NCBI RefSeq assembly: GCF_010993705.1
Contig: NZ_WOFO01000002.1
Span: forward strand, 372,001-436,000
From: Cyclobacterium sp. SYSU L10401
GTDB lineage: Bacteria > Bacteroidota > Bacteroidia > Cytophagales > Cyclobacteriaceae
Direction of reading: 5' to 3'
Length of the DNA: 64,000 nucleotides
Program-made: the position numbers and the translations under genes
Shown here: piece after piece, positions 1 to 64,000 of the stretch
Numbering within the stretch: the stretch's first letter is position 1
Layout of the letters: each line of letters begins with the position of its first letter
Notes under the pieces: generated by a model
Database searches by the model: none
The model's input: the letters and a program-made list of their open reading frames with translations, nothing else
Told to the model about the DNA's origin: nothing

Positions 1-1331
1 CTGCTAACCTTTAATTCAGCCTGAATGGCATTGGCACATTTTTTTGCTATGGCCAGTCCCAATCCATTTCCTGGAATTTGCTTGTGATCCAAGGCATCTG
101 ATCGATAAAAACTATCGTAAATATTGACTAAATCATCTTCCTTAATTCCGATTCCATCATCCCTGACATTACAGGTAATTCGGCCTTCTACAATATCTAC
201 AGCGATACGTATCGTTCCTCCATAATGTGAATATTTAATGGCATTATTTAGGATGTTGTCAATAATGATATTGCTGTAGAAATGAGGTATAAGGGCCTTC
301 TCCGATTGATTGATATTCAGCCTAATTTTCAGTTTTTTCTTAGTAATCAGGGGTTTAAACCGGGAGATGGATTCATCAATGAGCACGGAAAGAGGTATAA
401 AAGAATCCTTTTTACTTCCTACGGACGTTTCTAATCGGGCCAACATCAACAGTTGTTCTAAGGTAGCCGTCATTCGGTCGATTTCTTCCAGGCTATAAAG
501 GATCTTTGCTTCGTACTCCTGTTGAGATCGTGGCTTCCTGATCAGCACCTCCAAGGTGCCACGCAGTGTGGCAAGAGGGGTCCGGAGTTCATGAGACGCA
601 TCCGACGTAAATTGTTTTTCCTTTTCAATGGCCTTTTCAATTCGCTTCAGCAAGTCATTGAAACTGGAAGAAAGAAGAAAAATTTCATCTTGATTTTTGG
701 GCAAAGCAACTCTTTCATTCAGATTATTTTGGGTGATATGAGTTATGGTACGAGTCATTTCCTGAATGGGAATCATGCTTCTTCCTGCCAAAAACCGGGA
801 GATGAAGTATAAGCCTACCAGTAGCACGAAATAAGAAATGATCAAGACCTCTCTCAACCGGGAGATCACAGAAAATGCAGATTCTGAGGATATGGCTGCA
901 ACGATGTATCCTTTTATCCGATCATTTTCCATAATAGGTAGTTGAACTTGCCGGATGGGGATATCCGTCAGTTCGGCATTGTAATGCCCGCCATCCGCCT
1001 TTCCTTTGAAGGTAAGAAAATCCTGCTTCAGGTTCGGGGATCGATCCATCACCGAACCCTGCTTGTCATTCAATTGAATAAAAACAGGGTTAACTTGGGT
1101 CTCTGTGTGTTCACGCTCTTGCCATTCTTCCTTATTGATAAATTGAATGCTGTCTTTTACGAATTCAATCTCGTTTAAATGCTTTTCTGCTTCGTACGAT
1201 AAATCATTATCCAGGTTTTGTATCACCGTACGCTCGACAATCAAAAAGATGGTGCCAAAAACAACCGCCATGATGATGGCTGTCGCCACCATATAATGCA
1301 GGGCTATTCTATTTTTGAAGCTTAGGTTCAT
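1..1331 (-). CDS. Sensor histidine kinase, OmpR-partner type (C-terminus cut by window edge)
   Basis: This is a membrane sensor kinase that should autophosphorylate and pass phosphate to the response regulator encoded just upstream. It has a short N-terminal cytoplasmic tail, a first membrane segment near residues 8-30 and a periplasmic loop of roughly 130 residues. A second membrane segment and a HAMP-like linker follow. The dimerisation motif SHELRTP has its phosphoacceptor His at about residue 247. An N-box (NILNNAIKYS), a G1 box (DDGIGI) and a G2 box (GLGLAIAKK) complete the ATPase domain. The reading frame is still open at base 1, but only the extreme C-terminus should be missing. Its ATG overlaps the regulator stop codon (ATGA, 1328-1331), so the two are translationally coupled. 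The signal sensed is unknown; CusS/BaeS-like kinases have this architecture. Confidence 0.93.
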   Translation of the reverse strand, partial: MNLSFKNRIALHYMVATAIIMAVVFGTIFLIVERTVIQNLDNDLSYEAEKHLNEIEFVKDSIQFINKEEWQEREHTETQVNPVFIQLNDKQGSVMDRSPNLKQDFLTFKGKADGGHYNAELTDIPIRQVQLPIMENDRIKGYIVAAISSESAFSVISRLREVLIISYFVLLVGLYFISRFLAGRSMIPIQEMTRTITHITQNNLNERVALPKNQDEIFLLSSSFNDLLKRIEKAIEKEKQFTSDASHELRTPLATLRGTLEVLIRKPRSQQEYEAKILYSLEEIDRMTATLEQLLMLARLETSVGSKKDSFIPLSVLIDESISRFKPLITKKKLKIRLNINQSEKALIPHFYSNIIIDNILNNAIKYSHYGGTIRIAVDIVEGRITCNVRDDGIGIKEDDLVNIYDSFYRSDALDHKQIPGNGLGLAIAKKCANAIQAELKVS

Positions 1332-1996
1332 ATTTCTTTTGCGATGTAACCTACACCACGAACGGTCTGAATGTAATTTTCTTCCTCAGATAAGGAAAGC
1401 TTCTTTCGCAATGCGTTGATGTACACATCGATAACACCAGTATTGTATTCGAAGTGGATATCCCATACACTTTCTATGATCCGCGTTCTTCTACATACCT
1501 TGCCTTTGTTGCGGATAAGGTATTCCAGCAAGGCAAATTCCTTTTGGGTGAGATTAACCTCTTCCTTTCCTTTAAATACCTGATGGGTCTCCGTATTCAG
1601 CGTAATGATTCCCAAGGTAAATAGGGAGTGCTCACCCATCTTTGGTCTCAGTTGCACTTTGATTCGCTCCAGAATTTCCTCGAAATGAAAGGGCTTCTTA
1701 ATATAATCATTTGCGCCAGACTGCAAACCAAACAGCGTTTCGTCAAGCGTGTCCTTGGCGGTTAGAAAAATGACAGGGGTGGTTGGGAATTCTTTTCTGA
1801 ACTGCCTGCAAATTTCGATTCCACTTAATCCCGGAAGCATCCAGTCAAGTAATAGTATATCGTACTCTCCTGATAACGCCAAGCGCAGGCCCAATTTGCC
1901 TTCATCGGCCACATCCACAGCAAACGACTCTTCCTCTAATCCCTGTTTAAGGAAAGCCGCAATTCCCTTTTCGTCTTCAACTATCAAAATCCTCAT
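1328..1996 (-). CDS. OmpR/PhoB-family response regulator
   Basis: This two-domain DNA-binding response regulator is 222 aa, the usual length. The receiver domain spans about residues 1-115 and has the acidic pocket (E7, D8), the phosphoacceptor D51, switch T79 and conserved K101 in KKPF. The C-terminal winged helix covers about residues 125-222 and has the typical ending VRGVGYIAKE. It is the first gene of a two-gene operon with the kinase downstream, and the ATGA overlap supports coupled translation. The overall pattern (LDWMLPG, GANDYIKKPF) matches CusR/ArlR-like regulators. The target genes cannot be deduced here, because no efflux or envelope-stress gene lies directly next to it. Confidence 0.95.
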   Translation of the reverse strand: MRILIVEDEKGIAAFLKQGLEEESFAVDVADEGKLGLRLALSGEYDILLLDWMLPGLSGIEICRQFRKEFPTTPVIFLTAKDTLDETLFGLQSGANDYIKKPFHFEEILERIKVQLRPKMGEHSLFTLGIITLNTETHQVFKGKEEVNLTQKEFALLEYLIRNKGKVCRRTRIIESVWDIHFEYNTGVIDVYINALRKKLSLSEEENYIQTVRGVGYIAKEI

Positions 1997-2078
1997 CTAC
2001 CAAATATGCATATAACTCGCTTAAGAATCCATTAATTGAATCTTAAGAAACGCTTAAAATTCAGGAAATCCGCTTTTT

Positions 2079-2303
2079 TTATCGGGTTATCCTTTCATTT
2101 AGTTCCGCTATCCACACCTCTGGCTCATAAACGACCATTTTGAATTCCTTACCATTCCTTGTTTGAATGCAAATACCGGGATACCTCCTTTTTCCCGCCT
2201 CTCTTTTTTCAACCCCGGAAATCGTTTCATAGTCAATATCCGTTTGCCCTTTCTGTATGTTAAGTGCTAAACAAGTTACGCAATTTTGCCATAAAGCAGG
2301 TAA
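2079..2303 (-). pseudogene. C-terminal remnant of an unidentified protein, no start codon
   Basis: Between the response regulator and the DinB gene, the minus strand holds a 74-codon open frame that begins right after a TAG and contains no ATG near its beginning. Its translation looks like genuine protein: IQKGQTDIDYETISGVEKR, then RYPGICIQTRNGKEFK and VVYEPEVWIAELNERI. The alternating beta-strand pattern ending in an amphipathic helix resembles the C-terminal half of a PH-like membrane-associated domain, but I cannot assign a family. The lack of a start and the abrupt 5' end suggest a leftover of a deleted gene. A non-ATG start is the alternative. Confidence 0.4.
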
Positions 2304-2334
2304 CTAACAGAGGTTGAAATTTGCTTGATTTTCC

Positions 2335-2820
2335 TTAGCTAGGCTCATTTTTAAATACTCTTTTGAGGTACATCAATTGACCGGTGTGGTAAGAATTGTG
2401 ATTGGCCATGATGATGATCTCCCGAAAAATCGTGTAATCCGGGGCATGCGCAATGGGGGCAAACAGGTCGAGAGAATCATCTTCAATCATCTGAATCAGT
2501 TGCTTTCGGTCGGCAAAAAAACCCTCCATAGATTGTTTCCAGGTATTGGTGTCCGCTTCGGCTGTTGGCCAATAGTCCTCCGGCCAGTTCATTTCCCGGT
2601 AGTTGGGGTTGTTTATAAATTCGATGATATCCCGCTGCGCCCTTCGCATGTGTTCTACCAGGAACCAGGGAGAATGGGGAATGCCCGGCACTTTATTGTT
2701 GATGGCCTCTAAGGGGAAATCGGCTACTACCCGATCAAAGGTAATGTGAGCTTTTTCACCACTTAGCGATTCGATCAGGTGTTTGCGTAAAATTTGACGT
2801 TCAGTTTGGTTTAAGGGCAT
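2335..2820 (-). CDS. DinB family protein
   Basis: This DinB/YfiT-like four-helix-bundle protein is about 161 aa from the preferred start. Metal-ligand histidines are visible in the pattern WFLVEHMRRAQ in the first third and NHNSYHTGQL near the C-terminus. The latter is the hallmark second and third ligand pair of the family. I chose the ATG at 2818-2820 (MPLNQTERQ) because the family starts there. An in-frame ATG 21 codons upstream would add a poorly conserved stretch. Members are thought to be metal-dependent thiol-S-transferases or hydrolases, and the substrate here is unknown. It is a lone gene on its strand. Confidence 0.85.
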   Translation of the reverse strand: MPLNQTERQILRKHLIESLSGEKAHITFDRVVADFPLEAINNKVPGIPHSPWFLVEHMRRAQRDIIEFINNPNYREMNWPEDYWPTAEADTNTWKQSMEGFFADRKQLIQMIEDDSLDLFAPIAHAPDYTIFREIIIMANHNSYHTGQLMYLKRVFKNEPS

Positions 2821-3066
2821 CGTAGGAATGGGGTTGGTTCGACTTACTAGAAATGTAGACGTACATGCCGCCGCACTTAACAACTAAGCTTGGAAGCTTG
2901 TATTGACCAGAGTCAAGAGGCGATTTTTTCGAAACTGTACAGAAATACAGTGTTTTATAGCTGATTAGATTACAGTTAAAACCGAAAAGTATTGATTGAG
3001 ACGCAAATGGCTTGGAGGTAACGGTTTTTCTAAGAACGGTAGCATGGCATCAGGATCCGGCCGTGA

Positions 3067-3088
3067 GGCTAGCCCCCGAAGGGAAGCC
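3067..3088 (-). terminator. Short hairpin downstream of the DUF2442/DUF4160 pair
   Basis: An imperfect stem pairs GGCT with AGCC and CCC with GGG around a small loop, 25 bp beyond the DUF2442 stop on the same strand. There is no clear T-run, so it may be an incidental hairpin rather than a terminator. Confidence 0.25.
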
Positions 3089-3112
3089 AGACAGAGTTGA
3101 GCTAACACTCCG

Positions 3113-3349
3113 TTATTTTAATAATCCATTAACTGAGAGATCTTCATCAAGGCCTTCCCAGTGAATTCCAATTCCTCCTCCAATTAACCTCCAATTATTT
3201 AAATGTTCTCTTGAAGCTTGCCGAAGTTTGGGAAACCATTCAATTGGAGTACCTATTTCTCTTCCATCTTCCAATAGGACATAAAGCCTTTCTTCAGTAA
3301 ACCAGACTTTTTTGGCTCTATTGATTTTTATATCTGTTAAAGTACTCAT
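3113..3349 (-). CDS. DUF2442 domain protein
   Basis: A 78-aa protein with the DUF2442 pattern: an N-terminal strand-rich half (VWFTEERLYVLLEDGREI), then PIEWFPKL, a short helix (ASREHLNNW) and the ending GIGIHWEGLDEDLSVNGLL. DUF2442 genes usually sit next to DUF4160 genes in a two-gene unit with the layout of a toxin-antitoxin pair, and that is the case here. Its ATG lies inside the 3' end of the upstream DUF4160 frame (32 bp overlap). Because the DUF4160 partner carries a stop codon, this gene is probably an orphan. The molecular role is not established. Confidence 0.85.
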   Translation of the reverse strand: MSTLTDIKINRAKKVWFTEERLYVLLEDGREIGTPIEWFPKLRQASREHLNNWRLIGGGIGIHWEGLDEDLSVNGLLK

Positions 3350-3566
3350 GCCAGTTCTCTAATATTAACTCTTTGTGTTCCTCTGTTAATTTACGTAATT
3401 TATTTAATTCAGGGGCACTAAAATTTGTTGAATTAGCTAATTCAACTGGTTCCAGCTAAAATTTCGCATGGCCTTCACCTGATTCAACATGAATATGGGG
3501 AGGTTCGTTTCCTTCATTGCTGAAGAAGAAAAACCGGAAAGGGCCTATTCGCAAAACTGTTGGCAT
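3318..3566 (-). pseudogene. DUF4160 gene interrupted by one in-frame stop
   Basis: The frame starts MPTVLRIGPFRFFFFSNEG and continues EPPHIHVESGEGHAKF, the typical N-terminal half of DUF4160. Codon 37 (3456-3458) is TAG. The same frame then continues without a shift through LEPVELANSTNFSAPELNK to ENWHEYFNRYKNQ, the expected C-terminal half, and ends at a natural TAG. Family members carry Trp in the KFWL position, so a single TGG to TAG change explains the break. Total length is 82 codons including the stop, normal for the family. Readthrough or sequencing error are alternatives. Confidence 0.85.
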
Positions 3567-4019
3567 ATAATTGGAAGTTGGTTATTTGTAAAACAGTAAA
3601 TAACATCCATATAACGCTATCTTTTGAAGGCAGCGGCGTTGCGTGTAAACGAATCCTTTACCCCCTCTTAATCAATTTCCGGAATTAAATTAAGAATTTA
3701 GGATCATAAAACCACCGGAATCAGCACTTTTCTGGTTCAGGGATGAAAAAAATAGGCGCTAAACAGCTGATTCCTACCTTTTCGGCCGCCATCTGCCTAA
3801 GACGGACCATTCATTGCCTGATCAGCCCTACATCCATTACCCGCGACTGCTTCCCCCGGTTGCGGTATGCAGCTCTCTTTGTTCGACCCTCCAATTGTAC
3901 CCCCTTTCGGAAGATTGTAAATGTGCCGGTACTACTGATGTTGCCATTATCCATTACGGAAAAAGAAACCATAGCCGTGCGCTTCAAGTAAATGGCACCT
4001 CCCTATTTCCTGCTTCGGT
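3567..4019. other. 453-bp stretch without a supported gene
   Basis: Short open frames exist on both strands but none looks convincing. On the minus strand about 55 codons around 3830-3990 contain MVSFSVMDNGNISSTG, which weakly recalls the TonB C-terminal fold, but no conserved ending follows. No hairpin or repeat was recognised. Confidence 0.5.
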
Positions 4020-4601
4020 CTATTCTTGATGGTTCTGCCTGTTTATCACCAACTCCCTGATCGGAACCCCATTAATCAACACCTCTTGTAAAACCGCTTC
4101 ACCTGCTTTGATACGCACCACCGCATAGGCAGTTTGCGTTGTGTCCAGTTGGGATTCACGGTAAGCCAATTCGGCATCGTACGCTTTTGATTCTTCCATG
4201 TAGTATCGGTCGAATGGGTAGTCAAGCGTTAGCTTGTTTGTGCCGTTATCCGTCACGTAGGCAACCTTGGCTTTCAAAAAGTCCTGATTCGTAGTGGGAG
4301 GTTCCTTGGAGACGCCCTGCGTTTTTGCAAACCCTTCCTTGTCTGTTGTCAGCAGCACAAAAATCGTTTCACCAGGCAGCCATTCTGCTTCGTTTTGAAC
4401 CGTAATCACCGCTTCTTCGTAGTAAAGAGCTACAAATTTTCCTCTAAATGGGTCATTGGGATCAATTGGCTGGGTTTTGAATCTATATTCCTTCCCGGTA
4501 CTCAGAATGGCTTCCCTGTCAAGAATCATTCTGGCCGGCACATACAACTGCACCAGGGCAATACACACAAATACCAGCAATGCAATCTTTTTGCTATTCA
4601 T
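4020..4601 (-). CDS. GDYXXLXY-domain membrane-anchored protein
   Basis: A 193-aa protein beginning MNSKKIALLVFVCIALVQL, an N-terminal membrane anchor. A mostly extracytoplasmic beta-rich domain follows. The hallmark region is DPNDPFRGKFVALYYE, the position of the GDYXXLXY motif with substitutions in the first residues. The C-terminus has a second conserved block (VRIKAGEAVLQEVLINGVP). I chose the ATG at 4599-4601: it overlaps the DUF2157 stop by 8 bp and gives a clean signal anchor. In many bacteria a gene of this family directly follows DUF2157/DUF4401 membrane protein genes, as here. The biochemical function is unknown. Confidence 0.85.
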   Translation of the reverse strand: MNSKKIALLVFVCIALVQLYVPARMILDREAILSTGKEYRFKTQPIDPNDPFRGKFVALYYEEAVITVQNEAEWLPGETIFVLLTTDKEGFAKTQGVSKEPPTTNQDFLKAKVAYVTDNGTNKLTLDYPFDRYYMEESKAYDAELAYRESQLDTTQTAYAVVRIKAGEAVLQEVLINGVPIRELVINRQNHQE

Positions 4602-5877
4602 TTGATTTTCTCTTTTTGAGCATCCAGTAATTGGCGACAATGAACCCAATCCCAACCGACACAAATAAACCACCCCTCAGGATGAAACTTAAATCGGTAT
4701 CAAAGAATCTACAAACCACCAAAGCGGCAATAATTAGCAAACCCAGGTTCAATGTCCCTAAATTGTTTAGCCTTCCGCCATTTCTGATGGTAAAAATACC
4801 GATTGCAAAAACCAGTAGATTAACGAACAGGACAGAAAGGGATGAGGATAGCCCACTAATGAAAATGGGAATAAATAAAATAAAAACAAGCCCTATTGGC
4901 TTGGCATCTTTCCAGGATTTGTTTTTAAGGTGCGGGGCCAGCAGCACCGCCCCGAATACGGTGAGTAACACCACTGCCAGAAATTCCGGTGCCGTAATGA
5001 CCTGGTTCCAAATGAAATCTTCGTTTCGCAAATGCTCCCAGAACCAATCAAAACTTACCGTCAGCAGTAATACCAATGTCCCCACGAAGCCCAGGACCTT
5101 GTACCCGTTGTTTATCGGCTTCTGCCGGGCAAAAAAGTCCAACTCCCCTATTAAATAACTAAGCCCAAAAAGGCTAAAATAAGCCGGGACCATTAGTTCA
5201 TCTACGGTACCGGCAATCGTCCCCAGGGTAATGATCACTGAAAGCGGAATGATCCAATGGTGGAAAATCATGAAATTACCTTCTGGATTTTTTCTACCCA
5301 GCAGGTAATAATGAGGCATAATGGACAGTAGCAGTAGCCAGTAAAAATAGGCTTCGGTGCCCGGGTAGGTCCAGTAGCTTGTCTCGGCAGCATAGAAGGT
5401 AATTCCGATCAGGAAAAGTAAGGATGTGATGGACGATTGCATCACATAGATCAATGGGAGGCAAAGCAGCATCCAGGTAAGCAGGAATAAGCCCAAATTT
5501 CCAGGCATATGGTATATTTGGCTAACGAGAGAGATGCTTGCTCCAACAGCAAAAAATAAAAAAGCAGTACCGCTTTCTCTCCATGCGGCACTTTCTGGTT
5601 TTTTCATTAACACGAACCCACACAGTGCCTGCCCAATGACGAGTGGAAGAAAGGCCCAATAGGTTTTTACCGTTCGCGAAAACGCATCCCAGTTGTGCGC
5701 AAGTACTAAGATAATTCCAAGGCCAACCAATATGGCACCTATAACCCCAAAGGCGACAAATAGCCGATTGCTTGACTGTCCGCCTTTTTCCCCATAATAA
5801 TCTCGGATTTTGCCTGCTGTCTCGGGAGAAATCACACCGGCTTCTACAAGTTCGGTAATGTCGTTAGTCAGATTCAT
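4594..5877 (-). CDS. DUF2157 multi-pass membrane protein
   Basis: A 427-aa integral membrane protein. A short soluble N-terminal helix pair (ITELVEAGVISPETAGKIRDYY) is typical of DUF2157. About eleven or twelve hydrophobic segments follow, starting with LFVAFGVIGAILVGLGIILVL and the conserved AHNWD after it. The C-terminal tail KKRKS is basic and predicted cytoplasmic. It forms an operon with the GDYXXLXY gene, whose start overlaps its end by 8 bp. The usual DUF4401 partner is not seen as a separate gene, so this protein may cover its role. No transport or enzymatic residues are evident. Confidence 0.88.
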   Translation of the reverse strand: MNLTNDITELVEAGVISPETAGKIRDYYGEKGGQSSNRLFVAFGVIGAILVGLGIILVLAHNWDAFSRTVKTYWAFLPLVIGQALCGFVLMKKPESAAWRESGTAFLFFAVGASISLVSQIYHMPGNLGLFLLTWMLLCLPLIYVMQSSITSLLFLIGITFYAAETSYWTYPGTEAYFYWLLLLSIMPHYYLLGRKNPEGNFMIFHHWIIPLSVIITLGTIAGTVDELMVPAYFSLFGLSYLIGELDFFARQKPINNGYKVLGFVGTLVLLLTVSFDWFWEHLRNEDFIWNQVITAPEFLAVVLLTVFGAVLLAPHLKNKSWKDAKPIGLVFILFIPIFISGLSSSLSVLFVNLLVFAIGIFTIRNGGRLNNLGTLNLGLLIIAALVVCRFFDTDLSFILRGGLFVSVGIGFIVANYWMLKKRKSNE

Positions 5878-6091
5878 TATTTTGTTTATGAGGCGTCAGG
5901 TTTCAGGTGCACTGTATAAAGAATGAAAGCAATACTCTTTTATTTGACACCGCTCTCACCATGGTCTGAATTTATTAAAGATGGTGTAATTATAAGGTAC
6001 CAATAAACTTTCCCAGACTCTGAACCGCCACTCAGCTATCGATTGGGTATTTGCTTGAATTCCTCGTAGTTCTTCTCAAACCTGGTTTGTA

Positions 6092-6514
6092 CTAGATTGC
6101 TCTTGATTTCAAATAATTTTCCGGAGTAAATACCGCGATCTCCGAGTTCAAATAATCTTTTACATTGCGGGTAAGTATCGCTTCTATTCCCTCTATCGAC
6201 AAAGCCGTGGAGTATTGAATTGAATCTTCAAAAACCTTAAAATTATTTTTCAATGCTTGAATAATTTCATTTCGGGTTGTTCCTGCTATTTGAAACATAG
6301 CCGTGAGTTCTTCAATTATTAAAATGGCTCTTTTATGGTCCAGGTATTTCCTTACGATATAATAAATATTATTAATACTAACTGCCGAAATAAAAAGTTG
6401 CAACTGGCCTCGTTCATTTAAATCAAATATTTCACTTGCCGGATTCGCAAACGGTTCCCGATCTGTGAAAAAATCGATTACCACATCTGAATCTAAAAAA
6501 ATCCTAGCCGCCAT
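6092..6514 (-). CDS. PIN-domain ribonuclease toxin (VapC-like)
   Basis: A 140-aa PIN-domain protein, the probable toxin of a type II toxin-antitoxin pair. The N-terminal strand carries acidic residues D8, D10 and D14 (IFLDSDVVIDFF). The central acidic pair appears in FEDSIQYSTAL, and the last motif is TRNVKDY. This arrangement supports a Mg-dependent RNase. The gene starts inside the last codons of the antitoxin gene (11-bp overlap, 6504-6514), typical of co-translated pairs. The family is close to PIN_3 proteins of Bacteroidota. No frameshift is seen, so it is probably active. The RNA target is unknown. Confidence 0.88.
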   Translation of the reverse strand: MAARIFLDSDVVIDFFTDREPFANPASEIFDLNERGQLQLFISAVSINNIYYIVRKYLDHKRAILIIEELTAMFQIAGTTRNEIIQALKNNFKVFEDSIQYSTALSIEGIEAILTRNVKDYLNSEIAVFTPENYLKSRAI

Positions 6515-6758
6515 GCTGTTTGGATAATTCTTCGTTTAGTACTTCCTTGTAATTAAAATCACTGTCTACCTGAATGATCCCTCTTAACCTTTGGATCCTT
6601 GGAGACAATTGGTTGGGTTGAATCTTCCTTCGGCTAATGGTAATCAGCTTGAAGTAATTTTCAACCAGGTCGGAAAGACTTTGCCCTTTTTCTTTTGCAT
6701 AGTCTTTAGCTGTCTTAATGACCTCCTTCTCAATGGTTAAAGTTAATTTCGTATTCAT
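6504..6758 (-). CDS. DUF6364-type antitoxin of the PIN toxin
   Basis: An 84-aa protein with the typical opening MNTKLTLTIEKEVIKTAKDY followed by AKEKGQSLSDLVENY, a ribbon-helix-helix-like DNA-binding region found in DUF6364 antitoxins. The C-terminal part (KEVLNEELSKQHGG) should bind the toxin. The ATG at 6756-6758 is preferred over one 14 codons upstream, since the family starts at MNTKL. That upstream start would also lie across the promoter described at 6770-6802. The 11-bp overlap with the PIN gene indicates a single operon that is probably autorepressed by the complex. Confidence 0.85.
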   Translation of the reverse strand: MNTKLTLTIEKEVIKTAKDYAKEKGQSLSDLVENYFKLITISRRKIQPNQLSPRIQRLRGIIQVDSDFNYKEVLNEELSKQHGG

Positions 6759-6769
6759 GTGCTTTTTAT

Positions 6770-6802
6770 CAAAAATACGTATTCTCTGGTAGATTTGCAA
6801 TA
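6770..6802 (-). promoter_or_regulatory. Bacteroidota-type promoter with overlapping palindrome, antitoxin/PIN operon
   Basis: Reading the minus strand, TATTG (6798-6802) and TATTTTTG (6770-6777) are 20 bp apart and match the -33 TTG and -7 TAnnTTTG elements of this phylum. The perfect palindrome AATACGTATT (6774-6783) overlaps the -7 box. That is where an autorepressing antitoxin would bind. Confidence 0.5.
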
Positions 6803-7019
6803 CGTGTAGTGGATTAGAAAAAAGGTCTAAATCGGACCAAAAAAACCTGGGAAACCGAAAACCTATTCTTAAAATCCCAATTATATATTTTTAACCACAT
6901 AGTCGCACAGTTCATCAAGTGGTTATTCGCTCTGAGAAATGAGATCAGAAATTTGATTTTTTTCTATTTGCATTATAAATAATAAACTCCTCTCCTGCCT
7001 GAAATAATTAACTAACCAT

Positions 7020-9359
7020 CTATTGTTTGATAACCCAAACATCCGTTACCCGCGACTGCTGCCGCCAGTTCAGGTGTTCTTCATCTGGTTTATCGAAACG
7101 GATCTCCAACTTACCATCGCTAATTAAATCTCCTGGTAGTGGAAACTCCTTGAATTCCTCGTATCCCTTTTCGTATTTCGTAGGTGTAAGCCGCTGTCCA
7201 TTGGCCCGCAAAAGGGCTTCCCCATAGCCCGAAACCCGGATCAGGTAATCGGAATTCGGGTCCAGCTCATCGTACGACAAGGTGGGGGTAAACTGGAACA
7301 GCTGCGTGGACAGGCGCTTGCGGTTGATCCCGTTGTTTTCCCACAAGAAGTCAATGGCATCATCGGTTTTTGAAGTTACATGCTTGGCATCGGCACTGGA
7401 GATATTGTCGTAAAAGCTTCCTTCTCCCGGGTACTCGTAGGTTCGGATAAAGTCCAAGCGGGCCAGTTTTTCGGCCTCGGATCCCAACGAACGCACCTTT
7501 TCAAACTCGTCTTCCAACCACCAGCGGTTGTTTAGCGGGTAATCGATAAAATCCAGGATGGCACCCCGCTCGGCACCACTGGCTCCGTATTTTTCCACAC
7601 TGGTCTGCGCCCCAACGCTCTGGAAAAGCATTTCTCCGTAAGCAAGCACTTTTTCCTTCAGGTCCTGGGAAACCGGCTCGGTTTCCGCTTTTTGCAGGTG
7701 TTGCAAGGCCTGGTTCATCGCCTGATCGGCCCCAATGGAGTCGGCTTTGGCCAGAATGGCGTAGGCTTCGGCCTCCAGTCGTTTTTCGAAAGCGAGGCGT
7801 TTTTTGATGTATCCATCGTAATGGGCCCGCATCAGCAATTGTTGCCAGCGCCAATTTCCGGCCAGTTCAGGATTTTCGGCCTCCAGCCTTTTCCACCAGG
7901 CAAGCGTTTCTTCAATGGCCGGGTTTTCCAGAATCGGCCCGTCCCAATTGTCCTCCAGCGCAAATATCCCCTGGGCAGCTTCTTCCGCCAGCTCGGCACC
8001 AAAGAAAAACCGGCTGTATTCACGCACAATGTTTTCCGGATCTTTTCCGGAATTCCATCCCAATTGGCTCCAGACGGCTTTGTTTACATCGTCATGCGTA
8101 CCATCGGAATACGTGATAAACCCATCGGTATGGGGGCTGTCCCGGTTAAACAAGCGCGTATACATTTGCGGCTGCGGGTTGCAGGGTTCCCTGCCCAGGG
8201 TCAGCGCATAGGCCTGATCCCAATGCGCTACCGGATAGTGGCAGCGAATGGTATGTGTGATATCGGGATAAAAACGATGTTGGTATTTTTCCGGCAGTAG
8301 CTCCCGTTCCAGGGCAACCGGCGGACTACTGGGCCCATTCACCACTCCCGCCAACCAGTCCGGACTATTCTTTTCCAGGTAGTCAAAAAAATAGGTTACT
8401 TTTTCCTTGTTAAACCCCTGCAATGAAACCCAAATGCCCGCATCCGGATGGTATTGCTGCAATCGCTCTGACAACTCCTCCAGGTAGGGTATTAACTCGG
8501 AAGGATGGTTATCCCCGGGATCGCCACCTGGAACAAATACTGCATTCAATCGGGGAACACGCGCATAAAAGTCTTCCTGTTTCTCAAGCCCCTCTTGAAG
8601 GGCTCCGGGCACACTCAGGTCTCGGGGAGCCGGGGTCCAAACCCAATAATCGGCATCGTATTTTTCACATATTTTGCTGATTTCCACTTCCATCCGCTGC
8701 GGTTCCACCTTAAAGTGCGGGCTGGAACCCACTTCCTGGAAAGGAATATTTTCAAAGGCATTGGCCCCAAAGAGCACCTGCTCTCGAAAATGCTGATCAA
8801 ACTGCGCCACCGTCCAGGCATCCCAGGAATTGGCGGTATTTCGGTACCCAAACTGATGTCCCCGAAGGGCATATTGCGGGGATTCGGAAAAATCGATGTT
8901 CCTGCTGAGTGCAACCTTACCCTCGCTCAGGTGGGCCGTTCGCAGCAGTTTGCCAATGCCGTACAATATCCCGCGGGTATCGGCACCAATCACCCAGAGC
9001 GTATTCCCGTCCTCGCCGGATTCATGAAAGATCCGGTAGCCTTCGTCTTGCTGTTCCGGAGCATCGGAGCCCTCTCGTGACGGAACGGTCTTTCCAAAGA
9101 GTACGGTATCGGTAGCCAGCGCAAGGGCAATTTGGGTTTCGGATTCCCAATCGCTGCCCAATTCCAGCGGAATCCCGCTCCGTTTTTCAATTTCTTCTAC
9201 CAAAATGGTGCGGGCAGTTTCCTGCATCGGGCTGGCAATCTTTGGTGTAACCAAAATCACGGCCTTGGAAAGGTCCAGGGTTTGTTGCTCCTGCGTTGAG
9301 CAGGAAACCAGGAGCCAGGTAAATACGGATAGCAGCCAGCTGGGTGCGAATTTTTTCAT
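7020..9359 (-). CDS. Exported glycoside-hydrolase-like lipoprotein (GH67N/GH20b-type N-domain plus TIM-barrel-like core)
   Basis: A 779-aa lipoprotein: the signal peptide ends in LLVSC with lipid-attachment Cys20. Residues about 30-160 form an alpha/beta domain of the type found in front of GH20 and GH67 enzymes (TARTILVEEIEKRSG, then DTRGILYGIGKLLR). A large central region with WVWTPAPRDLS, FVPGGDPGDNHP and SPDWLAGVVNGP reads like a TIM barrel. A helical part and a C-terminal beta region (QLFQFTPTLSYDELDPNSDY to VTDVWVIK) follow. I cannot name the GH family or the catalytic residues with certainty. Candidate acids lie in GGDPGDNH and in TYSDGTHDD. It stands alone on its strand, with the Ntn hydrolase gene upstream. 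Confidence 0.7.
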   Translation of the reverse strand: MKKFAPSWLLSVFTWLLVSCSTQEQQTLDLSKAVILVTPKIASPMQETARTILVEEIEKRSGIPLELGSDWESETQIALALATDTVLFGKTVPSREGSDAPEQQDEGYRIFHESGEDGNTLWVIGADTRGILYGIGKLLRTAHLSEGKVALSRNIDFSESPQYALRGHQFGYRNTANSWDAWTVAQFDQHFREQVLFGANAFENIPFQEVGSSPHFKVEPQRMEVEISKICEKYDADYWVWTPAPRDLSVPGALQEGLEKQEDFYARVPRLNAVFVPGGDPGDNHPSELIPYLEELSERLQQYHPDAGIWVSLQGFNKEKVTYFFDYLEKNSPDWLAGVVNGPSSPPVALERELLPEKYQHRFYPDITHTIRCHYPVAHWDQAYALTLGREPCNPQPQMYTRLFNRDSPHTDGFITYSDGTHDDVNKAVWSQLGWNSGKDPENIVREYSRFFFGAELAEEAAQGIFALEDNWDGPILENPAIEETLAWWKRLEAENPELAGNWRWQQLLMRAHYDGYIKKRLAFEKRLEAEAYAILAKADSIGADQAMNQALQHLQKAETEPVSQDLKEKVLAYGEMLFQSVGAQTSVEKYGASGAERGAILDFIDYPLNNRWWLEDEFEKVRSLGSEAEKLARLDFIRTYEYPGEGSFYDNISSADAKHVTSKTDDAIDFLWENNGINRKRLSTQLFQFTPTLSYDELDPNSDYLIRVSGYGEALLRANGQRLTPTKYEKGYEEFKEFPLPGDLISDGKLEIRFDKPDEEHLNWRQQSRVTDVWVIKQ

Positions 9360-9603
9360 GGACTGACGTTCTATGTTGGTCTTCTGTCAATTAACAGATT
9401 GCCGGCAGCGCAAAGGAGGCACCTGCCTGAAATAGCCGCACAATCAATTGTACCCCTAGGGTAATACACCAAAAAAGCTAAATCCTACCAAGGAAAGATA
9501 TCCCTTTTTTAAAAACCCATTTCAGAGGTCTATATTTTGATTCTCGAAAACAGGTTTTTTTAGCTAAATCGTAACGATGCAGCTAACCGTGATAAACACC
9601 TCC

Positions 9604-10680
9604 TTACAAGCCAATAAACCGGAAAGGTGCGGATTTCTTAAAATCACCGGAGGTTTCCCCGGAATAGGTGCGGTGATTGGCCAAATCCAGTTTTCGAACC
9701 GCTGCTTTTTCGCTAAAATCGATTTTCTTCAAATCCACCCAAAAGGCATTGGGCGTCAACGCCGTTTCAAAATAGTACACCAGGTTTTTCTGGTCGGCCA
9801 CCATTCGCCAGCGGGTGGTGGATAAATTGGGGTAACCTTCGATTTCAAATCCATAGGGAACGGATACGTTACGGATAACACTGAACACGCTGGCCACGGC
9901 CACCCGGGTGTTGTCCGTCTGCGGAATGGAGTTGAGAAAAAAAGATGCCCGCACAAAACGGTCGGAGGAGGTGACCGATCCGGGCAGAAAAGTCTTGCCA
10001 GGGATGTTTTCCCAGTACTTGCCAATGGCGAGCTGCTGCTCGTAGGGCGGATCATTGGTCATGACCTGAAAGGAGGCATCGTGGTGGATCACCAGTTTTC
10101 CGCCAATGTATTCAAAAATGGCACTGTCACCGGTCGCATCGGAGATGGACAGGTGTACCGTGGTAAACTTATCCGTCCCTGGAATAAAATCCGAGACAAT
10201 AGCAAAATCCGCACGCTCCATTTCTTTGACGGCCTCGGCCACACTGGCGTAGTTATCCAGCACGTATTGGGCCCAGAGAGAAATGGCCAGTCCATTCTTA
10301 TCTCCCTCCTTATCGAAGGAAGGATAGGTGGATTCCACGAGCCAAAGCATATTGGCTACCAGACCTTTTTCATTCATCCCATCGGTGGTGGAAATATCCC
10401 AGGAACTTACCGCCAGGCTCCCGTATTTGGACACCCACTCGATGGAATTTTTTCCCACCTCCCCATTGCGCTTCATTCCCCTCGGAAAAATCCATTGATT
10501 GGCAGGAATTTCTAAGGAAAAATCCATGGTCCTGCCCGTGAGCACCGTATTATTAGGGCCCTTGTACACCACCCGGGTACAACTTTCAGATTCAGAAATA
10601 AAGCCAAATACGGCCATCAGGGACAAGCAGAGGGGAATAATTTTTTTTCGGAGTAACATATTTTGCAAGTTTATTTTCAA
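9604..10680 (-). CDS. Exported choloylglycine hydrolase family Ntn amidase
   Basis: A 358-aa linear-amide C-N hydrolase. The signal peptide is removed before Cys34 (ESES then CTRVVY), and that cysteine becomes the catalytic N-terminal nucleophile. Other family residues are visible: the GRTMDF motif (Arg50, Asp53), the central Asn in MTNDPPYEQQ, and the C-terminal Arg in TTRWRMVADQK. These match bile salt hydrolase and penicillin V acylase enzymes, and Gram-negative periplasmic members often cleave penicillin V or acyl-homoserine lactones. A second in-frame ATG seven codons in (MLLRKK) is a possible start that keeps the signal peptide. The true substrate cannot be read from sequence. Confidence 0.88.
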   Translation of the reverse strand: MKINLQNMLLRKKIIPLCLSLMAVFGFISESESCTRVVYKGPNNTVLTGRTMDFSLEIPANQWIFPRGMKRNGEVGKNSIEWVSKYGSLAVSSWDISTTDGMNEKGLVANMLWLVESTYPSFDKEGDKNGLAISLWAQYVLDNYASVAEAVKEMERADFAIVSDFIPGTDKFTTVHLSISDATGDSAIFEYIGGKLVIHHDASFQVMTNDPPYEQQLAIGKYWENIPGKTFLPGSVTSSDRFVRASFFLNSIPQTDNTRVAVASVFSVIRNVSVPYGFEIEGYPNLSTTRWRMVADQKNLVYYFETALTPNAFWVDLKKIDFSEKAAVRKLDLANHRTYSGETSGDFKKSAPFRFIGL

Positions 10681-11039
10681 CTGATTTCTACCAATGATAC
10701 CTTAGCCCAATGATTTCATAGAAAGTTTTACTTCTGTTGGCAAAAGCTATTGTTTTGTAAACAAAACCTTTCCCAATCGAAATAAATTACCGAATTATGA
10801 TAGTTGCATGAGACAAATTCAGGGTAGCTATTCGAAATTTAAGAATTTACCAGCAATTAATTTATGGAAGACGAAAAAAACAGTCCTTTACCATTCCTTT
10901 ATTTAAATACACTGGCCTTGCCCATTATTAAAAACTTCCCGGAAATCAGATAAAAATTTGGTACAGAGGCTGAGCGCTTTACAGAACTATTAGGTAGATT
11001 TTCTTGCACTTAGTTACTGACAACTGACTTTTTTTGATT
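10681..11039. other. 359-bp stretch without a supported gene; one short inverted repeat
   Basis: An inverted repeat GTTTTGT-aa-ACAAAAC lies at 10752-10767, about 70 bp upstream of the Ntn hydrolase start, and could be an operator. A 29-codon frame on the plus strand near 10863 (MEDEKNSPLPFLYLNTL) looks protein-like but is too short to call. Confidence 0.4.
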
Positions 11040-11456
11040 TTAAGTGTTAGCATTATATAGCAGGTTGAACTTGTGGCCATCCGGATCAGCAAAAACACAA
11101 ACGTAAAACCCATTTTCATCATAGAATTTTTTTCTGTCATTGTTGGAATCGAAGTAGACCTTCCCTCCTGATTTTTTGATTTCCGCTATCCATTGATCGA
11201 ATTCCGCTTTACTTTCAACAGATAGGGAAAACATGACCTCATTTCCCTGACTTAAATCAGCTACTTCTCCTTCAAGGCTCAATTTCAAGCGTTTCTTTTC
11301 AAAAAAGTGAATGATAAAATCACCTTCACCAAAAAAAAAGCTTGCCAATTCTTTGGAAGGATGTCCATTTAACTTAAAACCTAGATTTAGGTAGAATTCC
11401 TTTGTCCTTTCAACGTCTGCCACGGCCAGATTTGCCCAGATTTTTTTTGGATTCAT
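11040..11456 (-). CDS. VOC-superfamily protein (glyoxalase/bleomycin-resistance fold)
   Basis: A 138-aa protein with the paired beta-alpha-beta-beta-beta modules of the vicinal oxygen chelate superfamily. The opening WANLAVADVERTKEFYLNLGF and the ending FYVCVFADPDGHKFNLLY are characteristic. The His in the usual first metal position is replaced (WANLAV), and the last part keeps DPDGHKF. It may therefore be a non-classical or binding-type member, similar to the group annotated as lactoylglutathione lyase-like. It is monocistronic, and no substrate can be assigned. Confidence 0.82.
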   Translation of the reverse strand: MNPKKIWANLAVADVERTKEFYLNLGFKLNGHPSKELASFFFGEGDFIIHFFEKKRLKLSLEGEVADLSQGNEVMFSLSVESKAEFDQWIAEIKKSGGKVYFDSNNDRKKFYDENGFYVCVFADPDGHKFNLLYNANT

Positions 11457-11632
11457 GATGTTGTTAGTTAAGTTTCATATTTTGGTAACACACATTCAAA
11501 TAATGGTCCAGACTTCCCAGTCCTGAAGCAAAACTTTCTTTGACGCAGGGTCCCATTCCCTGACCAGGTAGAAAAATGGGCCTGCGTTTGCTTTTCCTCC
11601 TAATAAAAATACCCTGGTTGGCTAACGCTAGC

Positions 11633-12436
11633 TTACCAGCTGCCACCTGCGCCACCGCCTCCAAAGCTGCCACCACCAAAGCCGCCGAAACCTCCTCCTC
11701 CACTGCCGCCAAAGCCTCCCCTGCCGGAGGAGAAATCGCCATATTTTCCTCTATTGCCTCCCAGCATACTGGCAAGCATCATGGTGGTGAAAAAATCCAC
11801 ACCCCCACGTTTTCCGCCCATATGGTTGTTGTTGTCCCTTCTGTTTTTGATCAGGGTCAAAATCACAAAGCCGAAAATAAAAATCAATATAAACGGCAGT
11901 GCGCCTGCAGGCCGACCCGATGGTGGTAGCTGCTCTGCCGCTTCATACTCCCCGGAAGCCAGCTTAAAGATCATGTCCGTAGCCTGATCCAGACCGGCAA
12001 AATAATCGCCGGAACGGAAATTGGGCACAATAAGCTGTTCGACGATCCGCTTGGCCAATGCATCAGGAACTGCGCCTTCCATGCCGTATCCCGTCGCAAT
12101 AAACACCTCACGGTCTTCCATCGCTGCAAGGATCAGAATGCCATTGTCCTTGTCCTTCCTTCCGATTCCCCACTGGTCTCCCAGTTGAAAGGCATAATCG
12201 CTGATGGCATAAGGCCCGACGGAGTTGATCAAAACAATGCTGACCTGGGAAGAGGTGCTGTCATTGTAAGCCAACAGTTTGTTTTCCAGCTGCCTGACCT
12301 CCTGCTGGGAAAGGGTCTCGGAGAAATCATTTACCAGCCGGGGTGGGTTGGGTTTTTCCGGAAAATCGCCCTGCCCCCAGCCGGAAAATGAAAGGGATGC
12401 TAAAAATAAAAGGGTGAATAGCTGTCTTTTGATCAT
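11633..12436 (-). CDS. TPM-domain membrane protein, YgcG family
   Basis: A 267-aa exported protein. The signal peptide (LFLASLSFSGWGQG) is followed by a TPM/Psb32-type domain at about residues 30-165 (LVNDFSETLSQQEVRQLENK, DNGILILAAMEDREVFIATG). One membrane segment follows at about 180-200 (LPFILIFIFGFVILTLI). The C-terminal tail is almost pure Gly with Ser and Phe (FGGSGGGGFGGFGGGSFGGG) and ends GAGGSW, a common feature of YgcG proteins. It is the last gene of the LemA-TPM-TPM operon, with a 6-bp gap to the preceding gene. The function is unproven; links to envelope integrity or photosystem-like repair factors come from homologues. Confidence 0.88.
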   Translation of the reverse strand: MIKRQLFTLLFLASLSFSGWGQGDFPEKPNPPRLVNDFSETLSQQEVRQLENKLLAYNDSTSSQVSIVLINSVGPYAISDYAFQLGDQWGIGRKDKDNGILILAAMEDREVFIATGYGMEGAVPDALAKRIVEQLIVPNFRSGDYFAGLDQATDMIFKLASGEYEAAEQLPPSGRPAGALPFILIFIFGFVILTLIKNRRDNNNHMGGKRGGVDFFTTMMLASMLGGNRGKYGDFSSGRGGFGGSGGGGFGGFGGGSFGGGGAGGSW

Positions 12437-12442
12437 GATGTT

Positions 12443-12877
12443 TTATTCAAAGGAAATTTCATTGGGCAGCTCATTGATGCCCCCCTTCTGGTCATAAGGA
12501 AAATGTTGTCGAAGTTGCTGCCCGGACATTTCTATACCTTTTCTAAGGCCTTCGGTGAATTCCCTTCTTTTGAAATGGATCACCATTTCTTCCTTGATAT
12601 TTTCCCAGAAGTTTTCAGGAACCACCTGGTTGATGCCGGCATCTCCCAGAATGGCAAATTGATGATCCTCCACCGCCAGGTAGAAAAGCACCGCATTGCG
12701 GTGCTTGGTCCGATGCATCTTGAGTTTCTCAAATACTACAGCTGCCCGGTCAAGTACCTCTCCTTTGCAATGGTTTTCGATGTGAACCTGGATTTCACCG
12801 GATGTTTCTTTTTCGGCATTCCGGATGGCATCGGTGATAATGGCCCGGTCTGCTGTGCTGAACAATTTTTCGGCCAT
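12443..12877 (-). CDS. TPM-domain protein (cytoplasmic, single domain)
   Basis: A 144-aa protein consisting of one TPM domain without a signal peptide. Visible blocks are ETSGEIQVHIENHCKG, RNAVLFYLAVEDHQFAILGD and FTEGLRKGIEMSGQQL. It sits between LemA (11-bp gap) and the YgcG-type gene (6-bp gap), so all three are one operon. In Bacteroidota this LemA-TPM-TPM trio is a conserved order. The precise biochemical role is unknown. Confidence 0.85.
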   Translation of the reverse strand: MAEKLFSTADRAIITDAIRNAEKETSGEIQVHIENHCKGEVLDRAAVVFEKLKMHRTKHRNAVLFYLAVEDHQFAILGDAGINQVVPENFWENIKEEMVIHFKRREFTEGLRKGIEMSGQQLRQHFPYDQKGGINELPNEISFE

Positions 12878-12888
12878 GAGATTTGGAT

Positions 12889-13479
12889 TTAAAATTCTAC
12901 TGTGGGTGCATTTTCAGAACCAGCTGCAGCTTCAAAATAACCCTTCGTCTCGAACCCATACCAACCGGCAAATACATTGTTGGGGAAGGTTCTGAGGTTG
13001 GCATTATAACCCTGAACGGACTGGTTGAAGTTTCTTCTGGCTACTGCAATTCTGTTTTCCGTACCTTCCAGCTGTGCTTGCAGTTCGAGAAAGTTTTGGT
13101 TGGCTTTCAGGTCAGGATAACGCTCGACGGCCACCAGCAGCCTGCTAAGCGATCCGCTCAGTTGGTCCTGTGCTTCCTGGAATCTTTCGATATTTTCAGG
13201 CGTAAGGTCATCCGCCTGCAAGGTGATAGAAGTGGCTTTCGCACGCGCTTCAATCACGCCGGTCAGCGTTTCCTGTTCGAAGTCCGCATAGCCTTTCACC
13301 GTATTGACCAAATTCGGAATCAGGTCTGCCCTGCGTTGGTATTGGGTTTCTACTTCGGCCCATGAACCGTTGATGGTTTCTTCGGTTTGTACAAAGGTAT
13401 TGTACACGCCTACGGCTTTGCTGTAAACAAAGATCCCAATCAGGACGATGATACCAATGGGAATTAATATTTTTTTCAT
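12889..13479 (-). CDS. lemA: LemA family protein
   Basis: A 196-aa membrane-anchored helical protein. An N-terminal hydrophobic segment (ILIPIGIIVLIGIFVYS) is followed by the signature run of LemA: VYNTFVQTEETINGSWAEVE, then QYQRRADLIPNLVNTVKGYA. The coiled helical bundle ends with RNFNQSVQGYN and FGWYG-like residues (FAGWYGFETKGYF). It is the first gene of a three-gene operon with two TPM-domain proteins. LemA proteins have an N-terminus outside and a helical domain inside, and their physiological role is unclear. Confidence 0.93.
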   Translation of the reverse strand: MKKILIPIGIIVLIGIFVYSKAVGVYNTFVQTEETINGSWAEVETQYQRRADLIPNLVNTVKGYADFEQETLTGVIEARAKATSITLQADDLTPENIERFQEAQDQLSGSLSRLLVAVERYPDLKANQNFLELQAQLEGTENRIAVARRNFNQSVQGYNANLRTFPNNVFAGWYGFETKGYFEAAAGSENAPTVEF

Positions 13480-13755
13480 AGTGAATATAGATGTTTATAA
13501 AAACAGTGCAGGTATTTGACGTAAAGGTAAGGCCGGAGGTTGTGAAAAACGATTTTTTTCAATGATTTCGGAGGGAACGGGTGGACCGGCCGTTAAAATT
13601 GAGCTGCCCTATTTGATTGGACCTGCATTAAGCCCAAATGGCTAAAATTTGGAGCAAAAAGTGAAAGAAGGTCTTTTGCCAAAGAATTTAAATGGATGGT
13701 ATTGAAACTCCATAAACCTGGTAATCGGTCATGACCATGGGGGGTATAACTAAAA

Positions 13756-13788
13756 TTTTTGGTTTTCTGTTCGTTCGGAGTATCTTTG
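13756..13788 (+). promoter_or_regulatory. Bacteroidota-type promoter upstream of the 13810 gene
   Basis: TTTTTGG (13756-13762) and TATCTTTG (13781-13788) are separated by 18 bp. They match the -33 TTTG and -7 TAnnTTTG consensus. The start codon at 13810 follows 21 bp after the -7 box. Confidence 0.55.
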
Positions 13789-13809
13789 GACATACCTTAT
13801 TGATTACTA

Positions 13810-14394
13810 ATGATGCTAGTATCCAACAAACACTTACTTCTCCCGGTCCTTGTCCTTATGCTTTGTTTTCATAATCGTGCATCAGCACAGGAAGCCGCTG
13901 AAATTTTTACCGCAAAAAACATGGTTTTTGTGGAGTTGTTAGGAAATTCAGGATTATATGCAGCCCACTATGGACGAATATTTCATCAAAAAGACAAGAT
14001 GAAATTATCCGGTAGTGTGGGTTTTTCATTGGTTCCCCGTAAAGGCTTTGAACCTTTTTATCCAAGCTTCTTATCACCTGTTTTCCCTGCTGAATTCACG
14101 GTTTTCTGGGGAAATTCGCGGCACCATTTGGAATTAGGGACTGGTTTTCTATTGCGTCAGGATCGAACATATATGTTTGATCCTGAATTTACTCCTACAA
14201 ATCTTCGGGAGGAAGTTTTTTGGGATAAATCTGTAAGCATGAGGATTGGCTACAGGTATCAAAAACCGGAAGGTGGATTTTTTTTCAGGGCTGGTTACAC
14301 CCCTATGCTTAAATTTGAAGGTTTTGAATTTGCTGAAAAACCCATCCGTTTTTTTCCATTCAATGTGGGAATCAGCCTGGGTAAAAGTTTTTGA
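13810..14394 (+). CDS. Hypothetical exported protein, probable small outer-membrane beta-barrel
   Basis: A 194-aa protein with a signal peptide (LLPVLVLMLCFHNRASAQ) and no recognised family. The mature part alternates hydrophobic and polar residues with many aromatic girdle positions: VFVELLGNSGLYAAHYGR, MRIGYRYQKPEGGFFFRAGY, FPFNVGISLGKSF. It ends in phenylalanine, as outer-membrane barrels do. It is monocistronic, preceded by a clear promoter and followed by a hairpin. Similar small barrels in Bacteroidota are annotated only as hypothetical. Confidence 0.75.
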   Translation: MMLVSNKHLLLPVLVLMLCFHNRASAQEAAEIFTAKNMVFVELLGNSGLYAAHYGRIFHQKDKMKLSGSVGFSLVPRKGFEPFYPSFLSPVFPAEFTVFWGNSRHHLELGTGFLLRQDRTYMFDPEFTPTNLREEVFWDKSVSMRIGYRYQKPEGGFFFRAGYTPMLKFEGFEFAEKPIRFFPFNVGISLGKSF

Positions 14395-14408
14395 AGAGTT
14401 AAACGAAA

Positions 14409-14439
14409 GACCACCGAGGTTTTAAAAACCTCAGCGGTC
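14409..14439 (+). terminator. Strong hairpin after the 13810 gene
   Basis: The stem GACC-a-CCGAGGTTT pairs with AACCTC-a-GCGGTC around an A/T loop, starting 14 bp beyond the stop codon. No long T-run follows, so it may stabilise the 3' end rather than be a classical intrinsic terminator. Confidence 0.55.
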
Positions 14440-14537
14440 CTGTTCAGAAATCCAAAGTTCTCATCCCTTAACCGCTCTTTTTATTCTCTTTGGGGGTAAG
14501 AAAAGAAGGGATTCTCCTGCCAAAAATGACGGTTCCG

Positions 14538-15269
14538 TTATTTCAGTCTATAAAGATAAGGAGCTTTGTTCTTTGCTCCGGTTAACTTTTTTTCCAAACG
14601 CTCTAGTACATCCATATCCAAAATTTTCTTTTGAAAGTTGCTGCGGGTAAATTCCTTTTCAAATATCGTCTCATAAATCTGTTGCACTTCTTTCATGGTA
14701 AACTTCTCTGGAAGTAAATTGAAGGCATTGAATTTATGATCGATGTCTGCCCGGAGTGCTTCCAATGCATCGGTAAACACCTCGTTGTAGTGCATGATCA
14801 TTTCGGGTACATCTTGAATGGGATACCAATCTATGGACACGTCAAACTGGGTCAATTTGGGACTGACTCGTTTCATATCCACCAAGGCATAGTAACCAAT
14901 GGAAATAAAACGTTTTGTAAACCAGGCATACGCATTGGCATTTTTCGTTTTCGTGATAAATTTTTGGTCTTCGGAATAATTCGATTTTATCAGGGAATCC
15001 AAAAACTGCTTCCGTTTGTTGTCAGCCTTGCCAAAAACTTTGAACTGCTGCAGGTAAATATCTTGAAAGCCAGTTCGGTCTTCCAAAATTCGCTTGGCGG
15101 CCTCATCAAGATCCTCTTCCTGCTTAATAAAGCCGCTGTGAAGCGCATAAAAGTTGCCCTTGAAAGCCAGTTTGGAAAGCAAAACCTTCAATTGGCGGTT
15201 CTCATAACCAAAGATCACGCAATCGATCGCTACCTGTGGCATATAGTTTTTATCGCTCAATACGTCCAT
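14538..15269 (-). CDS. NUDIX-domain transcriptional regulator (NrtR/AraR-like)
   Basis: About 243 aa. An N-terminal NUDIX-like fold (VAIDCVIFGYENRQLKVLLSK, LHSGFIKQEEDLDEAAKRIL) lacks the intact catalytic Nudix box, having DEAAKRILEDRTG where GX5EX7REUXEEXGU would be. A C-terminal winged helix follows (FTMKEVQQIYETIFEKEFTR, SNFQKKILDMDVLERL). This is the architecture of NrtR and of the Bacteroides arabinose regulator AraR: NUDIX domains turned into ligand sensors. I place the start at 15267-15269 (MDVLSDKNY); the frame is open further upstream but reads as non-protein. It is divergent from a GH79-like gene, with an inverted repeat in between, so it probably controls that gene in response to a sugar or sugar-nucleotide. 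Confidence 0.85.
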   Translation of the reverse strand: MDVLSDKNYMPQVAIDCVIFGYENRQLKVLLSKLAFKGNFYALHSGFIKQEEDLDEAAKRILEDRTGFQDIYLQQFKVFGKADNKRKQFLDSLIKSNYSEDQKFITKTKNANAYAWFTKRFISIGYYALVDMKRVSPKLTQFDVSIDWYPIQDVPEMIMHYNEVFTDALEALRADIDHKFNAFNLLPEKFTMKEVQQIYETIFEKEFTRSNFQKKILDMDVLERLEKKLTGAKNKAPYLYRLK

Positions 15270-15376
15270 AAGATTAAAAGTAAATGGTACCATTAATTTA
15301 ATAGCTGTAGGTAAGCTTGAATGACCCAAGCGCGCCCTCTTACCAACAAGCAATATTAATAAAAAAATATAAAATA

Positions 15377-15400
15377 TATTGTATATTTTTTTATACAATA
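15377..15400. promoter_or_regulatory. Inverted repeat in the regulator/GH79 divergent region, candidate operator
   Basis: TATTGTATA (15377-15385) and TATACAATA (15392-15400) are perfect 9-bp arms separated by six T. The repeat lies just upstream of a TAnnTTTG-type box, TACTTTTG (15412-15419), in front of the GH79-like gene. A bound repressor would block that promoter. The 9-bp arms and AT-rich centre fit dimeric winged-helix regulators. Confidence 0.55.
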
Positions 15401-15441
15401 AAAAATTTTGATACTTTTGGTTCCTAATCAAATGCATTTTT

Positions 15442-16962
15442 ATGAAATGGACACCTAAATACCTGGCAATACTACTGGCCGGACTAACTCTTTCCTGCGC
15501 CAGCGAAAAGGAGACAGCAGAAACTTCTGCCCTTTTTGACTTTTCCGAAATGGAACAGGTTGCTGAAGTGGATGAACGCTACCAATCTGTCAATGTAGAG
15601 ATGTGCGAAGTGGTCGGTGGCGATTTTTGGGTGCCCTACAGTGAAATTGATACGGCCAAGGTTCAGGCCCTTGGTTTTGCCGGACTCAAGCAGAGCATCC
15701 CCTCTATCAACCTATACGATGAAAAACTACGTACCCTTTCAAAGGCACTAGGCCCCATGTACATTCGCGTTAGTGGCACTTGGGCCAATACGACGTATTT
15801 TCAGGACAACGATGCGCCGAAAATGAACCAGGCACCCGAAGGATATGAAAATGTATTGACGAGGGCTGAATGGAAAGGGGTCATCGATTTTTGCAAGGCC
15901 ATGGATGCCAAATTGGTCACCTCTTTTGCCAACAGTGAAGGCATACGGGATGCAAACGGGAACTGGACGTCTGCACAGGCAGCTCCGCTTTTGGACTATA
16001 CCCATTCCATAGGTGGAGCAATCCATGCTGCGGAGATGTTCAATGAACCCTCCCATGCCAGCCATGGCGGCGCACCCGAAGGGTATGACGCGGCGCAATA
16101 CGCAGAAGATTTTGCGGCTTTTGAAGCATTCGTATCCCAGGCTGCTCCGGAGATGAAGATCATGGGGCCCGGATCGACCGGTGAAGGGGGAATCATCCCG
16201 GGAATTGACTCTACCCTAACCACCGACAAAATTCTTACGGCCAGTCCGGCACCGGAATTTGAGATTTTTAGCTACCATTACTACGGAGGAGTCTCCCAAC
16301 GATGCATGGGGCAACTTACCCCGGAAAATGCATTGAGCGAGGAATGGCTTTCAAAGACCGAGGAAGGATTGTCCTACTATGAAGAGGCCCGAGACCAATA
16401 CCTGCCCAATGCTCCCCTATGGTTGACTGAAACCGCTGAAGCGGCCTGCGGGGGAAATCCCTGGGCAGCTACCTATGTAGATAGCTTCCGCTACCTGGAA
16501 CAGCTGGGGAGACTGGCCAGAAAAGGCGTACGGGTGGTCATGCACAATACACTGGCGGCCAGTGAGTACGCCTTGCTCGAACAGGACACCCACAACCCAC
16601 GACCTAATTATTGGGCCGCCTTGCTGTGGAGTAAATTCATGGGAAATCAGGTATACGATGCAAAAGCTCCTATGGATGGACCAGACCTATTTGTGCACAA
16701 TTTGAAAAATGCTTCCAATGGCTATGCCGTATTGTTGGTAAATCCAAAAGACGCAGAAACCTCCTTTCAAATCCCTGCCGATGCCGTGCAATATTTGCTT
16801 ACTGCAGATGATGTCCTTTCCAAGGAAGTGAAACTGAACGGGGAGATACTTCAACTCAAATCCGATGATACCTTACCTGAAATCCAGGGCAAGAATGTGC
16901 AGGCCGGAGAATTGGTGATGCCCTCCCATAGCATCCTGTTTTTGACCTTTGGCGATAAATAA
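15442..16962 (+). CDS. GH79-like glucuronidase/heparanase-type lipoprotein
   Basis: A 506-aa exported lipoprotein (lipid-attachment Cys19 in LTLSC). The order of motifs follows heparanase and other GH79 enzymes. YIRVSGTWANTTYF corresponds to the FLRIGGTWTD region. The acid/base glutamate is in FNEPSHA (E202), IFSYHYYGG is the next block, and the nucleophile is in WLTETAEA (E330). ACGGNPWAATYVDSFRYLEQ, GRLARKGVRVVMHNTL and a C-terminal small beta-domain complete the fold. Expected activity is hydrolysis of a beta-glucuronide or related uronic acid linkage at the cell surface. It is divergent from a NUDIX regulator and begins a run with an SDR relic and an exported esterase-like gene. Confidence 0.85.
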   Translation: MKWTPKYLAILLAGLTLSCASEKETAETSALFDFSEMEQVAEVDERYQSVNVEMCEVVGGDFWVPYSEIDTAKVQALGFAGLKQSIPSINLYDEKLRTLSKALGPMYIRVSGTWANTTYFQDNDAPKMNQAPEGYENVLTRAEWKGVIDFCKAMDAKLVTSFANSEGIRDANGNWTSAQAAPLLDYTHSIGGAIHAAEMFNEPSHASHGGAPEGYDAAQYAEDFAAFEAFVSQAAPEMKIMGPGSTGEGGIIPGIDSTLTTDKILTASPAPEFEIFSYHYYGGVSQRCMGQLTPENALSEEWLSKTEEGLSYYEEARDQYLPNAPLWLTETAEAACGGNPWAATYVDSFRYLEQLGRLARKGVRVVMHNTLAASEYALLEQDTHNPRPNYWAALLWSKFMGNQVYDAKAPMDGPDLFVHNLKNASNGYAVLLVNPKDAETSFQIPADAVQYLLTADDVLSKEVKLNGEILQLKSDDTLPEIQGKNVQAGELVMPSHSILFLTFGDK

Positions 16963-16965
16963 GGC

Positions 16966-17103
16966 ATGAAGATCCATGATAAATTATGGCTGGTTACGGG
17001 AGGCGGAAATGGCATAATGGATTATATGTACCGAGTCAATCCGGATTGGACGATGCGTTTTATTGCCAAAAAAATGAAAGACCGCCTTTCGAAAAATGAT
17101 TAA
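16966..17103 (+). pseudogene. Internally deleted short-chain dehydrogenase/reductase relic
   Basis: A 45-codon frame starts 3 bp after the GH79-like stop. Its first 17 residues, MKIHDKLWLVTGGGNGI, are the Rossmann N-terminus of an SDR (TGGGNGIG motif). They run directly into DYMYRVNPDWTMRFIAKKMK, which looks like the extreme C-terminus of the same family. The junction is in frame, so about 200 residues of catalytic core appear to have been deleted. It ends in TAA at 17101-17103. A genuine small protein is less likely. Confidence 0.65.
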
Positions 17104-17125
17104 AAAGGGAAACCCAAAAAGCACC

Positions 17126-19219
17126 ATGAGAAAAATAGAATTCATCCTGTTGAGTGCCATCCTTGTCGCATGTTGCGAATCAGGATTTGCGCAGACCACT
17201 TTGTTAAATGACGAATGGGGATTTACGCCTACCGATTCCCTATTCGCGCAACCTTATGTAGACATAGACGAGTGGCGGGACACCCCACTAAAGCATCGAT
17301 ATGTGCATGGTGGATTTAAAGGTACTGACACCCGGTTTTCTTTTTACTTTCCGCAAGAGGAAAACTATGAGCGTCGCTTCTTTCAGTACATTACCCCAAT
17401 ACCCGACAACGAAAACCTGTCTCAGGGTGCTACAGGAGAAGAAGACAAAATCAGTTTTTCTATCCAAAACGGTGCTTACTTTATAGAGACCAATGGTGGC
17501 GGAAACCCTGGAATCGGAGCCGATCGTCTTTATAATCCCTATAAAGCGAATGCCGCCAGTGCAGCGTTTTCCAGAACAGTGGCCAGGCAAATTTACCCTG
17601 CTGATCAGAGGCCATTCGGTTATGCATTTGGCGGTAGTGGCGGAGCCTATCGGACCATAGGTGGTTTTGAAAACACCGATACCTGGGACGGAGCCGTGCC
17701 GTACGTGGCCGGATCGCCCATGGCCATACCCAATGTATTTACGGTACGCATGCATGCGATGCGGGTATTACAGGATATGTTACCACAGATTGCGGATGCC
17801 GTTGAAGCAGGGGGTGGCGATATGTACGCCGGGCTAAACCCGTTGGAGAAAGCGGCCCTTATGGAAGTTACGAAGATGGGCTTTCCCAAACAGGCATGGT
17901 TCAACTATGATAAAATGGGTATACATGCTTTTCCGGCTATATTTAAAGGAATAAAAATGGCCGATGCGCCTTATTTCACTGATTTCTGGACGGTACCCGG
18001 TTACCTGGGAAAGGACAACTACGAAACGATTGAGAAGGATCGCCTGCAACAGCAAGCCCGGATAAAAAAAATTATCACCAAAAGGGAAGCGTATGAGTTG
18101 GGATTGACTATCGGAAATGGCCCCGGCAGGGCCCGTGGAACGGCCGATGCCGCCTGGCAAAATCTGGACCGAAAGACGGATACCATCCCTGTAGCCTTTC
18201 AATTGGATTCGAGGCTGCCAGAGGTGCAATTCTTAGGAGGGGAACTCAAAATCCTATCGGGTGAAACAAAAGGGAAAGCTTTGGCACTCAAATCCATTGA
18301 CAATGACCTGGTAGTAGTAGATGCAATAGATCCTAAAATTGCCGCCTCCCTCCAGGTAGGTAACGAGGTTCAGGTCGACAACAGCGATTATCTGGCCGCC
18401 CAAACCTATCATCGTCATCAGGTACCGGGCCCCGAGTATGAGGTATGGGATCAGTTCAGAGATGAAAACGGAAACCCCGTTTACCCCCAGCGTCCCATGC
18501 TGATGGGACCTCTATTTACAAAATCCACCGTGGGTTCCCTACCCAATGGGGATTTTAGAGGAAAAATGATTTTACTGGGTTCGCTGTGGGATACGGAGGC
18601 CTATCCCTGGCAATCAGACTGGTATCGTAAGCAGGCAAAAGAATCCCTGGGGGATGCCTTTGAAGATAATTTTAGATTGTGGTTTACCGATCATGCCAAT
18701 CACGGTGACCTTGCGGTGCCCGGTGATCCTACCCATATTGTCAGCTACCTGGGAGTATTACAGCAGGCCCTGCTGGACCTGAGCAATTGGGTCGAAAAGG
18801 GAATCGCACCTGCTGCGGCTACCAATTATAAAATTATAGATGGCCAGGTAATCGTTCCTGATGAAGCCAATGAAAGAATGGGTATTCAACCCGTAATCCA
18901 CCTCAACGTAAATGGAAGCCAGCGGGCAGCGGTATCCGTAGGTGAAAACGTCACCTTGTCCGCTCAGATAGAAGTACCCGAAAATCAGGGAAGCCTGGTG
19001 GATGTATCCTGGGATATGGATGGATCGGGTGATTTTTTGGCGAAGGAAAACCTGAGGGATACGGATCAGCATAAAATGACCCTTACCCGAACCCATTCCT
19101 TTTCGGAACCGGGAACCTATTTTATTACACTTAAAGCCATCTCACAACGAAATGGAGATACGAAAACGCCCTTCACCCGTATTCCTAATCTGGATCGGGT
19201 GAGAGTAGTCGTGAAGTAG
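17126..19219 (+). CDS. Exported alpha/beta-hydrolase-like protein with C-terminal PKD-like domain
   Basis: A 697-aa exported protein with a signal peptide (IEFILLSAILVACCESGFAQ). A nucleophile elbow is visible in AFGGSGGAYRTIGG, with candidate nucleophile Ser171. A late acid/His region is in FTDHANHGDLAVPGD. The region resembles large tannase/feruloyl-esterase-like or polyhydroxyalkanoate-depolymerase-like hydrolases. About residues 610-697 form a PKD/CARDB-like beta-sandwich (VENVTLSAQIEVPE, SWDMDGSGDF, GTYFITLKAIS). I start at the ATG at 17126, since the upstream ATG at 17096 overlaps the SDR relic. Its position after a GH79-like enzyme suggests removal of ester groups from a uronate-containing glycan; that is inference. 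Confidence 0.65.
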   Translation: MRKIEFILLSAILVACCESGFAQTTLLNDEWGFTPTDSLFAQPYVDIDEWRDTPLKHRYVHGGFKGTDTRFSFYFPQEENYERRFFQYITPIPDNENLSQGATGEEDKISFSIQNGAYFIETNGGGNPGIGADRLYNPYKANAASAAFSRTVARQIYPADQRPFGYAFGGSGGAYRTIGGFENTDTWDGAVPYVAGSPMAIPNVFTVRMHAMRVLQDMLPQIADAVEAGGGDMYAGLNPLEKAALMEVTKMGFPKQAWFNYDKMGIHAFPAIFKGIKMADAPYFTDFWTVPGYLGKDNYETIEKDRLQQQARIKKIITKREAYELGLTIGNGPGRARGTADAAWQNLDRKTDTIPVAFQLDSRLPEVQFLGGELKILSGETKGKALALKSIDNDLVVVDAIDPKIAASLQVGNEVQVDNSDYLAAQTYHRHQVPGPEYEVWDQFRDENGNPVYPQRPMLMGPLFTKSTVGSLPNGDFRGKMILLGSLWDTEAYPWQSDWYRKQAKESLGDAFEDNFRLWFTDHANHGDLAVPGDPTHIVSYLGVLQQALLDLSNWVEKGIAPAAATNYKIIDGQVIVPDEANERMGIQPVIHLNVNGSQRAAVSVGENVTLSAQIEVPENQGSLVDVSWDMDGSGDFLAKENLRDTDQHKMTLTRTHSFSEPGTYFITLKAISQRNGDTKTPFTRIPNLDRVRVVVK

Positions 19220-19327
19220 CCTAGAGGATACCAATCAGATAACACAAGCAAAAAGAAAAATTCCGGTCAAAAAATCTAATGGGAAAGGGGAAAACCATTC
19301 CCCACAATACCTCTAATTACAGGGAGG

Positions 19328-19731
19328 TTATTTTCTTTCCGCCCAGTTTTCTAGTTTTAGGTTTTCGATATGCCGGAAGTCTTTAATGTTGTCGGTTACT
19401 AAAATAATTTCATTTGCTTGTGCAGTAACACCAATTATCAAGTCAAATTCATCATACATAGGTGTTCCTTTTTTTCGAAGCAAGACTTTGATATTTGCAT
19501 ACTGGTCAACTATCCCAAAAATTGGAATGATGGTTAGTCCCTTAACAAATTTATCAACCGCTATGTGAGATTTTTTGGGATCATCGCTATTTTCTGCTCC
19601 GTATTTCAGTTCAAAACTGTTATTTCAGAGATGAAACAATTCTCAAGACCTTTTTCCTTGATGATTTCATCGAGATGGACTTTACCTCTCAAACAAAATA
19701 CACATATACTTGTGTCAAGCAAATATTGCAT
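19328..19731 (-). pseudogene. vapC: VapC (PIN toxin) gene broken by a one-base deletion
   Basis: The frame starts MQYLLDTSICVFCLRGKV, a textbook VapC N-terminus with the first catalytic Asp at residue 6, and stops after ISEITVLN. Restoring one G near 19611-19612 (TTG-GAA-CTG instead of TTGAACTG) joins it to KYGAENSDDPKKSHIAVDK. It then continues through TPMYDEFDLIIGVTAQANEI and LVTDNIKDF to a natural stop after LENWAERK. The rebuilt protein would be about 134 aa, normal for VapC. The first ATG lies 3 bp after the antitoxin stop. Confidence 0.88.
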
Positions 19732-19734
19732 ATA

Positions 19735-19974
19735 TCAAATTTTCAAGTCTTTTGATCTGAATTTCCTGCTTTCCCTAATATCTTTTATAATTTCTTCGGC
19801 TGGCTTTTCTGAAGCAAATCCTCCGAAGGAACTAAAAAAATCCTTTTCTTTAGACTTTCTCCCTTTCCTTATAGATTTCGCAAGCCGTTCTAGCAGCTCT
19901 AATTTGCTTACTGAACTTAAACTTTCAAAAAGCTCAGAATAAGTTTCAATGATATGGCGTTCTGCATGTGTCAT
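19735..19974 (-). CDS. VapB-like antitoxin, orphaned by the broken toxin
   Basis: A 79-aa protein, intact, located directly upstream of the frameshifted VapC gene. An N-terminal helical part (AERHIIETYSELFESL, VSKLELLERLAKSIRKG) and a C-terminal part (PAEEIIKDIRESRKFRSKD) follow the pattern of Bacteroidota antitoxins found with VapC. The toxin-binding C-terminus is complete. With the toxin frameshifted it has no obvious partner here, although it could neutralise a related toxin elsewhere. Confidence 0.75.
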   Translation of the reverse strand: MTHAERHIIETYSELFESLSSVSKLELLERLAKSIRKGRKSKEKDFFSSFGGFASEKPAEEIIKDIRESRKFRSKDLKI

Positions 19975-20069
19975 AGTCTAAATTTTAATAAATATATGAA
20001 ATTACATCATAAAACTGATTTCCATACTACTTGGTTCTTCTTCAACTTCCCTGTAACATCAGTATAAAG

Positions 20070-20459
20070 CTATGCCTTGGAAGGAGAGTTGCGTGTACAT
20101 AGACTATGTAACCCAATGCATTCCCTGGTTTTGTTCGACAAATTAAACATTTCGGAGATTGAAGCAAAAAAACAAACCGGTTTTTCCCATGCCAGCTCTT
20201 GGCCTTTCTCCGGCTGCCCCTCCAATAGGGGCATTGTCGTCATGATGAGTTCGCACACCCCTTCCACTTTCAGGGATTGGTCGTGGTCCTCTTTGCTGTC
20301 CCAGATTTCGGTGATGTATACGGAATGGCTATCCGCCGGATGCCTTCCGATCACATACAATCGGGACCCTTTAGCGGTAGCCACCAATTGGGACGCTTCC
20401 AGTAAAATCTCAGCCAGCTCGGCTTGATGCCCCGGCTTTGCTGTCAAATTGCCATTCAA
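20070..20459 (-). CDS. Antibiotic biosynthesis monooxygenase (ABM) domain protein, no ATG start
   Basis: A dimeric alpha-beta-barrel ABM protein: GNLTAKPGHQAELAEILLEA, SRLYVIGRHPADSHSVYITE and EIWDSKEDHDQSLK are the standard blocks. Conservation extends upstream of the first possible TTG start: the codons read ISQYILNGNL, where relatives read MSQY or MNQY, so an ancestral ATG appears to have become ATA (20472-20474). A TGA lies eight codons further upstream, so no ATG is available. The last 35 residues look unlike the family and may be a frameshifted tail. The gene is either started from ATA/TTG or decaying. Confidence 0.6.
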   Translation of the reverse strand: MNGNLTAKPGHQAELAEILLEASQLVATAKGSRLYVIGRHPADSHSVYITEIWDSKEDHDQSLKVEGVCELIMTTMPLLEGQPEKGQELAWEKPVCFFASISEMFNLSNKTRECIGLHSLCTRNSPSKA

Positions 20460-20558
20460 TATGTATTGGCTTATTTGTATGGTTAGGTTTCATTTTATTA
20501 ACCAGAGGCTACCGAAAAGGGAATCTAACACTACTTGTTTCCCTGAAGACCTATCGAT

Positions 20559-21830
20559 TTACCCGGTTACCACCCGATGTTCCGCCACAAAATCCGGGTC
20601 CAGCGTAACGCCCAGCCCCGGCCCCGTAGGCACCGTTACCTTGCCGCCTTTACTGCTAAGGCTGGAGGTAGGGCTATCCAGGGGAATTTCATTGTTAAAC
20701 CCCTTGAATTCATGAAAGGGTCCGGCATTGGCAACGGCCGATACAAAATGCATCATGTACAGGTAGCCCAGGCCCGAACCGGAAATATGGGGCGTGCAGG
20801 GCATTCCTTTCAGAGCCGCCATTTTGGCCACCTTCATGGAACGTACCATTCCCCCAAAATAGAAAATATCGGGCTGCACGATGTCCAGGGCATCCTCTTT
20901 GATCAGCCAGCGAAAGCCATGCATGCTGGGTTCCTGCTCCCCACCGGCTACCGGAATCGATACAGCTTTGGTGACTTCCAGGGTCTCTTCGTACCAGTCA
21001 AAAGGTACCGGCTCTTCGTAAAAATCATAGGCATATTCCTCCATGATTTTTCCGATGCGTATGGCCTCCTCCGGGGTATAGGAACCGTTGGAATCGGCAT
21101 AGATCGTCATCTCCGAACCAAAACGCTCCCGCACCAGTGGAATTAGTGCTTCGGTCCTACCGGGAGGATAATCGGCATTGTGACTCATCCGGCCACCCAC
21201 CTTGAATTTCAGGGCCCGTGCATCGGTTTCCCGGACATGCTTTTCAATCAGATCTATGGATTCCTCCGCCGATTTGCCCCGGTAATTATTGGCCTGGTAG
21301 ACAGCGATTTCCGGATGGTAAATGGTTTCTGCCAGCAAGGACCCCATGCTTTTATGGGCCAATTTGCCCAGCAAGTCCAAAATGGCAAACTCCAGCGTGG
21401 CCAGGGGCACCCAGAAGGCCAGGTTTTGCAATTTGTAATTACTCTGGTACACGTACACCTCCTCCAAAAGCTTTTCCCATTCCCGGGCATCCTTGCCGAT
21501 AAAAAACGGCTGAATCCGGTTGACAAATATCGGATACAGGTGCTTCATCTGCATGTTATTGCTTACGGATAGCCCTTCGGCACCCTCTTTGGAGCGAACG
21601 CGACAGATAAAGTTATCTCCCTTGCGCAGCAATTCTACCGTCTCAATCCAGACCGGATCCTTCAGCTCATCCAGGCGCAACACCGGTTCGGCTAAAATTC
21701 GGTCCAGGGCCTCCTCCTGCCTGTCCGGCTCCTGCGCATTTTTTCCAGAAGCGCCCGCAGGCAGACCGGTCATGCCGACTACTGCGCCCAGTGCAGAACG
21801 CTTGATAAATTTCCGTCTATTCTCTATCAT
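20559..21830 (-). CDS. Exported mandelate racemase/muconate lactonizing enzyme family protein
   Basis: A 423-aa enolase-superfamily enzyme with a twin-arginine signal (NRRKFIKRSALGAVVG), so it is exported folded. Active-site pattern: K208 and K210 in LKFKVGG, metal ligands D246 (ADSNG), E272 or E273 (YEEPVP) and E298 (GGEQEP), then D321 and the C-terminal base H348 (TPHISGSG). This is the layout of sugar-acid dehydratases of the mandelate racemase group. The SMP-30 lactonase gene lies 3 bp upstream on the same strand, and a uronate-releasing GH79-like enzyme is nearby. An aldonic or uronic acid substrate is therefore the best inference. Confidence 0.9.
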   Translation of the reverse strand: MIENRRKFIKRSALGAVVGMTGLPAGASGKNAQEPDRQEEALDRILAEPVLRLDELKDPVWIETVELLRKGDNFICRVRSKEGAEGLSVSNNMQMKHLYPIFVNRIQPFFIGKDAREWEKLLEEVYVYQSNYKLQNLAFWVPLATLEFAILDLLGKLAHKSMGSLLAETIYHPEIAVYQANNYRGKSAEESIDLIEKHVRETDARALKFKVGGRMSHNADYPPGRTEALIPLVRERFGSEMTIYADSNGSYTPEEAIRIGKIMEEYAYDFYEEPVPFDWYEETLEVTKAVSIPVAGGEQEPSMHGFRWLIKEDALDIVQPDIFYFGGMVRSMKVAKMAALKGMPCTPHISGSGLGYLYMMHFVSAVANAGPFHEFKGFNNEIPLDSPTSSLSSKGGKVTVPTGPGLGVTLDPDFVAEHRVVTG

Positions 21831-21833
21831 GGT

Positions 21834-22778
21834 TTACTCGTTTCCGGCTACTTTTAATTCCACGGCATACAGACCCGTCCTTGCGGTCACAAAAAGCGTT
21901 TTACCCTCCGGTCCTCCAAAGGCCAGATTGGAGGGGGTTTCAGGGAAGCGGATCGTGCCTAACAGGCGGCCATTTGGAGCCAATACCAGCACGCCTCCTG
22001 GCCCGGTAGCAAAAAGGTTTCCCTGCTCGTCGACTTTGATTCCATCAGGATTCCCGTCTCCCGACAATATGGAAGCATTAAAGAAGAGTTTCCCCTTCCC
22101 GGCCTTTCCCCCCTTGCTCAAGGGATACTGCATGTACTTCTTGGGTTGATCTGAATTGGCAACATAGAGCGTACGCTCATCAGGAGATAAGGCCAGGCCG
22201 TTTGGTCGGTACAAATCCTCGGCAATCAGGGTTGTTTTTCCTTTGTGAAAGCGGTACACGCCAAAAAACCCCAGGGTATCGCTGGCATCCGCTGGCAGTC
22301 CATAAGGGGGGTCGGTAAAGTAAATGGCTCCATTGCTGTGTACAATCAGGTCATTCGGACTGTTAAGCCGGGTGCCTTTGTATGCTGTTACCACGGCATC
22401 GTACTGTCCGTCCGGACTTAGGCTGCCGATCTTTCTACCCCCGTGTTCGGCCATCAGCAAGTTCCCTGCTGCATCGTAGGTCAGGCCATTGGAATTGTTG
22501 CTGGGTTCCCTAAAAACGCTTACCTGCCCTCCAGGCTTCCATTGATAGATGGTATTGGCGGGAATATCGCTAAAGATCAAATAGCCCTCCTCCTTGTTCC
22601 AGACAGGACCCTCGGTAAACCGAAATCCATCTGCCAATTTTTCTATTTCCGCATCCTCGGCTACCAAATCCAGCAGTGCCTGGTCTTTAATGTCCAGGTT
22701 TTGCCCAAATACAGGGATAAGAATAAGAGAGAAAAAAGAGGAAAAACTGATGAGGCGTATAAGTGAAGTAATTTTCAT
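21834..22778 (-). CDS. SMP-30/gluconolactonase family protein, exported
   Basis: A 314-aa six-bladed propeller lactonase with a signal peptide (SFFSLILIPVFGQ). Metal ligands of the family are visible: Glu in FRFTEGPVWN, Asn in LNSPNDLIVHSNG, FTDPPYG, and the Asn/Asp pair in RPNGLALSPDE and GNPDGIKVD. It should open a sugar lactone to its acid. Start at 22776-22778 (MKITSLIRL); the extra 24 upstream codons do not look like protein. It is co-transcribed with the enolase-superfamily gene (3-bp gap), giving a lactone-to-dehydrated-acid pair. Confidence 0.9.
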   Translation of the reverse strand: MKITSLIRLISFSSFFSLILIPVFGQNLDIKDQALLDLVAEDAEIEKLADGFRFTEGPVWNKEEGYLIFSDIPANTIYQWKPGGQVSVFREPSNNSNGLTYDAAGNLLMAEHGGRKIGSLSPDGQYDAVVTAYKGTRLNSPNDLIVHSNGAIYFTDPPYGLPADASDTLGFFGVYRFHKGKTTLIAEDLYRPNGLALSPDERTLYVANSDQPKKYMQYPLSKGGKAGKGKLFFNASILSGDGNPDGIKVDEQGNLFATGPGGVLVLAPNGRLLGTIRFPETPSNLAFGGPEGKTLFVTARTGLYAVELKVAGNE

Positions 22779-22877
22779 GGTTTTTTGGGTTTGAAGGTTC
22801 CATAGGAAATATACGGGAATCCGATTAAAATTCCATAAGCGGACCGTCAAATCCTCCTGAAATAAAGACTATTTCCG

Positions 22878-23030
22878 TCAGTAACTCATTTCATCGATCT
22901 TCACTTTGCCCCGAAAGGTGAGGTACACAAAGGTCGTGTACCCAATTACCAGTGGTGTCCCGATGGCAGCAAAGGTCAGCATGATTCCCAGGGACTTGTC
23001 CGAAGCAGCGGCATTATAGAAGGCATACAC
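22878..23030 (-). pseudogene. C-terminal fragment of cytochrome bd oxidase subunit II (CydB)
   Basis: Fifty sense codons read VYAFYNAAASDKSLGIM, then AAIGTPLVIGYTTFVYLTF, and end RGKVKIDEMSY with a natural stop. This is the last transmembrane helix and C-terminal tail of CydB. An in-frame TAG lies immediately upstream and no other part of cydA or cydB is found, so it is a relic. It sits between the lactonase and penicillin-acylase genes. Confidence 0.85.
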
Positions 23031-23162
23031 CTATAGTAAATCCGGGATAGCCTCTATTTCTTATTGAGAATACCGAAGACTAAACCTCTTAAAATCAGTG
23101 GAAAAATCCACTTCAACCGGCTGCAAATTTTCCTGAATTTTATCATGTATTCCAGGGTACCT

Positions 23163-25340
23163 TTACCTCTTCCCGGGATGGTAGGTCTCTTCAGCCCTCT
23201 TTTCTACATCTTCCCGGTAGTAGGCGACCTCCTTGAAGCTGCCATCTGCATACATTTGCGCCTGATCGTCAAAATGAGGGGATTCCGGATCACTGTTTTG
23301 CCCTCCGGCCAGCAGGCTTTTCGCCCTCACCTTTTCTCCAAATTCCACTGCTGCCACAAAGCTGTTTCCGGAAGAGCCGTAGAGCTTTTTGGTGTTTTCC
23401 CGGGCACTGGCACCAAAAGAAGCCAGGGCACCCCAGCGACCCGAGGCCAATCCAATGGGGAGGCTTTCTTTGGAATCATCATAGGCCAAATCTATATCCC
23501 CACTCAATCGTTGAAAGCGGTTGATCTCTCCCCAGGGCATTTCCCAGGAGCCAAAATCAGCTTCCAACTGCTCCACCGCTGCGTTAAATGCCTCCAATAC
23601 ATCCTCCGCTTCATAATCCAATTCGTTCCCTTCCTTTTGGTTAAAAGGTATCAACTGATAAGGACTTCCAATCTGCCTGTTAAACCACATGCCATAAAAA
23701 TGAGCCAGGGACATGGCCACGGAACCTTCACCGGTCTTGTAGTCCCATTGTTTTAAAACTTCTTTGGGAGCGGCTAAATCACGGTAGGATGCCCCATTCG
23801 CCTCAAATGCCGCCAGCAGCTCCGGAATAAGGTATTCAAAGGCCGGCAGGTAGGGATCGTATCCGAGTGCAATCAAATCGTCCAGGGAAATTGTACTTGC
23901 CTGGGAAAGCAGGTCTACCGCATGAATGCCGCGAAAATTCTCAGCATCGGGAGCCATGTAATAGGGATAATCCTTCTGTTTGGGACTGTAAGGGCCTGCC
24001 GCAGTAAAAGGAGTGGAATTGCAATTTTGTATCCATCCGGTTTGGGGGTTGTGAATGACAATGCTCTCTGCTACCGTATGCAAACCCTGCCAGTCGGTTG
24101 CCGGATCGCTGCCGTCCACCGGCCTTGAAAAATCAAAGGAGGTGTCCCTTTTGGGAATAAAGTTGCCGTGAAAATAGGCAATATTGCCTTCAGCATCTGC
24201 AAAAACGGTATTGTTGGAAGAATTGGTCCTCATATCCATCATTTCTACAAATGCCTCGTAGTTATCCAGTTTGGTACGGGTAAAGCTTTGGATCAGGGCA
24301 TTGACAGGATCCCAGTTGATTTTGGTGGCCACCCATTTGTCCTCCAACTGGTGGGTGACCGGACCGTGATGCGTACGGTACATGGTGAAGTTTTTTTCCT
24401 GCAATCCTTCCGGGGAACTGTATGAAAGCGTAACCGGAATTTCTTCCACTGCCCGCCATTCATCTCCATAAGCATACTCATAACCATTTTCGGTTTCCCG
24501 TACTTCTTCCAGAAACTCATCCATAAAATCCAGGCGTGTAGAGGTATGCATCCACCCGGTCTTCTCATTAAAACCCTGGTAAACGAAAAATTGTCCCCAG
24601 GTAACGGCTCCATAGGCATTCAAGCCCTCTTCGCTGGCCACATGGATTTCAGGGCGAAAATAAAAAGAGGTATGAGGATTGATCAGCAACAGGGCATTAC
24701 CCGATTCGCTCAGTTCCGGTGCAATGGCGATGCCATTGGAACCCTTAGGCTCTTCATAGGGATCAGGATGCAACAGTCCATCACCATATTCGGAATAAGC
24801 CAGTGCCATTTGATTTTCATAAAAAGCCTGTATCCGTTGGGTAGAGATCCGCTCAATGTCACCCCCAATGGATCCCTCGCTAAAAAACATGGGAAACCAG
24901 GGTTCATATCTGGTCAAAACCTGCGGCACTACTTCAGGGTGGGTTTCCAGGTAATAATTGACCCCATCGGCAAAGGCATCGCACAGGTCTTGGAGCCATT
25001 CCGGAGCTCCTTCGTAAGCTGCTTTGGCCTCCGCTTCGGTCATGTATAACCTGGCCCGAAGGTCGCTGTACAGGGCCTCTTCTCCTTCCAGTTCGGCCAG
25101 GCGGCCGGTGGCCCAGATATAGTTCCTTTCTACCCTTCTGAAGTCATCTTCACACTGCGCGTACAGCATTCCAAACACAGCATCCGCATCCGTGGCAGCA
25201 TAAATATGGGGAATGCCATAATCATCCCGGATGATGGTCACCCGGTCTGCACGTTGCTCCAGGTCATTTGATTCGGTATGGACTGGAGCCTGGCAAGCCC
25301 AAAACAACAGGGCCAGCAATGATAATTGTAATTTTTTCAT
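23163..25340 (-). CDS. Penicillin acylase family lipoprotein (Ntn hydrolase precursor)
   Basis: A 725-aa precursor, exported as a lipoprotein (lipid-attachment Cys16 in LLFWAC). The alpha chain starts VTIIRDDYGIPHIYA with the typical EDDFRRVERN block. The autoprocessing site is PKGSNG, giving Ser201 as the N-terminal nucleophile of the beta chain, followed by NPHTSFYFRPEIHVAS. The oxyanion Asn is expected in RTNSSNNTVFAD. The C-terminal half has KLYGSSGNSFVAAVEF, conserved in aculeacin/AHL-acylase-like members. Length and layout suit long-chain amide acylases, but the physiological amide is not deducible. It is monocistronic. Confidence 0.9.
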   Translation of the reverse strand: MKKLQLSLLALLFWACQAPVHTESNDLEQRADRVTIIRDDYGIPHIYAATDADAVFGMLYAQCEDDFRRVERNYIWATGRLAELEGEEALYSDLRARLYMTEAEAKAAYEGAPEWLQDLCDAFADGVNYYLETHPEVVPQVLTRYEPWFPMFFSEGSIGGDIERISTQRIQAFYENQMALAYSEYGDGLLHPDPYEEPKGSNGIAIAPELSESGNALLLINPHTSFYFRPEIHVASEEGLNAYGAVTWGQFFVYQGFNEKTGWMHTSTRLDFMDEFLEEVRETENGYEYAYGDEWRAVEEIPVTLSYSSPEGLQEKNFTMYRTHHGPVTHQLEDKWVATKINWDPVNALIQSFTRTKLDNYEAFVEMMDMRTNSSNNTVFADAEGNIAYFHGNFIPKRDTSFDFSRPVDGSDPATDWQGLHTVAESIVIHNPQTGWIQNCNSTPFTAAGPYSPKQKDYPYYMAPDAENFRGIHAVDLLSQASTISLDDLIALGYDPYLPAFEYLIPELLAAFEANGASYRDLAAPKEVLKQWDYKTGEGSVAMSLAHFYGMWFNRQIGSPYQLIPFNQKEGNELDYEAEDVLEAFNAAVEQLEADFGSWEMPWGEINRFQRLSGDIDLAYDDSKESLPIGLASGRWGALASFGASARENTKKLYGSSGNSFVAAVEFGEKVRAKSLLAGGQNSDPESPHFDDQAQMYADGSFKEVAYYREDVEKRAEETYHPGKR

Positions 25341-25744
25341 GGTTGGTGGTTAAACGTTTCTGGTTAGAAGCCAAAAAATGATACCCACTATGGAAAAGTG
25401 GCTGATTCCGGACCTCTTGTAATTGCCTTCAATAATAGGAAAAAATCCAGTATCTGACAATAAAATAACCAATACTGAATAATTTTTACCTCCAGAGTTT
25501 TAAAATTGGACTACAAAACCTGAACTTTTGCCTCAAAAAATAGCCAGCAACCAAAATTTTACCTGTAAAACCAATGTTGTTTGGAGACAACCAAAATTTT
25601 CAAATGCGTACTTATTTATCCAATACAGCCAACAGCAAACCAAAAGTGGTCTGCTGTTGGCTTCAACGCACGGTTGTTTGGCGATTTGGATGAATCAGCA
25701 GCTACGAAATGTATCCGTTCAGCTAAAACTCAGGATAGAACGGA
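25341..25744. other. 404-bp stretch without a gene; contains one strong hairpin
   Basis: No coding frame on either strand looks real. CAACCAAAATTTT occurs twice (about 25551 and 25587). A long hairpin at 25627-25662 is listed separately. The rest is AT-rich and probably carries the promoter of the penicillin-acylase gene. Confidence 0.5.
25627..25662 (-). terminator. Hairpin downstream of the DUF4097-type gene
   Basis: AGCCAACAGCA and TGCTGTTGGCT are perfect 11-bp arms; an inner ACCA/TGGT pair extends the stem around an AAAG loop. It lies 83 bp beyond the stop of the minus-strand gene at 25745. There is no good T-run, so it acts as a terminator or 3'-end stabiliser by position only. Confidence 0.55.
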
Positions 25745-26731
25745 TCAATTGACTATGGTAATGCTACCTGAACTTACTTCTCCTTTAATGGTGTGCGGAG
25801 AACCATTCCTGATTATCAGGGTTCCGGATGATTCACTCTCTCCTACTTTTGCCCTTCCACTTCCGGTATGGATTTCATAATTGAAAGCAGCCAAATTACT
25901 GTTGGACTGTATGGAAATACTTCCAGAGGAGGCTTTAACGGAAGTATGTTCGCTTAATCCAACGTTGCTACCTGTTACTTGCCCGGAACTTAGGCTTACC
26001 CTTCCCAAAGCCTGTACCTGATCCATGGCGATTTTTCCGGAACTCAACTTCACATTCAATAAACCGTTGATAGCCCTGAATGCCATATTTCCGCTGGATG
26101 TTTCTGCATCCAGGTCGCCCTCTATTTGTTCCAGGCTCAGTTTCCCGGATGAAACGGATGCTATCGTGTTTCCTTCAATGTTTTCACCTACAACCTCACC
26201 TGAGCTTGCTGTAAGGTACACTTCCAAAGCATCAAGATTTTTGGCACTGACCCGGCCGGAATTCACTTCCAAATCAATTCTATCTCCCACCACATTTTCG
26301 GCATGGATCGTACCGGAACCGGCATGCATCTGCAAGGACATGTGGGTCGGACCCGTAAGCCTGATGTGTCCCTCGGACCGGCCCATTCTCAGGCCATTTT
26401 GATCCAGGCTGACGATGAGTTTTTCACCTACCACCCTGTAGGCAATTGTCTTTCCCCCATCCACATTGGATCGAAGTAAGGCATCCAGGGATACCTTATC
26501 CAAATCAGGAGATCCGAGGTACTCGGCAGGGAGAAAGCCGGCATCCACTTCAATAGAACTGATGCCCGCAAAACTTTCCTCGATATCAGCCACGGTTTCC
26601 AATTGCGGATCCAGGCAGGAGGTAAAAAACAGCATGCCAAGTACCAGCAATCCGCTGCCATTTAATTTTTTCTTGGAAGGAAAACTAAAATTCCAGATTT
26701 TCTTTTCCTGTTTACCTTGTATTGTTTTCAT
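25745..26731 (-). CDS. DUF4097/DUF2807-type adhesin-like lipoprotein
   Basis: About 328 aa. After a basic N-terminal region comes a lipoprotein signal (GLLVLGMLFFTSC) and then a right-handed beta-helix-like repeat domain. Repeating units contain SSG or NSG every 18-20 residues: VNSGRVSAKNLDALEV, ASSGEVVGENIEG, VSSGKLSLEQIEGDL, TSSGNMAFRAINGLL, LSSGKIAMDQVQ. The ending SSGSITIV is standard for the family. Putative autotransporter-adhesin head domains have this look, and the function is uncertain. Several in-frame ATGs lie upstream (26747-26749 and 26795-26797). I prefer the one at 26729-26731, which leaves a 24-residue n-region. Confidence 0.82.
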   Translation of the reverse strand: MKTIQGKQEKKIWNFSFPSKKKLNGSGLLVLGMLFFTSCLDPQLETVADIEESFAGISSIEVDAGFLPAEYLGSPDLDKVSLDALLRSNVDGGKTIAYRVVGEKLIVSLDQNGLRMGRSEGHIRLTGPTHMSLQMHAGSGTIHAENVVGDRIDLEVNSGRVSAKNLDALEVYLTASSGEVVGENIEGNTIASVSSGKLSLEQIEGDLDAETSSGNMAFRAINGLLNVKLSSGKIAMDQVQALGRVSLSSGQVTGSNVGLSEHTSVKASSGSISIQSNSNLAAFNYEIHTGSGRAKVGESESSGTLIIRNGSPHTIKGEVSSGSITIVN

Positions 26732-27045
26732 TTGGTGATGTTGTAACATTTTTTTGTTTCTCTCAGAAAATAAATCCAATCTGATGCCAATTACCAAAAT
26801 ACCCCCAATCGATGAAATTTCCGGGGTACGCTTCGAAACAAAGCTCAGAACTGTTCAAAAACGAACAAATTCAACACCTTTTCGGACAGCACAAAGGTTT
26901 CATCAGGGCATCAATTGCTTTCTATGTAACGACAGGGTCTTACTCCAAATTGATTCTAAATTGGATGCCGGCCCTGTCTCATAAAGTAATTCTTAATATA
27001 TTTAACGTAAAGTTTCCGATGTTTTCTATACAACCTCAACTACCC

Positions 27046-27360
27046 ATGATCAGTGACACCCCCACCACTCCTTACTATGCCGTGATATTTACCAGCATTA
27101 GAAGTGCGGAAGCCGGGGAAGATTATGCACAAATGGCCCGTGAAATGGAGGTATTGGTTAAAAACCAACCCGGCTACCTCGGGCATGAATCCGAAAGAGA
27201 GGCCCTGGGAATAACGGTCAGTTACTGGGAAAGTCTGGAGGCCATTGCTGCCTGGAAAAACGAAACCCGACACCTACTCGCCCAACAGCTCGGTAAGGAA
27301 AAATGGTACCAAAACTATAAAATACGGATTTGCAAAGTAGAAAGGGAGTATGGCTTTTGA
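27046..27360 (+). CDS. ABM-domain monooxygenase-like protein (YqjZ type)
   Basis: A 104-aa ABM-fold protein: YYAVIFTSIRSAEAGEDYAQ, EMEVLVKNQPGYLGHESERE, GITVSYWESLEAIAAWKNE and then the conserved H in RHLLAQQLGKEKWYQNYK. This matches the YqjZ-like group, which also includes haem-degrading relatives. It ends CKVEREYGF. Start at the ATG at 27046; the open frame extends far upstream but without family similarity. It is 42 bp from the following amidohydrolase gene on the same strand and may be co-transcribed with it. Confidence 0.83.
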   Translation: MISDTPTTPYYAVIFTSIRSAEAGEDYAQMAREMEVLVKNQPGYLGHESEREALGITVSYWESLEAIAAWKNETRHLLAQQLGKEKWYQNYKIRICKVEREYGF

Positions 27361-27402
27361 TTACCCTTTTAACCATCATCAACCAATATTATTGATCCAC
27401 TT

Positions 27403-29115
27403 ATGACAACCAAACTTTATGCATTCCTTGTATTACCGGCCATCCTTTTGCTGGGCGCTTGTTCCGAATCCCCGGAAAAGGCCACCCGGGTATTTACCGG
27501 CGGCTTCCTTTACACGGTAAACGAAGACCTACCCACCGCCGAGGCCATGGCTATAGAAGGAAATAAAATCATTTATGTAGGAGATCAGGCAGGGGTAAAA
27601 CCCTTTATAGGTTCTGAAACGGAAGTGATTGACCTGGAAGGAAAAACCTTGACCCCGGGTTGGATTGAAGGGCACGGGCATTTTATGGGCCTGGGCTACA
27701 ACGAACTGAACCTGGATTTATCCGCCACCAAAAGCTTTCAGGAAATCGTCGCTATGGTAAAGGAGGCCGCCGACCGGACACCGGCGGGCGAGTGGATTAC
27801 CGGTCGTGGCTGGCACCAGAGCAAATGGACTGAATCGCCGGGAAAACAAATAAATGGCTTCCCCTTACACCTGGCCATTAGCGAGGTATCTCCGGATAAC
27901 CCGGTCTTTTTGTACCATGCCAGCGGCCATGCCGGTTTTGCCAATGCCCGGGCCATGGAAATTGCAGGCTTAAATCCCCTGGGGAAAGAACAGCTAAGGG
28001 ATCCCAACCACCAGGAAGGAGGGGAAATAATCCGGGATGAGAACGGAAACCCCACCGGTATTTTCAACGAAACGGCCATGGGTTTGATTACCCGCCACAT
28101 TCCTGCCAATAGCCCGGAAAAGGACCGACAGGCATTCGAACTGGCGATGGCTGCTTGCCATCGGAATGGCATCACGGGATTTCACGATGCGGGAATCGGT
28201 TCAAAAACGGTAGACTTATACCAACAAATGAAACGCGATGGGAAAATGAAACTCCGGATGTACGCCATGATCGCAGGAGGAAACCGGGAGTTCCTGGAAG
28301 AATGGCTGAATAGAGGACCTGAAATAGACAGCCTGCTTACCTTCCGTTCGATAAAGTTGAGTTGTGACGGGGCCCTGGGTTCCCGCGGAGCCTGGTTACT
28401 GGAGGAATACAGCGACAGACCTGGTCATTTCGGTCACGAAACCCTTCCCATGGAATACGTCTATGAAGTTTCTAAAATGGCCCTGGAAAAAGGGTTTCAA
28501 CTCTGCACCCATGCCATTGGAGACCGGGCCAATAAAGAAGTACTAGACAGGTACCAGGCTGCCCTGGAGGAGTTTCCCGAAAAACGCAACGAGCACCGCT
28601 TTCGCATTGAACATGCCCAGCACCTGCATCCGGAGGATATTCCCCGCTTTGCCGAATTGGGCGTGCTTCCGGCCATGCAGGCCATTCACCTTTCCTCAGA
28701 CAGGCCCTGGGCCATTGAGCGGCTGGGAGCGCAGCGGATCAAGGAAGGGGCTTACATGTGGCAAGCCCTGCTCCAGTCCGGGGTTCCCATCATCAACGGT
28801 ACGGACGTGCCCGTAGAACCCATCAACCCCCTGGCTAACTTCTATGCCAGCGTGACCCGCAAAACCCTGGAAGGAAGCCCCGAAGAAGGCTACGAAGCGG
28901 ATCAAAAGATGAGCCGGGAACAGGCATTGAGAAGTTATACCCTGGACGCTGCATATGGAGCCTTCGAAGAAAGCATGAAAGGTAGCCTGGAAGTAGGAAA
29001 AGTAGCCGATTTTGTCATTTTTGACCGGAATATCATGGAAATCCCGGAGGCTGAAATCCTGCAGACACAAGTCTCCCTGACCGTATTGGATGGGCAAATA
29101 GTCTATCAACAATGA
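27403..29115 (+). CDS. YtcJ-type amidohydrolase, lipoprotein
   Basis: A 570-aa metal-dependent amidohydrolase of the YtcJ/NfdA group, with a lipoprotein signal (lipid-attachment Cys20 in LLLGAC). Metal-site signatures: EGHGHFMGLGY (HxH after strand 1), CDGALGSRGAWL (usual carboxylated Lys region), CTHAIGDRAN, RIEHAQHLHPEDI and the late Asp in INGTDVPVEPINP. A composite beta-sandwich formed by both termini (VFTGGFLYTVNEDLPTA and KVADFVIFDRNIMEIPE) completes the fold. Substrates of the group include N-substituted formamides. It lies between an ABM gene and the metal-efflux operon. Confidence 0.92.
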   Translation: MTTKLYAFLVLPAILLLGACSESPEKATRVFTGGFLYTVNEDLPTAEAMAIEGNKIIYVGDQAGVKPFIGSETEVIDLEGKTLTPGWIEGHGHFMGLGYNELNLDLSATKSFQEIVAMVKEAADRTPAGEWITGRGWHQSKWTESPGKQINGFPLHLAISEVSPDNPVFLYHASGHAGFANARAMEIAGLNPLGKEQLRDPNHQEGGEIIRDENGNPTGIFNETAMGLITRHIPANSPEKDRQAFELAMAACHRNGITGFHDAGIGSKTVDLYQQMKRDGKMKLRMYAMIAGGNREFLEEWLNRGPEIDSLLTFRSIKLSCDGALGSRGAWLLEEYSDRPGHFGHETLPMEYVYEVSKMALEKGFQLCTHAIGDRANKEVLDRYQAALEEFPEKRNEHRFRIEHAQHLHPEDIPRFAELGVLPAMQAIHLSSDRPWAIERLGAQRIKEGAYMWQALLQSGVPIINGTDVPVEPINPLANFYASVTRKTLEGSPEEGYEADQKMSREQALRSYTLDAAYGAFEESMKGSLEVGKVADFVIFDRNIMEIPEAEILQTQVSLTVLDGQIVYQQ

Positions 29116-29184
29116 CTTCTATCATGTCCTAAATGCGGCAAAATCCAATAAACTATTTTTAACTTGCAGCAAATTATTTTGTAA

Positions 29185-32100
29185 ATGATACACCGGATAA
29201 TCGCTTTCAGCGTAAAAAATAAATTTATTGTTCTTTTAGCGGTACTGGGCATGATCATTTGGGGAATGTTTTCCTTCCAGCGTTTGTCCATTGGATCTGT
29301 CCCCGACATTACCAGCAATCAGGTACAGATCATTACTGTGGCGCGAAACCTGGCCACGGAAGAGGTGGAACAATTTATTACTTTCCCTATAGAACTTTCG
29401 GTGGCCAATTTACCCGGGGTGGAAGAAATCCGCTCGGTCTCCAAATACGGGCTGTCCACCATCACCGTGGTCTTTGAAGAAGGCATGGGCACTTACCTGC
29501 CCCGGCAATTGATTGGAGAAAAACTGGCGCAGGCCAGCAAGGATATCCCGGCACATTTTGGCAGTCCGGAAATGGCGCCCATTTCCACCGGCCTGGGTGA
29601 AATCTACCAATACACGCTGGAAACGCGCCCGGGCTACGAAGACCGCTATTCGGTGATGGACCTGCGAGAAATCCAGGATTGGCTGATAAAGCGGCAGCTC
29701 ACCGGCATCAAAGGCGTGGTGGAGATCAATACCTGGGGGGGTTACCTGAAGCAATACGAAGTGGCCATGCAGCCAGAGAAGCTCCGAAGCATGGACATTT
29801 CCCTTCTGGAAGTCCTGAAAGCCCTGGAGGACAATAATGAAAATGCCGGAGGGGCCTATCTGGAAAAAAACCAGACCAACTATTTTATTCGAGGCGAGGG
29901 CATGATCCAATCCCTGGAGGATATTCGGAAAATTGTGGTGGCCAATCGTGGAGGTGTGCCCCTGACCATTGCCGACCTGGCAGAGGTGCGCTTTGGGTAC
30001 GCCACCCGTTTTGGAGCCATTACCGGAAACGGAGAAGGGGAAAAAGTGCTGGGACAGGTCATGATGCTGAAAGGGGAAAATTCCTATGCGGTGATCAAAA
30101 GCGTCAAAGAACGCATAGCTGAAATAGAAAAAATACTCCCGGAGGGGGTTTACATCAATGGGTTTCTGGACCGCTCCATGCTGATCGACAAGACCACCTC
30201 CACCATACAGGAAAACCTTATCCTGGGCGCCTTGTTTGTCATTTTCATTCTGGTCATCCTGATGGGAAATTTTCGCAGCGGGTTACTGGTAGCTTCCGTC
30301 ATCCCCCTCTCCTTGCTTTTTGGCATTTCGCTGATGAGTCTTTTTAGGGTAGATGCCAACCTGCTGAGTCTGGGTGCCATTGATTTCGGGATTTTGATAG
30401 ATGGAGCAGTAGTGGTGGTCGAATATGTGGTCTACCAAATGGGTAAAAAATTTCCCGGCTTGAAAGGGACTGCCCAAAAAGAGGAGGTGGACAAACTGGT
30501 CATTGAGAGTTCCAACCGGATGATGAACGCAGCCATTTTTGGTCAGATCATCATTTTAATTGTTTTCATTCCCATCCTGAGCTTTACCGGGGTAGAAGGA
30601 AAAATGTTTCAACCCATGGCATTGACCTTCATGTTTATCCTGGCAGGAGCCATGATTCTCTGCCTGACCTATGTACCGGTCATGGCGGCCCTGTTTATCC
30701 GCCCTTCAAAAGATGAAAAAGGTACGCTATCCGCCAAAATTATCCGGGCCATTCATGGCTGGTACGAACCGGTTTTGATAAAAGCCCTGAATCACTATAA
30801 ACTTGTTTTGATCACCGCTTTGATAGGTTTTGGGATCAGCCTTTTTATTTTTTCCCGACTTGGGGGTGAATTTCTTCCTACCCTGGACGAGGGTGATTAC
30901 GTTATACAGCCGGTATTGAAGCCGGGAACTTCCCTGGCCCAGACGATCGAAATCACCACCAAAATCGAGTCCATTCTGCTGGAGAAATTTCCCGATGAGG
31001 TGGAACAAGTCGTCAGTAGAATCGGGGCAGCGGAGATCCCCACGGACCCCATGTCCATGGAAATGTCGGATATCATCATCAAGCTAAAGGATCCGGAAGA
31101 TTGGTCAAGGGTGGATTCCAAAACAGCCCTGGCAAACCTTATGACGGAGGAGCTCTCTGTTTTACCGGGTATCACCTACCAGTTTACCCAGCCCATCGAA
31201 ATGCGCTTCAACGAACTGCTTACCGGTGTGCAATCCGACCTGGCCATCAAGATCTTTGGGGAAGATCTGGAAACCCTGTACCGCTACGGACTGGAGGCCG
31301 CTGCCATTATAAGGGATGTGGAAGGGATCGACAATATCAAAGTAGAACAATTGGTAGGCCTGCCGCAGATTTCCATCCGCTACGACCGGGAAAAGCTTGC
31401 CCTCTACGGCCTCAGCATTGCCGATGTGAATCAGGTAATCCGTACCGCCTTTGCCGGCAGCAGCGTAGGTACTATTTTTGAAAACGAACGCCGCTTTGAC
31501 CTGGCCCTGCGCCTGGATAGAGAGACGGTAAGCACCGAAGTGGTAAACGAGTTAAGTCTGCCCCTGGAAAACGGGGAAAAAATATTATTGAAACAAGTGG
31601 CTGACATCAGCTTTCAGTCAGGTCCCGCACAGATATCCCGGGATGATACCAAGAGAAGAATTGTTTTGAGTTTAAATGCCAGCGAAAGAGATGTGGAATC
31701 CATTGTCACCGATGTGCAGGCATTGCTGGATGCTGAGTTGGGTTTGCCCACGGGCTATTCCATCGCCTATGGGGGGCAGTTTGAAAACCTGAACCAGGCC
31801 CGGGACCGCCTGATCAAGGTGGTGCCGCTTGCCTTGTTGTTGATTGCCATTATGCTTTACTTTACCTTTCATTCTGTTTCTGAGACGATCATGGTATTCT
31901 TGTCCATCCCTCTGGCGGTAATCGGTGGAATTGTGGCGCTGTGGATAAGGGGCATGCCCTTTAGTATTTCCGCAGGTATCGGTTTTATTGCTTTGTTTGG
32001 CATCGCAGTGCTCAACGGCATTGTGTTGATCAGTTACCTCAATGACCTGGAAACTAGCGGAGAAACCGATATACGCAAAAGAATCCTGAAGGGCTGTAAA

Positions 32101-33501
32101 AACCGTTTGCGGCCGGTACTTTTGACTGCATCCACCGATATCCTGGGATTTATTCCCATGGCGCTATCCACTTCTGCAGGAGCGGAGGTGCAGCGGCCCA
32201 TCGCCACGGTAGTAATAGGTGGGCTGATCACCGCATTTTTTCTTACCCTGATCGTCTTGCCGGTGGTCTATTATGTAGTAAAATCGAAGAAAGTTCAGGG
32301 CTTTCGCCCCGGCAAAGCGCTGACGGCACTGGCGATACTGCTTGGGATTCCCTTTCTAAGCCCTGCCCAGGAGGGCCCTATAGATCCGGAAGCGGCCTGG
32401 TCCATGGCACTGGAAAATAATTTTGAATTGGCCGCCGCCAGAATATCATTGGAAAACAGTCAGGTCCAAACCAAAACTGCCTGGGATATTGCCCCATCCC
32501 TATTCTTTATCGGAACGGAGGAAAACCAAAGAAACCTGGAGGGAGATGGGGTAAACTCTTTCGGGTTCCAACAGTACATTGATTTTCCCGGAGTCTATGT
32601 TTCCCGAAAAAAGGCACTGGAAAAGGAAAGCCTAATCACAGAGGATCTGTATGACATCAAGACCCTAAACCTGAAAAAACAACTGTATAAAGCTTGTTAC
32701 CAGTTGGAGTACCTGGTCAAAAAGAAGGAACAATATTATGGATTTGATTCCCTGTATCAAGAACTGTATAAGGCCTCCGAAAAGCGGTATGCCGCTGGCA
32801 CGACCAACCGACTGGCCATGGTCATGGCTAGAGCCCGGTCTGAAAAAGTCCGTATGGCTTATTCTCAACTGGAGCAGGAAATCCAAATTGTGTACCGGCA
32901 AATTCAGGAAGTGGTACAGTCCCCGGATACATTGCAGCTCAAGAGCCCTCCGCTGACCATGGCATTCGCCGAATTCCCCGACCTGGAAAATCATCCTTCT
33001 TACGGCTATTTGATGCATCAAAAAGAACGTTTTGAAGCGGAAAAGAATCAGATGCAAAACAAATTGCTCCCCGGATTCTATGTACAGTACATGTTCCAGA
33101 AAGTTGATGGCGTCAGCGGTTTTTTCGGTTATCAGGCAGGCATACAGGTTCCCCTGTGGTTTGGACCCTCCCGGGCAAGGGTACAATCCGCCCGCCTGTC
33201 CGTCTACCAATCGCAAAACAAAATCAATGATTTTGGTATCCGCTGGGAATCAGCCATAAACCAGAAAAAAACCAGGCTGGAAATGCACCTCAAAGAGTTG
33301 GATTACTATAACCAGGAGGGGCTACCGATGGCGGAAGAAATCATCAACACGGCTCATAGAAGTTTTGACCAGGGGGAAATTGATTACCTGGAGTACATCC
33401 GCAGCCTGGAATATGCCAGCGAAATCCAAATGGATCACCTGGATCTCTTGAACGAATACCATCAAACCCTTATTGACATTCACTATTTTAACCTGCCATG
33501 A
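29185..33501 (+). CDS. Heavy-metal RND efflux pump fused to a TolC-like outer-membrane factor
   Basis: 1438 aa. Residues about 1-1030 are a complete CzcA/CusA inner-membrane pump with twelve membrane segments, starting IIAFSVKNKFIVLLAVLGM. The proton-relay helix has D400-F-G-x3-D406-G-A-x3-VE, the HME1/HME2 pattern linked to divalent metals rather than Cu/Ag. A hydrophobic stretch (LTALAILLGIPFLSPAQ, about 1045-1063) looks like a retained signal sequence of a formerly separate gene. Residues about 1064-1438 form a TolC/CusC-type channel subunit with long coiled helices and a beta-barrel segment (YVQYMFQKVDGVSGFFGYQA). Such fusions are known in Bacteroidota. The stop overlaps the adaptor start (ATGA). 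Zn, Co, Ni or Cd export is inferred from the motif. Confidence 0.93.
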   Translation: MIHRIIAFSVKNKFIVLLAVLGMIIWGMFSFQRLSIGSVPDITSNQVQIITVARNLATEEVEQFITFPIELSVANLPGVEEIRSVSKYGLSTITVVFEEGMGTYLPRQLIGEKLAQASKDIPAHFGSPEMAPISTGLGEIYQYTLETRPGYEDRYSVMDLREIQDWLIKRQLTGIKGVVEINTWGGYLKQYEVAMQPEKLRSMDISLLEVLKALEDNNENAGGAYLEKNQTNYFIRGEGMIQSLEDIRKIVVANRGGVPLTIADLAEVRFGYATRFGAITGNGEGEKVLGQVMMLKGENSYAVIKSVKERIAEIEKILPEGVYINGFLDRSMLIDKTTSTIQENLILGALFVIFILVILMGNFRSGLLVASVIPLSLLFGISLMSLFRVDANLLSLGAIDFGILIDGAVVVVEYVVYQMGKKFPGLKGTAQKEEVDKLVIESSNRMMNAAIFGQIIILIVFIPILSFTGVEGKMFQPMALTFMFILAGAMILCLTYVPVMAALFIRPSKDEKGTLSAKIIRAIHGWYEPVLIKALNHYKLVLITALIGFGISLFIFSRLGGEFLPTLDEGDYVIQPVLKPGTSLAQTIEITTKIESILLEKFPDEVEQVVSRIGAAEIPTDPMSMEMSDIIIKLKDPEDWSRVDSKTALANLMTEELSVLPGITYQFTQPIEMRFNELLTGVQSDLAIKIFGEDLETLYRYGLEAAAIIRDVEGIDNIKVEQLVGLPQISIRYDREKLALYGLSIADVNQVIRTAFAGSSVGTIFENERRFDLALRLDRETVSTEVVNELSLPLENGEKILLKQVADISFQSGPAQISRDDTKRRIVLSLNASERDVESIVTDVQALLDAELGLPTGYSIAYGGQFENLNQARDRLIKVVPLALLLIAIMLYFTFHSVSETIMVFLSIPLAVIGGIVALWIRGMPFSISAGIGFIALFGIAVLNGIVLISYLNDLETSGETDIRKRILKGCKNRLRPVLLTASTDILGFIPMALSTSAGAEVQRPIATVVIGGLITAFFLTLIVLPVVYYVVKSKKVQGFRPGKALTALAILLGIPFLSPAQEGPIDPEAAWSMALENNFELAAARISLENSQVQTKTAWDIAPSLFFIGTEENQRNLEGDGVNSFGFQQYIDFPGVYVSRKKALEKESLITEDLYDIKTLNLKKQLYKACYQLEYLVKKKEQYYGFDSLYQELYKASEKRYAAGTTNRLAMVMARARSEKVRMAYSQLEQEIQIVYRQIQEVVQSPDTLQLKSPPLTMAFAEFPDLENHPSYGYLMHQKERFEAEKNQMQNKLLPGFYVQYMFQKVDGVSGFFGYQAGIQVPLWFGPSRARVQSARLSVYQSQNKINDFGIRWESAINQKKTRLEMHLKELDYYNQEGLPMAEEIINTAHRSFDQGEIDYLEYIRSLEYASEIQMDHLDLLNEYHQTLIDIHYFNLP

Positions 33502-34706
33502 TATTGAGTAAAACGAGAACGCCAGCCGGAGAGCTGAATATCAAACTATCGAACCTTTTCCTCCTATTACTACTTGTGAGCGGACTGATGGCTTGCAAGG
33601 AGGATACACGTACCACGGAAGGAAATGAGGAATCCATGGAACACAGGGAAGCAACGGTTCAGTTGACTCCCGAACAAGAGGTCATTACGGGCATACGTCG
33701 CGGAACTTTCGTCAAACAGCCCCTGACCAACCTGGTGAAAGCACCCGGATTTATCGACTCCCCTCCCCAGTACAAAGCCACCATCAACTCCTTTACCACG
33801 GTCTTTGTCGAAAAAATCCACTTTATTGTGGGCGATCCCGTTAGCAAAGGCCAGGTAGTAATCACCGCTTCCAGCCCTGAATTTGTATCCATGCAGCAGG
33901 AATACCTGGAAACCCTCAGCAGCCTCGCCAACCTGGAAAGCGATTTTGAACGAAAACAAAGCTTGCGGGAGGATAACATCTCTTCCCAAAAAGAACTGGA
34001 AGAAGCCCGGGCGGCATTTCAGGCAGCCAGGGCCAAAAAATCCGCCCTTCAAAACAACCTGAAACTGATGGGAGCGGACATTTCTTCCCTGGAACAGGGT
34101 AACCTACAGTCAAAAGTGCTTTTAAAAAGCCCGATTTCGGGTAAAATTTCCGCTTTGCAAACATCTGTCGGGCAGCACAGTGCGCCGCATGAGGTGCTGA
34201 TGGAGGTGATCAACAGCGAACACCTGCATGTGGAGATGAACGTATTGGAACAGGATATTCCCAGGGTGATGGAGGGACAGGCGGTGACCTTTACCTTACC
34301 TGATTTTAAAGAGCAATTGTTTTACGGGCACGTTTACCGAAAAGGAAATACCATAGATCCCAAAGGCCGGTTTGTGCAGGTGCATGCGCATTTGGATACT
34401 GAAAATGATTCCTTCCTGCCGGGAATGTATATCAATAGTTATATAGTAGTGAGCCAAGATTCTGTATGGACCGTACCTTCCGGATCTATTGTCCATGAAG
34501 GAAGCGAAACCTTCCTTTTTGTATTACAGGATAGCAAGCAGGAAGGGAAAGTTTATCAACGAAAGCAGGTTCGAACCGGAATCGAAGCCATGGGCTACAC
34601 CGCCATCATGAACCCAAACGAAGCCCTATTTAAAGATAGTGTGGTGGTGGCGGGCACCTATTATTTATCCAATGCTCTGAACGAAGCCGGAGGGCACGAC
34701 AACTAA
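33498..34706 (+). CDS. RND efflux periplasmic adaptor (CusB/CzcB family), lipoprotein
   Basis: A 402-aa membrane-fusion protein. The lipoprotein signal ends GLMAC (Cys33). A barrel-sandwich/lipoyl half is visible in FVEKIHFIVGDPVSKGQVVIT. The alpha-hairpin (YLETLSSLANLESDFERKQ to NNLKLMGADISSLEQ) is followed by the second lipoyl half (VLLKSPISGKISALQTSVGQ), beta-barrel and membrane-proximal domains (VFVLQDSKQEGK). It links the inner-membrane pump to the channel domain encoded in the same operon, with a 4-bp ATGA overlap. No metal-sensor gene (ArsR, MerR, CusR) is adjacent, so regulation is not apparent from here. Confidence 0.92.
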   Translation: MILSKTRTPAGELNIKLSNLFLLLLLVSGLMACKEDTRTTEGNEESMEHREATVQLTPEQEVITGIRRGTFVKQPLTNLVKAPGFIDSPPQYKATINSFTTVFVEKIHFIVGDPVSKGQVVITASSPEFVSMQQEYLETLSSLANLESDFERKQSLREDNISSQKELEEARAAFQAARAKKSALQNNLKLMGADISSLEQGNLQSKVLLKSPISGKISALQTSVGQHSAPHEVLMEVINSEHLHVEMNVLEQDIPRVMEGQAVTFTLPDFKEQLFYGHVYRKGNTIDPKGRFVQVHAHLDTENDSFLPGMYINSYIVVSQDSVWTVPSGSIVHEGSETFLFVLQDSKQEGKVYQRKQVRTGIEAMGYTAIMNPNEALFKDSVVVAGTYYLSNALNEAGGHDN

Positions 34707-34707
34707 A

Positions 34708-34953
34708 TCAATCAAAGCTAATATCCGGTAAAGCCTTAACCTGGATCAATTGACTGATAAAGCCTGTATGAGCAAAGTCCATCCGAATACCCTGCCATAC
34801 ATAATTTTTTCTGGGTTTTACCTTTCTTGCATCAAGTCGCACCGGTTCTGATTCACCTACCGGTAGCCACCGTCTATCAGGATTCGAGTCTTCCGAATGG
34901 CCCTTTTCTGAAAGAAACGGTATAGGATATAGAGCGCATCGTCGCAGACCCAA
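34708..34953 (-). pseudogene. Possible C-terminal gene fragment between two plus-strand genes
   Basis: An 81-codon minus-strand frame whose last 60 codons have protein-like composition: DSNPDRRWLPVGESEPVRL, then KVKPRKNYVWQGIRMDFAHT and ISQLIQVKALPDISFD. The first part reads poorly. It ends 1 bp after the adaptor stop. I recognise no family. It may be a remnant or a spurious frame. Confidence 0.3.
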
Positions 34954-34970
34954 TCACAAAAATTTATTCC

Positions 34971-37268
34971 ATGATTCAATCGCTGAAATTCTATTCTTTT
35001 GGTCTTCTTTTATCTGTCTTTGTTTTGCCCCTGGCGGCCCAGCAAACCCTCTGGGAACCGGTAGCCGATAAGGTATTCCTCCAGGAAAAAAGTGAAATCC
35101 TTACTACCCCATCAGCCGTTACACAGGTAGCCATTTTATCTGGCCGTTCCTATGCCGTTTTGGATGGAAAACTTCAGGAATTGAAAGCGGACGGGCTCCA
35201 GCCGGTATCCGAGGGTCCGGCGGGAATAAGCAAGTTGGAGGTATTGGACCATTCGGCCTGGGTGATGGCTTCCTCCGGGTTTTACCGCTTTGCCGGCAAT
35301 TCCTGGGAGAAACTCAGTGATGACAACTTTGTGGATGTCTGCCTGCATCTGGGCAAGGTGCACGCAGCCACCCGGGATGCCATATATGTATATGAACAAG
35401 GAAAATTGACCGATATTGAGCCCAATGGGGGCTACCTGTCCAGTGACGTAACCATGCTGATGGAGGATGGCACCCAGCTACTGGCCGATCCGGTGAAATT
35501 GGGTCCCATTACCTCCATTGCCAGTTACAGCGGTACCCTGCATGTCCTTCGACCCGGGCAACTGGTGCAGCTTTCCGGCAAGGTAGTCAACGAGCACCTG
35601 ATCGACTGGGGCAATCTGCCCTCCAAAAATACTGGTGAACTGCTTTCCATGGGCAGCAGGCTGTTTATCAGCACGGACCGGGGATTAGGTGTTCTCCGGG
35701 GTGCTTCCCTGCAATCCATCCAGGGAGCCGATGGACTTCCGGTGGAAGAAACCCGGCAATTGGTGCAAGGGTTTGACCGGGATGTATGGATCGGCACGCC
35801 CAGGGGAGCGATACGGATGCTAGAGGAGGACTGGCATTATTTCGGTGCCGACCACTGGCTGCCGGACAATCGGGTCAACGACATAGCCGTGGCCAAAAAC
35901 GAAGTACTGGTGGCCACGGAAGGCGGCATTGGGATGATCCGCTACGAACCGTTTACCCTGAGGAAAAAGGCCGACCACTACGAATACTGGTTGGAGAATT
36001 GGGGCCATAAGCGCATGGGCTTTATTCACACCATCCGGGATTACCAGGGGGAATGGGTACGTGAAATCAGTGATAACGATGGTGCCCATACGGCCACCTA
36101 CCTTTCGGCAATGAGCTACAAATACGCCGCTACCGGAGAGGAAACGGCAAGGAAAGAAGCGGTGGATGCCTTCCAGGCCATGTTGTGGCTGGAACGGATC
36201 ACGCCAATCGATGGCCTGATCGCCCGATCCATCTGGTCCCGCAAAGGAGATAAAGGCGCCATGGGCCAACGGGGCTCCGGAGGCTTGCCAGCCAAATGGA
36301 ATGCCACGGCAGACAGTTTATGGTACTGGAAAGGCGATGCCTCCAGCGACGAGATCATCGCCCATTTCTACAGCGTTTCATTGTTTCATGATCTGGCGGC
36401 TGACGGCAAAGAAAAAGAACTGGCCAAAGAACACATGCGCCGCATCGCCGGATACATCATGGAAAACAACTGGGTGCTGATCGATGCGGATGGGCAACCC
36501 ACCCGTTGGGGGCGCTGGAATCCGGAGTACCTGCTGCGCCCCTACGGCTGGTCCGACCGGGGCGTGAATGGGCTGGAAGCATTGGCTTTTTCCTATTCCA
36601 CCTATGCCCTGACCGGGGAAGAACGCTTCAAGAAGGGATACCAGCAATTGGTAGACTGGGGCTATGCGGAAAATACCATCAAGCAAAAAAACACCTTCCC
36701 TCCTTCCCAGATTGCGCCCTGGGATGACAACCTGGCCTTTGAAGCCTACAATACCTTGCTGCGCTATGAGAAAGATCCCATACTACGCTCCTTTTACCTG
36801 AGAAGCCTGGAGCGTACTTTTGAAATCAAGCGCATGGAGAAGATTCCCTGGTTTAACTTTACCTACGCTGCCATGACCGGCAATGATGCGGATTTGGATG
36901 CTGCGGTACAACACCTGCGGGAATGGACCCTGGACGCTATCGAACACAATTTCCGCAATTCCCACCGGGATGATTTATTTGTGGAAGAGGGCTACACTTC
37001 CTATGAAGGTGGGGTAAAAGCCATTTCCCCCCGGGAAGCGGCGGTCACCCGAGGTGCCAGAAGGGCCATTGTCTTGGATGGCGGTCAAAACAGCAAGCGC
37101 ATCATGGAGCCGGTGGGCTTTATCCGGGATTACTGGATGGGCCGGCACTACGGCCTGATCCTGGCCCCTGAAACAAGTGATCCTAAATTGTTGGAGGTAG
37201 ATAAAAGTTCAGGGGAAAAAGTTGGAGCTGCGCCTTATGATGGGCCGGATCGGCCGGATTTTCTGTAA
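34971..37268 (+). CDS. Exported beta-propeller plus alpha/alpha-toroid protein of unknown function
   Basis: A 765-aa exported protein with a signal peptide (FGLLLSVFVLPLAAQ). Residues about 30-330 contain propeller-like repeats of the two-component-regulator-propeller type (DVWIGTPRGAIRMLEEDW, SRLFISTDRGLGVLRGA, VLVATEGGIGMIRYEP). Residues about 340-730 are helical with repeated WxRG/W patterns (NDGAHTATYLSAMSYKYAAT, GLIARSIWSR, YSYPAL-like helices, PPSQIAPWDDNLAFEAYNTL), resembling an (alpha/alpha)6 toroid of glycan-active enzymes. Candidate acids are in SDNDGAHT and APWDDNLAF. There is no transmembrane helix, so the propeller is not part of a hybrid sensor. A lyase or hydrolase acting on sugars is possible but unproven. 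Confidence 0.7.
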   Translation: MIQSLKFYSFGLLLSVFVLPLAAQQTLWEPVADKVFLQEKSEILTTPSAVTQVAILSGRSYAVLDGKLQELKADGLQPVSEGPAGISKLEVLDHSAWVMASSGFYRFAGNSWEKLSDDNFVDVCLHLGKVHAATRDAIYVYEQGKLTDIEPNGGYLSSDVTMLMEDGTQLLADPVKLGPITSIASYSGTLHVLRPGQLVQLSGKVVNEHLIDWGNLPSKNTGELLSMGSRLFISTDRGLGVLRGASLQSIQGADGLPVEETRQLVQGFDRDVWIGTPRGAIRMLEEDWHYFGADHWLPDNRVNDIAVAKNEVLVATEGGIGMIRYEPFTLRKKADHYEYWLENWGHKRMGFIHTIRDYQGEWVREISDNDGAHTATYLSAMSYKYAATGEETARKEAVDAFQAMLWLERITPIDGLIARSIWSRKGDKGAMGQRGSGGLPAKWNATADSLWYWKGDASSDEIIAHFYSVSLFHDLAADGKEKELAKEHMRRIAGYIMENNWVLIDADGQPTRWGRWNPEYLLRPYGWSDRGVNGLEALAFSYSTYALTGEERFKKGYQQLVDWGYAENTIKQKNTFPPSQIAPWDDNLAFEAYNTLLRYEKDPILRSFYLRSLERTFEIKRMEKIPWFNFTYAAMTGNDADLDAAVQHLREWTLDAIEHNFRNSHRDDLFVEEGYTSYEGGVKAISPREAAVTRGARRAIVLDGGQNSKRIMEPVGFIRDYWMGRHYGLILAPETSDPKLLEVDKSSGEKVGAAPYDGPDRPDFL

Positions 37269-37286
37269 AATCCTTGGTAGTTATTC

Positions 37287-37634
37287 TTAGTCAAGATCAA
37301 GGACAATACGAATATTTTCCCTAACCTGAACCGTTAATTCATCTGGTAATGTACCCAACCTTTTGGTAAGCCTTCTATTATCTATTGCCCTAACCTGGTC
37401 AATCATAATATCACAGGGTTGATTCAGATTTGAAACACCCTTATTCAAATGAACCCTTAAAATCTCCACATCTTCTCGCACGTTTGTTGTGATTGGACAA
37501 ACAACCGTATATGGATGAGGGATTTTATTAAGAAGGTTTGTTTGAATGACCAAAACGGGCATTTTCTTTACCGGTTCAGTTCCTATTTGAGGATTCAGGT
37601 CTGCAACCCAGATTTCAAATTTCTTAATCGCCAT
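37287..37634 (-). CDS. MazF/PemK-family endoribonuclease toxin
   Basis: A 115-aa PemK/MazF fold toxin. It opens KKFEIWVADLNPQIGTEPVK, close to the usual GEIWLVDLDPTxGSE, and has PVLVIQTNLLN, TVVCPITTN, the core VSNLNQPCDIMIDQVRAID and the tail RLTKRLGTLPDEL. The conserved Arg/Thr of the catalytic site correspond to the ITTN and QVRAID regions. ATG at 37632-37634 (MAIKKFE) overlaps the antitoxin stop by 11 bp. Expected to cleave mRNA at short recognition sites unless bound by the antitoxin. It appears intact. Confidence 0.92.
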   Translation of the reverse strand: MAIKKFEIWVADLNPQIGTEPVKKMPVLVIQTNLLNKIPHPYTVVCPITTNVREDVEILRVHLNKGVSNLNQPCDIMIDQVRAIDNRRLTKRLGTLPDELTVQVRENIRIVLDLD

Positions 37635-37854
37635 AATCAATGGCTTCAAAATCCCTGAGGATTTCCATCGAATCCGCTTTTACCAGGTTTGATTCAATTT
37701 TCAACTTCTTCTCAAGAAGCTGCTTACGTTGAAATTTATTGTAAAAGGCGATTGCTTCGTTAATGTAACGATTCCTGGGTTGCTTCATTCGCTCACGTAT
37801 TTTTTCGGTTTCACGAAATACCAGGTCGTCAATTTTAAGGGATATATTCTTCAT
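37624..37854 (-). CDS. Ribbon-helix-helix antitoxin of the MazF-like toxin
   Basis: A 76-aa protein starting MKNISLKIDDLVFRETEKIR. This is a ribbon followed by helices (RNRYINEAIAFYNKFQRK), the CopG/RHH fold found with PemK toxins in Bacteroidota. The acidic C-terminus (ILRDFEAIDYGD) should thread along the toxin. It is the first gene of the pair, with the toxin ATG inside its last codons. AGTATAT/TATAC repeats upstream suggest autoregulation. Confidence 0.85.
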   Translation of the reverse strand: MKNISLKIDDLVFRETEKIRERMKQPRNRYINEAIAFYNKFQRKQLLEKKLKIESNLVKADSMEILRDFEAIDYGD

Positions 37855-37862
37855 GATATTTT

Positions 37863-37893
37863 TATACCATAAAAGTATATATTTTTAGTATAT
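37863..37893 (-). promoter_or_regulatory. AT-rich repeat array upstream of the MazEF-like operon, candidate operator
   Basis: TATAC-n7-GTATA (37863-37879) forms an inverted repeat, and AGTATAT occurs twice, at 37874-37880 and 37887-37893, one helical turn (13 bp) apart. It lies 9 to 39 bp upstream of the antitoxin ATG. RHH antitoxins bind such short tandem boxes. Confidence 0.4.
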
Positions 37894-37921
37894 CATTCAA
37901 GTATTAATTATCTATGCCAAC

Positions 37922-38194
37922 TCAACGGGTTTTTGTCAGGGATGTAATTCCCTGAAGTAATTTCCTTACCATGCTGACATGATGCAATTTTTTGGTTGCA
38001 AAATAGCTTGATTGCAGTGGGGGTTGGAAGGTTTCGGTGTAGGCCATTAAGGCTGTCATTAACAGGAAATTTACTACCCAAGCAAACACGAAGGTATGCA
38101 GGCCCTGCCAGCTCGCTATCCCTACTATGCCCGCAGCAACAAAAAGCCAGGTAAAACCTACGAATGCGTATTTTTTGAGACCTTTCTTTTCCAT
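37922..38194 (-). CDS. Small membrane protein, two predicted helices
   Basis: A 90-aa protein of unrecognised family. Two hydrophobic segments are clear: KYAFVGFTWLFVAAGIVGIA (about residues 8-27) and FVFAWVVNFLLMTALMAY (about 34-52). A basic cytoplasmic C-terminus follows (FATKKLHHVSMVRKLLQG). It is preceded by the DUF1569 gene on the same strand with a 91-bp gap. Nothing more can be said from sequence. Confidence 0.6.
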   Translation of the reverse strand: MEKKGLKKYAFVGFTWLFVAAGIVGIASWQGLHTFVFAWVVNFLLMTALMAYTETFQPPLQSSYFATKKLHHVSMVRKLLQGITSLTKTR

Positions 38195-38285
38195 AGAGCC
38201 TGGCGGATCAATTAGTTAAGGGTGGCCAAATCGTTTTCAGGAAACGGCGGTAAACCCGAATGGAATCTCCTACGGTGCGGCACCT

Positions 38286-38744
38286 TCACACCCCAAATTG
38301 GGTCAGGTGGTGGTCCAGGTGCTTGTAAAACATATTGTTCCATTCGTCTTTGGACAATTTACCGAAGGACAGGGATTCCTTTCCATCAAAATGACTTTCT
38401 CCCAACGCTACGGTTTTGTGCAAGTACTGGATCAGTCGTACTTTCTCTTCCTCAAAATCCCGCTCATCTGCGATGATAAACGCCGGTGCCGTTTGAACAT
38501 TCTTTTTGTAAGGGGTTTCGTTCACCACCATTTTTTTGACAAAGGCTTTGAGGATTAATCCCATGAAGAAATTGGGTTTGGGATGCTTGTTTTCATAAGC
38601 CATCTCATAGGTGACGTTGCAATGCGCCAGCATTTGAGCCACACTCATTTTTCCCCATTGTGGCTGGGTACTGGGTGTCAGGGAGTCAATCCTCCGGATC
38701 AGCTCCGCTGTTACTTCTTTGTCGAAAATAGTGGGAAAAGCCAT
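38286..38744 (-). CDS. DUF1569 protein (DinB-like fold)
   Basis: A 152-aa protein of the DUF1569 family, distantly related to DinB proteins. Blocks are PTIFDKEVTAELIRRIDSLT, QWGKMSVAQMLAHCNVTYEM (first metal-type His), DERDFEEEKVRLIQYL and the ending WNNMFYKHLDHHLTQFGV (last His cluster). Start at 38742-38744 (MAFPTIF); an in-frame ATG 17 codons upstream gives a basic, unconserved extension. A 5'-truncated second copy of this gene lies 4 kb away at 42085-42372, so this locus has duplicated. Biochemical function is unknown. Confidence 0.85.
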   Translation of the reverse strand: MAFPTIFDKEVTAELIRRIDSLTPSTQPQWGKMSVAQMLAHCNVTYEMAYENKHPKPNFFMGLILKAFVKKMVVNETPYKKNVQTAPAFIIADERDFEEEKVRLIQYLHKTVALGESHFDGKESLSFGKLSKDEWNNMFYKHLDHHLTQFGV

Positions 38745-39012
38745 CTTAAGTTTAATTGGTTTCAATTTAACGTATTTGTAAGGGTGCCGACCCATAAATC
38801 AAACCGCTCAACCGCAATAAATAAAATGGAAAAAAAATTTCCAAATGGTTAAATAATATGTGGTCCGGAGATTGAAAGTTAGGGTTAAGAATCGAAATGG
38901 GTCTTGCACAATTGAAAATTTCCAAATTAGAAATAAATTGCAAAGGGTTTCACAGCAAGGCCGCAAAGAAGCGCATCTTCCGCAGTGAGAGGCAATCCAT
39001 GAAACTTGACAA

Positions 39013-40206
39013 CTAGATTGCCTGATTGTCTTCGGGCAAATAAAAGCTGAAACATGAACCTTCGCCAAATATGCTCTGCGCCTGAATGTTTCCCCCGTGC
39101 AACGCTACGATTCGTTTGCAAATAGAAAGTCCTAGCCCGGTACTTTTCTCAGAGCCGGTCGGTAAGGTACTGGTTTTTTGAAAAGCAGAGAAAAGTTTGT
39201 CCATGTCTTCTTCGCGAATACCCTGGCCTTGATCAAAAACGCGGAAGTATAGCTGACCTTCCTCCAATTCGACCACCAATCGCACCGTTGTATCCCTATG
39301 CGAATACTTAATTGCATTGCTTAGCAAATTATCCAGAACCTGTTCGACCCGTTGGGGGTCGAAGGTCCACGAATCCGGACCATCGAATTGCAATTCAAGC
39401 AGAATGTCTTTCTTCTCCGCAGACCGCCGGTTCAACCGTATCACCTTGTCAAGAAATCCTTTTAAAGGCACTACTTTTTTCTCAAGAACAAGCTGCCCCG
39501 TCTCGATTGCAGAAACATCAAGCAGATCATCAATCAATCGCAGTGATTTCTCAGCTAGCTCATCTATAAGTTTAAGAAACTCTTTCCTTGTTGCGGTATC
39601 AGTCGAATCTTCGGCAATCACATCATGGCACATCTTGATGGTTCCAAGGGGTCCTCTGAGATCATGAGCCACCATACCAATCATATGGTCCTTCTCCTTG
39701 TTGAGCTTAGTCAGTTCAATGGTGCGTGCTTTGACCCGCTTCTCGAGATCCTTGTTTGCTTCCTGCAATTGGTTCACAAGCTCCTTATTACGAACAATTA
39801 AATTGTGTCGCTCAAAGGCTTCGCGAACGATTGTATCAAGCTCAAGGGGATCCCAGGGCTTGGAAATATATCGAAAGATATTCCCCTCATTTATGGCTTC
39901 AATTACTGACTGGATATCGGCATATCCAGTCAACAAAAGGCGAATGGCCTCCGGATAGTCATTTTTTACTTCATTAAAAAAAGCTGAACCGTTCATACCC
40001 GGCATCCGCTGGTCGGAAATAATGACCTGAATTGGATGTGCTTTCATCAATTCGAGTCCTTCCTTGGCACTGTGGGCGATATGAACCTGGTAATTTCTGC
40101 GAAATTGCCGTCTCAATGAACTGAGTATCGAAGGTTCATCGTCAATGATAAGTAAGTTGTCGTCCTTGTCCCTATTTTTATCGATTTCAGTGCTATTTTC
40201 ATTCAT
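39013..40206 (-). CDS. Response regulator-histidine kinase hybrid, partner of the LOV kinase
   Basis: A 397-aa protein with an N-terminal receiver (DD at 22-23, phosphoacceptor D65 in ISDQRMPG, T92, K115 in ISKPW). A coiled-coil linker at about 135-175 is followed by a HisKA domain with H180 in MVAHDLRGPLG. An ATPase domain follows (NLLSNAIKYS, FDQGQGI, GLGLSICKRI). The receiver-first order suggests it receives phosphate from the LOV kinase and then acts as a second kinase; there is no DNA-binding output. ATG at 40204-40206 is 4 bp beyond the LOV-kinase stop, so they are one operon. The final recipient of phosphate is not encoded nearby. Confidence 0.92.
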   Translation of the reverse strand: MNENSTEIDKNRDKDDNLLIIDDEPSILSSLRRQFRRNYQVHIAHSAKEGLELMKAHPIQVIISDQRMPGMNGSAFFNEVKNDYPEAIRLLLTGYADIQSVIEAINEGNIFRYISKPWDPLELDTIVREAFERHNLIVRNKELVNQLQEANKDLEKRVKARTIELTKLNKEKDHMIGMVAHDLRGPLGTIKMCHDVIAEDSTDTATRKEFLKLIDELAEKSLRLIDDLLDVSAIETGQLVLEKKVVPLKGFLDKVIRLNRRSAEKKDILLELQFDGPDSWTFDPQRVEQVLDNLLSNAIKYSHRDTTVRLVVELEEGQLYFRVFDQGQGIREEDMDKLFSAFQKTSTLPTGSEKSTGLGLSICKRIVALHGGNIQAQSIFGEGSCFSFYLPEDNQAI

Positions 40207-40210
40207 GAGT

Positions 40211-41476
40211 TCATGCGTTTTTAGGTAAACTGATGGTGAAGGAGGTTCCTTTTCCAACTTCACTGTCAACGGTGATTTTTCCATTATGGCCATCTGAGAT
40301 AATCTTGTAGGCAATCGACAGTCCCAAACCGGTTCCTTCGCCTACTGGCTTTGTCGTAAAAAAAGGATTGAAGATTTTCTCTTGAGTATCCGCATCCATC
40401 CCGATACCATTGTCCGTAAAGGTTAAAATCAGCGCATCTGTCGTTTCTGAACCTTTAATTTCGAGGCGGCCATCCTCTTTCACCGCCTGAGCCGCATTCA
40501 TGATCAGGTTAAGGAAAACCTGATTCAATTCAGACGGGCGGCATTTAATCGGGGTGAGATCATTAAGCTGACAGTCTATTACCAAACGATTCCTAACAAC
40601 GGACCCTGCAATCTCCAGCGTACTCTCGATACACTCTTTCATTGATGCGATCTTCTCGTCTGCTTCATCCAGCCTGGAGAAATTACGTAGGCTCCCAACA
40701 ATACCCTTGACTCTCTTCAACCCGTCGATTGAACTATTAATCAAATCATCAAGATCCTCCGAGATAAAGTCCACATCTGCCTCTTGGCTAAGTTTCCTGG
40801 CCATTACTTTCAAATCCTCATTGCCGGAGGTGTCAACAGCCATATTTAATTGTTCATAAGCATCTTTCAGGTCTTCAGCCATCTGTTTGAGCGCATGCAT
40901 ATTGCTTGCAACAAAAGCCACTGGATTATTTATTTCGTGTGCAACCCCGGCCACCATCTGCCCTAATGCGTTCATCTTCTCCGAATGGATCAGCATCGAT
41001 TGCGTTTCCTTAAGCGTCTCCAGGGTCTTTTCCAGCTCAATTTGCTTGGCGGCCGTTTCCCTACGCACCTCCTCCCTGTCTGTTACATCGTTTTGAACGC
41101 CAACAAAATGAGTAAGCTGGCCCTCTTTGTCTCGAATCGGAGAAATGATTAAGTCATTCCAGAAAAAAGTGCCGTCTTTACGGAAATTTTTTATCAGTAC
41201 CTGGCAGTGATTACCTGAATCCAGCGCCTCCCGAATAATATACCTGGCTTTCTGATCACGATTTTCACCCTGAAGGAATCGACAGTTCTTGCCCACAACC
41301 TCCTCCTCCAAATAACCACTCATTTCACAAAAAGCCCGATTCACATAAATCAACGGCATATCCGGTTTACGTGCATCCGAAATAGAGATACCACAACTCG
41401 TAGACTCCATGGCTGCATCATGAAGTTTCAGCTCTTGTTGGATAACGTTATAATCCTGGGATTCATGTTTTTTCAT
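40211..41476 (-). CDS. LOV-domain sensor histidine kinase (probable blue-light receptor)
   Basis: A 421-aa soluble kinase. Residues about 20-132 form a PAS domain of the LOV class. The flavin-adduct motif reads GKNCRFLQG with the photoactive Cys65, R66 and Q69. The other FMN contacts are in place: N97 (IKNFRKDG), N107 (FFWNDL) and Q128 (FVGVQND). After a coiled linker comes HisKA with H180 in GVAHEINNP and an ATPase domain with NLIMNAAQA, TDNGIGM and GTGLGLSIAYKI, like NtrB/ThkA-type kinases. With all LOV residues present, light-driven cysteinyl-FMN formation is expected. The hybrid kinase gene follows immediately. Confidence 0.9.
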   Translation of the reverse strand: MKKHESQDYNVIQQELKLHDAAMESTSCGISISDARKPDMPLIYVNRAFCEMSGYLEEEVVGKNCRFLQGENRDQKARYIIREALDSGNHCQVLIKNFRKDGTFFWNDLIISPIRDKEGQLTHFVGVQNDVTDREEVRRETAAKQIELEKTLETLKETQSMLIHSEKMNALGQMVAGVAHEINNPVAFVASNMHALKQMAEDLKDAYEQLNMAVDTSGNEDLKVMARKLSQEADVDFISEDLDDLINSSIDGLKRVKGIVGSLRNFSRLDEADEKIASMKECIESTLEIAGSVVRNRLVIDCQLNDLTPIKCRPSELNQVFLNLIMNAAQAVKEDGRLEIKGSETTDALILTFTDNGIGMDADTQEKIFNPFFTTKPVGEGTGLGLSIAYKIISDGHNGKITVDSEVGKGTSFTISLPKNA

Positions 41477-42084
41477 AATGCCTTATCATATTTTATAGCC
41501 TCAAAATTTCCACACCTAACTCCAAAGGACTCACTACTATACTATTAGGATGACATTACAAATATAGTGATGATGCATCATTACCTACGGCGTACTCCGT
41601 ATCTATCTCCTTTTTTTCATCACCAATACAATAGCGGATTGCCCGGTAAACAGCATCAAAATAAAGCTCATTCCAACTAATGCCCACTTTCTTTCTAATA
41701 CCAACCCAAAGTTTGATTGAATTTTTGAACTTCTCACCTTAGGAAGATTTACAAATTGTCAAAACATATATCAAGTGACTGATTTACAGTAGGTTTAACC
41801 TGAAGAATAAATGTCTTAATAAATGAACAGAATCAAAGCCTGATAATTTTTTCTTCCAAAATAGATCTCATGATTTAAATGTCGTGCAATTTCACCCCAC
41901 AATTTTTTTAACATACCAAAGTTATTTATTCATGAACAATGAGCCCGAAAATAGCTGTTTAAGGCTTTCTGTAACGTTTAAATAGCTCAAAAACCAAAGG
42001 ACTACCCGTAGGTGTAGGCTTGACACCAGAATGGATAGTAAATAAAAAAGGCCAATATACAAGCCCATATCACATGTTCAATTT
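41477..42084. other. 608-bp stretch without a supported gene, upstream of the LOV operon
   Basis: No convincing frame on either strand. A palindrome at 41570-41581 is listed separately. The remainder is AT-rich and should include the promoter of the LOV kinase operon, but no clear TAnnTTTG box could be fixed. Confidence 0.5.
41570..41581. promoter_or_regulatory. 12-bp palindrome upstream of the LOV kinase
   Basis: ATGATGCATCAT is a perfect palindrome centred about 99 bp upstream of the kinase ATG, and nearby flanking bases add partial symmetry. It could be an operator; evidence is only position and symmetry. Confidence 0.3.
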
Positions 42085-42372
42085 TTATGCTTGGGGAACC
42101 CCAAATTGGGTCAGGTGCTTGTCCAGGTGCTTGTAAAATAGGTTGTTCCACTCTTGTTTGGACAACTTGCCGAAGGACAAGGATTCCCTTCCTTCGAAAT
42201 GGTCTGCTCCCAACTCCACGGCTTTATGCAAGTACTGGATCAGTGGCTCTTTTTCCACAGCAAAATCCCGCTCATCTGCGATAACTATTGCCAGTGCCGT
42301 TTGAACGTTCTTCCTTTACGGCGTTTTGTTCACCAGCATCTTTTTAATAAATACTTTGAGGATCAACCCCAT
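42085..42372 (-). pseudogene. 5'-truncated second copy of the DUF1569 gene with an internal stop
   Basis: The frame begins MGLILKVFIKKMLVNKTP, hits TAA at codon 19, then continues in the same frame through ADERDFAVEKEPLIQYLHK and SFGKLSKQEWNNLFYKHLDK to HLTQFGVPQA and a stop. This matches the C-terminal 93 residues of the intact DUF1569 gene at 38286 from MGLILK onward, with clear DNA-level similarity too. The N-terminal half is missing. The ATG shares one base with the P-type ATPase stop codon, marking the breakpoint. Confidence 0.88.
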
Positions 42373-45083
42373 TAAAAGTCCTCCGATTTCGTATATTTTC
42401 TTCGGATGGTTTTTTCAAGGGACACCAGCACAAACAGGCCCACACCTGCCCCCAACACCCTAATCCAGGAATCCAGGCCAATGGGGGCCGAGTGGAACAA
42501 GGCATTCATCACCGGCGCATGAATAAATACAAGTTGGAGCAGCAACATGGTGAAGGCCCCCACATACACCCATTTGTTGGAAAACCAGCCGATTTCGCGG
42601 ACCGATCTTCGCAAAGAGCGGCAGTTAAACAGGTAGAAGCCTTCCAGCACGATAAATACCGTGGTGGCCACCGTCTGGGCTTCGGCCAGGCTGGCTCCCA
42701 GGGATAACTCGTAACGAAACAGCAAAAACGAACTGAGCATCAGCAAGGTCCCGACCAAGAGAGTCCGCATGATCAGGGGAAAGGTAAGGATGGGTTTGTC
42801 CGAGGGGACGGGGGGTCGGTCCATGATGCCCTTTTCCTTGGGTTCGAAGGTAAGCATCAAGCCCAGCAACACGGCAGTGGTCATGTTGATCCAGAGAATC
42901 TGCACCGGGGCCAGCGGCAATTGGGTACTAAAGGCAATGCTGGCAAGGATGACCAGGGCCTCTCCCAGGTTGGTCGGAAGGGTCCATACAATAAACTTGG
43001 TCAGGTTGTCCAAGACCCCCCTTCCCTCTTCCACTGCGGCCTCAATGGAAGCGAAATTGTCATCTGTAAGCAACATATCGGAAGCATCTTTGGCAACTTC
43101 TGTACCTGTAATACCCATGGCTATTCCGATATTGGCCTGCTTTAAGGCCGGCCCGTCGTTGACGCCGTCACCGGTCATGGCCACCACCTTGCCACTGGCC
43201 TGCAGGGCTTTTACCAGCCGGAGCTTCTGATCCGGGCTGACCCGGGCAAAGACCGCCACCGCTCCGGCCACTTCCTGCAATTCCTCGTCCGAGAATCCCT
43301 GCAGTTCCAGCCCGGTAAGGGCCAGGAGTCTTCCGTTTTCGGTTTGGCCCCGGATCCCAAGTTGCTCGGCGATGTTGGCTGCGGTAAGGGCATGGTCGCC
43401 GGTGATCATTTTTACCTGTATGCCAGCCTGCTGACAAAGAGATACGGCATCTACCGCTTCTTTTCTCGGCGGATCAATCATGCCCTGAAGTCCGGTAAAG
43501 ACCATGCCTTCGGACAGGTCCTGCTGGTCCAGTTGCCGTTGGTCAGGCTCGCTGATTTTGAAGGCAAAGGCCAGGACCCGCAGGCCTTCTGCAGCCAATT
43601 GATCGGCGGCCTGCTGAACAGCGGAAAAATCTAGGGGAACGATTTCTCCGGTTTTGTCCAGCGCCCGATCCGCACAGCGGAGCACCGACTCCACCGATCC
43701 CTTTAAGAAAATCACCGTCTGATCTTCGTGCCGGTGCAGGCTGCCCATGTATTGGTTTTCGGATTGAAAGGGAACCTCGTCCAGGCGGGGATATTGCGGA
43801 TCGATTTGCTGCCGGGAGATACCGGCTTTTTCGGCGGCACTGATCAGCGCTGCCTCGGTGGGATCGCCCTCCACCGTCCACCGCTCCCCTTCTTCCACAA
43901 TGCGGCTATTGGAGCAAAGCAGCCCTGCGGTCAGCACCTGCTGCAAGGCCGGCTTTTCGGAAAGGCCCACCGTTTGCCCGTTAAAAAGCACGTTTCCTTC
44001 CGGATTGTAGCCTATCCCGGTAAGCTCAAAAGCCTCCCAGCCGGCCAGGATTTTTTGAACCGTCATTTGGTTTTCGGTGAGCGTTCCGGTTTTATCCGAG
44101 CAGATCACGTTGGCGCTGCCCAAGGTTTCCACCGCTACCAGTTTGCGGATAATGGCCCGCCTTTTGGCCATCTGGGCCACGCCAATGGCCAGCATGATGG
44201 TCACCGCTGCCGGAAGGCCCTCGGGTATGGCACCCACCATCAGTGCCACGGCCACCATAAAGGCATCGGCCAGGCTCTCTCCCCGCAGGTAGGCCAGGGC
44301 AAGGATCAGCAGGGCCAGGCTCAAAATGACCCAAAGTAAAGTATGACTGAATTTTTTGATTTTAAGGGTCAGGGGGGTATCCAGTTCTTCCGCAGAAGCG
44401 ATGGATTGGTTGATCTTGCCTACCTCCGTGCGGTCACCGGTAGCCACTACCAGGCCCTTCCCCGTTCCGTAGGTCACTACCGTGGTGGCAAAGCCCATGT
44501 TGTGGCGATCACCCAGCAGGGCATCCCCAGCTGTGGACTCCGGATTTTTTTCGGTGGCCACCGACTCTCCGGTCAGGGCCGATTCGTCCACCTGCAGGTT
44601 TTTGACGGCGAACAGGCGCAGGTCGGCGGGGATTTTATCCCCCGGCTGCACCAACACGATATCCCCGGGAACCAGGCCCAGGCTGTTTATTTCTGACTGC
44701 CTGCCGTCACGAATGACGGTGGCCCGTGTGCTCATGCTTTTGGATAGCGCATCGATGGCCTTCAGGGCCTTGGTTTCCTGTACATAACCAATGATGGAGT
44801 TGATCAGCACCACGGCAAATATGACGGCGGCATCGGTGTATTCCTCCAGGAGCAAGGTGAGGGCGGTAGCGCCCAGCAAAATATAAATCAGGGGTTGGTG
44901 AAATTGAAGCAAAAAGCGAACGAGGCTGCTCTGGCTTTTTTTGGTGGTGATCCGGTTTTCCCCGTACTGCTGCAAACGTGCCTGTACCTCATCGGGCGAA
45001 AGGCCCTGTTGCAGGTTGGTTTTCAGCGCTTCTGCTACCTGCTTGTAGCTTTGTGTATGCCAGTGGTGCTGCTTGTGTTCCAT
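42372..45083 (-). CDS. Cation-transporting P-type ATPase, type II (Ca2+/PMR1-like)
   Basis: A 903-aa P-type ATPase. An N-terminal cation-ATPase domain (SYKQVAEALKTNLQQGLSPD) is followed by ten predicted membrane segments. The A-domain motif LTGES, TM4 motif PEGLP (Glu ligand of type II pumps), phosphorylation site DKTGTLT, nucleotide-binding blocks with KGSVE, and the hinge TGDGVNDGPALK are all present. The C-terminal six-helix half (WINMTTAVLLGLMLTFEP) is complete. These features fit bacterial Ca2+ or Mn2+ pumps of the SERCA/PMR1 group. Start at 45081-45083 (MEHKQHHWH); a longer frame upstream is not conserved. It is monocistronic. Confidence 0.93.
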   Translation of the reverse strand: MEHKQHHWHTQSYKQVAEALKTNLQQGLSPDEVQARLQQYGENRITTKKSQSSLVRFLLQFHQPLIYILLGATALTLLLEEYTDAAVIFAVVLINSIIGYVQETKALKAIDALSKSMSTRATVIRDGRQSEINSLGLVPGDIVLVQPGDKIPADLRLFAVKNLQVDESALTGESVATEKNPESTAGDALLGDRHNMGFATTVVTYGTGKGLVVATGDRTEVGKINQSIASAEELDTPLTLKIKKFSHTLLWVILSLALLILALAYLRGESLADAFMVAVALMVGAIPEGLPAAVTIMLAIGVAQMAKRRAIIRKLVAVETLGSANVICSDKTGTLTENQMTVQKILAGWEAFELTGIGYNPEGNVLFNGQTVGLSEKPALQQVLTAGLLCSNSRIVEEGERWTVEGDPTEAALISAAEKAGISRQQIDPQYPRLDEVPFQSENQYMGSLHRHEDQTVIFLKGSVESVLRCADRALDKTGEIVPLDFSAVQQAADQLAAEGLRVLAFAFKISEPDQRQLDQQDLSEGMVFTGLQGMIDPPRKEAVDAVSLCQQAGIQVKMITGDHALTAANIAEQLGIRGQTENGRLLALTGLELQGFSDEELQEVAGAVAVFARVSPDQKLRLVKALQASGKVVAMTGDGVNDGPALKQANIGIAMGITGTEVAKDASDMLLTDDNFASIEAAVEEGRGVLDNLTKFIVWTLPTNLGEALVILASIAFSTQLPLAPVQILWINMTTAVLLGLMLTFEPKEKGIMDRPPVPSDKPILTFPLIMRTLLVGTLLMLSSFLLFRYELSLGASLAEAQTVATTVFIVLEGFYLFNCRSLRRSVREIGWFSNKWVYVGAFTMLLLQLVFIHAPVMNALFHSAPIGLDSWIRVLGAGVGLFVLVSLEKTIRRKYTKSEDF

Positions 45084-45196
45084 TCCTATTTTAATTAACC
45101 AAAAGTCGAAAAAACCAATGGTGAATATACCCCAAAAAATAGAACGAATCAAACGAAGACACTTTTCCCGGAGCGAAGCGTTGAGTTGAAATTTAC

Positions 45197-45230
45197 GGAA
45201 TTCAAAAGCCTTACCGTCCTTCAGCCCGAT
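45197..45230 (+). repeat. 34-bp dispersed repeat, copy 1
   Basis: The segment starting GGAATTCAAAAGCC and ending CAGCCCGAT recurs at 49493-49526 with only two mismatches. Both copies are intergenic. It is part of the 265-bp gap between the ATPase and ParD genes, which otherwise shows nothing clear. Confidence 0.6.
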
Positions 45231-45348
45231 TGCATGCAATGCTCACAAATACCGGCTAGTTTGCATGCCTTCCGACGAACCTATATTTTTCGGCTTCCTT
45301 GGGATTACACCAAAAAGGCGATAATTTTACAGCATAATTGCAGCAGAT

Positions 45349-45618
45349 ATGGGTAGAAAAACAATCGATTTTGGAGAGACCTTAGATCGGTATATTGATT
45401 TGGCCGTAAAGCAGGGTGGGTATAAAACCGAACCTGAATACCTACGGTATTTGGTTCGCAAAGATGAGGAGCACAACAGGGAGTTTTTGATTACCAAAGC
45501 GGCCATTCAGGAAGGGCTCGAGAGTGGTGTCCGTTCTAATATCAGGACTGCAGAAGAGATCGTGAAATTTGCCAAAAAAAGAACGCTGGGAAAAACCGAT
45601 GTAAAACAGCATGGCTAA
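45349..45618 (+). CDS. ParD-like antitoxin
   Basis: An 89-aa antitoxin. MGRKTIDFGETLDRYIDLAV is the ribbon and first helix of a ParD-like RHH domain. TEPEYLRYLVRKDEEHNRE and the C-terminal IQEGLESGVRSNIRTAEEIV are the typical toxin-binding helices. The ParE gene should follow, and its ATG does overlap the last codons of this gene (8 bp, 45611-45618), but ParE is destroyed after 17 residues. The antitoxin itself looks intact. Confidence 0.88.
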   Translation: MGRKTIDFGETLDRYIDLAVKQGGYKTEPEYLRYLVRKDEEHNREFLITKAAIQEGLESGVRSNIRTAEEIVKFAKKRTLGKTDVKQHG

Positions 45619-45706
45619 TTACGTTTTGCCTGTCAAGGCAGACGAAGATATGGACCGTATTGATACCAAATTGAATTTTCATCCAAATCCTGCCTGCCAA
45701 TTATAG
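45611..45706 (+). pseudogene. N-terminal stub of ParE toxin
   Basis: Seventeen codons read MANYVLPVKADEDMDRI, the standard ParE N-terminus in this family. The frame then leaves the family (DTKLNFHPNPACQ) and stops at 45704-45706. The lost C-terminus is found just beyond in inverted orientation. Confidence 0.85.
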
Positions 45707-45755
45707 CCATGATTTCTACCGCATTGTTTTCAATTCTGAAATAGATGCTATCAGC
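45675..45755 (-). pseudogene. C-terminal part of ParE toxin, inverted
   Basis: On the minus strand, 27 codons read ADSIYFRIENNAVEIMAIIG followed by RQDLDEN, the C-terminal strands of ParE. It faces the N-terminal stub and is bounded on its other side by the palindromic repeat at 45756. About 50 middle residues are missing. An inversion plus deletion of one original gene explains the arrangement. Confidence 0.75.
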
Positions 45756-46019
45756 TCCAAAACCATTGTGTTCACAAAAAATACGACCCCGCTGGGGTCT
45801 TGGGTTATTCCTATCGCTTCGTGCTATAAACATGTGACCTCTCCGAGGTCTTCGCTTATCAACCCCTTACCATCCAACGCTACCAAGCATTGCCCAAGTA
45901 AAATCTGTTGGGTAACGTCCATCCACAATGCCCATTCACTACCCGATCCCAGAGGGATCATAGGTTTATAGCAATACGTACATTAATTCCACGGCACGAC
46001 CCCAATCGGGTCGAATTCT
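45756..46019. repeat. Palindrome-array repeat, copy A
   Basis: About 264 bp, colinear with copy B at 47032-47297. Four palindromes occur in order: GACCCC-gct-GGGGTC (45785-45799), GACCTC-tcc-GAGGTC (45836-45850), GATCCC-aga-GGGATC (45945-45959), CGACCC-n5-GGGTCG (45997-46013). GCTATAAAC before the second and GTTTATAGC after the third are reverse complements, so those two units point in opposite directions. It contains no coding frame of its own. It looks like a REP/BIME-like or MITE-like element. Confidence 0.8.
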
Positions 46020-46095
46020 CCTCCGTTCTACCTTTCCCAAAAATGATGGGCATTCAACAATAAAATTGGATCGCTTCAATAAATCTATCCTTTTC

Positions 46096-46129
46096 GGCTT
46101 TGGCGAGACCTTAGACCGGTACATTGATT
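46096..46129 (+). pseudogene. Fragment of a second ParD gene
   Basis: Thirty-four bases encoding GFGETLDRYID match the start of the intact ParD gene (45367-45400) at 29 of 34 positions. There is no start codon and the frame breaks right after. It lies between repeat copy A and the MntA gene. Confidence 0.65.
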
Positions 46130-46174
46130 GCAGTACCTGTGAAGGAGGTCGTAGGTAATATTTTAAATTTCACC

Positions 46175-46182
46175 TATCTTTG
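46175..46182 (+). promoter_or_regulatory. TAnnTTTG -7 box 4 bp before the MntA start codon
   Basis: TATCTTTG ends 4 bp before the ATG at 46187. With normal spacing, transcription would begin at or next to the A of the start codon, so the MntA/HepT mRNA would be leaderless or nearly so. The -33 box is not clear. Confidence 0.45.
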
Positions 46183-46186
46183 AAAT

Positions 46187-46495
46187 ATGACTGAATTGAT
46201 TCAAAATAAACTAGATGAAATAATTGCAGCGTGTAAGCAACATCACGTTGAGGCTATTTCTGTATTTGGATCAGCTGCAAAAAATACCATACATGAAGAG
46301 AGCGATATAGACCTGCTGGTTGAATTTTCCGATGATATTGATGTCTTGGAATATGCCGACAACTACTTTTCTTTGTTAGATCAGCTTCAAGAAATTCTTA
46401 GTAGAAAAGTAGATCTTGTGTCCAGCAAATCACTTAAGAACCCCGTACTAAAAGAACAGGTTCTTAAGTCAAAAGTGAAATTGTATGCAGCCTAA
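46187..46495 (+). CDS. mntA: MNT-domain nucleotidyltransferase, MntA-type antitoxin
   Basis: A 102-aa minimal nucleotidyltransferase. The GS-x10-DxD catalytic pattern is complete: G28, S29, then D40 and D42 in ESDIDLLVEF. In characterised MntA/HepT pairs this enzyme transfers AMP units onto a tyrosine of HepT and so inactivates it. The gene overlaps the HepT gene by 11 bp, the standard order. It has a possible leaderless promoter just upstream. Confidence 0.9.
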   Translation: MTELIQNKLDEIIAACKQHHVEAISVFGSAAKNTIHEESDIDLLVEFSDDIDVLEYADNYFSLLDQLQEILSRKVDLVSSKSLKNPVLKEQVLKSKVKLYAA

Positions 46496-46823
46496 ACTAC
46501 TCAAATACATGCTAGATATTGAAAGCGTTATTGAGGAGATTGAATCTATTAAGCAAAAAACCCAAAACGACTTCCGAAATTTTTCTGATGATATCATTTT
46601 GCAGCGGGCAGTTGAGCGGGATTTAGAGATCATCGGAGAAGCGACAAGGAAAATGATGGAGATCAACCCAGCCCTCCAAATTACCGCTTCTAAAAACATC
46701 ATCGGATTAAGAAACATTATTTCGCACGCTTATGACTCGATTGAACCTGAGATGTTGTGGGCAATAATTCAAAAGAACATTCCTGTTTTAGCTGATGAAA
46801 TTCGAAAAATAAAAGATAAATAA
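46485..46823 (+). CDS. hepT: HEPN-domain RNase toxin, HepT (DUF86)
   Basis: A 112-aa all-helical HEPN protein of the DUF86 family. The catalytic motif R-x4-H-x-Y is present as R76 (RNIIS), H81 and Y83 (HAY). Y83 is the residue AMPylated by MntA partners in studied systems. The N-terminal helices (KYMLDIESVIEEIESIKQK) and the ERDLEIIGEATRKM block are typical. It appears intact and should be an RNase toxin held inactive by the upstream nucleotidyltransferase. Confidence 0.9.
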   Translation: MQPKLLKYMLDIESVIEEIESIKQKTQNDFRNFSDDIILQRAVERDLEIIGEATRKMMEINPALQITASKNIIGLRNIISHAYDSIEPEMLWAIIQKNIPVLADEIRKIKDK

Positions 46824-47031
46824 TCACTGGTTTTCTTTTCAGACCAAATCAACTTTAACCGTATCATGGAGAATGATCCAATGCCCCACCTGGGTGTAGA
46901 ATCCACTACATCCAACTATCTCTTACCTCCTTTGCACTCGTAAACTGTTTTAAGCCATTTGCAATGGCCTAAGATTTAACCAAAAAGCAAACAAAATTCC
47001 GAACACTTTTTGGCCGAAATTTGAAGGAGGT

Positions 47032-47297
47032 TCCAAAACCATTGTGATCCCGAAAAATACGACCCCGATGGGGTCGTGAGTTTCTCCTATCGCATCCAGG
47101 CTATAAACATGCGACCTCTCCGAGGTCTTACCTTGTCCAATATTCATCCTGCCAAACGCTACAAGCATTGCCAAAGCCAAATCTTTTGAGGAACGTCCAT
47201 CCACAATGCCCATTCACTACCCGATCCCAAAGGGATCATAGGTTTATAGCAATACGTACATCCATTCCACGGCACGACCCTAACAGGGTAGAATTCT
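47032..47297. repeat. Palindrome-array repeat, copy B
   Basis: About 266 bp, colinear with copy A. Palindromes are GACCCC-gat-GGGGTC (47061-47075), GACCTC-tcc-GAGGTC (47113-47127), GATCCC-aaa-GGGATC (47223-47237) and CGACCC-n5-GGGTAG (47275-47291, one mismatch in the arms). Loop bases differ between copies while nearly all arm bases are kept. Its right end lies inside the 3' half of a ParD-like gene on the minus strand. Confidence 0.8.
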
Positions 47298-47440
47298 TCT
47301 CCAATCTGCCTTTGTTGTTCACGTGCTTGTCGGATTAAATCGTTGACGAGCTCACTTTTGCTGGAATACTCTTCCCTATCGACCTGGGCTTTGAGCCAAT
47401 CGTCGTTTGGTTTGGTTAAAGAAATACGCTGTCTTGCCAT
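47159..47440 (-). CDS. ParD-like antitoxin with its C-terminus replaced by repeat B
   Basis: Residues 1-48 read as a standard ParD-family RHH antitoxin: MARQRISLTKPNDDWLKAQ, then EEYSSKSELVNDLIRQARE and QQRQIGEEF. From there the frame runs straight into the palindromic repeat (FYPVRVVPWNGCTYCYKP, SGSEWALWMDVPQK) and ends after 93 codons. The normal C-terminal toxin-binding helices (about 30 residues) are absent, and no ParE gene follows. DNA binding could survive; toxin binding should not. Call it a broken or chimeric antitoxin. Confidence 0.7.
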   Translation of the reverse strand: MARQRISLTKPNDDWLKAQVDREEYSSKSELVNDLIRQAREQQRQIGEEFYPVRVVPWNGCTYCYKPMIPLGSGSEWALWMDVPQKIWLWQCL

Positions 47441-47599
47441 GGTTTTATTCTTTACTGGAATTGTTGATGCAACATTACATCATTTCAGTACCAAAAATAA
47501 TTCTATCCCTATTTTGTCGTCTACTATATTTCTAAAAAAAATCCGGCCAAATTTTTTCACCTTAAAAGGTAATGCCATTTGTGTTGATTAGTGGCACGT

Positions 47600-49258
47600 T
47601 CACCCCTCCTCCACAATGACCACCGAATCGGTATACTGCCAGGGACTGATCAGTTCCATCCAGCCGGACCAGTTCCTGCTGCCTTGCTCCCGGTACTCGC
47701 CGGTGAAAATATTGAACCAGGTGATTTTCATCTTTCCACTGTCCGGCTTGGGAAGCACTGCATTGACCCGCTCGCTGTCTTTGGAAATAAACATCAGGTA
47801 CAAGCCCTCCCCATTGCTTAACGCATAGCCATTGGTGGCCAGGTTGTCCGTTCCTACCCGGCTATTGGTAGTAATCTTGGGATAGCTGGGTTGCAGCTCG
47901 TTGAAGTTGTATCGGGTAAACAGGCCGGCGAGGTGCTTGTAGTAGTCAAACCGCGGCGGCTCAAAATCCTGTCCCTCCGCAAAAGGATCGTGGACCACGA
48001 TGTTCCAGGAGCTGTTCTGCCAGTAATAGGAACCGTACACCCCGGCAAATACGCATTCGTAGGTCCGCACCAGGCAGGTTTCGGGGCTGGTATAATTGCC
48101 GACAAATGTTTGGTAGGGGCCAGTTTCGTAGCCCCCGTGTTCGATGTTGACCACCGGCTTACCGGCATGAACGGCCCTTCCCTCCAGCATCAGGGAATAC
48201 AGATTGGAACGCCAACTCTGAATGGAAATAAAATCCACCAGCTCCCCGTAACGGGAATTGAATTCGTAATCGTGCACGGTGATCAATCGGTTGTATCGGT
48301 CCTTTTCCCGAATCCGGCGAATCCGTTCCTGAATGTAGGGCGGATCGGCCCGCTCGTAATCCAGTGCTTCTTTGGAAACATCCCAGATCACGTTGGAAAA
48401 GGCCTGGTAGCGGTGAATGATGTAGTCAAAATACAGGTTGTCCCCATGGGAGTACATTTCCGGCCAGTTGACCAATTTGTTCCAGACATAAATCATCAAG
48501 TGGGCATCCAACCCTTTGCGTTGCATGCTGGCCAGCACCCGGTCCCAATGCTGAAAAAGGTCCAGGTTCAGGCGACTAAAATCGGGGTTTTCATTGCTGC
48601 CTTCCCAGGCGGTATAGGGTGGTTTGCCGTAGAAGTACTTTTCCGGCACATCCTCGGCCACTCCCCAACCCACATCGTAGGCGTAGATATTTGCCACCAC
48701 ATGATTGAATCCGTTTGCTTTGACCTGATCCAATAGTTGCTCGGTGTTGGGCAGGCCTGCTTCGTTGCCGTAGTCCAGGGCAAACAGCCAATCCAGTTCA
48801 AATGCCAGCATAAAATGGGGATCGCCGTTCTCGTAGGCAAAGGCCTGGGGATTTTCCGGATCGATGCCCACCGCTCCTTTTTGCTCGGGCCGGGAGTTGG
48901 GTTGCACCTGTAGTTCCCCGGTCCGTCCACTGAGTTTGGGTTCGGAGGAATAGGTGACAAAGTGCCAGGTGCCTTGCTCGGCAGCCGAAAAGCGGCTGAT
49001 CCATTCGTTTCCGCCATTGTAAAAGCCGGTAAGATCCAGGACCTGCCCATCGGGTCCGGTATAAATGGCCCCGAATGTGATGTCAAAGGGATTGGTGCCG
49101 GGATCGATTTTGGCGGAAAAGACGATATCGTTTACCTGCCATTGATCGATTTGTAGCAAGGCTCCCTTTTTGAACGGGGAATTTTGGATTTGAGCTATAG
49201 AAAAGGATGGGAGGATCAGTAATCCTACAAAAACGAAAGAAAAAGCTTTTTTCAACAT
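47600..49258 (-). CDS. Exported DUF5060/DUF4038-type putative glycoside hydrolase
   Basis: A 552-aa exported protein with a signal peptide (FVFVGLLILPSFSIAQ). Residues about 30-120 form the DUF5060 beta-sandwich (WQVNDIVFSAKIDPGTNPFD, TGFYNGGNEWISRFSAAEQG). A TIM barrel follows from about 150 (DPHFMLAFELDWLFALDYG, NGFNHVVANIYAYDVGWG, FQHWDRVLASMQRKGLDAHL). Late barrel blocks are NVIWDVSKEALDYERADPPY, FISIQSWRS and PVVNIEHGGYETGP. The Glu in SKEA and in IEHGG are plausible catalytic acids. A small C-terminal beta-domain ends the protein. Relatives act on plant or algal polysaccharides; the exact specificity is unknown. Confidence 0.78.
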   Translation of the reverse strand: MLKKAFSFVFVGLLILPSFSIAQIQNSPFKKGALLQIDQWQVNDIVFSAKIDPGTNPFDITFGAIYTGPDGQVLDLTGFYNGGNEWISRFSAAEQGTWHFVTYSSEPKLSGRTGELQVQPNSRPEQKGAVGIDPENPQAFAYENGDPHFMLAFELDWLFALDYGNEAGLPNTEQLLDQVKANGFNHVVANIYAYDVGWGVAEDVPEKYFYGKPPYTAWEGSNENPDFSRLNLDLFQHWDRVLASMQRKGLDAHLMIYVWNKLVNWPEMYSHGDNLYFDYIIHRYQAFSNVIWDVSKEALDYERADPPYIQERIRRIREKDRYNRLITVHDYEFNSRYGELVDFISIQSWRSNLYSLMLEGRAVHAGKPVVNIEHGGYETGPYQTFVGNYTSPETCLVRTYECVFAGVYGSYYWQNSSWNIVVHDPFAEGQDFEPPRFDYYKHLAGLFTRYNFNELQPSYPKITTNSRVGTDNLATNGYALSNGEGLYLMFISKDSERVNAVLPKPDSGKMKITWFNIFTGEYREQGSRNWSGWMELISPWQYTDSVVIVEEG

Positions 49259-49448
49259 GATCCAATCAGCTATATTTTATGTATACGGTATACTTTTTTA
49301 AATATAAGCCATTTTATGCTGATGACCGAAAAATACCTGGGTTTTAATTCGGTTACCTGGTAGCAACTTGTGTAGGTAGCTGGGGATACGAAAGGGTTGG
49401 TGGTTTGTGTAGGTTCGAATGGTCGGGATGGGCTCGAAAAAAAACCTT

Positions 49449-49470
49449 TCCCTCCGCCGCGGCGGAGGGA
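49449..49470. repeat. 22-bp perfect palindrome, GC-rich
   Basis: TCCCTCCGCCG followed by its exact reverse complement CGGCGGAGGGA. There is no spacer, so as RNA it would lose a few centre pairs to the loop. It resembles REP-type palindromes scattered between genes. Confidence 0.6.
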
Positions 49471-49492
49471 TTTGTGCGCATTCGGGTGTGCT

Positions 49493-49526
49493 GGAATTCC
49501 AAAGCCTTGCCGTCCTTCAGCCCGAT
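49493..49526 (+). repeat. 34-bp dispersed repeat, copy 2
   Basis: Same sequence as 45197-45230 except C for A at position 8 and G for A at position 17. It lies 22 bp after the GC-rich palindrome. Confidence 0.6.
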
Positions 49527-49574
49527 AAAAATATCTGCGGTCAGCAGCAGATCTCCATTTCAGCAAATGCCAAA

Positions 49575-49618
49575 GGGAGGCTGAGCCTCTCCCGATCAGT
49601 GTCGGGAGGGATTTTTTT
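49575..49618 (+). terminator. Double hairpin with T-run (orphan terminator-like structure)
   Basis: GGGAGGCT-g-AGCCTCtCCC is followed by CTCCCGA-tcagtg-TCGGGAG (49589-49608) and then seven T. The second hairpin plus T-run is a textbook plus-strand intrinsic terminator, but no plus-strand gene precedes it. It may belong to the repeat element. Confidence 0.45.
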
Positions 49619-49666
49619 GCGTAAACTTCAATAAATCTGTGCTTTAAGTAATGAATAAAAACCGAT

Positions 49667-51046
49667 TTATTTCACTTTCTTCCCCGGGGTTTCGCTTCCT
49701 CCCTGAAAGAGAGTAAGGCTTTCCACCACACCGTCTTTCCGTTCAAAGGATACCTTTGCCTCCACCACTGTCAGGTAAAACAGGGAATCGCTTTCGGCAA
49801 AGAGTTGCAGCCGGGGCTGAGCGGTGGCCTGCAAATACAGCTGCTTCCCCTCCCTGCTAATCGTAATGGAAAAATCCGGGGCCAGCTCGTACACCCCCAC
49901 GTATTCCTCCAGCGTGGATTCGGCTACATCCACGGCCTGAGTTCCAGATTTGAGGTCTGCCAATTTGGATCCCGGATCGAGCAGGTGAAAGCCAATATCA
50001 TCAGACCCGGTAGAGGAATTGGTAAGCAGTACCACCCCAAGTCCCATTTCTTTCACAAATCCCACAAAGGTACGGTACCCACCCGTACCCCCGTTGTGCC
50101 AGATGACATCCCCTTCCTTCCCTTCCTTGATATGCCAACCCAGACCTACTTTCATCTCACCAGCCTTGCGATGCCGGACTTTGTGAGAAAGTTCCATGGC
50201 AGCTGCCAGCTCACTGTCGATGTACCCCAAATTGGCTGCTATAAACCTGGCCATATCGGCAGCGGAGCTTCTAATGGCACCGGCACCGGCCAGGGTGGGA
50301 ATGTCCCAGTTTTCGACCACCGCTCCCCCACTGTGCCCAAGCGCCAGGTGCTCCTGCATGCGGTCCGTAAGCTGGATACGGGTATCTCCCAGTTCCAGTG
50401 GATCGGCAATGACCTGCACCATCAAGTCCTCATAGCTCATGTCTTTGTTTTGGGCAAGGATGTGCCCCAGCAGCCCCTGTGCAAAATTGGAATACTCGTA
50501 GGCAGCTCCTACTTCCCGGGTGGGCTCATAGCTCGAAATAAAGGCATATAGCTGCTCCTCCGTGTAGTCGGTAAAGGGATTGTTGGGATTGGAAGGCGCA
50601 AAATTATCCGGCATGCGAGGAAAGCCGGAGGTATGGTCGGCCAGGTGCCCAATGGTAATTTCAGCGGCGCCCTTCGTAGCGGCGGTTACCCCCTCCGGTA
50701 AAAAGCGATTGACCTCGTCTTCCAATTTGATATCTCCATCCAGCACCTGCTGCGCGAGCATGGTTCCGGTAAACACCTTGGATATGGACCCGATTTCAAA
50801 AATGGTATGGTCATCCACCGGGCTGCCGTCCGCAGCGGTCTTCCCGAAATGATGAAAAGTGGTGCCGGAAGAATCGATCAGGGCAATGGCCATTCCCGGG
50901 GTGATCCCGTCTGCGATGCGTTTTTCAATCGTTTCCAGTACTGCCGGAGGAAGTGTGTCCAGGCTTTTATTATTTTTCTTTGGTTGACACTGTAAGCTTA
51001 TCAAGGATACCAAAAGGACAGTTAGCGTGATTCCTAGGCGTTTCAT
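49667..51046 (-). CDS. Serine hydrolase, beta-lactamase/PBP4 (class C-like) family, lipoprotein
   Basis: A 459-aa exported lipoprotein (lipid-attachment Cys20 in LISLQC). The active-site triad of class C-like serine hydrolases is complete: S87-x-x-K90 in FEIGSISKVFTG, Y185-S-N187 in YEYSNFAQGLLG and HNGGTGGYRT as the KTG-equivalent HxG. A C-terminal beta-domain of about 100 residues (EEYVGVYELAPDFSITISRE, LFAESDSLFYLTVVEAKVSF) is typical of the esterase/D-amidase members annotated as beta-lactamase family. Peptidase, esterase or lactamase activity cannot be separated from sequence. It is monocistronic. Confidence 0.92.
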   Translation of the reverse strand: MKRLGITLTVLLVSLISLQCQPKKNNKSLDTLPPAVLETIEKRIADGITPGMAIALIDSSGTTFHHFGKTAADGSPVDDHTIFEIGSISKVFTGTMLAQQVLDGDIKLEDEVNRFLPEGVTAATKGAAEITIGHLADHTSGFPRMPDNFAPSNPNNPFTDYTEEQLYAFISSYEPTREVGAAYEYSNFAQGLLGHILAQNKDMSYEDLMVQVIADPLELGDTRIQLTDRMQEHLALGHSGGAVVENWDIPTLAGAGAIRSSAADMARFIAANLGYIDSELAAAMELSHKVRHRKAGEMKVGLGWHIKEGKEGDVIWHNGGTGGYRTFVGFVKEMGLGVVLLTNSSTGSDDIGFHLLDPGSKLADLKSGTQAVDVAESTLEEYVGVYELAPDFSITISREGKQLYLQATAQPRLQLFAESDSLFYLTVVEAKVSFERKDGVVESLTLFQGGSETPGKKVK

Positions 51047-51092
51047 AAAGGTTTGATTTAGACGGGATCTTCGGTTTCATTCTCTAAATTAA

Positions 51093-51281
51093 TTGTTTCG
51101 GCCAAAGAATCAAGCTGAGGCGGTCCATTTTAATTGGCAACTGGAGATCTTTCAGCGGGCAAAGAATTTCAGCCAGGATACGCTGTCCCACCACTTTTGG
51201 CGCCGGACCCTGGTACAACCAGGGGGAATACTCACCGTGCCGGTAGATCCGGACGACATCCGATTTGCAGCCTATTTATAA
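51093..51281 (+). pseudogene. Possible C-terminal gene fragment
   Basis: A 62-codon plus-strand frame directly after an in-frame TAA and without ATG reads FRPKNQAEAVHFNWQLEIF, then RAKNFSQDTLSHHFWRRTLV and PGGILTVPVDPDDIRFAAYL. The composition is strongly protein-like, and it lies tail to tail with the DUF5916 gene on the opposite strand. I do not recognise the family. It may be the leftover end of a deleted enzyme gene. Confidence 0.35.
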
Positions 51282-53486
51282 ATTCAGCCAATAATTCAAC
51301 TTCATCACAAAGGCCCGTTGTTTGGAAGCGAAGGTGTCGGGAAAATAATTATCCGTATATACCACAAAAAGGTCCGATACCGGGGCATAGCGCCATTGAA
51401 TCCGGGTGTTGATGTTGATATTGTCGATCTGGTTGTTGTATTGGATAAAGGTGGTCCAGAAAAGGCTTCGGGTAAAAGTAAGGTCTACCCTAGGGCCAAT
51501 CAAAAACAAATCGGCATCATTTTGCGGTTCAGGCAGCCGGATACGGCTATAACTCAGGTTCATGGTAATATTGGCACGGTAGCCGATACGCCATTCGGCC
51601 ATCCCGGTAAAATTGGTCATGGTGCCGCTATAATACTGTCCGATCTGCCCGGTACCACGGAGGGCCAGTGATTTTCTGGGGTCTGTACGAAAGTCAATGC
51701 CCAGGTAATTGTACCTGTAAGCCGTTCCATCCGCCAAAGGTTCTCCTCCAGTACGGGTGGGGTCAAAGGGGAAAAACAGGTAGGTATATTGGTTGTTGGC
51801 ACTTAGGGTTACTTCGGCAAAAGAATGAAACTGTACCTGGTAATTGAGGGTATGCAACTCATCTGTCACCCCCAGGGCTGAATTCCACAAGGTTTCGGAT
51901 AAAAACCCGGGGCCGTGCCTGTTGACCCGCTCAGAATCCGGAAAAAAGGTATAACCTATCTCGGGAGCTACCCGCTGATATCCGGTGCGGGGGGTATAGC
52001 CCACGAGGGGATTATAGTTTTCTCCCACATAAGAATAGGCCAGACCTGCATTGAAGTTCACGTCATCGAAAGCCAGGCGGGCATGTCCGGTGCCGGTATC
52101 CCCCTGTACCCCCTTTTCAAAGGTCCGGTGATAAAAGAATTTTCCGCTCCAGCGGTTGTCTTTGGAAAAAAGATTGTAATCTATTCCGGCCAGGCGGTTG
52201 TAATCTCCTCCTTGCAGGTTGGCCCCTCCCCTCTCCATGTCTACGGTTTCCCGGTTGATCAGCATGACTCCTACATTGGAACGATTGAAGACTTTCTTTT
52301 GGAGGGCGGCTACAGAGAAATTTTTTCCACTAATCCCCCTCAAAGGATCGCTGCCCGTTTGCATATTCATGGCTCCGATCCGCCAGTCATCGGTCAGTTT
52401 TCCACTCAGCCTGGCCCCATAAAGGATCTGGTTCTGCACGTTTTGTCCGGTGGATTCATCCCGGTCTACGCCAATTCGGCGGGAGAAAAACGGCCTGATG
52501 CGGTCTGTCCCAAAATCGGCAAACAGGTCAACATTCTCCAGGAAAAACTGCCGGCGTTCCGGAAAGAAAATCTCAAAGCGATCCAGATTGGTCACCTGCT
52601 CATCCACTTCCACCTGGGAAAAGTCCGGATTGACTGTCAGGTCCAGGTTCATCGCCGGGCCCAGGCCGATTTTAGCGTCTCCCCCAAAGGCAGGTTTCAA
52701 AGGTTCACTGTAACCTTCCAGCGAGTTGGTTGAGGTAGCCATGGCAGCATATGGGATCAGGGAATAATTCCCCCCTGACTTCGGTAATGGTTCCGGGAAA
52801 TATAAATTCCTGGAAAAAGCCATGTGGGTCACATTAAAGTTTCGGGGTATGGGCGTCCAGGTAGTTTTTTCGGAATACTTGCTGTCGATCCGGTAAATGT
52901 TTACGTTCCAATTGTCCGTGGCATCCTTATAGCGCAAGGTAGAAAAGGGAATGGCTATCTCTGCCACCCAGCGGTCCTCCAATATGACTGCTTCAGAATA
53001 CCATTTGTTGTCCCAGGCCAGGTTAAAATCTGTAGGCTGTAAGCCTCCATTTCCCATCATGGCTTCCCGCTGCACGCCATAGGGATTTACACCAAAGATA
53101 TAGCCATTGGTTTTATCATTAAAAGTGTCAATCACAAAGCTGATCCCATCATTCTGGTTGCCCCTAAAATCGCGTCTCAGGGAGGTGCTTACGTAATCCT
53201 CCCTTGGTTCCGGACTAAGCATGATGGCCGCAATGTACAGGAACTTATCGTCATAGGCGATTTTAACCTTTGTTTTGGCGATTGCCGGCAAGGTATCTGT
53301 GGGAAAAGTCTGGATAAAATCGTCAATCCAACCATCTTCCTGCCAAACTTTTTCGTTTAATTCACCATCAATGCTAAGTGGCCCTTCTACCTTTACAGCG
53401 TACATACCCACAAGCTCCTGATCTTGAGGTAGTGCAATAAAATTAGTTGAAAAAAATATTAAATGATATAAAATTAGTTTTTTCAT
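51276..53486 (-). CDS. DUF5916 outer-membrane protein with CBM9-like N-terminal domain
   Basis: A 736-aa exported protein. A signal peptide is followed by a CBM9-like beta-sandwich at about residues 30-210 (VEGPLSIDGELNEKVWQEDG, AYDDKFLYIAAIML, DGISFVIDTFNDKTNGYIFG). The DUF5916 barrel follows, with its landmark FEIFFPERRQFFLENVDLFA and FFSRRIGVDR. The C-terminal strands end in MKLNYWLNL, consistent with barrel insertion. A second family member is encoded at 61349-63538. Family members are common near SusCD genes and peptidases, and their role is unproven. The gene downstream of the phosphodiesterase on the same strand is probably expressed with it. Confidence 0.88.
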   Translation of the reverse strand: MKKLILYHLIFFSTNFIALPQDQELVGMYAVKVEGPLSIDGELNEKVWQEDGWIDDFIQTFPTDTLPAIAKTKVKIAYDDKFLYIAAIMLSPEPREDYVSTSLRRDFRGNQNDGISFVIDTFNDKTNGYIFGVNPYGVQREAMMGNGGLQPTDFNLAWDNKWYSEAVILEDRWVAEIAIPFSTLRYKDATDNWNVNIYRIDSKYSEKTTWTPIPRNFNVTHMAFSRNLYFPEPLPKSGGNYSLIPYAAMATSTNSLEGYSEPLKPAFGGDAKIGLGPAMNLDLTVNPDFSQVEVDEQVTNLDRFEIFFPERRQFFLENVDLFADFGTDRIRPFFSRRIGVDRDESTGQNVQNQILYGARLSGKLTDDWRIGAMNMQTGSDPLRGISGKNFSVAALQKKVFNRSNVGVMLINRETVDMERGGANLQGGDYNRLAGIDYNLFSKDNRWSGKFFYHRTFEKGVQGDTGTGHARLAFDDVNFNAGLAYSYVGENYNPLVGYTPRTGYQRVAPEIGYTFFPDSERVNRHGPGFLSETLWNSALGVTDELHTLNYQVQFHSFAEVTLSANNQYTYLFFPFDPTRTGGEPLADGTAYRYNYLGIDFRTDPRKSLALRGTGQIGQYYSGTMTNFTGMAEWRIGYRANITMNLSYSRIRLPEPQNDADLFLIGPRVDLTFTRSLFWTTFIQYNNQIDNININTRIQWRYAPVSDLFVVYTDNYFPDTFASKQRAFVMKLNYWLNL

Positions 53487-53577
53487 AAGATTTGGTGTTC
53501 AAAGGCCAATTTAAGCCCTTAAACACCAAACATATTACTTTATTTACATAAATGGTATGCCATTTTGAAGAAACGTG

Positions 53578-54810
53578 CTAATCCTGGTTTTTCAGCCATA
53601 CATTCATGTAGCCTTCGGGAAGTTCCAAAACTACCTTAAGGTTATCGTATTTCATTTTCAAATCCAGTTCTACTGTCTCTTTCGCCAAATCTGCCTCGCC
53701 CAATAAACGGTAAAGGTCTGAATTGCCATACCTGAATTGGTTGGTAGGGGTAGCCCATATTTTAACTTTCTCTCCGGTACCGTAGTCCTTCCAGTTCAGG
53801 TTCAACAGGTTCCCATTAAGTGTACCTTTGAGGTGGGAGGCATACGCTTCTCCCAATAGGGAAACTCCATCCACTTCCATGGCCTGGTTTTTTGGAATGC
53901 CAATATGCATATAGTTCGCAATCGTGGGGAATAAATCTACAATTCCAGGTGTGTTGCTGGCGATTTCATTGAAAGATTGATTGGAAATGATCCAGGTAGC
54001 CCTTTCCTCTTCAGTTTGTCCCCCATGATGAAATCCTCCTTCTCCCCTGCCATGATCGGTGGTGATGGTAATCAGCCATTCTTCATCAAACTTTTCTTCG
54101 CGTTCCTTTATGGCCGACCAAATCATTCCCACCTGCCTGTCTGCTTCCTGAATGCCCAAATCCATTTCCGGACTGGCACCAAAACTATGCCCCATATTGT
54201 CTGTGTATTGCAGGTAAACCCAGGTAAGGTCTGGTGCCTTTTGGGCAATATCTGTAGCCGCATAAGCTGCCACTTCCTGATCTATTTTTTTGATGTATTC
54301 GCTTTCTTCGTCATGGGGATAACCCAGGGTATCTACCTCCAAGCCGTCAAAATGATAATCCAACTGCAAATGTCCGGTAGCTTCCAGATTCTCTCCAACC
54401 AGTTTGGTCCTGTTGTCCAGCCAGGTGGAATATACGGCTGAAGTTCTATGGGGATAGGACTCCTTGAAATGTCTGAAAATGGTCCAGTAATGATAATTGG
54501 GTTGGCGGATGCCGTTTCCTTTTACATTGTGCTTGTTTACCCACACACCAGTGAGCAAACTATTGTACCCGACAGCAGAAATGGTCGGGGTCTCGGAATA
54601 CCCCCCTGCTTCTCCTCCCACATAGGCTTCATGATAGCCCCCTCTACCGGCAATCTCATCCATATTTGGAGTTGGGTTTTTCTTCAATAACTCCCGCTGA
54701 ATACCATCCAGGATAATGAAGATGGCTTTTCTTTCCTGAGCGAATAAGTCAAAAGTGCTCCCTAAAAATAAGAGGGTTACCAATATGGTCTTGATATGCA
54801 TGGATTTCAT
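53578..54810 (-). CDS. Alkaline-phosphatase superfamily phosphodiesterase (NPP-like), exported
   Basis: A 410-aa exported enzyme with a signal peptide (ILVTLLFLGSTFDLFAQ). Metal-site and nucleophile regions of the phosphodiesterase/nucleotide-pyrophosphatase group are visible. They are FIILDGIQRELL (first Asp), SAVGYNSLLTGVWVNKHN (nucleophile region), DNMGHSFGA (Asp/His) and TTDHGRGEGGFHHGG (Asp-His and last His). It should release phosphate or cleave a phosphodiester outside the cytoplasm. An in-frame ATG three codons later (MHIK) is an alternative start. It lies 367 bp downstream of the SusCD pair, separated by a terminator, so it is probably a separate transcript of the same locus. Confidence 0.88.
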   Translation of the reverse strand: MKSMHIKTILVTLLFLGSTFDLFAQERKAIFIILDGIQRELLKKNPTPNMDEIAGRGGYHEAYVGGEAGGYSETPTISAVGYNSLLTGVWVNKHNVKGNGIRQPNYHYWTIFRHFKESYPHRTSAVYSTWLDNRTKLVGENLEATGHLQLDYHFDGLEVDTLGYPHDEESEYIKKIDQEVAAYAATDIAQKAPDLTWVYLQYTDNMGHSFGASPEMDLGIQEADRQVGMIWSAIKEREEKFDEEWLITITTDHGRGEGGFHHGGQTEEERATWIISNQSFNEIASNTPGIVDLFPTIANYMHIGIPKNQAMEVDGVSLLGEAYASHLKGTLNGNLLNLNWKDYGTGEKVKIWATPTNQFRYGNSDLYRLLGEADLAKETVELDLKMKYDNLKVVLELPEGYMNVWLKNQD

Positions 54811-54850
54811 GTGTTTATAATTGTCTTTTAGTGGTCACATGGAATCTTTG

Positions 54851-54899
54851 ACGATTAAAATAATCATTGCCCTGTGTGTTTAATGATGATTTTAATCGT
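54851..54899. promoter_or_regulatory. 18-bp inverted repeat upstream of the phosphodiesterase gene
   Basis: ACGATTAAAATAATCATT (54851-54868) and AATGATGATTTTAATCGT (54882-54899) pair with a single mismatch around a 13-base loop. It lies 41 bp upstream of the phosphodiesterase ATG. It could act as an operator or attenuator. There is no T-run, so an intrinsic terminator is less likely. Confidence 0.5.
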
Positions 54900-55121
54900 G
54901 TCGATTTCATGTGTTTATATTTGTTTCTTTGTGTTCAAATGTCTTCCTGATCGGCAGTCTGGGAATTTCGCCCGTTCCTCCCCCCGATAGCTATTTGGGA
55001 AGCCTAAAGCCTGAGATCCTCGTCACGCTCAATTTGTATTTACTCAATTGTTTAATCAAATGGTAAATGGATTTAAATTGAAGGGGTCAGAAAGGTATGC
55101 TGCCACTCCCCGTTTGAAAAT

Positions 55122-55157
55122 ATAAAAAAGTTGCCTGAAAAATATTTCAGGCAACTT
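55122..55157 (-). terminator. Intrinsic terminator of the SusCD operon
   Basis: On the minus strand, AAGTTGCCTGAAA pairs perfectly (13 bp) with TTTCAGGCAACTT across a 4-base loop and is followed by a run of six or seven T. It starts 20 bp after the SusD stop. Confidence 0.85.
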
Positions 55158-55177
55158 CTCCATCATCGTTTGTGATT

Positions 55178-56974
55178 TTATTCCCAGCCAAAAATCTGTT
55201 CCAGGTTGGGATTTAAGGTAACTTGTTGTAAGGGTATGGGCCTGTAATAGTATTTGGGCTCCATGAAATTCCTATCGGCCGTTTCTGTCACCAAAGTACC
55301 TCCCTGGGCCCCATTTTCAAGGTAAACGGTTACATTGTCATCTACTGTGCCTGCTTTGTAATAAATCAGCATTTTGCCCAGTTCGTTGGTTTCCTTATCG
55401 GGATCAGAAGGCACATCTTCATCCTTGCCAATAAGGATAATGTCTTCAACGCCATCCCCGGTCATATCATATTTTCCCAAACCAGGGAAATACATGCCTT
55501 CAGGAATATTTTCCAAAAGCTTGCCGGATGCCCAACGCATCAAATCATCATACCTGTAGCCTTCCAGGGCAAATTCCACCCTTCTTTCTCTTCTGATCTC
55601 CAGAATTGCGCCGGTCATGGGGCCGGTCACTTGAGGGTATTTTTGACTAAGGAAAAGGTCCGGCTGGGCATTGGCCTCTGTTAGCATCAAATCCGGCATA
55701 CCTGCCCTTTGCCTCAGTAGGTTGACAGAGGCATCCAGGTCTGCCTGTGTAAGACTTCCCAATTCCGCCATGGCCTCTGCATAGGTAAGCAATACCTCTG
55801 CATATCGGTATACAGGAAAATCCAAACTTCCCAAGGCCACATTATCCGTGGTATTGTTGTAACCCTTCTGCTGGAAATAACCGGTGAAATTCCTGTTCAT
55901 AATTGGAATAAAAGCATCTGGCTCCGGTGACCTTACCCACCCGGGGTAAACCAGGGTCTGGGCCATTCTTGGATCCCGATCCTGAAATTCGGTAACATAG
56001 GAAAGGGTTTCATATCCCGGCATATCCGTAAACCTCGATCCATCCTGCATCAGGTAGGTTTGTACCAAATCCCTGGAAGGAGATTGCTCATAGGTGCCGA
56101 AAACAGTATAATTGATATCACTGCTCCGGTCCTTGTTCAGGTCATATGGATTGAAGAGAATTATTTCCGGATTACCGGATAAATCCTGGCTATTGAACAA
56201 GACTTTGTAATCATTTTCAGGATTTCCGGTTTGGTACAGGGAAAAATTACCTGAATCCATGATTTCTTTGGATACGTCTCTGGCTACTGTTAGAAAATCC
56301 CCTGCCGTGTTTTGAAGTCCCAATTCCTCGTGATACTTCCTGAAAGTACCCTCATAAAGCGCTGCCCTGGCATAAAAAGCCTTCACAGCCCAGTTTCCCG
56401 GGGTACCGCTGGGAACCTGCTCCCGGACATGGGCAGCAGCAAATTCCAGATCATCCATGATCCCACTCACTACCGTTTCCCTGGAGTCCCTTCCTTTAAA
56501 AAGGTCTTCATCCGAAGGAGAGAGCAACCGATCGTACCAGGGTACATCAGAATATCTCTTCACCATATTAAAATAAAAGACTGCCCTGTAATACCGGGCC
56601 AATCCCTCATAATGTTGAATGGCTTCCATACTTGCATCGGCATTGGGGCTGTTTTCCAGAAAATAATTGATGTTTCTCAGCCTGCCCCAGTCCCAGCCAC
56701 CGGTAATGTTCTGGGAATTGGGTGTTCCGGTCATCATGCTCTTGATTTCAATGGCCCCTGTAGTAGCCATATTATCACTGCTTTGATCTGCCTGGTATTC
56801 ATACATGCCAGGCATGGAAAGCAATCCATCCACATATAATCTCAAATCTTCCTCCGTCTTAAAGAACTCTTCCGGGGAAATAGATGTCTGGGGATACCTG
56901 TCCATAAACTCTTCATCGCAGGAAGAGAAAAAGAACAGGTTAAGTGCCAATAGGTAAATACTATATTTTTTCAT
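55178..56974 (-). CDS. SusD/RagB-family outer-membrane nutrient-binding lipoprotein
   Basis: A 598-aa surface lipoprotein (LNLFFFSSC, Cys19) with the SusD signature start DEEFMDRYPQTSISPEEFFK. Tetratrico-like helices follow (RNINYFLENSPNADASMEAI, QHYEGLARYYRAVFYFNMVK), and the C-terminal RagB/SusD domain has the EIRRERRVEFALEGYRYDDL motif. It ends with the conserved PIPLQQVTLNPNLEQ. It captures the ligand at the cell surface and closes over the SusC transporter encoded upstream with a 12-bp gap. The ligand is not deducible; the nearby phosphodiesterase suggests a phosphorylated or phosphodiester-linked compound. Confidence 0.96.
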   Translation of the reverse strand: MKKYSIYLLALNLFFFSSCDEEFMDRYPQTSISPEEFFKTEEDLRLYVDGLLSMPGMYEYQADQSSDNMATTGAIEIKSMMTGTPNSQNITGGWDWGRLRNINYFLENSPNADASMEAIQHYEGLARYYRAVFYFNMVKRYSDVPWYDRLLSPSDEDLFKGRDSRETVVSGIMDDLEFAAAHVREQVPSGTPGNWAVKAFYARAALYEGTFRKYHEELGLQNTAGDFLTVARDVSKEIMDSGNFSLYQTGNPENDYKVLFNSQDLSGNPEIILFNPYDLNKDRSSDINYTVFGTYEQSPSRDLVQTYLMQDGSRFTDMPGYETLSYVTEFQDRDPRMAQTLVYPGWVRSPEPDAFIPIMNRNFTGYFQQKGYNNTTDNVALGSLDFPVYRYAEVLLTYAEAMAELGSLTQADLDASVNLLRQRAGMPDLMLTEANAQPDLFLSQKYPQVTGPMTGAILEIRRERRVEFALEGYRYDDLMRWASGKLLENIPEGMYFPGLGKYDMTGDGVEDIILIGKDEDVPSDPDKETNELGKMLIYYKAGTVDDNVTVYLENGAQGGTLVTETADRNFMEPKYYYRPIPLQQVTLNPNLEQIFGWE

Positions 56975-56986
56975 GTTGTTTCTACT

Positions 56987-59900
56987 TTACAAGTCAATGT
57001 TTACACCGAATGAATACCTTCTCTGAAAAGGATAAGACCAACCATAACCGTTGTTGACTGACTCAGGGTCCACAAAGGACTTGATGGATGAAAACTCATA
57101 CAGGTTTTCTCCTGTCACAAAAAACCGGATCCTGCTGGCATTGATTTTGGCAGCGATTTCCTGTGGAACCGAGTAACCAACGGTCAGGTTTTTCACCCTT
57201 ACATAAGCGGCATTTAGTAAATAGCCGGTTTGCGGTATATCCAATCCGGAACCATAATTATTATCCGCCAGCCAGGATTGCAGCACCGGATACCTGGAAT
57301 CCAGGTTTTGATCCGCTAAACCGGCATCCAGGTAAGATTGACTGTGCTGGGCCCGCAGTGCTTCACCATCGGCCTGTCCCCGGTAGAAATCCAGGTTCCA
57401 GGGATAAATATTGGCATAAGGCTGCTGATAGGGACCCCAGAAAAGGTAGTGCTGAGGGTAATAATCCTGACGACCTACTCCTTGCAAGAACATGGACATG
57501 TCAAAACCTTTCCAGGACACACTCAGGTTAGCACCCAATTGGTACCGGGGTCGGCTGTTTCCAATGATGGAAAGGTCTTTGGAATCAGCTTCCGTAATGC
57601 CCTGCTCTATTTTACCATCATTGTTTAAGTCAACATATCTTGGCCATCCGGGAACAATATCCAGCGCACCCCAGGGAACAATGGCGGTTTGATCCAACTG
57701 ACTGATTTCATCTTCAGTACTGAAAAACCCATCATTGACCAACCCCCAGATTTCTCCTACTTCCTGTCCGACACGGTAATTGGAAAGCAAGCCCTGCTCG
57801 TTCTCAAACCGGGTAATCCATGATCTGGAATCGGAAACGAAAAACTTGGAGTTAAACTGTATCGGATTGTCATAATTGCCAAACTGATTTCTGTAGTTAA
57901 GGGTCAGTTCCCATCCTTTGGTTTGCAGGTCTGCCGCATTTTGCTGAGGAGGCGAGGTGCCCAATACGCCCGGTAATTCCACCGGATTGGTCAACATGTC
58001 TTTGGTATCCCGGATAAAGTAATCAAAAGTAGCGAAGAATTTATCCTCCCAAAGGCCCAAATCCACTCCGAAATTGGTGGTAATGACCCTTTCCCAGGTA
58101 TAGAAATTGGGATCCACGGCCAGTTCCGGAGCACTGTTCACCACCACTTGCCGGTCACCACCAATCAGGTAATCGGAAAGCCCTGTGGGTAGTGCCTGTA
58201 AATAGCCAAAATTAGACACGTTTTGGTTGCCCAGGCTTCCATAAGAACCTCTTAACTTGAGTGTAGGAGCCGCTCCCATGGCCATGTCCTGAAAGAACCC
58301 TTCGTCACTGATAATCCAGGCTCCTGAAATGGAGGGGAAAAAGCCCCATCGGTTAGAACTTGGAAATCGGGAAGAACCATCATAGCGGCCATTGAATTCC
58401 AGAATGTACTTGTTGTCATAAGTATAATTGGCCCTACCAAACACACTTTGCGTCGCATAGGAGCTGTATCCGGGACGGATAAAGGAATCCCCTGTGGTCA
58501 AGCCCAAATAAGGAAGGGAGGAAGATATCAATACCCTTCTTTCTGATTCCACGGAGGAATAAGTATAGCTTTCCTGGTTATATCCTGCCAATACATTGAT
58601 GGAATGGTCCCCAAAGGTCTTGGTGTAATTGCCATACAAATCAAAAATGGTGTTTTGAAGGTTGCCATTTCTCTCGGCCACCAGGCCATCTCCCCCTTCG
58701 GTGCGCACATCATCCGGACCAAAACCGATCTCAAATTTTGTTTCGTTCCAGCCATAAATCCACTGCTCCCGCTTAAAACTCCCATTTCCCGTTACGGTCA
58801 GGTCGCCGTTAAGGAACGTACCGGTGGCACGGAGTATATTATGAAACCCAAACATGTCTTCGCGGTTCCTGCCTCCATCTACCAGACGGGCAGCCAGTCT
58901 ACCGGCATCGGTGTTGGCCCAGGTTCCATCAGGGTTTTCGGCCACTTCTATTGGCGTGAGGTAATAAATGTCCGTGATGTCATTGGTAGACTCTGCCCGT
59001 TTGGTTTGGTAAATATTCAGGTTATTATCCAGTTTCAACCATTTCTTAGGGGTCGCTGTTACCCGCGCTCGAAGGGAATAGCGGTCCCAATTATCGGGCT
59101 GAAGCTTATTCATACCGTTTTCACGGGTATAGTCCCCGGACACATAATAGGTCATGGGCAGGTTCTCGTTATTGGAACTCCCGCTGATGGACATACTTTG
59201 ATTGGTAGAGAAACTGGCATCGTTAAAATAGTACCCGTACCAGTCATTATTCCCCATATAAGCCCATTGGTTGGGGTTATTGGGATCTACACGCACGTCT
59301 TCCACGCTGGGATCCGCGGAACGTTCTCTGGCCCACTGATAATGAAAGTCATTGAAATTAATATAATTCCAGGGCGTATTGCTGGTAGCCTGGTCCATGA
59401 CTCGGGAATAGATGTAAGGATCGGTCACCGGCCCGGGAAGCACGGTAGGCTTTCCCCAGGAGAAATTGCTATTGTAGGATATTTTCTGTTTACTACCGCC
59501 TTGCTTGGTAGTGATCAGCACCACTCCGAATGCTGCCCTTGCGCCATAGATCGCTGCAGAAGCCGCATCTCTCAATACAGAAAACGACTCAATATCTGCC
59601 GGATTTAACCGAAGCAAATCTTCGTCAGCTACGGCGATGCCGTCGATCACGATCAGAGGACCTCCCCCGTTGATGGAGGTAAAACCCCGAATATTGATAT
59701 CCGGAACGGTGCCGGGACGGCCTCCGGAATAGGTGATGTTCAAACCGGGGCTGGCTCCCTGTAAGCCTTGCATGACATTGGCAACGGGCCGGTTGATGAT
59801 GTCCTCTCCGGATACCTGATCGACTGCACCGGTCAGGTTGATTTTCTTTTGGGTACCGTATCCGACTACTACTACTTGTTCTAGTAGCGTTTCTTCTGCC

Positions 59901-60220
59901 GAAAGGGTTACATCAATGGTCGTACGGTCGCCTACGATGATATTTTGTGTCTCAAAACCGATAAAGGAAAAAACAAGCTCAGATTGAGAAGATGCCACCT
60001 CAATATTGTAAGCTCCGTCAATATCTGTGATACTGACATTATTTCCTCCTTTTTGATATACGGAGACTCCTGGTAATGGCAAATCTTCCACCCCATCTTT
60101 GACAACACCGCTGACCGTAATCTGGGCCAGGGCTGTCCAGGTCATCATCAAACTCAGCAGCAAGGTTAACAAACCTGCTTTCTTGTTGATGCTTTTGAAT
60201 TGTTGTAAAACTTTTTCCAT
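56987..60220 (-). CDS. SusC/RagA-family TonB-dependent outer-membrane transporter
   Basis: 1077 aa. Signal peptide (LLTLLLSLMMTWTALAQ), then a carboxypeptidase-regulatory-like domain at about residues 35-110 (VSGVVKDGVEDLPLPGVSVY). A TonB box region (EQVVVVGYGTQKK) and plug domain follow, with the family motif NIRGFTSINGGGPLIVIDG and AAIYGARAAFGVVLITTK. The 22-strand barrel ends in RYSFGVNIDL. It imports the ligand bound by SusD using TonB energy. It is the first gene of the SusCD operon and divergent from a TetR regulator. Control by TetR rather than by a hybrid sensor or anti-sigma factor is unusual for SusC; no FecR/ECF-sigma domain is visible. Confidence 0.97.
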   Translation of the reverse strand: MEKVLQQFKSINKKAGLLTLLLSLMMTWTALAQITVSGVVKDGVEDLPLPGVSVYQKGGNNVSITDIDGAYNIEVASSQSELVFSFIGFETQNIIVGDRTTIDVTLSAEETLLEQVVVVGYGTQKKINLTGAVDQVSGEDIINRPVANVMQGLQGASPGLNITYSGGRPGTVPDINIRGFTSINGGGPLIVIDGIAVADEDLLRLNPADIESFSVLRDAASAAIYGARAAFGVVLITTKQGGSKQKISYNSNFSWGKPTVLPGPVTDPYIYSRVMDQATSNTPWNYINFNDFHYQWARERSADPSVEDVRVDPNNPNQWAYMGNNDWYGYYFNDASFSTNQSMSISGSSNNENLPMTYYVSGDYTRENGMNKLQPDNWDRYSLRARVTATPKKWLKLDNNLNIYQTKRAESTNDITDIYYLTPIEVAENPDGTWANTDAGRLAARLVDGGRNREDMFGFHNILRATGTFLNGDLTVTGNGSFKREQWIYGWNETKFEIGFGPDDVRTEGGDGLVAERNGNLQNTIFDLYGNYTKTFGDHSINVLAGYNQESYTYSSVESERRVLISSSLPYLGLTTGDSFIRPGYSSYATQSVFGRANYTYDNKYILEFNGRYDGSSRFPSSNRWGFFPSISGAWIISDEGFFQDMAMGAAPTLKLRGSYGSLGNQNVSNFGYLQALPTGLSDYLIGGDRQVVVNSAPELAVDPNFYTWERVITTNFGVDLGLWEDKFFATFDYFIRDTKDMLTNPVELPGVLGTSPPQQNAADLQTKGWELTLNYRNQFGNYDNPIQFNSKFFVSDSRSWITRFENEQGLLSNYRVGQEVGEIWGLVNDGFFSTEDEISQLDQTAIVPWGALDIVPGWPRYVDLNNDGKIEQGITEADSKDLSIIGNSRPRYQLGANLSVSWKGFDMSMFLQGVGRQDYYPQHYLFWGPYQQPYANIYPWNLDFYRGQADGEALRAQHSQSYLDAGLADQNLDSRYPVLQSWLADNNYGSGLDIPQTGYLLNAAYVRVKNLTVGYSVPQEIAAKINASRIRFFVTGENLYEFSSIKSFVDPESVNNGYGWSYPFQRRYSFGVNIDL

Positions 60221-60317
60221 GTACTATTTGGGTATTGGTGATAAAATATTTACTGATTCGAACGGCAAGTTAAGGTGCTACTATTACCTCAATATTAAAC
60301 CCGTGTTACTTTTCGTT

Positions 60318-60337
60318 TATTGAATATTCATTCAATA
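60318..60337. promoter_or_regulatory. Inverted repeat in the SusC/TetR divergent region, candidate TetR operator
   Basis: TATTGAAT (60318-60325) and ATTCAATA (60330-60337) are perfect 8-bp arms with a 4-bp spacer. It lies 98 bp upstream of the SusC ATG and 252 bp upstream of the TetR ATG. Size and symmetry match TetR-family operators. Confidence 0.6.
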
Positions 60338-60462
60338 TTAAATAAATCAAAATTAAAAAAAAACTGTTATAAAGATTACTTTTATGCCTAAATTAGTCTT
60401 TTTATTTCAAAAAGGTATAAAATCGAGCATGACAAAGGCCGTACATATTACGCCACCTATAG

Positions 60463-60565
60463 TTCCGACAGCCCGAGACCTATCGAGGGACGAGGGACAT
60501 GCGCGATCTTCCCGAAGAAATCCGGGAAGGACTTTCCCGACCTTCCGATACGGGACAAGTCGGTA
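60463..60565. repeat. GC-rich multi-hairpin segment between the SusC and TetR genes
   Basis: About 100 bp, more GC-rich than its flanks. CTTCCCG (60508-60514) pairs with CGGGAAG (60523-60529), and ACTTtCCCG pairs with CGGGacAAGT (60531-60560). The outer ends CCGACaGcCCG and CGGGacaaGTCGG are partly complementary. It resembles a REP-type insertion and would fold in the TetR gene leader. Confidence 0.45.
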
Positions 60566-60588
60566 CCCTTAAGAAAAATTATAGATAA

Positions 60589-61203
60589 ATGAAATCTACC
60601 ATTAGAGAGGAAAGAAAAAAGGAAATCATTTCAGGATTTTATGATTTATCCCGCCTGGAAGGAATGGAAAATGTTTCGATCGCTAAAATTGGAAAACACC
60701 TGGGCATGCCCCCGAGTTTGATCATGCATTACTTTCCTAATAAGCGGCTTTTGGTCCTGGGATTGATTGCGCACATTCTCCATCAGTATCAGCTGATCTA
60801 CAAACCCATCATCAACAAATTTGAAAAGGACCATAAAGTTTATCCTGACTTACTGGTCAACCGGTTATTTTCCAGGGAATGGAATTTGCTTTTTGACGAT
60901 GGTGTTTTTTTTAGTTGTTATGCCATGACGTTTCGGGATGAAACCATCAAGAAGGAATACAAGAAATTGCACCTGAAGCTCAGGAACACCTTAAAATCCA
61001 TTCTGGATAATGACCCTGTTTTTTCCAGGGGAGACACGGCCCTATTGGCAGAGAAAATATTCGTAGTGATTGAAGGGGCTTATTATTACCTTTCTTTAAT
61101 TGAGGATGAGAAGGAATACAACCGAAAGTTAAAAATTTTCAAAGAGCAAGTGTTTCAATTACTGCAAACAGAAAGTCAATTGATCCTGCAAGACAATGAT
61201 TGA
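60589..61203 (+). CDS. TetR/AcrR-family regulator
   Basis: A 204-aa regulator. The N-terminal TetR helix-turn-helix reads KKEIISGFYDLSRLEGMENV, then IAKIGKHLGMPPSLIMHYFP and NKRLLVLGLIAH. The C-terminal ligand domain (about 60-200) has helices such as LLVNRLFSREWNLLFDDGVF and KIFVVIEGAYYYLSLIEDE and is BetI-like in style. It is transcribed away from the SusCD operon, and a good inverted repeat lies between them, so it is probably the local repressor of SusCD and of itself. The inducer is unknown. Confidence 0.9.
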   Translation: MKSTIREERKKEIISGFYDLSRLEGMENVSIAKIGKHLGMPPSLIMHYFPNKRLLVLGLIAHILHQYQLIYKPIINKFEKDHKVYPDLLVNRLFSREWNLLFDDGVFFSCYAMTFRDETIKKEYKKLHLKLRNTLKSILDNDPVFSRGDTALLAEKIFVVIEGAYYYLSLIEDEKEYNRKLKIFKEQVFQLLQTESQLILQDND

Positions 61204-61348
61204 GTCCCGAAATCTTCCCCTTTTATTTTTAGGTTAAGTGAGCTATAGCCATTTCCTGTCCTTGTATTGATCTGACCCGAAACCTTTCATAAAAAAACAT
61301 GCTCGAAGGCAGATACAAATGTTCTATTTTGCGGTACAAATAAAAGAT

Positions 61349-63538
61349 ATGTATTCAAGTCGTGTAAGTATTTCTATCCTTTTGTTATTTTTATCATCAA
61401 ACCTTTGGGCCCAGGATACGGGAGAAATAAAAGCCTACAGGTTGGCTACCGACGAAATCCCTGTACTGGATGGTAGACTGGATGAAACTTTTTGGACGAA
61501 GGTAGCTACAGCCACTTCTTTCCGACAGCAGGAACCGCTGGAGGGGCAACTGGCCTCTGAGCAAACTGCTGTACAGGTCGCATATGATGAGAAAAATCTA
61601 TACATCGGCGTCAGGCTTTATGACAGTCAGCCAGATAAGATAAAAGCCTATCAGAGAAGAAGGGATGCCGATCTGGACACAGATGATTTTTTTGCATTTA
61701 TCCTGGACACCTATGATGACCAGCGGTCAGCATTTTACTTTGAAACCAATCCCCTGGGCATGATGGGTGATGGCATTCTACGAACAGGACAGGGGGCCCA
61801 AATCAACAGGGACTGGAACGGAGTATGGCGGGTATGGGTAACCAAAGATGAACAGGGATGGGTAGCGGAGTTTAGGATTCCATTCATGACGCTGAATTTT
61901 AACCCAAATAATGAAACATGGGGCATCAATTTTCTAAGAACCATTCGTAGAAAAAATGAAATTACCCTTTGGCAGGGTCACAGAAGAAATCAGGGAATAG
62001 AAAGGCCGCAGGATGCCGGAAAACTGACAGGTCTATCGCAAATCAACCAGGGTTTGGGGCTGGAAGCCATTCCCTATGCCATAGCATCAAGGTCTCAAAC
62101 CCGGATCGACCCGGAAAATCCCATGAGTCAGCAGCGCACATTCAATGCCGGTGGAGAATTGAATTATAATATCAACCCAAATTTAAAAGCAGGGATAACT
62201 GTTAACACTGATTTTGCAGAAGCAGAGGTAGATGACAGGCAGGTAAACCTTACCCGTTTTCCCATTCTTTTACCGGAAAGAAGAGACTTTTTCCTTCAGG
62301 GGGCCAATGTCTTCCAGTTTGCCCCATCCAGTAATCCCAACCCTTATTTCAGCAGGCGGATTGGACTACAAGATGGAAGATCCATCCCTATCCGGTATGG
62401 AGGCAGGCTAATCGGACGGGTGAACAACACGGATATCGGCATGATTCATGTGAAAACCGGTGATGCCGGAGCTTTACCGGGAGAGAACTTTACTGTTGCC
62501 CGTGTTCTTCAAAACATTTCAAGTGAAAGTACGATAGGCGCTATTTATACCCGGAGGGAAACCGAGGGAGACAGTTTACCTGTAAGGGAGACATTTGGTG
62601 CAGACATCAGCTTGAGTACTTCGAAATTTCTAGGCAACAAAAATTTTCAGTTTGAAACCTTTTTTGTAGGTCATACCCCCACTTTCTTCAATGATAGCAG
62701 CAGCGTACTTGACCGATCTGTGAGGGGGTTCCGGTTTAATTTCCCCAATCAGCCCTGGGATGCCCATGTATCCTATCGGGAATTTGGGGTTCAGTATAAT
62801 CCAGCAGTCGGTTTTGTTCCCAGGGTTGGATTCAGAAGGTTGCAACCCACCCTCACCTATAACCCATTGATGAAGAATAGCAAGGTCTTGAGGGAGTTAA
62901 GTTGGGAATATGATTTCGAATACCTGATGATGATGAATTGGGAACCGGCTACTGTAAACCATCAAATAAGGGTATTGGGATTACGGTTTGAATCCGGAGA
63001 TATCCTTAATTTTTCCGCCTTACACAATTATGAATTTCTGGATTTTACTTTTGATATCTTAAGGGACGGGACCTATCTTATCCCCGAAGGCAGGTACCAA
63101 AACAGGGGTTATGCCATTGAAGCCATTTCAGCGCCCTTCAGAAAGGTCGGGGGCTCTGCTACCTGGACAAACATTGGCTTTTGGACAGGCAGACAATCCA
63201 GTTTGGAGGCCGATATTTTTATGAGGCCCATTGTAGGATTAAACATGACCATGAGCTACATACACAGCAAGGTAGACTTGGAGCAGGGAAGTTTCAAAAC
63301 CCATTTGCTGAGACTCAACAGCAGTTATGATTTTTCACCTTGGGTTTCCATTAATTTCAATATTCAATATGATAATGTGACCGAGAGGTTAGGTACCAAT
63401 AGCCGGTTTATCTGGGTCATCAATCCTGGAAACACCTTTTTTATCGTCCACAACCACAATTGGCAAAGGTACATGGACAGGCTCACCCCAATGGAAATAC
63501 AAACGACCGTTAAATTGGCATACACTTTTAGGTTCTGA
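61349..63538 (+). CDS. DUF5916 outer-membrane protein with CBM9-like N-terminal domain (second copy)
   Basis: About 729 aa. Signal peptide (VSISILLLFLSSNLWAQD), then a CBM9-like domain (ATDEIPVLDGRLDETFW, AYDEKNLYIGVRLYDSQPDK, DDFFAFILDTYDDQRSAFYF). The DUF5916 barrel follows, with FPILLPERRDFFLQGANVFQ and PYFSRRIGLQDG, and the chain ends in KLAYTFRF, a barrel-type C-terminus. It has the same architecture as the protein at 51276-53486, but the sequences have diverged well beyond recent duplication. ATG at 61349 preferred; one ten codons upstream gives a longer n-region. It follows the TetR gene on the same strand with a 145-bp gap. Confidence 0.88.
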   Translation: MYSSRVSISILLLFLSSNLWAQDTGEIKAYRLATDEIPVLDGRLDETFWTKVATATSFRQQEPLEGQLASEQTAVQVAYDEKNLYIGVRLYDSQPDKIKAYQRRRDADLDTDDFFAFILDTYDDQRSAFYFETNPLGMMGDGILRTGQGAQINRDWNGVWRVWVTKDEQGWVAEFRIPFMTLNFNPNNETWGINFLRTIRRKNEITLWQGHRRNQGIERPQDAGKLTGLSQINQGLGLEAIPYAIASRSQTRIDPENPMSQQRTFNAGGELNYNINPNLKAGITVNTDFAEAEVDDRQVNLTRFPILLPERRDFFLQGANVFQFAPSSNPNPYFSRRIGLQDGRSIPIRYGGRLIGRVNNTDIGMIHVKTGDAGALPGENFTVARVLQNISSESTIGAIYTRRETEGDSLPVRETFGADISLSTSKFLGNKNFQFETFFVGHTPTFFNDSSSVLDRSVRGFRFNFPNQPWDAHVSYREFGVQYNPAVGFVPRVGFRRLQPTLTYNPLMKNSKVLRELSWEYDFEYLMMMNWEPATVNHQIRVLGLRFESGDILNFSALHNYEFLDFTFDILRDGTYLIPEGRYQNRGYAIEAISAPFRKVGGSATWTNIGFWTGRQSSLEADIFMRPIVGLNMTMSYIHSKVDLEQGSFKTHLLRLNSSYDFSPWVSINFNIQYDNVTERLGTNSRFIWVINPGNTFFIVHNHNWQRYMDRLTPMEIQTTVKLAYTFRF

Positions 63539-63580
63539 AAATTAGGCTTTTCAAGGATTTTTAGATTATTTTGAAACCCT

Positions 63581-64000
63581 ATGCAAAAATTTTCCCGGCA
63601 ACAATTTTTTGGCTTTAAATACTTTTTATATGGTATTGTCACAATGACCTGCCTCCATATTTTTGCAGGTTGTTCGGAGAAGGAAGCTTCCTACCAACCT
63701 TTATCGGAAACCACCTCACAAATTCTCGACAAATCAAGTAACCTGCTCAATAGTGGGCAATTCAGGAATTCCTTAAATTACCTGGATAGTGCCTATCAGC
63801 AAATGGAAAATAAAAGCCCTTTAGACTTATGGGAGAAGTATAATTTTCTAAGTAAAATTTACCTGAATTATGACGTGGACCTGGCAATTTCTCAGCAGTA
63901 CCTGGACAGCATGTTTTGGGTACTGAAGGAAAAAAGCACCATCTATAAAAGGGAATATGCATTAACTAAATTCCTGGAAGGAGATCTGTACAAAGCTAAA
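63581..64000 (+). CDS. Helical-repeat lipoprotein, N-terminus only (cut by window edge)
   Basis: 140 codons are visible and the frame is open at base 64000. After a membrane-spanning signal (YFLYGIVTMTCLHIFAGC, lipid-attachment Cys31) come helical repeats with a TPR-like rhythm: QILDKSSNLLNSGQFRNSL, YLDSAYQQMENKSPLDLWE, AISQQYLDSMFWVLKEK. In Bacteroidota such a start is common in periplasmic TPR sensors with a later membrane helix and a LuxR-type or kinase output. The C-terminal part is outside the window, so the role stays open. Confidence 0.7.
   Translation, partial: MQKFSRQQFFGFKYFLYGIVTMTCLHIFAGCSEKEASYQPLSETTSQILDKSSNLLNSGQFRNSLNYLDSAYQQMENKSPLDLWEKYNFLSKIYLNYDVDLAISQQYLDSMFWVLKEKSTIYKREYALTKFLEGDLYKAK

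Follow-up and report, generated by a model that had tools for sequence, protein, structure and literature searches.

Two composite elements built from short palindromes lie 1.28 kb apart as direct repeats in the genome of Cyclobacterium sp. SYSU L10401, and the question is what kind of repeat they are and which enzyme they belong to. The stretch of DNA analysed (the window) comprises 64,000 nucleotides. As an earlier note on this DNA had described, the same ordered set of four palindromes was present twice; the copies measured 264 bp (A) and 266 bp (B), not 265 bp, and were 85% identical over 264/266 bp. The parts of the two copies are as follows.

45756..46019, plus strand: composite element, copy A (264 bp)
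45785..45799, unstranded: outer palindrome P1 of A, GACCCC-GCT-GGGGTC
45824..45833, plus strand: foot of A, CTATAAACAT, 2 nt ahead of the inner hairpin
45836..45850, unstranded: inner hairpin P2 of A, GACCTC-TCC-GAGGTC
45945..45959, unstranded: inner hairpin P3 of A, GATCCC-AGA-GGGATC
45962..45971, minus strand: inverted foot of A, AGGTTTATAG
45997..46013, unstranded: second outer palindrome of A, CGACCC-CAATC-GGGTCG
47032..47297, plus strand: composite element, copy B (266 bp)
47059..47077 (47061-47075 within), unstranded: outer palindrome P1 of B, ACGACCCC-GAT-GGGGTCGT
47101..47110, plus strand: foot of B, CTATAAACAT
47113..47127, unstranded: inner hairpin P2 of B
47223..47237, unstranded: inner hairpin P3 of B, GATCCC-AAA-GGGATC
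47240..47249, minus strand: inverted foot of B
47275..47291, unstranded: second outer palindrome of B, with one unpaired base (CGACCC/GGGTAG)

In both copies the left half consists of GACCCC/GGGGTC, 23-24 bp, the foot CTATAAACAT, 2 bp and the hairpin GACCTC/GAGGTC, and the right half begins about 95 bp after P2 with GATCCC/GGGATC, followed by 2 bp, the inverted foot, about 25 bp and the outer palindrome. The opposite orientation of the two feet, previously described as tails of palindromes 2 and 3, was confirmed, and the single broken base in the last palindrome of B was real. When A was compared with B, 47/48 positions were identical in the arms, 21/21 in the two feet and 154/195 in the remainder, the difference between arms and remainder (1/48 vs 41/195 positions changed) giving a Fisher p of 0.001. 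Since arms and feet were far better kept than the remainder, the palindrome match between A and B is not a matter of chance. The earlier claim that arms had stayed paired while loops changed held for the arms, but the P2 loop is the same in both copies. Likewise, the claim that structure and not sequence is selected was only half right, because no part differed less between A and B than the foot, a conserved sequence, while the arms and thus the structure were held as well. A genome-wide count (5.9 Mb) gave 12 occurrences of GAYCYCNNNGRGRTC, of which 6 fell inside A and B, against 2 for its reversed control. Folding of the single-strand DNA gave modest support for hairpins (6 folds, z -2.0 to -3.9), and the best fold of copy B omitted part of P2 and the last palindrome.

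The unit of this repeat consists of the foot CTATAAACAT, 2 nt and a 15-bp hairpin, preceded some 24 bp ahead of the foot by a CGACCCC/GGGGTCG palindrome. In relatives, as read from 11 loci of which five (L234, L250, L251, L271 and L099) fit only partly, the hairpin GATCCC was followed after 2 bp by the inverted foot and after a further 25 bp or so by CGACCCC/GGGGTCG; about 25 bp later came the foot, 2 bp and the hairpin GACCTC, and after about 49 bp the order repeated. A and B correspond to one register of the relatives' alternating array. Among the matches listed, a GGRTCG end was found within 45 bp before the foot at 115/188 sites, 114 of them at 19-27 bp, compared with 5/143 control windows placed 1.5 kb off.

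Compensatory changes, which the earlier note had named as a check, were sought at sites picked by the foot and the 5' arm with the 3' arm left free. Among the matches listed there were 109 distinct 27-mers, of which 61 had six pairs, 24 had five and 24 had four or fewer. At arm position 5 of these units C-G was found 63 times and T-A 34 times, against 3 C-A, 3 T-G and 6 other mispairs; at position 3 the corresponding numbers were 79 and 12, against 4, 5 and 9. The 3' arm therefore covaried at sites that had been found without it. Fisher tests on the two-by-two tables gave p = 3e-20 (position 5) and 9e-9 (position 3), or 3e-21 and 2e-7 with one unit per record (102 units), values that are indicative only because the records are related.

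The full element was found in 2 copies in the 5.9-Mb genome (22 contigs, 99.99% complete), and the strict foot pattern likewise occurred at 2 sites. The earlier note had counted the existence of only two copies as part of what would speak against its reading, and a whole-genome search did return two full copies only. The foot pattern was detected in 23/195 genomes searched (the source genome is counted in both numbers, and the 23 carriers were selected for holding the pattern), whereas the reversed control was found in 0/195; the 264-bp query matched in 14/195. The highest number of strict-pattern copies per genome was 39 (G107), followed by 30 and 22. A scan of named genomes for the foot and 5' arm returned at least 118 stretches, many of them metagenome bins, with at least 105 from Bacteroidota, at least 5 from Acidobacteriota and at least 8 from other or unplaced sources. 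In Mongoliibacter ruber, a member of the Cyclobacteriaceae, 30 feet (up to 2 mismatches) were arrayed between two unrelated genes, away from the Y1 gene. No clean single-unit insertion with both flanks kept was found in comparisons that included L042 and the Mongoliibacter array: neither L042 (compared with G031 and others) nor the large Mongoliibacter array (compared with G032 and others) was accepted as a case with an empty site, since these comparisons showed copy-number differences or one conserved flank only.

Y1_Tnp genes were present in 149/195 genomes, so their mere presence is uninformative and the occurrence of any Y1 gene was rejected as evidence of linkage. A Y1 gene lay within 600 bp of a unit in 13/23 carriers. 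It was intact in 11 of these (G011, G029, G031, G032, G083, G087, G095, G106, G107, G132 and G189, with G083 and G087 linked by the loose pattern only), broken in G005 and truncated in G094, and in the other 10/23 carriers, the source genome among them, no unit-linked Y1 gene was found. From 107 Y1 matches, 71 loci were examined (some overlap), yielding 48 reading frames with the motif; 42 of these end in HH/HY and represent 39 distinct proteins. The tree of these 39 intact proteins from carriers, which excludes broken or truncated genes (e.g. L259 and L278) and class-2 genes, contained one clade of 12 with support of 98/98. All members of this clade were linked to units by the loose pattern (12/12) and 10/12 by the strict one, compared with 2 and 0, respectively, of the 27 proteins outside it; the linkage labels of L099, L260, L226 and L234 are loose foot matches. 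L201 is probably the same as, or near-identical to, L248, and L105 lies in G107. When loci from Flavobacterium, Lacihabitans and Parvibacillus were added, the clade grew to 15 (support 95/96); as L132, L134 and L137 had been fetched by the foot, only their position in the tree is new evidence. Genomes represented in the clade contributed one or two genes each to it.

The catalytic Tyr, Gln, HH and both HUH histidines were invariant in 14/14 aligned rows, giving the signature Y---Q--HH, by which alone membership of subclass 1.2 was assigned. The middle residue of the HUH motif was I or V in 13/14 rows (DH[IV]H) and C in L015. A profile of the clade matched eight solved transposase sequences, among them ISHp608 (E 1.8e-11) and, as the best, 2xm3/2xma (E 3e-14), which we take to be ISDra2 TnpA. 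The NCBIfam IS200/IS605 model passed its cut-off in 5/5 proteins tested, while the REP_Tyr_transpos model gave 19.8-30.1 bits in five proteins tested against a cut-off of 80, so that they do not qualify as class 2.

From these sequence comparisons we consider it probable that A and B are orphans, BIME-like composites that belong to a REP-type family of Bacteroidota, and that the cognate of this family is one clade of subclass 1.2 Y1 HUH enzymes. The REP/BIME-type interpretation given to the elements at first sight is supported by footed palindromes that alternate in orientation, are both dispersed and arrayed, carry compensatory arm changes and adjoin Y1 HUH genes in relatives. If TnpAREP (in the available portion of PMC8266576) and IS608 are taken as models, the enzyme would bind to the unit's hairpin when the DNA is single-stranded, the foot would act as a guide that selects the cleavage site, strands would be cut and rejoined through the tyrosine, and units could be spread and amplified in trans. 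Inverted units are joined through the CGACCCC/GGGGTCG palindromes, which lie some 24 bp away from each foot. Recognition, cleavage and mobilization of the units by the clade enzyme are thus what the related systems lead us to infer.

The family resembles REP/BIME with TnpAREP (RAYT, class 2) in several respects: a palindromic unit of 20-40 bp whose short hairpin is preceded on its 5' side by a conserved foot, alternating orientation in inverted pairs and arrays, a linked Y1 HUH gene, own palindromes for each enzyme type, and orphans in some genomes. It is nevertheless not a canonical REP. The foot is CTATAAACAT instead of GTAG/GTGG, an extra central palindrome lies between inverted feet, and the enzyme signature is Y---Q--HH in place of Y---NP. 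Copy number also differs, with 2 in the source genome and at most 39 (G107) in the genomes counted, not hundreds; more than 100 copies per genome are usual for canonical REPs according to the available part of PMC2817692. Compared with IS200/IS605 (subclass 1.1), the enzyme is related, with catalytic Tyr and Gln, and the hairpin likewise has a 5' guide, but the one or two clade genes per genome form no IS-like series that we saw, and hairpin units occur also where the gene is absent and can form long arrays. RAYT subclass 2.6, listed with 'atypical secondary structures' in Bacteroidetes, shares non-GTAG palindromes and the phylum; its enzyme, however, is of the class YIH[QN]NP, and its repeats may be another family, one copy of which possibly lies at 46879-46971. 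That ~90-bp repeat contains the palindromes GGGTGTAG/CTACACCC and GCCATT/AATGGC, and pieces 71-82% similar occur at many places in congeners, one of them near a class-2 (NHLH) Y1 gene in G010; it is possibly the repeat of a subclass-2.6 enzyme. Its identification as an integron attC, suggested by spacing, was dropped after alignment showed the palindromes and the class-2 Y1 gene near one copy.

The earlier note had proposed looking for an IS200-like transposase in the same genome. Two Y1 genes of subclass 1.2 (L015 and L016) were found, but neither belongs to the linked clade, and as cognates of A and B they were rejected because they lie outside the clade and carry other palindromes. For the same reasons A and B appear to be orphaned in the source genome. 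The palindrome of gene L016, CAACCCCNNNNGGGGTTG, is itself dispersed: six places together hold 14 sites with no more than 1 mismatch (5 exact), and the control gave 0. At L016:1340-2400 both flanks hold the palindrome sets GAAGCC/GGCTTC, ACCCCGGG/CCCGGGGT and CAACCC/GGGTTG, and the CAACCC kind is dispersed elsewhere. A search for a remnant of the cognate enzyme in the 64-kb window gave only chance-level matches (best tblastn E = 0.011). With no clade enzyme among the Y1 genes found in the genome, A and B would be fossils and their family should be immobile here, unless an enzyme arriving from outside moves them. REPs without their gene occur elsewhere, and in E. coli strains a toxin-antitoxin operon has taken the place of the REPtron, as described in the available portion of PMC6006769.

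The site itself bears on how the two copies arose. The following features lie around and between them.

45644..45757, minus strand: parE remnant, C-terminal part, ending at the start of copy A (from congener comparison)
46187..46495, plus strand: MNT-type nucleotidyltransferase gene, between A and B
46485..46823, plus strand: HEPN (HepT-like) gene, between A and B
46879..46971, plus strand: degenerate member of another palindromic repeat family of the genus, unrelated to that of A and B
47304..47440, minus strand: parD, N-terminal part, cut at the end of copy B (from congeners and a weak ParD match)

Congeners G003, G004 and G006 have a parD frame that stays open throughout, and the minus strand of G005 and G006 carries continuous parE-parD DNA here, in G005 with stops. 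In the window, about 300 bp of parDE are missing and in their place lie A, MNT-HEPN, the degenerate second repeat and B, the element ends matching the break points to ~10 bp; a simple IS200-type insertion would not cause such a loss. These data are compatible with a single insertion and subsequent duplication and loss, and also with two insertions accompanied by rearrangement. It is quite possible, although we lean slightly away from it, that A and B go back to one ancient insertion that was tandem-duplicated together with MNT-HEPN, a history compatible with the REP reading and silent on movement in this lineage. The direct orientation and 85% identity of the copies agree with it, as do the limitation of the genome to two copies and the position of MNT-HEPN in congener G006 (97% identical), where it adjoins parE on its left without A or B. 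The DNA left of A (the parE remnant) is, however, unlike that left of B (46824-47031), so a plain tandem duplication is insufficient.

An alternative that dispenses with mobility is that the units are regulatory hairpins of the host or operon, such as terminators or mRNA stabilisers, which merely stand beside the enzyme gene and are not its substrates. For 7/12 clade members the nearest unit (loose pattern) starts 34-75 bp past the gene end and none of the nearest listed units lies upstream, a placement where 3' hairpins are common. We regard this explanation as unlikely, since the foot tracks one enzyme clade while sister genes have other palindromes and other feet, and since arrays are dispersed away from the gene, e.g. 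in Mongoliibacter ruber. Moreover, terminators need no conserved 10-bp foot in both orientations, and among the matches listed no consistent T run was seen by eye after the units. It is decidedly unlikely that the A-B interval was a mobile cassette in which two direct REP composites brought MNT-HEPN into parDE: the interval does sit inside the split module with its ends at the break points, but the missing ~300 bp, the presence of MNT-HEPN beside parE in G006 already and the failure to find a further copy of A or B in the genome all argue against it. That A and B, though short, repeated and structured, are MITE-like remnants of a DDE transposon is highly improbable, because their ends share no terminal inverted repeat by inspection, alternating-unit arrays are unlike MITEs and the linked gene encodes a Y1 HUH enzyme.

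The REP-type reading of A and B connects their units with a group of enzymes that had been listed without such repeats. In the available portion of Quentin 2018 (PMC6006769), the signature Y---Q--HH defines TnpAY1 subclass 1.2, for which REP is tabulated as 'no', and the automatic REP predictor demanded GTAG or GTGG. The clade agrees with that subclass, as far as the same portion describes it, in signature, length near 150 aa (median ~148), low copy number and occurrence in Bacteroidota, but differs in that units adjoin its genes. A GC-rich perfect hairpin was found within 500 bp of 32/39 subclass-1.2 genes (12/12 in the clade and 20/27 outside), and none in the same range of the other seven, own L015 included. 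By the same rule 20/64 one-kb tiles of the window contained a hairpin; these tiles served as background in place of a farther-window control that had 3 whole windows (0/3). The 14 labelled genes had on average 1.14 hairpins per 500 bp upstream and 4.29 downstream (shuffles 0.03 and 0.04, farther away 0.44), and for the 25 other genes the values were 1.36 and 1.80 (shuffles 0.07 and 0.09, farther away 0.31).

Feet of sister genes differed by eye, being CTACAGATAT in L099, CTACCGATAT in L098 and CTAACGATAG in L247. The excess of hairpins beside these genes (32/39 vs 20/64 tiles) suggests that a GTAG foot, used as a search key, hides other REP systems. We are inclined, with some reserve, to see subclass 1.2 as a further REP-forming lineage in which each branch may have its own multi-palindrome array and foot (CTATAAACAT, CTACAGATAT, CTACCGATAT, CTAACGATAG and others) changing with the enzyme, and in which one branch with its array may occupy a slot in type I restriction operons and be carried between families. 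Among the matches listed, titles and abstract openings held no link between subclass 1.2 and repeats and none between RAYT and type I restriction operons, and prior mention is possible. A subclass listed without REP now has a concrete candidate partner in the form of a conserved foot and hairpin, and its sister clades with different feet would offer a natural experiment on how such enzymes choose their site.

The gene and array were located between hsdR and hsdM at six loci (G106, G107, G095, G029, G011 and, in a Flavobacterium bin, L134), and in Parvibacillus (L137) between hsdM and hsdS; Pfam identified the hsd genes of G106, L134 and L137, and DNA similarity to G106 those of the others. Seven operons without gene and array were inspected. 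In G112 the matched hsdR and hsdM parts lay about 20 bp apart, in G075, G053, G155 and G117 a different reading frame occupied the slot, and in G003 and G105 it held a regulator-like frame (by eye). At L336, L337, L338, L339, L340 and L341 the hsdR-hsdM gap has the character of an accessory slot, with reading frames that differ between genomes. In G031, G032, G083, G087, G132, G189 and Lacihabitans the gene was sited elsewhere or, by eye, no hsd gene was seen in the fetched flank. Residence in restriction operons offers a reason for the persistence and travel of such genes.

Several other features were noted in the 64-kb window, in which Rfam at gathering scores gave no match and ARAGORN no tRNA. 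An isolated palindrome at 39343-39363, TTCGACCC-GTTGG-GGGTCGAA, resembles the outer palindrome of the element and has no CTATAAA within 2 kb. A perfect palindrome, TCCCTCCGCCGCGGCGGAGGGA, at 49449-49470 is common, at least partly, to G004 and G008. The ~44-bp stretch at 45192-45235 has counterparts in G003 and G006 and, around window position 49493, another in the same genome. At 45349-45618 the plus strand carries a second antitoxin gene of the parD type, with an NCBIfam match under the cut-off and no evident toxin partner, and a partial copy of its start is present at 46094-46129.
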